Positions 1-23,431 of a stretch of 23,431 nucleotides of DNA are shown in pieces. Numbering within the stretch: position 1 is the first letter of the stretch; each line of letters starts with the position of its first letter. The translations under genes were made by a program, and so were the position numbers. The notes beneath the pieces are model-generated. The model ran no database searches, was not told where the DNA came from, and worked only from the letters and a program-made list of their open reading frames with translations. Source of the stretch: a virus; the IMG/VR virus record IMGVR_UViG_3300037504_000067, positions 1-23,431 of that record; one strand, given 5' to 3'.

Positions 1-1156
1 CAAAAGATCCCTTGGGAGCTTCTCCAGTCTCCAACACTCGTAGTTGTTCCTGCAGAGCCTGAAACTTGTTAGGATTTCGCATATCATTCTCAATCCCATC
101 CATCTCTCGTTTCAAGTCATCAGCCCATCGGCTGAATTTACGCCAAGCAAAGTTTTGTTCCTTAGCAATCCTAGCGCCATCTGCTTCAAATGCAGCCTTA
201 GCGTCCATTACTCTTTCAATCCTGGCCATATTAGTATCAAAGTAGGACTCTGAACCTCTCTCTGGTAGCATTCGAACATCAGGATTAAAGAACCTCTCTG
301 GAAGCTCAATCACTCTCGATCCACCCCTTGTCTCTCCAGTCACACGTATCGAGCGTAGACCACCTGGGAACTTAGGCTTAGCGTCAGGTGCAGGAGGCAA
401 CAAGTGCGTGGGGTTAGGAGCCTGTAGTTGTCCCTTAACCTGGGACTCCCTTAACAGCCCTTTGATTTGCACACGAGTTGATTCTGCTTCCTTCTCGAAT
501 ATATCTCCCAGACTATTGATCACGTCGTCAGGGAGATCAGGATCTCTATTACGTAACTCTTGCTTGTAGATCTCCACTAGCCGCGATGGCTTCTTCAAGC
601 TTTTAGCCAAAGGCCTAGCTGACATACGGGCAAAGGCTAAGCTACCTAACCCCGCAATTGCTTCTGCTGTAGCAGGACCAGGCCTACCAGCAGCAAATTC
701 CTGCATTGCTTTGTCAGCCGACTTAACTCCACCGTAAGTCAAAATAGAGGTGAACGCAGCCTCTCCGATAGCTCTAAGAATAGCAGGGCCACCAGCCATT
801 GACACTAGAAAAAATGCGTTTTCTGCTGAAAGGAGCCCTTCACCTAAACTGGCTAATCCATACAAAGCTCCTTGTGCAATCTCACCTTCCTCTGGAGGAC
901 GCACGTACTTTGTAAGCGGCACGCGAGCCTCTTGTATCTTTCGAGCTTTACGCTCCTCAGCTGTTAGAACACGCTGGGTGTCAGATAGAAACCGCTGCAT
1001 CTTTGTTCTAGGTCTTGGGCCCAGAATCGCAGCGGGATCATTAGGATCGAGAAATGGGCCCTGCAAGCCAGACCGATCAACTGTCCCCTTAGCTTTCTCT
1101 GAGTCAGTCGGACGAGGGCCCAATATGTTTTCTATACTATTTTTGCGAGGGGGCAT
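1..1156 (-). CDS. Large Ala/Gly-rich virion-type protein, C-terminus outside window
   Basis: An open frame starts at ATG 1156 and runs without a stop to the window edge, giving 385 codons. The N-terminus has two copies of the short motif ILGPRP (about residues 11-16 and 44-49) in a Pro/charged region. A hydrophobic Ala/Gly-rich stretch follows at roughly residues 90-170 and could cross or enter a membrane. After it comes a charged, probably helical part with a coiled-coil look. Its ATG lies inside the end of the preceding gene (20-base overlap), which suggests translational coupling. I do not recognise a family with certainty. Its place after the NlpC/P60 and Gly-rich virion genes, and its composition, fit an internal or ejected virion protein of a short-tailed phage. 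That role is inferred from context. Confidence 0.8.
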   Translation of the reverse strand, partial: MPPRKNSIENILGPRPTDSEKAKGTVDRSGLQGPFLDPNDPAAILGPRPRTKMQRFLSDTQRVLTAEERKARKIQEARVPLTKYVRPPEEGEIAQGALYGLASLGEGLLSAENAFFLVSMAGGPAILRAIGEAAFTSILTYGGVKSADKAMQEFAAGRPGPATAEAIAGLGSLAFARMSARPLAKSLKKPSRLVEIYKQELRNRDPDLPDDVINSLGDIFEKEAESTRVQIKGLLRESQVKGQLQAPNPTHLLPPAPDAKPKFPGGLRSIRVTGETRGGSRVIELPERFFNPDVRMLPERGSESYFDTNMARIERVMDAKAAFEADGARIAKEQNFAWRKFSRWADDLKREMDGIENDMRNPNKFQALQEQLRVLETGEAPKGSF

Positions 1157-2231
1157 TTATAATCCCATGTTTTCTTTGAACGGCTTTAACAGAATCTTCT
1201 GCTGCATCGTATCGCTTTGTTGTTAACGGCCCAGAGTGATATTCATCTTTTATTTGTTGTATCAACGTATTTACATCAACCGACTGACTGTTATCAATAT
1301 CACCGAACAAGGTTGTGTAGCTCTCTGGAACCAAATTACGAGCCTCAAACTTATTGAGGAACTCTGTAGCAACCTGGTTGCGCATCTGCAAGGCGCCTTC
1401 CTCATCAAGCCATTTGAACATAGGCTTTCCGTTTGGTCCCGTCACCATTTCTCCATATGCTTGTACTCTTTGATCCTTCTCTGCTAAGTCAATAGCTAGT
1501 TTTAGATAATCCTCATGCATTTGTTGAGCTTGGCTAGGTGTCAAGCCTCCCTCAGGAGCAGTTGGGAAATCTACCTTCTTAACCATTTCCCCTGTAGCCG
1601 TATTAGCCATATACAAGCCGTCCTCACCCTTGTACGGCTGCCATGGAGTTGGATCGCTTCTATCACTAAGGTATGCCTGTAATGCTATATTTGACTGCTC
1701 CCTTCGTGCTCTCTCCTCAGGTGTCTCCATACGCTCAACCTGTTTGCGATATGCCTCTCCCTGTAGCTGTTGCAATCCTAACCGAGCTTCATCAATAGCC
1801 AACCTTGATTCGCTTTGTTGTCGCTGAAGAACCGTCCCAAGTATTTGGTTCTGTGTCTGCGGATCCAGATTCTGCAGGTCTTCAAAACTTGGAGTACCAC
1901 CCTGCATGACAGTTTCAAGAACCCGAGCCTGCTGTTGCTGTCGCTGTTCATCTATCATCTGTTGGTTGATCTGTGCAGATGCAGTTCCTAGCCGCTCAGC
2001 TGTTGATCCCTGACCACCAATGGCCGTACCTATCTGTCCCAACATCTGACGGAACCCTGGAGTCTCCAAAGCTTTTCCGAAACTGGAAAGGGCCTTACCC
2101 AGCATGCTTATTTGCTCACCTTCAGTTTGAGGTTGCTGCTGGGTCTGGCCTGATATCTTATTGTCTACACCCTTAGTTCGTGGACCGGTGGGAGTAGTCC
2201 TAGCTGTAGGAAGTAAATCCTTGATAGCCAT
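1137..2231 (-). CDS. Gln-rich hypothetical virion-associated protein (364 aa)
   Basis: I chose ATG 2231 because GGAGG sits eight bases before it; a TTG two codons upstream is possible but worse placed. The first half (about residues 20-170) is rich in Gln and Ala, including runs of consecutive Gln, and looks helical or coiled coil. The second half is mixed charged with Trp/Tyr and a late motif DIDNSQSVDVNTL resembling an acidic Ca-binding loop (resemblance only). No catalytic motif is visible and I do not recognise the family. It follows the NlpC/P60 gene across a gap that carries one copy of the palindromic element, and overlaps the next gene by 20 bases. Location suggests an internal virion or tail-associated protein. 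Confidence 0.8.
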   Translation of the reverse strand: MAIKDLLPTARTTPTGPRTKGVDNKISGQTQQQPQTEGEQISMLGKALSSFGKALETPGFRQMLGQIGTAIGGQGSTAERLGTASAQINQQMIDEQRQQQQARVLETVMQGGTPSFEDLQNLDPQTQNQILGTVLQRQQSESRLAIDEARLGLQQLQGEAYRKQVERMETPEERARREQSNIALQAYLSDRSDPTPWQPYKGEDGLYMANTATGEMVKKVDFPTAPEGGLTPSQAQQMHEDYLKLAIDLAEKDQRVQAYGEMVTGPNGKPMFKWLDEEGALQMRNQVATEFLNKFEARNLVPESYTTLFGDIDNSQSVDVNTLIQQIKDEYHSGPLTTKRYDAAEDSVKAVQRKHGIINAPSQK

Positions 2232-2244
2232 TATCAAATCCTCC

Positions 2245-2264
2245 TTTTTGTCCCATTTTGGGAC
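2245..2264 (-). promoter_or_regulatory. Palindromic intergenic element, copy 1
   Basis: On the minus strand this reads GTCCCAAAATGGGACAAAAA: two perfect arms around a three-base centre, then five A. The arms extend to 8 bp here (TTGTCCCA/TGGGACAA). It begins two bases after the NlpC/P60 stop codon, and its A-tract runs straight into the GGAGG of the Gln-rich gene. There is no T-tract after it on the transcribed strand, so it is not an intrinsic terminator. An operator, a promoter element or an mRNA processing or stability hairpin are all possible. Confidence 0.75.
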
Positions 2265-2266
2265 AA

Positions 2267-2686
2267 TTACTTGAATGGGTCACAAAGTATAACTAGATCC
2301 GTCCTTGCGTTTAAAGGTCGAACTCGTATGTATGCATTCTGTCTAGCTGCTACATCCCTCGACGTGGTTTCCGACCAGCCTCCCCCAGCTTCCAGCATCA
2401 ATCCATGTCCCACACAGATACCCACGTGGCTAATCTTACCTGTACCAAAAAACGCTAGGGCTCCAGGTTTGTCTGACTGTGTAACACTTCCGCTATACAT
2501 ATGGCGTAGGCCATTAGCAGTAGTATCAAAATTCCCCTTGACGAGTCCAACTGCCTTGAGTCCCTCAATAACTAGACCGGAGCAGTCAAACCCTTCGAGT
2601 GGATCATCGCCTCCCCATCTGTATGGTAGACCAATAAAGTGTTCAAGATACTGTACAAATCGTTTCGCTTTTATTCTTTTTCTCAT
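2267..2686 (-). CDS. NlpC/P60-family cysteine peptidase
   Basis: The 139-aa protein is a compact NlpC/P60 domain, a papain-like fold that cuts peptide bonds in the stem of peptidoglycan. The entry motif YRWGG lies at residues 22-26, the catalytic Cys is C35 in FDCSG, and the catalytic His is H87 in ISHVGI. E99 in the segment LMLEAGG sits where the third polar residue is usually found. There is no signal peptide or separate wall-binding domain. The ATG overlaps the upstream stop as ATGA, with GGAG seven bases before it. It lies among virion genes and next to a Gly/Ala-rich protein. I therefore infer a virion-borne hydrolase that helps the tail through the cell wall, although a lysis endopeptidase is the alternative. 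Family assignment is firm; role is inferred. Confidence 0.9.
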   Translation of the reverse strand: MRKRIKAKRFVQYLEHFIGLPYRWGGDDPLEGFDCSGLVIEGLKAVGLVKGNFDTTANGLRHMYSGSVTQSDKPGALAFFGTGKISHVGICVGHGLMLEAGGGWSETTSRDVAARQNAYIRVRPLNARTDLVILCDPFK

Positions 2687-3897
2687 CCTAATGCTCCTGC
2701 TATTCCAGCTAGGCCACCAGCCACAGCACCAACAGCTGTTCCAGTAGGACCAAACTTTGACCCTATCGTAGCTCCTGCTGAGACTCCACTGAACGCTCCA
2801 CCTATGGCGCTTTGCAACTGGCTCGGTTTCTCAGGTACCATTGGAACGCCGCTTATTGATCCAAGCACCTGGCCACCCGCATTCATAATCTCAAAGGGCC
2901 ACTTAGCATCAAGCACGTCAAGTTCGATATCTCGATCAGCTTGTTCTTTCTCCGCTACGATCTTTATTCGACTAGCATCCGTAACGGCTGTTCCGTAATT
3001 ATATTTCCCTTGCAACTTATTAAGCAGCAAGGACTGCATATCGTTAGTTGACTGCAGAACCATCTGCTGACGATTCGCCTCGTTGGATAAGTAGGTCTGC
3101 AGGTAGCCACGATATGTTTGCTCGAATGCTGAAACCTGCTGCGCAGTTAAACTAACTCCCATTTGCAAATAACTGACCACCATATTCGCGAATGCCTGCA
3201 TATACGTTCCAATGATTTGATCGAAATAGCGTTGTTTTAACTCAGCTCGAAATCTAACTACGTTTCTCGTAAAGTCCCGTTCTAGCATTGCCATTCCCAT
3301 GACAAATGTGCTAGAATGCACAGAGTTAATCTCAGCCATGCCTCCCGTAAACCTATTGACTGATCGAAAGTGGGTGTCAAGGGCTTCCTCCTCAAAATCG
3401 TCCACGATTGTCTCAAGGTCACTATTCTCAGCTGAATTTGCTTTTGACAAGGCATCATCAATCGCGCTCTGTATGTACGTAGACAGTTTGGTATCAGCTG
3501 TTTGCAAGAACGTCTGTAAGTAGGTATTAGCATCTCCTGCTGCGTCTGCTTGGATTGTATTGGTCAGCGTGTTTGCGCTAGACCCAAGCGAATCAGCACG
3601 ACTGACTGCGGTTGCGTGTGGAAGTTTGAGATTAGCCTTAGTGTATGCAGACTCCAAATACGATGCCCAATCTGTACTCGGATCAACCGAGTTTAGGAAT
3701 GTCTGAAAAGCTGTTAGAGCTGTTTCCATCTGACTAATCCTAGTAGATGGATCGTATGCAGTATCTCCAGTATACGGAGAGTCGTCTGTTACATCTATGT
3801 ATTGATTCATTAGTAAGTTGACATCCCCTAACCAATCTTCATGCTGACTCTTGATATAATCAGGATAATCAACACTACCAGATGTTCCGCCACTCAT
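2683..3897 (-). CDS. Gly/Ala-rich-tailed virion protein (404 aa), probably internal or ejected
   Basis: The start at 3897 follows GGAGG closely, and the stop overlaps the NlpC/P60 start (ATGA). The N-terminal 200 residues are polar and helical, with many Asp, Ser and Thr. A central helical region (about 200-340) contains several Gln/Tyr/Leu-rich segments. The last 40 residues are a Gly/Ala-rich hydrophobic tail (for example FSGVSAGATIGSKFGP) that could insert into a membrane or form a channel. Such tails occur in ejected proteins of short-tailed phages. Pairing with a wall hydrolase supports a DNA-ejection role. I do not recognise the exact family, so the function is inference from context and composition. 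Confidence 0.8.
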   Translation of the reverse strand: MSGGTSGSVDYPDYIKSQHEDWLGDVNLLMNQYIDVTDDSPYTGDTAYDPSTRISQMETALTAFQTFLNSVDPSTDWASYLESAYTKANLKLPHATAVSRADSLGSSANTLTNTIQADAAGDANTYLQTFLQTADTKLSTYIQSAIDDALSKANSAENSDLETIVDDFEEEALDTHFRSVNRFTGGMAEINSVHSSTFVMGMAMLERDFTRNVVRFRAELKQRYFDQIIGTYMQAFANMVVSYLQMGVSLTAQQVSAFEQTYRGYLQTYLSNEANRQQMVLQSTNDMQSLLLNKLQGKYNYGTAVTDASRIKIVAEKEQADRDIELDVLDAKWPFEIMNAGGQVLGSISGVPMVPEKPSQLQSAIGGAFSGVSAGATIGSKFGPTGTAVGAVAGGLAGIAGALG

Positions 3898-3898
3898 A

Positions 3899-4324
3899 TT
3901 ATACCTCCAAACTTATAACTCTTTGCTTAGTATCCATTCCTAACATCTCAGCTATCTCCCATACTCTTGGTACATCAGAATAAGCTATGATGTTAGCACA
4001 GCCATTTCCTCTAGCAAACTTGCTTATGGTTCGTAGTGCTTGCGCCCACTCCTCTTCAGGCATTAGTTTTACGCTGACCAACGAATAAATCAGTAAGCTC
4101 TTAGTACCCAGATGTTCGTCATTCACTATGGATGTAGTTATAACTGCGTGTACTTGCTCCTCGATCATCGATACCCAGCACTGCATCCTCTCATCAAACA
4201 CCGCCTGTAGGACCGAAGCTTCTTTGACATGGTCCCGCAGGTGCTTGGGCATGGCTGCCTTAACGTAATGAAAAAGCAACTCCCAATAATCATTGACCTG
4301 TTCCGGCAACAATCTGATTATCAT
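3899..4324 (-). CDS. GNAT-like small protein (141 aa)
   Basis: The start at 4324 has GAGG five bases upstream and lies inside the end of the nozzle-like gene, giving a 35-base overlap. The order of predicted elements resembles a GNAT acyltransferase fold: an N-terminal helix after MIIRLL, a strand pair around residues 45-65, then a helix with RGNGCANIIAYSD leading to a C-terminal MLGM segment typical of GNAT endings. The usual acetyl-CoA loop (R/Q-x-x-G-x-G/A) is not clear. Activity may be lost, and the fold may serve as a structural or chaperone part. Small GNAT-like proteins encoded among tail genes are known in short-tailed phages; the assignment here is by pattern only. Confidence 0.6.
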   Translation of the reverse strand: MIIRLLPEQVNDYWELLFHYVKAAMPKHLRDHVKEASVLQAVFDERMQCWVSMIEEQVHAVITTSIVNDEHLGTKSLLIYSLVSVKLMPEEEWAQALRTISKFARGNGCANIIAYSDVPRVWEIAEMLGMDTKQRVISLEV

Positions 4325-5855
4325 AAATTCCTCGTGTGTTCCGTTTGTCAGTTAGCGCCCAATATACCTTAAGGAATTCGGGCAACTCTGTATTCTCCGT
4401 ATAGTTTGTCTTAACTCTGACTCTGAATTCTAACCCCGCTATTGGAAGTGTAACTACTCCCTGTGCATTAGCCAGTCTCCAATCCGTATACTCCCAGTTG
4501 TCTCCCACGCTTGTTCGATACCCAATCGAGACGTATAGGTCTTCAGTTGTTTTCATAGGAACTTCGATAGTGGTGATCGTCTTCAGTTGGGAAATACCCA
4601 TGTCAATCGTGTCAGATTGAAAACGTACCACCTCATCTTCTAGTGGCTCGAGAGTTGTAATACCAATGCTGCTAACAGGATTTCCAACCACAGAGGTAAC
4701 TCGTTGACTCACCTTAGTCAGCCCTCGATTGAGGATGAATTGTTGGTCGTCTGTCCCGATCAAAAACCGGCCTTCTGCTTCATCATAGCAAACGACTATG
4801 TCATCACTCAAGTGTGGCTTAAGGAATTCTCTGTACCCAAGTGTTTCCATCTTACCTGATCGATCCACCACTTGGACATCTCCAACAGCATTGACAAGTA
4901 CGGTAGCTCCTCGGCCGTATGCTGCACTGTTCGATCCGGCCAATCCAGTAAACATGCTGAGAGTCGTCTCGCCATATGTTGGCAGCGGCGCACTTGCTGG
5001 CTTGAGAATACTAAGCCCGCCCTCACCGCCAACGAAAACAACCTCCTCCATATCTAACACTCGCAGAACCTGACCAGGCCATGACATCGGCATAAAGCCA
5101 CTCTCACCTCTCCTTAGGTAGTCATACATAAGCGGCCAAGCATTACTGTGGCCTGTATACCTACCACTTACCATGCTTTCAGGATCAAACAACCATTGAA
5201 CATCTCCACCACCAATCGAAGACCACCAGATCATGTTCTTCTCGATCTCCATATCAGCAATCTGACCAATCTCAGAGCCACCTTCCCATTCTCGAAAGAA
5301 CTGTTTCCATGTGTTAGGCCAAAATGCTCCAGGCTCAAATCCACCAAACAACACTCGGCCTCTTGAGTACGCTACCGTCCTAATATACACCTCAGTCTGT
5401 ACCTTAGCTCTATTGTGAATCCCAGCCATCTCCTCCTCATTCGAGTGTACAATTGTAGCCTCTCCATTTGTCAGTATCCAGAACCCTTGATGGTATGCAC
5501 AGTGCCATCTATTCGTGCTAGGAGAAATAGTTGTCTCTGTTAGTGTCCCATACTGATGTAATGCAATTGGAAGTAGCTCAAAGGAGTCCTCTGGTAACAC
5601 GTACACAGCGTCTCGACTAGCAACCAGTGTATACTTGCTCCCGCCGAATAGAATAGGGAAGGGCCAATTAACAGTCAACCCTAGTGCATACAGGGCATCC
5701 TCATCAAATGGATTTACGACGCTACGATAAGACACTAGACCATCTTGGGTAGCCTCACAGTTAACTGCCTCAACCAGGCCTGGCTTGTTATAGTGCTGTC
5801 TGTCACTAGCCCTTAGCCCAGCACCTAAGGATAATCTAAACGGAAACTCCCTCAT
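4290..5855 (-). CDS. Tail nozzle/hub-like structural protein (521 aa)
   Basis: Start at 5855 with AAGGAGG four bases upstream; ATGA overlap with the preceding 57-aa gene. The protein begins with FPFRLSLGAGLR and continues as a long beta-rich chain with many Trp, Tyr and Gly, repeated short strands and loops such as FGGSKYTLVASRDAVYVLP. This is consistent with a beta-propeller-like or barrel-like fold. Its size and place after the adaptor-like gene match the nozzle or hub proteins (T7 tubular protein B or P22 gp10 type) that extend the portal channel of short-tailed phages. No enzyme motif is visible. Assignment to the nozzle is by gene order and composition, so it is moderate. Confidence 0.7.
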   Translation of the reverse strand: MREFPFRLSLGAGLRASDRQHYNKPGLVEAVNCEATQDGLVSYRSVVNPFDEDALYALGLTVNWPFPILFGGSKYTLVASRDAVYVLPEDSFELLPIALHQYGTLTETTISPSTNRWHCAYHQGFWILTNGEATIVHSNEEEMAGIHNRAKVQTEVYIRTVAYSRGRVLFGGFEPGAFWPNTWKQFFREWEGGSEIGQIADMEIEKNMIWWSSIGGGDVQWLFDPESMVSGRYTGHSNAWPLMYDYLRRGESGFMPMSWPGQVLRVLDMEEVVFVGGEGGLSILKPASAPLPTYGETTLSMFTGLAGSNSAAYGRGATVLVNAVGDVQVVDRSGKMETLGYREFLKPHLSDDIVVCYDEAEGRFLIGTDDQQFILNRGLTKVSQRVTSVVGNPVSSIGITTLEPLEDEVVRFQSDTIDMGISQLKTITTIEVPMKTTEDLYVSIGYRTSVGDNWEYTDWRLANAQGVVTLPIAGLEFRVRVKTNYTENTELPEFLKVYWALTDKRNTRGIYDNQIVAGTGQ

Positions 5856-6025
5856 TCTACCTCCTTGACCTTTACATCAGTAGCTTTTTCTTGCATTACT
5901 TGAGAGTGTAATTCCTTAGTCAACGCTAGAGCTTCAAGGGCTTTAGCTAGGGTTTCTTGACTAGTATCGCGTCGTGCCTTCTTAGCTTTGCGATACCCTT
6001 CTATAGCTTTCTTCCTGATTCTCAT
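5852..6025 (-). CDS. Small basic/helical protein (57 aa)
   Basis: A short frame from ATG 6025 to TGA 5852 fills the gap between the adaptor-like and nozzle-like genes exactly. GGAAGG lies seven bases before the ATG, and the stop overlaps the next start as ATGA. The product opens with MRIRKKAIEGYRKAKKARR, then has a mixed Ala/Leu/Glu helical part ending in acidic and Lys residues. It looks like one amphipathic helix or a short coiled coil. I do not recognise it. Its fit, ribosome binding site and coupling make it a real gene; it might be a small structural cofactor or chaperone. Confidence 0.75.
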   Translation of the reverse strand: MRIRKKAIEGYRKAKKARRDTSQETLAKALEALALTKELHSQVMQEKATDVKVKEVE

Positions 6026-6028
6026 GGA

Positions 6029-6772
6029 TTAACCTTCCATTTGATCAACATCTGCAATCTCTTCATGCACGTCCGATGAAAGAGGACCAAACATCAACTT
6101 GTTGATTGCTTTCTCAGCTGTATTCACACCAGCCTCATTTCTATATGCCATCTCCAAATGCAAGATAGCAGCTTGGACAAGTGCATGAGGATACGTAACA
6201 GACCAGTAGTTTTCATCACTGTCTTCAGTCAACGCCCCTGGTAGATACATTCCCTTCACGGCAATAGAATAAGTAGTATCAGCCGGAGGCATAATGATTA
6301 ACCTAACTGTACTTAGTGGCGATGAGAAATCAACATCTTCTATCAGGTCTGTAAACTGCGATGTATATGTACTAGCCGTAAGCGATGATAGAGCTGGTTG
6401 AAGCCTGTTCGAGATGATTGCATACTTGTCTGGTTTACCCTGATCTGTATCAGATGGCAGGTCTCCGTAATCAGATCTGTATTTGTTTGGTGGTAGTTTC
6501 TCTAATTCCCATCTACCATCTGCATAGTTGCCAGCCCATACTTCTGTAATCGCAACTACGTTAGCAATATCTAGGTAATACTCAGTGGCATCCAGATCCT
6601 CCATATGCCACCCCCAGACGTTTCGTATAGGGTAGTTCCTAGATAAAAACTCCGCACCTTGATTTAGAAAATAAGCAGCGTTGACAACCTGGCTGGATAA
6701 TGCACTAGAAGTACACAGGTCAGCCCGTCCTGATACTTCCTTAAACAGCTCTATCATCTGAGTACGATTCAT
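6029..6772 (-). CDS. Head-tail adaptor / tail tubular protein A-like (247 aa)
   Basis: The N-terminal half is helical (MIELFKEVSGR, then VNAAYFLNQGAEFLSR), the middle is beta-rich, and a motif LIIMPPADTTYSIAVKGMY near residues 158-177 resembles a strand pair common in phage adaptor proteins of the gp4/gp11 (tubular protein A) kind. A C-terminal helix around ALVQAAILHLEMAYR would pack on the portal. The start overlaps the upstream stop (ATGA). Gene order, with portal and capsid upstream and a nozzle-like protein downstream, fits a ring joining the portal to the tail. I infer this from order and pattern; no search was possible. Confidence 0.72.
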   Translation of the reverse strand: MNRTQMIELFKEVSGRADLCTSSALSSQVVNAAYFLNQGAEFLSRNYPIRNVWGWHMEDLDATEYYLDIANVVAITEVWAGNYADGRWELEKLPPNKYRSDYGDLPSDTDQGKPDKYAIISNRLQPALSSLTASTYTSQFTDLIEDVDFSSPLSTVRLIIMPPADTTYSIAVKGMYLPGALTEDSDENYWSVTYPHALVQAAILHLEMAYRNEAGVNTAEKAINKLMFGPLSSDVHEEIADVDQMEG

Positions 6773-7098
6773 TTATTAGTCTCCGAATACTTCTTGACTG
6801 TTTTCTTCGGTTCTGGTTTGTGTTCAGACTCATCCTTAGGCGCAGGCTCCGGAAGCAACAAAATAGCTTCGTCATCACCGCTAACAATCCTACTAAGATG
6901 TTTAACCAAACCAGGCTTCTTAGACCTAGTCGGGTCTGCCCATGACATTCGATAGCGATTACCTCCTGCTTTTTGAATGTAGTGATATCGCTCTGGACCT
7001 ACGAACAGAATAACTTCGCTTGGTAATGGGTACCCATCGCTTTTAAATTCACCGCGCAGGAAATCCAACACTTCTCGAACTTTTATCTTCTTATCCAT
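6769..7098 (-). CDS. Hypothetical small protein (109 aa) after the capsid terminator
   Basis: The frame extends to ATG 7125, but that codon lies inside the capsid terminator hairpin. ATG 7098 has GGAGG eight bases upstream and gives MDKKIKVREVLDFL, so I use 7098. The N-terminal part is mixed alpha/beta and contains the segment VILFVGPERYHYIQ. The C-terminal third is Pro/Lys/Glu-rich and probably disordered, with PAPKDESEHKPEPKK. The stop overlaps the adaptor start (ATGA). I do not recognise the family. Its place between capsid and adaptor genes suggests a head-completion or capsid accessory protein. Confidence 0.7.
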   Translation of the reverse strand: MDKKIKVREVLDFLRGEFKSDGYPLPSEVILFVGPERYHYIQKAGGNRYRMSWADPTRSKKPGLVKHLSRIVSGDDEAILLLPEPAPKDESEHKPEPKKTVKKYSETNK

Positions 7099-7117
7099 CC
7101 ACGCTTCCTCCAAGGTT

Positions 7118-7147
7118 AAAAACATAGGGGTGGGTTTCCACCCCTAT
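7118..7147 (-). terminator. Intrinsic terminator after major capsid gene
   Basis: On the minus strand ATAGGGGTGG pairs perfectly with CCACCCCTAT (10 bp, four-base loop) and is followed by GTTTTT. It lies 12 bases after the capsid stop. It would reduce transcription of downstream neck and tail genes relative to capsid. No promoter is evident after it, so read-through or processing must supply the downstream genes. Confidence 0.92.
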
Positions 7148-7159
7148 TGTCAGGGGTGA

Positions 7160-8515
7160 TTAGTTGGCGTTATCGAGACCGACACCCTCATACCAACCAA
7201 ACAGCTTGGCATGATGGAATTCCCAAGTGCCCTCAGTGAGCCACTCATCTTCTGGACCATCTTTTCCGGTACCTCCACCCTGACGCCAAATACGATCCTC
7301 TTTGAAGAACGTATCAGAGTTTCGGAGTGGACGCCAAATGATGTTGGTTGGGTCTACGATAACCATAGTGTTGTTCAGTGTTGTCTCATGAGAGAACAAT
7401 GGATGGACTTTTAAGTATATGTCACCAAACACTGTTTCCCAGCGAGCCACTTTGATTCCATATGCAGCCTCAGCATTCGAAATGTTATAGTTAGCTGCAT
7501 TTTTTACTAATCTGTTGATACCGTGTAAGGCTCCAGGACCACAGATAGCCAGTCGATCCCCACCCATCTTGCCAGGATCGTCTGGTGTATAGGTGAATAC
7601 TGTCTTCACGACTTCATCCAACCATGCCTCACCAGCCTGTAACCAAGTCTTGGTGGTATAATCGGAGTCCGTGGTGTACTGGAAGTTGTCCTCATTAGCA
7701 GAGGCGTATGTTTTGATGAACTGCCGCAATCCCATTGGGGCGTACTCAGGTTTGCCGTTGTCTCCGGTACCTTCATAACGGATAGAGAACAGCAGATCTT
7801 TCTCCATCTCGAGTCCGTGATACAACAGGGCCTGTGTTTTGGCGTCCATCTGTGGATCCCTCGTTCGCAGCCGCACGTTGATTGCTGTACGAGTGAGGTC
7901 TGTTGATGTTTTCCAAATCCCAGTCACATTGTAAATCTGAGTGGGATCATATGTGATGGCTTCGGGACGTGTACCGCCCTGGGGATTGATGTTACCACTA
8001 ACCATGATTCGATCAACAGTGGCCAGGTTGTACGAAGATGCTGTATCTGCATTGTCATCGTCTTCGAGCAGGTAGACAGCAATATAGCTGGAGCTACCAT
8101 TGACTACGACATCCACTACCTTGCCGATAACGTCAGCATCAGGTCGATCACTGTCTCGGAGGATCACCTTGTGACCCACGCGAAACATCTTAGTTGTTGC
8201 CGCAGCCACCTTGGCATAGACAACAGCGCCGGCGATACCATTTGTAGATTGATGACTTCCATAGACGTATTCAGTGCCCAGTGCAGCATCAATGTACACA
8301 CTGGTAACTGAACCGGCCTGGGAAGACAATTCCCGAGTCCACCAATTCACGTGAGTTGAATCTGTCTCTTCTTGTCCTATCATCGAGATCATTCCTGTGA
8401 GAACAGTCCCGCCGTTAGGATTCAACTCAAGGATCTCCTGGCGCCAATTTTGAGGCTCTTCATTGGTAACCCAGTCACCTGAGCCCCTCATACCGAAAAA
8501 AGGAGTTACACCCAT
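7160..8515 (-). CDS. Major capsid protein (HK97-like fold, 451 aa)
   Basis: This protein is expected to form the icosahedral shell. The N-terminus ends in a short linker and then ELNPNGGTVLTGMISMIGQE, a pattern seen in SU10/N4-type capsid proteins ('P...fl..l'). HVNWWTRELS follows. The middle carries a beta-rich insertion (about residues 75-175) that may be an extra surface domain. The C-terminal half contains an alpha/beta region with GDRLAICGPGALHGINRLV and IYLKVHPLFSHETTLNN, which match the P- and A-domain strands of this fold. GAAGG precedes the ATG. It follows portal and scaffold in order, and its own terminator suggests high expression. The fold assignment is by pattern and context. Confidence 0.88.
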   Translation of the reverse strand: MGVTPFFGMRGSGDWVTNEEPQNWRQEILELNPNGGTVLTGMISMIGQEETDSTHVNWWTRELSSQAGSVTSVYIDAALGTEYVYGSHQSTNGIAGAVVYAKVAAATTKMFRVGHKVILRDSDRPDADVIGKVVDVVVNGSSSYIAVYLLEDDDNADTASSYNLATVDRIMVSGNINPQGGTRPEAITYDPTQIYNVTGIWKTSTDLTRTAINVRLRTRDPQMDAKTQALLYHGLEMEKDLLFSIRYEGTGDNGKPEYAPMGLRQFIKTYASANEDNFQYTTDSDYTTKTWLQAGEAWLDEVVKTVFTYTPDDPGKMGGDRLAICGPGALHGINRLVKNAANYNISNAEAAYGIKVARWETVFGDIYLKVHPLFSHETTLNNTMVIVDPTNIIWRPLRNSDTFFKEDRIWRQGGGTGKDGPEDEWLTEGTWEFHHAKLFGWYEGVGLDNAN

Positions 8516-8518
8516 GTT

Positions 8519-8725
8519 TTATTCCTTCGTTTTAATTTCCACATCAATTTCTGTTTTGCCAGTGACCGGATGAAGTCTGACTGTGTAATCCAGATACGTA
8601 CCATACTTTGCTAGGACACCATTCAACTCCGCTTCAGTATTCTGAAGCCGTCTCTGTCTGTCCTCTTCGAGTATCTGGCGAGCCTGTTCAACCGTGACAG
8701 TAGGCTTTCTTTCACTGTTTGACAT
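8519..8725 (-). CDS. Small hypothetical protein (68 aa)
   Basis: ATG 8725 has AAGGAG upstream, and the gene ends three bases before the capsid start region. The protein has a charged N-terminal helix (VEQARQILEEDRQRRLQNTE) and a C-terminal beta hairpin-like part ending EIDVEIKTKE. No signal peptide, membrane segment or known motif. It lies just before the capsid gene, so it may be a capsid accessory protein or assembly chaperone. I do not recognise it. Confidence 0.72.
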   Translation of the reverse strand: MSNSERKPTVTVEQARQILEEDRQRRLQNTEAELNGVLAKYGTYLDYTVRLHPVTGKTEIDVEIKTKE

Positions 8726-8744
8726 TCCTCACTCCTTCCATTTG

Positions 8745-9437
8745 TTAACTTGGATCAACTGCGATCAGGTTCATGGGCGTACCGCCAACTAGAATACGAA
8801 TCAAGCAGGTTTTAGAAGCCCAAGTAGGCTCATTCTGACCTGTTTGGATCATATTGCTAGCGCCAGTAGTAACCCCTTCAATCGTCATCAGCTTCGTGAC
8901 TTTGTTTCTAGCCGCCGCATTACCGCCAGCGACTACAAAACGCATCAGACTGAATTGAGTTGTATTGGATGGATCACTATCTGTTCCGTCACAATACGCC
9001 TCGGCCTGTAGCGCAGCGTAGGTGCCGCCACTTGGCATTGCTCCACCATTAGGAATATGAATCGTTGAGCGGAGGGCAACACCCTGTCCAGTACATTTGT
9101 TGCTATTGCTGCCAAAGTTTAACGAGATATGGGAACCATGAACTGTACCAACAGCAGCACTTACAGTAGCAAAGATCCTCGCGGAATCTCCGCCTCCACC
9201 AGTGCCTGTATAGTACGTCCGCAGATACATGCCTCTGTTATCTCCACTGGTAGCACCAGTGTCAAAATAAAAGGCAAGAAACTTCGTGTTAGCTGTGTCC
9301 TTAGTCGCCTTGTTTGAACTAGAACCAGCTCCGAAGAGGGCTCCAGCCATGGCTCCACCAAGACCGGTTAGCTGTACCTTAGTTCCATCTGCATTGATTC
9401 CTGCAGGCGTAAGGAAGGTATTCCATTTATAACTCAT
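8745..9437 (-). CDS. Beta-rich capsid-associated protein (230 aa), possible decoration or head fibre
   Basis: AGGAGG lies closely before ATG 9437. The sequence is rich in Gly, Ala, Thr and Ser, with many alternating hydrophobic/polar stretches (for example FLAFYFDTGATSGDNRGMYL, GTYAALQAEAYCDG) expected of a beta-sandwich or trimeric beta structure. An Ala/Gly-rich N-terminal segment (about residues 25-45) might anchor it. It has no enzyme motif. It sits between scaffold and capsid genes next to another small beta-rich protein, a position often held by capsid decoration proteins. I infer an exterior capsid role; it might also be a minor virion protein of another kind. Confidence 0.72.
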   Translation of the reverse strand: MSYKWNTFLTPAGINADGTKVQLTGLGGAMAGALFGAGSSSNKATKDTANTKFLAFYFDTGATSGDNRGMYLRTYYTGTGGGGDSARIFATVSAAVGTVHGSHISLNFGSNSNKCTGQGVALRSTIHIPNGGAMPSGGTYAALQAEAYCDGTDSDPSNTTQFSLMRFVVAGGNAAARNKVTKLMTIEGVTTGASNMIQTGQNEPTWASKTCLIRILVGGTPMNLIAVDPS

Positions 9438-9445
9438 GATACCTC

Positions 9446-9796
9446 CTAACTGATCTCGTTATAGACTTCAACCCATTGACCCTTGACAGCACGCAGGGTG
9501 ATAGAATCATTGGCTGCATCCAGTGTATAGTCTCCACCAAAATCAATGCTGTCATCATTGTCCTGCAGGGTTAAAGCATTCCCGACTGTGGGGGTACGCA
9601 CAGTGATGGTCATACCATCAGCATGGTTTGCGTTCGGCAGAGTTGCCGTGCCTGCTGAGGAAGACGTATTCACTATAAGCTCCTCAATATAGACGGGAAT
9701 GCTATACGTTGTGTCACCCGAGGAGGGAGTCCAAAACTTCTGTCGATCTCGATCTGCAACCCCTTCCTCAACTGTTCGCTTGACGAGTTTACTCAT
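9446..9796 (-). CDS. Small beta-rich protein (116 aa), possible capsid decoration protein
   Basis: AAAGGA precedes ATG 9796. After a charged N-terminal segment (KLVKRTVEEGVADRDR) comes a chain of short strands: TTYSIPVYIEELIVN, AGTATLPNANHADGMTITV, NALTLQDNDDSIDFGG and SITLRAVKGQWVEVYNE. The last three resemble the repeated strand pattern of trimeric fibre and decoration modules, in which a small beta domain ends in GQWVEVY. It is translated between the scaffold and the 230-aa protein. A head decoration or fibre protein is likely; the exact family is not recognised. Confidence 0.7.
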   Translation of the reverse strand: MSKLVKRTVEEGVADRDRQKFWTPSSGDTTYSIPVYIEELIVNTSSSAGTATLPNANHADGMTITVRTPTVGNALTLQDNDDSIDFGGDYTLDAANDSITLRAVKGQWVEVYNEIS

Positions 9797-9810
9797 ATGA
9801 TCGTCCTTTC

Positions 9811-10674
9811 TTAACTGTTAGCTCGATGACGTCGCATCGCTCGTATTTCTTTTTGCACAGGCGTCAACGACGAATCATCTCCATTCTTGACACGTGCCCT
9901 CGTCTTTCTTGGCTGCCCTGAGGGCTTAGGCGTCTCCTCCCGTTTTTCCAACTTCATGTTTGTTCGGACCACCTCCTCTGTTTTTTGTAGCAATTCGTCC
10001 AATCCAAGGTTTGGATTTTCCTGAGCAAGATTTTGCATAGTAGTACCCACATAACCTTTTATGGGAACAAAGTCTGGGTTACGACTATAGAAGTCATCTA
10101 CAGTTCTACGAACATTAATAGATGCATTCACAGTATTCTGGACGTCTTTATGAACTTTTTGCAAAGCCTGAGATGTTTCCTTATCAAGATCTGCACGAAC
10201 TCGCTTGTAGATTTTCTTAACTCCTTCATTCAAAGCCTTAACAAACGATGCAGGATTTTCATATGCTTGCTCAATCTGTTCTTCTGTCCAGATATCTTCA
10301 AGCTCAACGGCTTCAGCTGCTTCTTCAGTACTTTGCTGTTGCTGCTCAGTTTGTTCCTGGGGCTGATTTTGTAGGTTCTTCAGTGTAGCCTCAAACTCAG
10401 CGAGTTTGCGTCGCAGCTCCAAGTTTTCCTGCTCGAGAGAATCAAACCTATCAGGTGTTTCTTCATCACCCTGTTCTTCCTCGCCACTTTCTTCTTCACC
10501 AGAATCTGATTCTTCCTCTTCGATTTCTTCGTCAGCATCTTCCTCTTCAATCCGAGGATCATCTTCTGGCTTCTCATCTTCTGGCTTGGTTTGGTCAACA
10601 GGGGTTGCCGGATTTCTTTTGTTTTCTCCTCTAAGTGCGTTCAGCAACGCCTTCTGATCACTGTCCATTGACAT
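9811..10674 (-). CDS. Capsid scaffolding protein (287 aa)
   Basis: AAGGAGG precedes ATG 10674. The N-terminal 90 residues are extremely acidic (Glu/Asp runs with Ser and Pro) and probably disordered. A coiled coil follows (about 80-110, with ENLELRRKLAEFEATLKNLQ), then a Gln-rich linker, then a helical region to about residue 240. The C-terminus is basic (PRKTRARVK, then RAMRRHRANS). An acidic, helical chain with a basic C-terminal capsid-binding tail, encoded between portal and capsid, is the classic pattern of an internal scaffold that directs shell assembly and is later removed. No protease domain is present, so it is not a fused protease-scaffold. Confidence 0.85.
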   Translation of the reverse strand: MSMDSDQKALLNALRGENKRNPATPVDQTKPEDEKPEDDPRIEEEDADEEIEEEESDSGEEESGEEEQGDEETPDRFDSLEQENLELRRKLAEFEATLKNLQNQPQEQTEQQQQSTEEAAEAVELEDIWTEEQIEQAYENPASFVKALNEGVKKIYKRVRADLDKETSQALQKVHKDVQNTVNASINVRRTVDDFYSRNPDFVPIKGYVGTTMQNLAQENPNLGLDELLQKTEEVVRTNMKLEKREETPKPSGQPRKTRARVKNGDDSSLTPVQKEIRAMRRHRANS

Positions 10675-10942
10675 TTTGTCCTCCTTCCATTTCGGACTCG
10701 AGTTGTTCTCTAAGCATATCTATTATGGCAGAGTACCTATCAAGCACATCCAGCTGCCCCTGAATGTACTCCACACCTCTCACATACGTAGGTTTACCAT
10801 CCTGGCTGAGCCATAAAGAATCCTTAGGCGCACTCTTAAGCGCCGCTACAGCTTCATCCCGCTGTCTATTTACAGATTCCTGTATGTACCTCCAGATTGG
10901 CTCTTCCTCAAATCTCTGTAGTGATCCAAGATCAAATCTCAT
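10658..10942 (-). CDS. Small protein between portal and scaffold (94 aa)
   Basis: The ATG at 10942 overlaps the portal stop (ATGA), with GGAGGAGGAG before it; the end overlaps the scaffold start by 17 bases. The protein is mainly helical: ESVNRQRDEAVAALKSAP, then VEYIQGQLDVLDRYSAIIDM and a charged tail. There is a WLSQDGKPTYVRGVEY hairpin-like section between the two helices. No catalytic motif. Coupled to portal and scaffold, it may be a head-assembly accessory protein. I do not recognise the family. Confidence 0.78.
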   Translation of the reverse strand: MRFDLGSLQRFEEEPIWRYIQESVNRQRDEAVAALKSAPKDSLWLSQDGKPTYVRGVEYIQGQLDVLDRYSAIIDMLREQLESEMEGGQNVNGQ

Positions 10943-12819
10943 AACGCTCCTCCTCCCAGTGGCGCTAAGTTACCTAATTGAGCCTGCTGATCAACCTGAT
11001 CATCAGGAGCTACTTGTGTCTGCACATTGCCTCCTTTCTGTATAAAATCATTAACATTTCGTGCACCCATAGCTCGAGCCACATGCTTAAAGATTCTAGC
11101 CATATCAAACTGTGCTCCTAGCTCAGGCTGGGCCGCCATTATCTGAAACAGTTGTATCCACGATTGAGTATCCGTACTACTCGGCGTTGTTCCATCGTGA
11201 GGCATAACGTCAAACCCCACTTGCAGTTTGTCGGGAGATACCTTTGCATACGAATCATAGCCGTATTCCTGAACCAGCTGTTCTGCCATATCCCCTTCTA
11301 TCTTAACTCTCTCTTCTCTGTTCATATACTGTTGTGTATTGCAAGCCATGATTGTAGCTATATCAGCATGTGCTTGCATCCCGCTGATCATTGCTGTAGT
11401 CTCAAGTCGAGATAACGCACTTGACATAACACCTTGGGCTTCTGTCGCACTGACTCTCTCAGAAGTTCGTCTTCGCACCCCCTTAACCGCATCAACTGCT
11501 CCGCTTGAAAGGTCCATCAAGTTCATACTTGTCATAATGTCGTTGATGTGATTTTGCGTTATATCAGTAACATTCAACTGTTGCACTACATTCTCTACAC
11601 CACGACCCCAGGCCTGTGATCTTAATCTTATGATCTTTCCCTCTGATGGATTCTTCAAGTCGTTAACATTAACCATGAAGGGATCGACGATCAGCATGTC
11701 GTTTATTGCCTTTCGTACATTAGCCACGTGAGATGTGAACATAAAGTCGATGGTCTTCTGGAGGCCCATCGAAGTCTCTAGTATTGATGTTGGCGTAATA
11801 GTATGTCCATCAACATTAGGAACGTCAACTGCAACTGGGAACATTCCATGAAAAGCATCAAGCCTCTCTGCTCTCGTCAGTATCTTATCCCCAACCATTG
11901 AGAATATCCAGGTCTCAGGCTCATCACTAGGTCCAAGCTCCCATTCACTAGGAACCACCTTAACGTACATTGTGACGGTATCAAGTTGTCCATCAGGGGT
12001 CGGAGATCGCCGTTCTCGCTGCCCTGTTCTTGTTCGACGACCAGGAGGATCCTCAAAATACTGTGATAGTCGCCTACTTCCTATGTCCTTTACATACTGG
12101 GCATTGAACACAGTAGGATCACCATTAACATTGGCATCTGCCTCCTCTTGAAGTAATTGCGCCAAAGTAGTTCTATCTCCCCATCCTACAAACTCCCCGT
12201 CCTGTAGTCTATCAATAGGCACTGTTGTATCAGGTAGGAAGTTGTATGGGTCGATGTTTAGAAGCTCAGTCCCCTCAATGAATTTGTCCTGAGGGATTCG
12301 TCCACCAACTCCATCATCTCCCCAAACTCGTCGTTTCTTCGAGGTCCAGCGTAAGGCCACTGGCCCAATACCATATGCAAAGGCATCTCTCCACATCAAG
12401 TACAAACGCAACGCAGCCTTGAACCGTCTACTTTGTACTTCAACTACTCGCTCAAGCAGTGCTGTTCCAGCGACATCTTCATCACCCCACGGCTCAAAGC
12501 GAAAGATAGGACTTTGCAGAAATGCGGCTGACATATACGACAGCAGGATTTGAAGAGTAGCATAGGTAGTCGGGACTACTATACGGACCGGTTTACGAAA
12601 GTCATTGTTGTAAACCTTCTTTTCATCCTTATCCAAGACTTCGTAAGCCGTTAGGGATTTATCAATAGACTCCCAATCAGACCTTCTAGCTCCAATCATA
12701 CCCCTTGACTCTTTAGCTCGGGTAGTTAATTCTTGTATGATCTTCTCATGCGTCTCTGAACCAGGCTGGAGGTCCAATCCGTCTGGATAATCATAATCAT
12801 ATTTTTCGTTTAAAAGCAT
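10939..12819 (-). CDS. Portal protein (626 aa)
   Basis: The protein should form the dodecameric ring through which DNA enters and leaves the capsid. The N-terminal part has the typical sequence of a portal of P22/podovirus type: helices with RSDWESIDKSLTAYEVLD, then PVRIVVPTTYATLQILLSYM, a region FRFEPWGDED, and LYLMWRDAFAYGIGPVALRW. This is followed by a wing-like beta region and a C-terminal set of helices (RTSERVSATEAQGVMSSALS, EERVKIEGDMAEQLVQEYGY) forming stem and crown. The C-terminus is Gln/Gly-rich and probably flexible. Length is normal for this type. AAGGA precedes the ATG. Neighbours (terminase upstream, scaffold and capsid downstream) support the call. Confidence 0.88.
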   Translation of the reverse strand: MLLNEKYDYDYPDGLDLQPGSETHEKIIQELTTRAKESRGMIGARRSDWESIDKSLTAYEVLDKDEKKVYNNDFRKPVRIVVPTTYATLQILLSYMSAAFLQSPIFRFEPWGDEDVAGTALLERVVEVQSRRFKAALRLYLMWRDAFAYGIGPVALRWTSKKRRVWGDDGVGGRIPQDKFIEGTELLNIDPYNFLPDTTVPIDRLQDGEFVGWGDRTTLAQLLQEEADANVNGDPTVFNAQYVKDIGSRRLSQYFEDPPGRRTRTGQRERRSPTPDGQLDTVTMYVKVVPSEWELGPSDEPETWIFSMVGDKILTRAERLDAFHGMFPVAVDVPNVDGHTITPTSILETSMGLQKTIDFMFTSHVANVRKAINDMLIVDPFMVNVNDLKNPSEGKIIRLRSQAWGRGVENVVQQLNVTDITQNHINDIMTSMNLMDLSSGAVDAVKGVRRRTSERVSATEAQGVMSSALSRLETTAMISGMQAHADIATIMACNTQQYMNREERVKIEGDMAEQLVQEYGYDSYAKVSPDKLQVGFDVMPHDGTTPSSTDTQSWIQLFQIMAAQPELGAQFDMARIFKHVARAMGARNVNDFIQKGGNVQTQVAPDDQVDQQAQLGNLAPLGGGAL

Positions 12820-12828
12820 TTCTATTCC

Positions 12829-14355
12829 TTATGATTCGGCAATGTAAAGTAAGTCTATTCTAATTGACCCAACATCTGCCATTAGGGTTAAATTAGCATC
12901 TGATGCATCGTGCCTCTGAAAAGTCAACACAATGTTTGATGATGAAACTCCTGGTTTAATAAATACAGGAGTACCACTGTTATTCTCAGATTGATTAGGC
13001 ATAACAGATACTACAGCTTGACCTAGGTATAGATTACTTATAGTTAGCTCTTTACCATCTGAATCAAGCGTAAAACCGTCAACAGTATCCCCTTTGCCTA
13101 TATTATCAGTAACAGCAACATTACCTCCATTCCAGAAACTACTAACTGTACACTTAATAGTATCCGCATTCGTTCCGTCTTCAATTGTTAGATAGGAGTG
13201 TCTTATCTTTCTATTGTTGGCTCCATCAACTCCTAAATACGCATGAACATGACCAGTGTCCGATTTGCCACTTAGCAGCGAATCAACTTCGCTTTCTTGG
13301 TAATAACGGTCGTCTAATTGTCCACCATCTAGCTCCGTTTCTGTATAATACCTATCGTCATGATCATGTCCAGTATCTGATTTAGCCGCCAGCAGATTAT
13401 CAACTTCTGTCTGCGTATATTTATCTAGATCGCTTATGTCAAGCTCAACTAATGCTCGACTCTCCCAGTCAACACCATCAGCTACTAGCACATTACGATT
13501 GGTTGGCGTTGAAGTATTAACGTCATCTAGATCAGTTAACTCTTCAGCAACCATAGCATCAATCTCAGCCTCAGTATAGTACCGAGTATCTAGTTGGCCT
13601 CCATCCAATTCAGTTTCAGTATAGTATCTATCATCGTGTGTATGCCCAGAAGCAGCTTTGCCAGCCAGTAGATTGTCTACTTCTACCTGTGTATACTTAT
13701 CAAGATCACTTATATCCAACTCCACTAATGCCCTACTAGTCCACTCACTCCCATCTGCCATCAACGCATTGCGATCGGTTGGTGTAGAGTCTGCAACGTC
13801 ACTAAGATCTGACAGTTCATCCGCACCAGAGGTAGCCAATTCACTAAGAGTTTTAGTTCCAGCTGTTGGATCATTAAATTTTAAGTCGCTTCCATCTCTA
13901 AATACACTTACATCTGAATCTAAAAAATATAAAGCCCCGTTCAGATTAATAAAACCATTCTGGTATCTTCCTCCAATTGCTACCCATTTACCACCAACTC
14001 CATCAACGTAGAAAGGAGAATTTTGTAGTGTTGTTTCAGCATCATCCCAAGCATATATTGTATATCGGTCTGGAGCCGCTGCTTGATAAGCAACAATAAT
14101 AGACCCATTCTGGCTTCTTCCAATAGCATTCAACTCAACAGGCGCATCAATACTAAAAACTTCAACCGAGGTTATGATGTTTTCTAGGTCCACAAGCCTA
14201 ACTGTGTGATAGTCATGTGTAGGAGCTTCCTCTACTCTAATAGGACCCTCAGACCGAAATGCTAGGAAATTAAGAGTATCATCATCTGCATAAGCCTTGG
14301 ACGAATCAAAGAAAAATGGTCCTTTAGTTCCAATCCAATATTTAATAGTGCTCAT
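12829..14355 (-). CDS. Tail fibre with tandem repeats (508 aa)
   Basis: The N-terminal 170 residues form a beta-rich head, with a segment FYVDGVGGKWVAIGGRYQNG common in phage fibres. Residues about 181-271 and 273-365 are two near-identical repeats of about 92 residues. Each contains LVELDISDLDKYTQ, then an HxH motif (H238/H240, H330/H332) in HDDRYYTETELDGGQL; a third HxH is H369/H371. In T4-type fibres such HxH motifs hold metal ions along a trimeric shaft. The C-terminal 130 residues are beta-rich and may be the receptor-binding tip. It follows terL across a gap holding palindrome copy 2. The role in host adsorption is inferred from the repeats. Confidence 0.85.
   Translation of the reverse strand: MSTIKYWIGTKGPFFFDSSKAYADDDTLNFLAFRSEGPIRVEEAPTHDYHTVRLVDLENIITSVEVFSIDAPVELNAIGRSQNGSIIVAYQAAAPDRYTIYAWDDAETTLQNSPFYVDGVGGKWVAIGGRYQNGFINLNGALYFLDSDVSVFRDGSDLKFNDPTAGTKTLSELATSGADELSDLSDVADSTPTDRNALMADGSEWTSRALVELDISDLDKYTQVEVDNLLAGKAASGHTHDDRYYTETELDGGQLDTRYYTEAEIDAMVAEELTDLDDVNTSTPTNRNVLVADGVDWESRALVELDISDLDKYTQTEVDNLLAAKSDTGHDHDDRYYTETELDGGQLDDRYYQESEVDSLLSGKSDTGHVHAYLGVDGANNRKIRHSYLTIEDGTNADTIKCTVSSFWNGGNVAVTDNIGKGDTVDGFTLDSDGKELTISNLYLGQAVVSVMPNQSENNSGTPVFIKPGVSSSNIVLTFQRHDASDANLTLMADVGSIRIDLLYIAES
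13260..13815 (-). repeat. Two tandem ~92-codon repeats inside the tail fibre gene
   Basis: The codons for residues about 181-271 (13815-13543) and 273-365 (13539-13261) encode matching segments: a TPTxRNxLxADG block, the LVELDISDLDKYTQ block, the HDDRYYTETELDGGQL block and a final acidic segment. Codons differ between the two copies at many third positions, so the duplication is not recent, or one copy has diverged under protein-level selection. Confidence 0.8.
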
Positions 14356-14367
14356 AACAATTCAACC

Positions 14368-14387
14368 TTTTTGTCCCAAATTGGGAC
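14368..14387 (-). promoter_or_regulatory. Palindromic intergenic element, copy 2
   Basis: On the minus strand this reads GTCCCAATTTGGGACAAAAA. It starts nine bases after the terL stop codon, and its A-tract ends 12 bases before the tail fibre ATG. The A-tract joins GG to form a weak ribosome binding site (AAAAAGG). The 41-base gap holds nothing else. See copy 1 for the possible roles. Confidence 0.75.
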
Positions 14388-14396
14388 ACCTGCTCA

Positions 14397-15962
14397 TTAC
14401 ACAATTTGCCAGCCTTCCATTGCCGGTTCGTTTTCAAGCTGCTCATATTCTCGCTCAATCTTTTCAGGATCGTCCGGATTGGCTTGAGGAGAAAAATACC
14501 TATTGCCTCTTTCCAGCAACTCAGTTATGTATGCAGCTGCGTCCATAATATCCCACAGCTTGGATCGAGGATAACTAATCAGTTGCTGCTCATAGGGGCC
14601 AGCTCCAATCTTGTTGTGGTAAATCAACCCTTGTCGATAATATGGAATAAGAGTTGATATCCTAGCCTTTTTGCCTCCCTGAGCTCCAGAGAATTCACCC
14701 TTGCCACTTCTGGCATGTAAGTCGATAAATTCAGCGCGAACAGAACGGCGGACCATCTCATTCACGATCGGATAAGTGACATACTCATTCAGGCCCGTAA
14801 CCTCAGCGGCTACGACGACTGCTCTGTACTGTTGAGCTTTATCCAGTAGCATCTTGATAAACTCATCTGGATGTAGATAATACCCTCCTGCTTCCCTCAT
14901 ATACAGAGCATTAGTCTCAATGTCGATACCCCACACAGCATACGCGCTCTGTGCATTCTGGGGATTAGCAGTCTTAGCTGGATCACCTATAACTACTGTC
15001 TCAATCTTACCGACCTTGACTCGTTTAATAAACTCCTCATCGTCCTCACTATAGTATTGGAAATACTCATTCTTGAATGCTGCTGCCTCACGCGAGATCG
15101 GTTGACTCATATTCTCACGTGCGAAGATATCCATTATATGAAGCCGGCGATGTTCAGCCAACTCATCATCTAACTCACGCTGGCTCTTGAACTCTGGAGC
15201 CAACGTCTTATAATTCTCGTCACAAATAGACAGCTGAACAGATTTCCACTGTGGGCTATCCAGTAACTCCACAAGCAAACTGTCTTCATGCTTAATCGTG
15301 TCGATGTAGATAAACTTGTAGGGCTGGTTCCCAGGCGGTTTTGCTTTCAACACCTGCGCGTAGAACCAGCGCTTCCACTTCATTCGCTGTTCTTCATTCT
15401 CAATCTCCTCGTCGTCCTCTAGGTCATCAATAATAAACAGGTCGGGCCTGAACCGAATCCAGTTCAGACCACGAACCTGCTGACCGGCACCACGAGGGAG
15501 GACCAACGTTCTGCCGTTTGCTACCCATGCTTTCTTCGAGAACCTATCATCTAACATCTTGTCTTCGCGTGCCTTGATGTTTCCGAAATCCTCGCGTATC
15601 TTCGAAGATGAGGTTAACGAAAGTTTTATGTTTTCCGTCTGGAACTCAGCAGCCGTGGCTGTTTTTGAAATATAACAGATAAATCGGTATTTCTCAAAGA
15701 TGATTCCAGACTTTGCTATTAACCTTGCAATGCTAGTTTTTCCCATACCACGAGGAGCCGCGATAGCCACGTGTCGGTAGGGACCATCTACCGCTTCGAA
15801 AATCTGCTCGTGTAGATGAGAGAACGGGTAATAGAACTCCTCATCAAAGTAAATCTCCGCGAGAACTCTACTGTCGGCACTGGCCAAGGCCAGCATATCC
15901 TTATAGTTCTCATCGACTGGAGTAATCTGATCGGGTGCGACTATTTCAGGCTGATATAACAT
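14397..15962 (-). CDS. terL: Terminase large subunit (521 aa)
   Basis: The ATPase motor and nuclease that packages and cuts phage DNA. The ATPase domain has Walker A APRGMGKTS (residues 69-77, K75) and Walker B LFIIDDLEDD (175-184), with a QVRGLNW segment before it. The nuclease domain starts with VVIGDPAKT, whose D327 fits the first metal-binding Asp of the RNase H-like fold; VVVAAEVTG and the C-terminal WDIMDAAAYITELL supply the later acidic positions. Length is typical. The ATG comes six bases after the stop of the beta-helix gene. The small subunit is about 6.4 kb upstream, which is further than usual. Confidence 0.93.
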   Translation of the reverse strand: MLYQPEIVAPDQITPVDENYKDMLALASADSRVLAEIYFDEEFYYPFSHLHEQIFEAVDGPYRHVAIAAPRGMGKTSIARLIAKSGIIFEKYRFICYISKTATAAEFQTENIKLSLTSSSKIREDFGNIKAREDKMLDDRFSKKAWVANGRTLVLPRGAGQQVRGLNWIRFRPDLFIIDDLEDDEEIENEEQRMKWKRWFYAQVLKAKPPGNQPYKFIYIDTIKHEDSLLVELLDSPQWKSVQLSICDENYKTLAPEFKSQRELDDELAEHRRLHIMDIFARENMSQPISREAAAFKNEYFQYYSEDDEEFIKRVKVGKIETVVIGDPAKTANPQNAQSAYAVWGIDIETNALYMREAGGYYLHPDEFIKMLLDKAQQYRAVVVAAEVTGLNEYVTYPIVNEMVRRSVRAEFIDLHARSGKGEFSGAQGGKKARISTLIPYYRQGLIYHNKIGAGPYEQQLISYPRSKLWDIMDAAAYITELLERGNRYFSPQANPDDPEKIEREYEQLENEPAMEGWQIV

Positions 15963-15968
15963 TTTTAC

Positions 15969-18143
15969 CTACCAGGCTATCAGTCCGGCCTTTACGTTAA
16001 TGGTGTCAGACGGTGATAATGATGCAGTACTATTTAAGGTTAATGCAATAAGATCATCCTTAACATGTCTAGCTGTTGGATCGAGCCTCATCGTTGTGCG
16101 AAACTTTGGGTACGAAGCATTAAGGACTGTCTGAAACCCAGTACTTGACACTCCATTAGCCTCATACCTAACTTTTATAGTATCTGCATCAATCGAATCA
16201 GATAACCATACCCACATGCCTATGAGGTCCATATCGAATGGTACAGGATACTTAACAGAAAACCCATCAAAGGTCATTGCTGTTGTACTCTGTCCTGCAG
16301 CAAGACTGTCATGCTCCCAGACTATCGGTAAGTGCATGGTTCCAAGGAACTCAGCATTGGTCTGCCCTGTAACTCTAAGGTCTTGTACATAGTGACTAAA
16401 CCCATGATTTGTGTTACTTATTCTCAACGAGTCAACATTCCGTATAGCAAAGTTCCATTTATAACGGAGGCTATCATTACAATTTAGGCTGATATTATGT
16501 TCAAAAGTTAATGATACCACAATGTAACAATAAAAATCCGTACCTGATGTATCTGCGCTAAGTGCGTTCTTATAAAATCTATTGTTAGTAACAACAAGAT
16601 TTGACATCATCTGGTTTGGAATAAAGTTACCGCTTGCGTCCCCCGTGTATAGGTGGTTGTTCGTACTCAGCAGATAAACTGTATCTTGTGAGGCAGAATG
16701 GCTCGTGTCTGAGATTACACTATCAAACCCTGCACTTACCAAATAGATCCCATGATCCTGATTCTCCTCCAACACATTGTTGTCAAGAATCACTCCGTAG
16801 GTATTACCTTGTACGGCGATTCCAGACTTACTTGACTCTCGAACAGTGTTTCCTCTACACTCCACATAGTCTATATTTCGAAGGACTATACTCCCAGCAT
16901 ACGCATGTGAGTCATCCAAGCACGACTTAACAGTATTGTTTAGAATTTTCAGTCCTCTGATTGTCGCTACTCCAGCATCTTGGAAAGTCACTGTATATAT
17001 GGCAGGACCCATTCTATTAATAAATAGCGAGTTTGTTATAGCTACGTTGCTGATTTTGGATACATACGAGGCGTTGTTCTCAGGGGAGTTAATCTCAACT
17101 CCACCTGCATGAACAGTCGTAGCGTTTACATACGTACCACGACCAAAGATACAGTTGTCTATGATTACATTATCAACAGAGTCATCCAACCCAGAGGCCA
17201 ACTCAATATCTATACCTGCAGGCCAACCTCCATTGATCGTAGAGTTTACAATCTTAATATTCTTTCCGCCTGTGATCGCGATTCCATTTCTACCATACTG
17301 TCCAGGTACCGAAAAGTCCTGGATATTAACATCAATTGTCACGTTATCAATCAAGATATTGTCGCATCCACCTCCAATGTATATCCCATCCCCTGACATA
17401 TTTTTAATCCGGAGGTTCTTGATTGTGATATTCTTGGCGTTAGTAAGAAGAATTCCATGATCAAATTCACTCTGATAGGAGTTAGTGGTATCCACATTCC
17501 CATCGAGCAAGGCGCCTTGTCCATCTATGACTACATTAGAATCTCCGTCTACCTTGAATATAGAAATTCCATAGGAAGGAATACCTCCACTCTTGGTGTA
17601 ATCCAACTCGTAGCCAGCATTAAGTTGCAGATATGTTCCAGTTGTCAACTGTATAATATCTTCATTCGAGTCCGGTGTGAACGTCTCCAAGATAGAATCT
17701 GCCAACACAATAGTACCACCGAACGGACTGGTCGTTGAATCGTAGACCGCTTCTCTAAGAGTATTGTAATATCGCCGCCAGCGAACTCCATACTCCTCAT
17801 CAGTGGTCCCATCGATCCGCTTCCCCGATGTTGTATCTGACCAGTCCGTTCGCATGGTGTAGGAGGAACCCCCAGCTATGTCCTCTTGTAGCACATAATA
17901 ACCAGTCTTTGTTACTTCAAACTCATGCATCAACAACGTAGAGTTGTAGGTCCCACTGATAGTATCACCAGTCGTGTATGGTCCAACGCCTACCAGTCGG
18001 GCTGTAGAAATAGAGCTGGACATTCTTATTCTATATGGCGTCGTTTTGGACGTTCCTAGCACTATGTGAATATTACAAGCTATGATCAGTCCAATAAGTG
18101 CTCCAATCACAACTCTATACGTTCTATCTATCGATGTCATCAT
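15969..18143 (-). CDS. Parallel beta-helix protein with N-terminal hydrophobic segment (724 aa), probable tailspike
   Basis: GGAG precedes ATG 18143, and the gene overlaps its neighbour by 20 bases. Residues about 10-31 form a hydrophobic segment (VVIGALIGLIIACNIHIVLG) that would act as a signal peptide or membrane anchor, which is odd for a tail protein. From about residue 200 to 540 the chain has regular short repeats of a right-handed parallel beta-helix (NITIKNLRIKNMSGDGIYIG, then NGIAITGGKNIKIVNSTING), as in pectate lyase-like and NosD-like proteins and phage depolymerase spikes. The C-terminal part is beta-rich and may trimerise. It probably binds or degrades surface polysaccharide; substrate and catalytic residues cannot be told from sequence. 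Confidence 0.8.
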   Translation of the reverse strand: MMTSIDRTYRVVIGALIGLIIACNIHIVLGTSKTTPYRIRMSSSISTARLVGVGPYTTGDTISGTYNSTLLMHEFEVTKTGYYVLQEDIAGGSSYTMRTDWSDTTSGKRIDGTTDEEYGVRWRRYYNTLREAVYDSTTSPFGGTIVLADSILETFTPDSNEDIIQLTTGTYLQLNAGYELDYTKSGGIPSYGISIFKVDGDSNVVIDGQGALLDGNVDTTNSYQSEFDHGILLTNAKNITIKNLRIKNMSGDGIYIGGGCDNILIDNVTIDVNIQDFSVPGQYGRNGIAITGGKNIKIVNSTINGGWPAGIDIELASGLDDSVDNVIIDNCIFGRGTYVNATTVHAGGVEINSPENNASYVSKISNVAITNSLFINRMGPAIYTVTFQDAGVATIRGLKILNNTVKSCLDDSHAYAGSIVLRNIDYVECRGNTVRESSKSGIAVQGNTYGVILDNNVLEENQDHGIYLVSAGFDSVISDTSHSASQDTVYLLSTNNHLYTGDASGNFIPNQMMSNLVVTNNRFYKNALSADTSGTDFYCYIVVSLTFEHNISLNCNDSLRYKWNFAIRNVDSLRISNTNHGFSHYVQDLRVTGQTNAEFLGTMHLPIVWEHDSLAAGQSTTAMTFDGFSVKYPVPFDMDLIGMWVWLSDSIDADTIKVRYEANGVSSTGFQTVLNASYPKFRTTMRLDPTARHVKDDLIALTLNSTASLSPSDTINVKAGLIAW

Positions 18144-18321
18144 CGTAGTCTCCAGTAATAATAGGTTTATCCTGGTAGACTACAACATCTACACAGGATC
18201 CATCAACTGTATCTGCTGGATCAGGTTCAGTTATTTCCAGCATTGAGTATTCTCGCAGCCATCTGCTTGTCCTTCGGCGATTGGCTGATCTAGTAGAATC
18301 CTTTGGTCCAAAAGTAGCCAC
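18124..18321 (-). CDS. Small hypothetical protein (65 aa), GTG start
   Basis: The gene starts with GTG at 18321, overlapping the upstream stop by one base (TAGTG), with AAGGAGG ten bases before it. The N-terminus is basic (RSANRRRTSRWLREY) and the C-terminus acidic (GDYDDDIDR). The middle has a run of Asp, Val and Thr ending in VDVVVYQDKPII, which looks like a beta hairpin. There is no membrane segment. The end lies inside the start of the beta-helix gene, suggesting coupling. It may be a small structural or assembly partner of the spike. I do not recognise it. Confidence 0.65.
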   Translation of the reverse strand: MATFGPKDSTRSANRRRTSRWLREYSMLEITEPDPADTVDGSCVDVVVYQDKPIITGDYDDDIDR

Positions 18322-18653
18322 TAGTCTGAAACCTCCTTATTGTTTATAACAGGGCCTTCCATCAGCCTAATAGGTTCAGCTCCAGATTTAGTCAACCTGA
18401 TAGAATACCAAGCCCTACTAAAATCTAAGTTCAGCTGAGTTGCCGGTATATCAACTGTAATTATTCGAGACGTGGCAGTGATGTTTGTCAGAGTTGCCAA
18501 TGCAGTAGCACTTTCTTTAGTGGTCCTAAACTTCATAGTAAAGGTATATGAGCTTGGATCAATTATGTTTCCGTTACAGTCTTTCCATACAATTGTAAAG
18601 TTAAGACCTGTGTTCTGTTCGATGTGCAGGGTTACCTGTGCAGCTCTTGCCAT
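18321..18653 (-). CDS. Small Ig-like/BppU N-domain-like structural protein (110 aa)
   Basis: The frame could start at GTG 18662 or at two adjacent ATG codons (18656, 18653); the ribosome binding site AAGGTGG is best spaced for 18653. The sequence has the strand pattern of small phage baseplate or fibre-attachment domains: LHIEQNTGLNFTIVWKDCNG, then IIDPSSYTFTMKFR, RIITVDIPATQLNLD, and WYSIRLTKSGAEPIRLMEGP. 'Trp-Lys-Asp-x-x-Gly' followed by an SYTFTMKFR strand is common in proteins coded just before fibres. It is probably an adaptor or base domain for a receptor-binding protein, such as the beta-helix spike two genes downstream. This is inferred from pattern and order. Confidence 0.7.
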   Translation of the reverse strand: MARAAQVTLHIEQNTGLNFTIVWKDCNGNIIDPSSYTFTMKFRTTKESATALATLTNITATSRIITVDIPATQLNLDFSRAWYSIRLTKSGAEPIRLMEGPVINNKEVSD

Positions 18654-18663
18654 CATAACCACC

Positions 18664-18683
18664 TTTTTGTCCCAATTTGGGAC
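18664..18683 (-). promoter_or_regulatory. Palindromic intergenic element, copy 3
   Basis: On the minus strand this reads GTCCCAAATTGGGACAAAAA. It begins six bases after the stop of the 80-aa membrane protein gene, and its A-tract continues directly into GGTGG, the ribosome binding site of the Ig-like protein gene. As in copies 1 and 2, the palindrome lies between stop codon and ribosome binding site with nothing else in the gap. Confidence 0.75.
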
Positions 18684-18689
18684 ATTTCC

Positions 18690-18932
18690 TCATTTATTTT
18701 TTTCAGCCAACTCTTTAAGAAGGTCTTTTATTTCTGTGAGTGTCTTGTCTACATGCTTGGAGTACATATGAAACAGTTCCTTTGAAACATATCTGCCGTT
18801 TAAGGTAGATATCTGAATAAAATCATCATCCTTGTTGCTTTTCCTCCAGGTGTAAATCTTAATGAACGTAAGGGCCACTGTTATTACTGTTACGCCAAGT
18901 GCTATTCCATCTCCAACCGTTAAGTGTTCCAT
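18690..18932 (-). CDS. Small N-terminal membrane protein with helical tail (80 aa)
   Basis: AAAGG lies seven bases before ATG 18932. Residues about 8-27 form one transmembrane helix (GIALGVTVITVALTFIKIYT), followed by basic residues WRKSNK. A soluble helical part comes next, with FHMYSKHVDKTLTEIKDLLK that would form a coiled coil. This is the layout of small phage lysis accessory proteins (holin- or spanin-like) and of some superinfection-related proteins. There is no lipobox. It lies just after a terminator and before palindrome copy 3. A lysis or envelope role is inferred from topology only. Confidence 0.72.
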   Translation of the reverse strand: MEHLTVGDGIALGVTVITVALTFIKIYTWRKSNKDDDFIQISTLNGRYVSKELFHMYSKHVDKTLTEIKDLLKELAEKNK

Positions 18933-18964
18933 TCAATACCTTTCGTTCCTAGCCTCTTGTTCAC

Positions 18965-19011
18965 AAAAAGGCCAGGGAGCACACACGAGAGTGCTCCTCC
19001 GCTCCCTGACC
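18965..19011 (-). terminator. Intrinsic terminator after the 87-aa gene
   Basis: On the minus strand GGTCAGGGAGC pairs with GCTCCCTGGCC (11 bp with one wobble), with a 20-base loop, and TTTTTG follows. The loop itself contains GGAGCAC, which can pair with GTGCTCC overlapping the 3' arm, so a second structure competes with the terminator stem. It divides the cassette between terS and terL into two parts. Confidence 0.85.
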
Positions 19012-19029
19012 GATGGAAGGAGGAGGCTC

Positions 19030-19293
19030 CTAACGCAACTCAAACCCGCCTTCCTGTGCAGTATCTTCACACCAGGCCATTGCCTTAGCCACAAGTTGAT
19101 CATCCACCTTGGTGTCTGTACGACCAGCGTATTTTTGGCCAAACTCGTCGAGTGCCACATAGCACAGTTTGACCCCAGAGCGTTGATCGTCATTCAGCGA
19201 GGTACCATCAATAGCTTCGTCCGCCAACTTGAAGATGAACTCAAGAGCGATTGGGATGAACAAATCTCCCATTCCTTCTAAATAACTAATCAT
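19030..19293 (-). CDS. Hypothetical protein (87 aa) before terminator
   Basis: GGAG precedes ATG 19293, and the start overlaps the previous gene by eight bases. The first 27 residues are mostly hydrophobic and acidic (MISYLEGMGDLFIPIALEFIF), possibly an amphipathic or membrane-associated helix. A soluble helical region follows, with SGVKLCYVALDEFGQKYAG and a second helix around DQLVAKAMAWCEDTAQ. There is no known motif. Its neighbours are small membrane proteins, and it ends the transcript that stops at 18965. It may be part of a lysis or envelope module, but I do not recognise it. Confidence 0.72.
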   Translation of the reverse strand: MISYLEGMGDLFIPIALEFIFKLADEAIDGTSLNDDQRSGVKLCYVALDEFGQKYAGRTDTKVDDQLVAKAMAWCEDTAQEGGFELR

Positions 19294-19666
19294 TTTGTTT
19301 CTCCTTCCGTTTCTTCATGATGAGTTTCACTAATTGAACAGTGGCTCGGAACCAAGCAAGAAGGGCTGTTCCAAGGGTATCTCCCTTGTTGGCCTCGCCA
19401 CTGCTCTGCTTTTTCTTGGCGTCAAAGAGACCTAACCCTTCGACTAGTCCGCCTAGCGCTCCTACTCCTGCTCCAACTAACACCTGGCCACCGGCAATCA
19501 GAGCTGTCGCCGCTGCTAGGAGGGTCGCTCCAACTGTGCGTTTCAGCCCATGTTTGCGGTACCAAGGTCTACGATCATCTTTTGGCAGGGGATGCTTCTC
19601 TTCGTAGGTTTCGATAATCCTACCTTTCCATTCACGCATCCTAGGTTGTCCACTTACCTGTACCAC
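19286..19666 (-). CDS. Membrane-active Gly/Ala-rich protein (126 aa), GTG start
   Basis: The start is GTG 19666, chosen because AGGAGG lies six bases before it, inside the end of the upstream gene (13-base overlap). An internal ATG at 19639 lacks a good ribosome binding site. A basic N-terminal part (WKGRIIETYEEKHPLPKDDR, WYRKHGLKR) precedes a Gly/Ala-rich hydrophobic stretch, about residues 45-80 (VGATLLAAATALIAGGQVLV, GAGVGALGGLVEGLGLF). A second hydrophobic segment with ALLAWFRATVQLVKLIM is followed by a Lys-rich tail. Two possible membrane segments and a basic C-terminus fit a holin-like or pore protein. Function is not proven by any motif. Confidence 0.72.
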   Translation of the reverse strand: MVQVSGQPRMREWKGRIIETYEEKHPLPKDDRRPWYRKHGLKRTVGATLLAAATALIAGGQVLVGAGVGALGGLVEGLGLFDAKKKQSSGEANKGDTLGTALLAWFRATVQLVKLIMKKRKEKQND

Positions 19667-20208
19667 GGAACACCTCCTGGATTAAACATATGAAAAGTAG
19701 CAAATACATAATTGCCACTCAGGACTCTGCTGTCGCTACCAAACTCAATAACTACCCAGAAATATCTGGTAGGTCTGAAGCCTGTACCGAGGATTCCGAA
19801 GTTACCTCCATAGGTGCCATTAGTAGTTGTCGCTGTATATGCTGTATTGTCACTAGCATATACAGTTAGGTTCTTCACATATTGAGCACTGGAAAACGTA
19901 TTGTAGTTCGACTGATACACCGTCAGGCTGTCTACATCAAGGGAATCACCAGCAGCAACTGTGTCTGCAAAAGTAATCTCGAAGTCGATAAACTCCCATA
20001 CTTCAAGAGGACCTAGAACAAGTGAATCAGCCCCGTTGTAGTGAAGAGTGTCGGGAGAAATCAAGCTGCTAGGACTTCCAACTGTGTAGGAATTATTAGC
20101 CAGCCATTGATTAACTCTTTGTTTGTATCCTGCAAACTCTGTGTTCGCTTCCCACTGCGCGAACAGTAAAGCAGGGAAAAGCAGTAGAAATAGAATAGTC
20201 TTTTTCAT
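19654..20208 (-). CDS. Secreted beta-rich protein with Sec signal peptide (184 aa)
   Basis: The N-terminus is a textbook signal peptide: MKK, then the hydrophobic ILFLLLFPALLF, and a cleavage site A|QW at residues 17/18. The mature part is rich in Asp, Ser, Thr and Tyr and in short strands (SLVLGPLEVWEFIDFEITF, FGILGTGFRPTRYFWVVIEF), suggesting a beta-sandwich or lectin-like fold. There are no Cys pairs, lipobox or catalytic motif. It sits between a small membrane protein and a holin-like protein. It may be exported to the periplasm or cell surface during infection, or be a fibre-associated protein. The family is not recognised. Confidence 0.78.
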   Translation of the reverse strand: MKKTILFLLLFPALLFAQWEANTEFAGYKQRVNQWLANNSYTVGSPSSLISPDTLHYNGADSLVLGPLEVWEFIDFEITFADTVAAGDSLDVDSLTVYQSNYNTFSSAQYVKNLTVYASDNTAYTATTTNGTYGGNFGILGTGFRPTRYFWVVIEFGSDSRVLSGNYVFATFHMFNPGGVPWYR

Positions 20209-20219
20209 TTCTAGGTTCC

Positions 20220-20477
20220 TTAGCTATTTAAAATTCCTTCAAATAATTCATATAAAGCTAATGCTAAAAACAGGCCTACAAAGCCACCTGCTAGGTCATA
20301 AAATGTATCTGGTCTGATCCACCAACTGAGGAAGTTACCAGACGCTAGGGCTTGGTCAAACTCTAGTCCGACTATAGCCAGTCCCCAAACGAACCATCTT
20401 GGATATCCACAACGGTCGAGGAAGACCAGGATGAAGAAGCCTGCTAGGTATAAGATGTTGGATGTGTTTATGCTCAT
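20220..20477 (-). CDS. Small polytopic membrane protein (85 aa), VanZ-like or holin candidate
   Basis: The start codon follows the fibre stop within a few bases (TAACATG); the ribosome binding site is weak, so coupling with the fibre gene is likely. Hydrophobic segments are at about residues 7-20 (NILYLAGFFILVFL), 28-40 (WFVWGLAIVGLEF) and 61-79 (DLAGGFVGLFLALALYELF). The last part, D-x-x-x-D-L-A-G-G-x-x-G, resembles the final helix of VanZ-like proteins. Phages often encode a short VanZ-like or holin protein near lysis genes. No enzyme role is indicated. Function as a holin or as a membrane partner of the exported fibres is inference. Confidence 0.75.
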   Translation of the reverse strand: MSINTSNILYLAGFFILVFLDRCGYPRWFVWGLAIVGLEFDQALASGNFLSWWIRPDTFYDLAGGFVGLFLALALYELFEGILNS

Positions 20478-20478
20478 G

Positions 20479-22080
20479 TTATGGTGTCCAGAAAGTGTCT
20501 AATTGTGCCTTTACGGTGTTCCAGACGACCTTTCCTAAAGAGTCGCCTGTGACGGAGAAGATCATGTCTTGTAACCACACTCCGCCTGTGCCAATGGTCA
20601 GGCTGTCGGAGGCTGTGACGACGTTGGCTTGTACGTCGGCTTTCAGGGTGTCGGCAGCTATGTTGCCGTTAACGTCCAACATTTCATCCGGGTCTTTACC
20701 AATCCCAACATATCCCAGACGCTCAATATTTATGCGCTCAAATGGATTCCCCCCATAGTAAGTGTCAAAACACAAGTCGCCACCACTATTTAGTCTCAAT
20801 CCCCAAAAATGATCAGATACTGTAGACCCCTGTAACCCCAGAAATGCATTGCTCTTATTATATGTATTGGCCACAGCATTTGTGAACAAGCCATTGCCAG
20901 TTACATCTAATGCTTGTGTTGGTTCGCTCGAGCCTATAGCAAACTGTCCCGTTTGGCTGAACGTAAATGACCGAGTTCCAGGAGAGTCAGCACTTACAGA
21001 TGCTCCATTCGCTGCATACAATGTGAGAGAATAGGGATCGCCAAGCATGCCCATGCGCCAATCTTTTACGCCAGTGCCTTGATGCCAATTAATCCAAGCC
21101 CAATCAGCGTCGGCTGTTTTATTAATATTTAAAAAGTCAAGACTATCCGTCCCAACACTAGATATGACCAACTTACTCTCAGACATATCGTCGGTTGGTT
21201 GTCCACCAATACTGATTCCGCTATTGTAGAGATATATCCCCTTTCCATTATCACCCTTAACGTACATGGCATGCGATCCAGACGACGTAAAATACCCACC
21301 ATAACTACCAGAAGCACCTTTTAAGCCATAACCGCTTGTGGATGTCCCCTCTATGGCGTTGGTTGTGCTTGTTGTTACACCTATTCCTTTTCTTGAACTA
21401 TCACCAACAGACACAGTAAGTTGATAGCTAAGTGCATTTGGATCACCTATTCCCGGCCCTACAATCATTTTTCCGGTAACGTCATCCAAGCGTACAATAT
21501 CACCTATTCCAGGCAGATAACACAACACAGGATTCCCAGACGTTGCGTCCGTTCCCATGTCCCAGTCAAATGTTGATCCGGTATAAAATCCTATGCCGAG
21601 AGCGGTATCTTGCGTGTATCGCTTTATCTTTAATCCGCGATTCCCACTTGACGGGTTTGGGTCTTCCGTAAATCTAAGTTCTAATGTGTCAGATGTACCA
21701 TACACCAGAGATTTCAGGCTGTCCTCAAACTGAGGGACAATTTTAGTTCCCGCAATAGCGGCGCTTGCGTTCACATCTGCATTGACAACAGCCCCGTCTG
21801 TAATATTTGAAGACCCAACCGCATTTGCCGCAATCTCCCCGGTGCTAGTCAAATCATCTGCGCCATTCCATTTAACCGACAATGTATTATTAGACTCCGT
21901 GATCGTCTCCTCATCTGCTCGAATCGAATCTGCTTGAAAGCTATCCAGGGAGTCGCTAATCCAACTGCGGAATGTACCAGGTTGGGTATATGGTGGATAG
22001 ACCTTGATTTGTGCAAACCCCTCGGCTACACACCACAGAAGCACAAATCCTATGCATATCACTGTTAGCTTCGATTTCAT
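20479..22080 (-). CDS. Fibre-like protein with Sec signal peptide (533 aa)
   Basis: The ATG overlaps the previous stop (TGATG), with AAGGAG nine bases before. The N-terminus is a signal peptide: MKSK, hydrophobic LTVICIGFVLLWCVAEGF, then A|Q at about residues 23/24. The mature part opens with short repeats of the type GEIAANAVGSSNITDGAVVN, found in trimeric fibres and adhesins. A Gly/Ser-rich section (TSTSGYGLKGASGSYGGYFT) follows, and then two blocks with the pattern 'IG...P...LDVTGNG' and 'VGIGKDPDEMLDVNGNIAAD' typical of fibre tips and of proteins with a C-terminal chaperone domain. That chaperone (S74) domain is not present here. It probably recognises or coats the cell surface; export is unusual. 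Confidence 0.8.
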   Translation of the reverse strand: MKSKLTVICIGFVLLWCVAEGFAQIKVYPPYTQPGTFRSWISDSLDSFQADSIRADEETITESNNTLSVKWNGADDLTSTGEIAANAVGSSNITDGAVVNADVNASAAIAGTKIVPQFEDSLKSLVYGTSDTLELRFTEDPNPSSGNRGLKIKRYTQDTALGIGFYTGSTFDWDMGTDATSGNPVLCYLPGIGDIVRLDDVTGKMIVGPGIGDPNALSYQLTVSVGDSSRKGIGVTTSTTNAIEGTSTSGYGLKGASGSYGGYFTSSGSHAMYVKGDNGKGIYLYNSGISIGGQPTDDMSESKLVISSVGTDSLDFLNINKTADADWAWINWHQGTGVKDWRMGMLGDPYSLTLYAANGASVSADSPGTRSFTFSQTGQFAIGSSEPTQALDVTGNGLFTNAVANTYNKSNAFLGLQGSTVSDHFWGLRLNSGGDLCFDTYYGGNPFERINIERLGYVGIGKDPDEMLDVNGNIAADTLKADVQANVVTASDSLTIGTGGVWLQDMIFSVTGDSLGKVVWNTVKAQLDTFWTP

Positions 22081-22460
22081 CAGAACTGGCTCCTTCGGCG
22101 AAGACCGACTTGATAAAACGTGAGGGTATCAGCTACACTGTTGGATTTGAATTGAAGCCGAGTGATTGGTGGACTGGCTCCAAACTCTACCTGCTGGTAC
22201 TCGCTGAGAGGTATCCAACTCATGCTGCCGATTGTAGTTGTATCGGCTCCACTAATAAACCGAATCGAGCCGGCCCCTCCTGTGAACCAGCACGTCATCG
22301 AATACCACTGATCTGAAATACTGGTCCAGGTAGAATCATGCACTGTTGTAGTTACTGAATCAGTTGCTACAGTCCAATAGTGTCGAACATTAAGCTGAGC
22401 TGTTGTCTGTGTCACCATTGCTGTTAGGATCAACAGCCCCATCAACATTAACTTCTTCAT
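22080..22460 (-). CDS. Small secreted protein with Sec signal peptide (126 aa)
   Basis: GAGG lies nine bases before ATG 22460. The N-terminal 22 residues form a signal peptide with MKK, the hydrophobic LMLMGLLILTAMV and a site TTA|Q. The mature part of about 105 residues has a beta-rich pattern (WYSMTCWFTGGAGSIRFI, QVEFGASPPITRLQF, ADTLTFYQVGL), consistent with a small jelly-roll or sandwich domain. The first 71 bases overlap the end of terS in another frame. It is followed by the signal-peptide fibre with a one-base overlap, so the two are probably made together and may form a complex. I do not recognise the family. Confidence 0.78.
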   Translation of the reverse strand: MKKLMLMGLLILTAMVTQTTAQLNVRHYWTVATDSVTTTVHDSTWTSISDQWYSMTCWFTGGAGSIRFISGADTTTIGSMSWIPLSEYQQVEFGASPPITRLQFKSNSVADTLTFYQVGLRRRSQF

Positions 22461-22881
22461 ACTCTGTGTCCTCTGCTGTTCGCATATAGCCTTTGCGAAT
22501 AGCTATCTCTTTGATTTCTTCAATTGTCTGTGTAGTAATACGACCCGAGTGCCGCATATCAACTTCTCGCCGAACAGGCCGGTGGCCACGATCGAGGGCT
22601 TCAACCGCCGCTTTGATCTTATCAGAGTGTTTTGCTCCTGGATCTTCCATCACATCCTTGAGAACCCCAACCGCCGTTGGTGTCAGTTTTCGCAACTCAA
22701 CCTCGATGTCCACGGCCTCTTTGTTGGCCGCAGCTTGCATGATCTCCAGCTGCCGCTGAACAATCCGACTGTTCCTGATGTTCGATACGGTCTGGACGTC
22801 CACGCCACAGGCGTCTGCAATATCCACGTTTTTCAGGCCCGCAAAGATCATCCGTGTGATCCGCTGGGCACTGTCCGTCAT
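22390..22881 (-). CDS. terS: Terminase small subunit-like DNA-binding protein (163 aa)
   Basis: Residues about 5-40 form a helix-turn-helix (AQRITRMIFAGLKNVDIADA, then CGVDVQTVSNIRNSRIVQ) of the terminase small-subunit kind that recognises the packaging site. A helical oligomerisation part follows (about 45-100, with LTPTAVGVLKDVMEDPG), and the C-terminus is acidic and flexible. I used ATG 22881, although its ribosome binding site is poor. An in-frame TTG at 22950 has GGAGAG upstream and would add 23 residues including TYDLKT. Further extension to 23211 would translate palindrome copy 4 and is unlikely. It is the first gene after the leader, which fits the start of a late operon. TerL lies 6.4 kb downstream. 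Confidence 0.75.
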   Translation of the reverse strand: MTDSAQRITRMIFAGLKNVDIADACGVDVQTVSNIRNSRIVQRQLEIMQAAANKEAVDIEVELRKLTPTAVGVLKDVMEDPGAKHSDKIKAAVEALDRGHRPVRREVDMRHSGRITTQTIEEIKEIAIRKGYMRTAEDTEYEEVNVDGAVDPNSNGDTDNSSA

Positions 22882-23307
22882 GGTCTTCAAATCATACGTG
22901 CGGTTGCCTGTGCGGCGACGGTCTTGGGTTGTAAGAGCCTGGCTATTCAAGTTGGGAGTCTCTCCAAGTTTGTGGGTTTGGTAGTTTGGTCTCTGGTGGA
23001 TTGTACAAAATTCCGACCGGAATGTCAAGAACATTTTCCCGCATTTTGCCGCACAGCTCGCATTTTGCTGCCCAGAATGTAGCCCAACTACTGTAACCTC
23101 AACCTTAGCAACCGTCCCAAAATGGGACAAAAACGAGGGTAATTTGTGCGAAAAAACACAAAATTTTCTAAATCGAAAGTCATGGGGATGGTTCTGTATT
23201 GAGCGAAACACCTAGCAATTCCCCTAGACCGGAGCTTTGTTTTTCTGTACGTCAGTTGGGCTGGGTTGGTGTGAGCAGAGAGTGAATGGATGTTCAGTTA
23301 TAGACAT
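22882..23307 (-). other. Leader/intergenic region upstream of terS
   Basis: Nothing in these 426 bases looks like a conserved gene. They contain palindrome copy 4 (23114-23133, opposite orientation), a 5-bp hairpin with an A-rich loop at 23144-23161 (TTGTG/CACAA), and the possible TTG start of terS at 22950. Since the upstream transcript ends at 23308, the promoter for the late genes should lie here, but no clear -35/-10 or Bacteroidota-type TTTG/TAnnTTTG pair stands out. Confidence 0.55.
23114..23133 (+). promoter_or_regulatory. Palindromic element, copy 4 (opposite orientation)
   Basis: Here the plus strand reads GTCCCAAAATGGGACAAAAA, the same as copy 1 but inverted relative to the genes. 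The A-tract runs into CGAGGG on the plus strand, which resembles a ribosome binding site before GTG 23146 and an 18-codon frame. The position in the leader before terS suggests control of the late operon or of a divergent transcript. Confidence 0.72.
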
Positions 23308-23338
23308 AAAAAATGCCGGACGGTCAATGTCCGGCATT
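23308..23338 (-). terminator. Strong intrinsic terminator upstream of the leader
   Basis: On the minus strand AATGCCGGAC pairs perfectly with GTCCGGCATT (10 bp, seven-base loop), followed by a run of six T. It ends the transcript of the gene entering from the right edge and insulates the late operon, which must therefore have its own promoter between here and terS. Confidence 0.93.
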
Positions 23339-23369
23339 AGTTGGGTCGGTCGGCTAGTTGGGTCGGCTA
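23338..23369. repeat. Short imperfect tandem repeat
   Basis: TAGTTGGGTCGGTCGGC is followed directly by TAGTTGGGTCGGC. The two units differ by a four-base TCGG insertion. The repeat lies between the stop codon of the right-edge gene and its terminator and probably arose by slippage. Confidence 0.6.
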
Positions 23370-23431
23370 TTCCATTTCGGTCAACATCTCGATCAGGCGT
23401 TCGCGTGAGATCTCACCACGTTTGTATTGTT
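23367..23431 (-). CDS. C-terminal end of a protein entering from the right edge
   Basis: About 20 codons are visible before TAG at 23367-23369. They encode a charged helical end: QYKRGEISRERLIEMLTEME. The other two frames of this strand contain stops or look non-coding. The nearby terminator 29 bases after the stop supports a real gene end. With so little visible I cannot name the protein; the sequence looks like the last helix of a small regulatory or structural protein. Confidence 0.6.
   Translation of the reverse strand, partial: QYKRGEISRERLIEMLTEME

What the first reader, a model, noticed from the sequence alone, without database searches (positions are those of the whole stretch)
15969..22460. 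Phage fibre and accessory proteins with Sec signal peptides, three ending A|Q
The products at 22080-22460, 20479-22080 and 19654-20208 have clear signal peptides with Gln at +1 after Ala (TTA|Q, GFA|Q, LFA|Q), and the 724-aa beta-helix protein has an N-terminal hydrophobic segment. Fibres and spikes of tailed phages normally assemble in the cytoplasm, so export is unexpected. A|Q is the pattern known as the Bacteroidota 'Q-rule' for signal peptidase I, which points to the host group. The proteins might be displayed on or released from the infected cell, for example as depolymerase, receptor mask or superinfection block, rather than built into virions.
Basis: partly seen in the sequence, partly recalled or inferred. 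Interest (0 to 1): 0.68.

Follow-up and report, generated by a model that had tools for sequence, protein, structure and literature searches.

The report
Phage fibre proteins with export signals
A virus of bacteria carries fibre-like and spike-like proteins with the address label bacteria use to send proteins out of the cytoplasm, and many relatives do the same at the same place in the genome, which is unexpected because phage fibres are normally built inside the cell.

Summary
All four ORFs lie at the stated coordinates. The 724-aa beta-helix protein is borderline.

The feature belongs to a large podovirus-like clade; 541 TerL relatives were found in IMG/VR. Signal-peptide (SP) genes sit almost only between TerS and portal: 24/80 large and 26/349 small genes there, against 2/362 downstream and 0/40 large genes in four control phages. 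One spike family keeps the SP in all 15 N-termini, followed by a conserved N-domain and a hypervariable C-part, as in tailspikes. The window 724-aa protein and its L040 relative share that architecture.

Gln at +1 is concentrated in the window's own subclade (9/14 against 10/59, p=9e-4). This fits a Q-rule host, probably Bacteroidota, although no host was identified.

So export is well supported by sequence. Destination is not. I favour late-made exported fibres/depolymerases acting in the envelope or outside on host glycans (0.5). Post-lysis virion attachment is the main rival (0.22). Some bacterial secreted pectate-lyase-like proteins share a spike module and carry SPs. No SignalP run or proteomics was possible.

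The parts
22080..22460 (-). 126-aa small beta-rich protein with Sec signal peptide (TTA|QL)
   Evidence: homologues L040 122 aa (SP TEA|QQ) and L045 133 aa (hydrophobic N-terminus) at 25-27% identity
22398..22460 (-). signal peptide of the 126-aa protein, residues 1-21
20479..22080 (-). 533-aa fibre-like protein with Sec signal peptide (GFA|QI)
   Evidence: (weak PHROG minor tail protein hit, E 3.8e-4); fibre-type sequence repeats seen by eye; no relative found in viral contigs
22012..22080 (-). signal peptide of the 533-aa protein, residues 1-23
20220..20477 (-). 85-aa membrane protein, holin-like by size and hydrophobicity only
   Evidence: no family hit
19654..20208 (-). 184-aa orphan with Sec signal peptide (LFA|QW)
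   Evidence: no relative found in viral contigs
20158..20208 (-). signal peptide of the 184-aa protein, residues 1-17
19286..19666 (-). 126-aa membrane-segment protein (GTG start), possible lysis/holin gene
18690..18932 (-). 80-aa protein with N-terminal membrane segment
18321..18662 (-). 113-aa LtfC-like beta-sandwich / phrog_1084 protein, no signal peptide
15969..18143 (-). 724-aa beta-helix tailspike-like protein with N-terminal hydrophobic segment (possible SP VLG|TS)
   Evidence: N-domain 43% identical to L040 898 aa, C-part diverged
18054..18143 (-). candidate signal peptide / anchor of the 724-aa protein, residues 1-30
   Evidence: score 6.69
14397..15962 (-). terminase large subunit, anchor gene for the clade
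   Evidence: phrog_38, 9e-64
12829..14355 (-). 508-aa tail-fibre-like protein without signal peptide (N-terminus IGTKGPFFFD)
22390..22881 (-). terminase small subunit, start chosen by size in relatives
10939..12819 (-). portal, right-hand border of the slot

Best explanation
The window and many relatives carry, between the small terminase gene and the portal gene, a variable cassette of late genes for host contact and lysis. Some of its fibre-like or spike-like products have genuine type I Sec signal peptides (shown by sequence, recurrence and conservation; cleavage itself is inferred). They are made late with the packaging and lysis genes, exported by the host Sec system, cleaved by its signal peptidase, and act in the envelope or outside the cell on host surface glycans or receptors (inferred). 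Likely tasks are binding or degrading the receptor or capsule so that progeny are released and not trapped, or blocking superinfection (inferred). A separate SP-less fibre, the 508-aa gene in the window, would be the ordinary virion fibre (inferred).
For: SP genes in slot vs all other genes: 50/429 vs 2/586, Fisher p=1.7e-17; large genes slot vs downstream p=2.9e-6. Of 38 complete slots, 22 have at least one SP gene and 16 a large one. Family A: SP in all 15 readable N-termini while SP sequence varies. Q at +1 follows the window subclade, as expected of cleaved leaders adapted to a host. Control phages T7, HTVC112P, P2559Y and the first 50 kb of crAss001: 0/40 large genes with SP. Tail fibre/spike similarity of SP proteins. 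Slot also holds peptidoglycan-hydrolase-like and holin-like genes. Glycosyltransferases lie beside the family A spike in L013, and bacterial proteins in polysaccharide-gene contexts share a spike module and carry SPs. An SP-less fibre cluster is widespread.
Against: No cell-biological evidence. No outer-membrane export signal found: no T9SS C-terminal domain by NCBIfam. The conserved N-domain and variable C-part also suit a virion-attached spike. Window slot has no glycosyltransferase. The window 533-aa and 184-aa proteins have no detected relatives, so conservation is shown only for the 126-aa and 724-aa proteins. Late expression is inferred from gene order only.
Confidence: 0.5

Rival explanations
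1. The proteins are exported and cleaved but end up on the virion: spikes fold in the periplasm and join particles at or after lysis, an unusual assembly route.
For: Tailspike architecture with conserved N-domain and hypervariable C-part; tail spike / virion structural PHROG hits in SP proteins; location among packaging and structural genes.
Against: A separate SP-less fibre cluster is widespread in the clade. The family A N-domain was found only behind an SP, apart from weak partial hits to its later repeats in SP-less proteins, and had no isolate-phage match. No significant PDB match to a known virion-binding domain.
Confidence: 0.22
2. The hydrophobic N-termini are uncleaved membrane anchors, or the proteins serve lysis (spanin-like), with fibre resemblance incidental.
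For: Slot contains holin-like and hydrolase-like genes. Several small SP genes look like lipoproteins (L036 195 aa, L042 141 aa, L023 160 aa). The window 724-aa segment is long and borderline.
Against: Large SP proteins resemble fibres and spikes, and family A has AxA-type sites just before the mature domain in nearly all members.
Confidence: 0.13
3. They are secreted proteins acquired from bacteria (pectate-lyase-like or fibre-repeat surface proteins) with no dedicated phage role beyond a host benefit.
For: Bacterial proteins sharing a family A module carry SPs and lie beside polysaccharide genes.
Against: Recurrent placement in one slot across divergent phages and conserved N-domains argue for a phage role.
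Confidence: 0.1
4. Artefact: chance hydrophobic N-termini or wrong starts.
For: Home-made rule, not SignalP; the E. coli PWM was weak on two of the three.
Against: Enrichment, conservation and controls.
Confidence: 0.03

Closest known systems
Beta-helix tailspikes of tailed phages (HK620 tailspike, phi29 gp12, crAss001 tailspike)
   Same: Beta-helix body (Pfam Beta_helix), tailspike PHROG hits, conserved N-part with variable C-part, tailspikes top the PDB list for a low-confidence model of the 724-aa protein
   Different: Those are, to my knowledge, made without a signal peptide; the crAss001 tailspikes scored no SP
Bacteroidetes Q-rule Sec/SPI substrates (PMC5837995)
   Same: Gln at +1 after a type I site in three window proteins and in subclade relatives
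   Different: Phage-encoded; host glutaminyl cyclase not seen; Q is not the rule in the rest of the clade
Phage-encoded exported envelope proteins such as the T5 Llp superinfection-exclusion lipoprotein (from memory)
   Same: Phage protein exported in the infected cell
   Different: Llp is a small lipoprotein; these are large fibre or spike-like proteins with type I signals
Bacterial secreted pectate-lyase-like proteins near polysaccharide genes (L161, L162, L164)
   Same: Signal peptide plus a ~100-aa module shared with family A, at about 39-43% identity
   Different: In bacterial genome contigs, not next to TerL
Desulfofustis phage MD01 (OP947158)
   Same: Nearest named relative by TerL (41%), same TerS-TerL-portal-MCP gene set
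   Different: Only one small lipoprotein-like SP gene, no large SP spike

Membership tests
Type I Sec (SPI) signal peptide | Positive n-region, uncharged hydrophobic core, small residues at -3 and -1 | tested here: met
   for the three; 724-aa protein borderline
Type I Sec (SPI) signal peptide | Call by a standard predictor (SignalP) | not testable with these tools
   no predictor available; own rule only, weak E. coli PWM support
Type I Sec (SPI) signal peptide | Cleavage and export in the host | not testable with these tools
   needs experiment
Bacteroidetes Q-rule | Gln at +1 in most type I substrates | tested here: met
   3/3 clear SPs in window; subclade 9/14 vs 10/59 elsewhere
Bacteroidetes Q-rule | Host belongs to Bacteroidota and has glutaminyl cyclase | not testable with these tools
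   no host link found; MAG hits unreliable
Beta-helix tailspike | Right-handed beta-helix body (724-aa protein) | tested here: met
   Pfam Beta_helix 5.8e-15; tailspike PHROG 2.2e-10
Beta-helix tailspike | Conserved N-domain with variable C-part | tested here: met
   window vs L040; family A
Beta-helix tailspike | Recognisable virion-attachment domain | tested here: inconclusive
   family A N-domain model (pLDDT 82.9) has no significant PDB match
Beta-helix tailspike | Present in virions | not testable with these tools
   needs proteomics
Type IX secretion substrate | Conserved C-terminal secretion domain | tested here: not met
   no NCBIfam hit to such a domain in ten proteins
Lipoprotein (724-aa protein) | Lipobox conserved in relatives | tested here: not met
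   window LIIAC, L040 LLIC with Ile at -1

The most novel reading that the evidence does not exclude
Receptor-binding spikes or fibres of a tailed-phage clade are exported by Sec, mature outside the cytoplasm and are added to virions at or after lysis, so that part of the virion is assembled outside the cytoplasm.
Probability: 0.2. Interest if true: 0.85.

Novelty: new variant of a known kind. Interest (0 to 1): 0.6.

Why it matters
Phage receptor-binding proteins are taken to be cytoplasmic, and lack of a signal peptide has been read as supporting phage rather than bacterial-surface origin (PMC6199706, for DGR targets). A clade in which about 42% of complete slots carry a large signal-peptide gene challenges that rule of thumb. 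It raises a direct question: what does a phage gain by exporting a fibre or depolymerase? The +1 residue could also serve as a host clue for uncultured phages.

Tried and rejected
E. coli-trained PWM: too biased towards E. coli leaders, replaced by a rule. Close relatives of the 533-aa and 184-aa proteins in viral contigs: none. Relationship of the 126-aa protein to the small SP-less beta proteins (cluster 12): not supported (hhalign probability 0.5%). Lipoprotein reading of the 724-aa protein: lipobox not kept in L040. T9SS export: no domain found. Disulfide/Cys enrichment as a mark of periplasmic folding: no enrichment. Shared domain between SP and SP-less fibres of the same genome: only one weak pair, in L010. 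Peptidase_S74 in the window: none. Host from genome contigs: hits are MAG contigs of many phyla that look like whole phage contigs. Structure of the 724-aa protein: low confidence (pLDDT 49.6), so its matches are only suggestive. Literature searches gave no report of tailed-phage fibres with Sec signals, but the library holds open papers only.

Full report
What is there. The window is a 23.4-kb IMG/VR virus record. All its main genes lie on the minus strand: TerS, a slot of nine or so genes, TerL, a fibre, portal, scaffold-like, major head protein and tail genes. The finding's four ORFs are at exactly the stated coordinates.

Signal peptides. A rule-based n/h/c test was checked on 25 E. coli signal peptides recalled from memory (22 detected on leader plus five residues), on E. 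coli K-12 genes, where most extra hits were membrane proteins, and on T7. An earlier PWM trained on E. coli alone ranked only the 184-aa leader high; I judge this a bias, but SignalP could not be run. The 724-aa beta-helix protein has a borderline segment (6.69).

Recurrence. TerL found 34 and then 541 relatives in viral contigs, the best 80 of the latter kept. With a strict version of the rule (score, ATG and ribosome-binding site), and after removing near-duplicates, SP genes make up 24 of 80 large and 26 of 349 small genes between TerS and portal. Elsewhere the counts are 2 of 362 downstream, 0 of 58 upstream and 0 of 166 core genes (Fisher tests). Some further large slot proteins have plain leaders that the strict rule misses. 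Of 38 distinct complete slots, 22 have at least one strict SP gene and 16 a large one under the strict or relaxed rule. Control phages T7, HTVC112P, P2559Y and the first 50 kb of crAss001 have 0 of 40 large genes with SP.

Conservation. A spike family just upstream of TerL ('FxDIIVTSPxG', family A) has an SP-type leader in every readable N-terminus, 15 in the final alignment set. The leader sequences vary while n/h/c form and cleavage position hold. Behind the leader lie about 220 conserved residues and then a hypervariable C-part. The window 724-aa protein and L040 898 aa show the same pattern: 43% identity over the N-domain, diverged C-part, hydrophobic leader in both. The window 126-aa protein has two relatives at 25-27% identity, one with a clear SP and one with a hydrophobic N-terminus.

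The +1 residue. On a TerL tree of 116 rows the window falls in a fully supported set of six (quick method, SH-aLRT; several long branches). In that set 9 of 14 leaders have Q at +1, against 10 of 59 elsewhere (p=9e-4). The rule allows several sites per leader, so the outside figure is, if anything, inflated. Bochtler et al. give a mean Q-value of 71% in Bacteroidetes and mostly below 9% in Chlorobi, but 77% in Ignavibacterium album (PMC5837995). This suggests a Q-rule host and that the leaders are adapted to it; it does not prove the phylum. The nearest named relative, MD01, is assigned to Desulfofustis by CRISPR (PMC10370329).

What the proteins are. L010 866 aa and L040 840 aa (SP proteins) hit virion structural and tail spike PHROGs, and L010 matches annotated tail fibres at about 43% over some 190 residues. 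L029 545 aa hits tail fibre PHROGs and has a fibre collar motif. Beta-helix bodies occur in several. The family A N-domain folds with good confidence (pLDDT 82.9) into beta repeats, without a significant PDB match. Its ~100-aa third unit recurs in bacterial proteins with SPs beside polysaccharide genes (L161, L162, L164) and in SP-less phage-like fibres. So the module alone does not decide between secreted enzyme and virion spike. In L013, glycosyltransferases lie just upstream of the spike.

Mechanism. Shown: leaders, recurrence, slot, architecture. Inferred: late expression, cleavage, destination. I favour action in the envelope or outside on surface glycans or receptors (0.5) because a separate SP-less fibre exists in the window and commonly in relatives, the slot also holds lysis-type genes, and secreted bacterial relatives share a module. 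Virion attachment after export (0.22) remains open. Literature searches in an open-access library gave no described precedent for tailed-phage fibres with Sec signals; absence there is weak evidence.

Noticed in passing
2249-2263, 14372-14386, 18668-18682, 23115-23127: Palindrome GTCCCAWWWTGGGAC occurs four times (a one-mismatch scan expects 0.01); three copies sit a few bases before the ribosome-binding site of minus-strand genes and are followed by AAAAAGG. Candidate regulatory element or mRNA hairpin.
   Followed up: partly
L036: 249-263, 15474-15488, 23059-23073: The same 15-base palindrome occurs three times in Desulfofustis phage MD01 and in none of the other loci fetched by then.
   Followed up: no
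L013: 2036-3037, 5477-7813; L008, L028, L078, L089, L090, L094, L102, L120: Glycosyltransferase family 2 genes, and in some B12/radical-SAM-like genes, lie in the same slot, in several beside the family A spike.
   Followed up: partly
L161, L162, L164, L165: Bacterial proteins with signal peptides share a ~100-aa module with the family A spike; several lie beside an aminotransferase or other polysaccharide-type genes.
   Followed up: partly
2267-2686: NlpC/P60-like ORF by eye, among tail genes.
   Followed up: no
L042: 3446-3871; L023: 13491-13973; L036: 36101-36688: Small signal-peptide genes that look like lipoproteins, possibly outer spanins.
   Followed up: no
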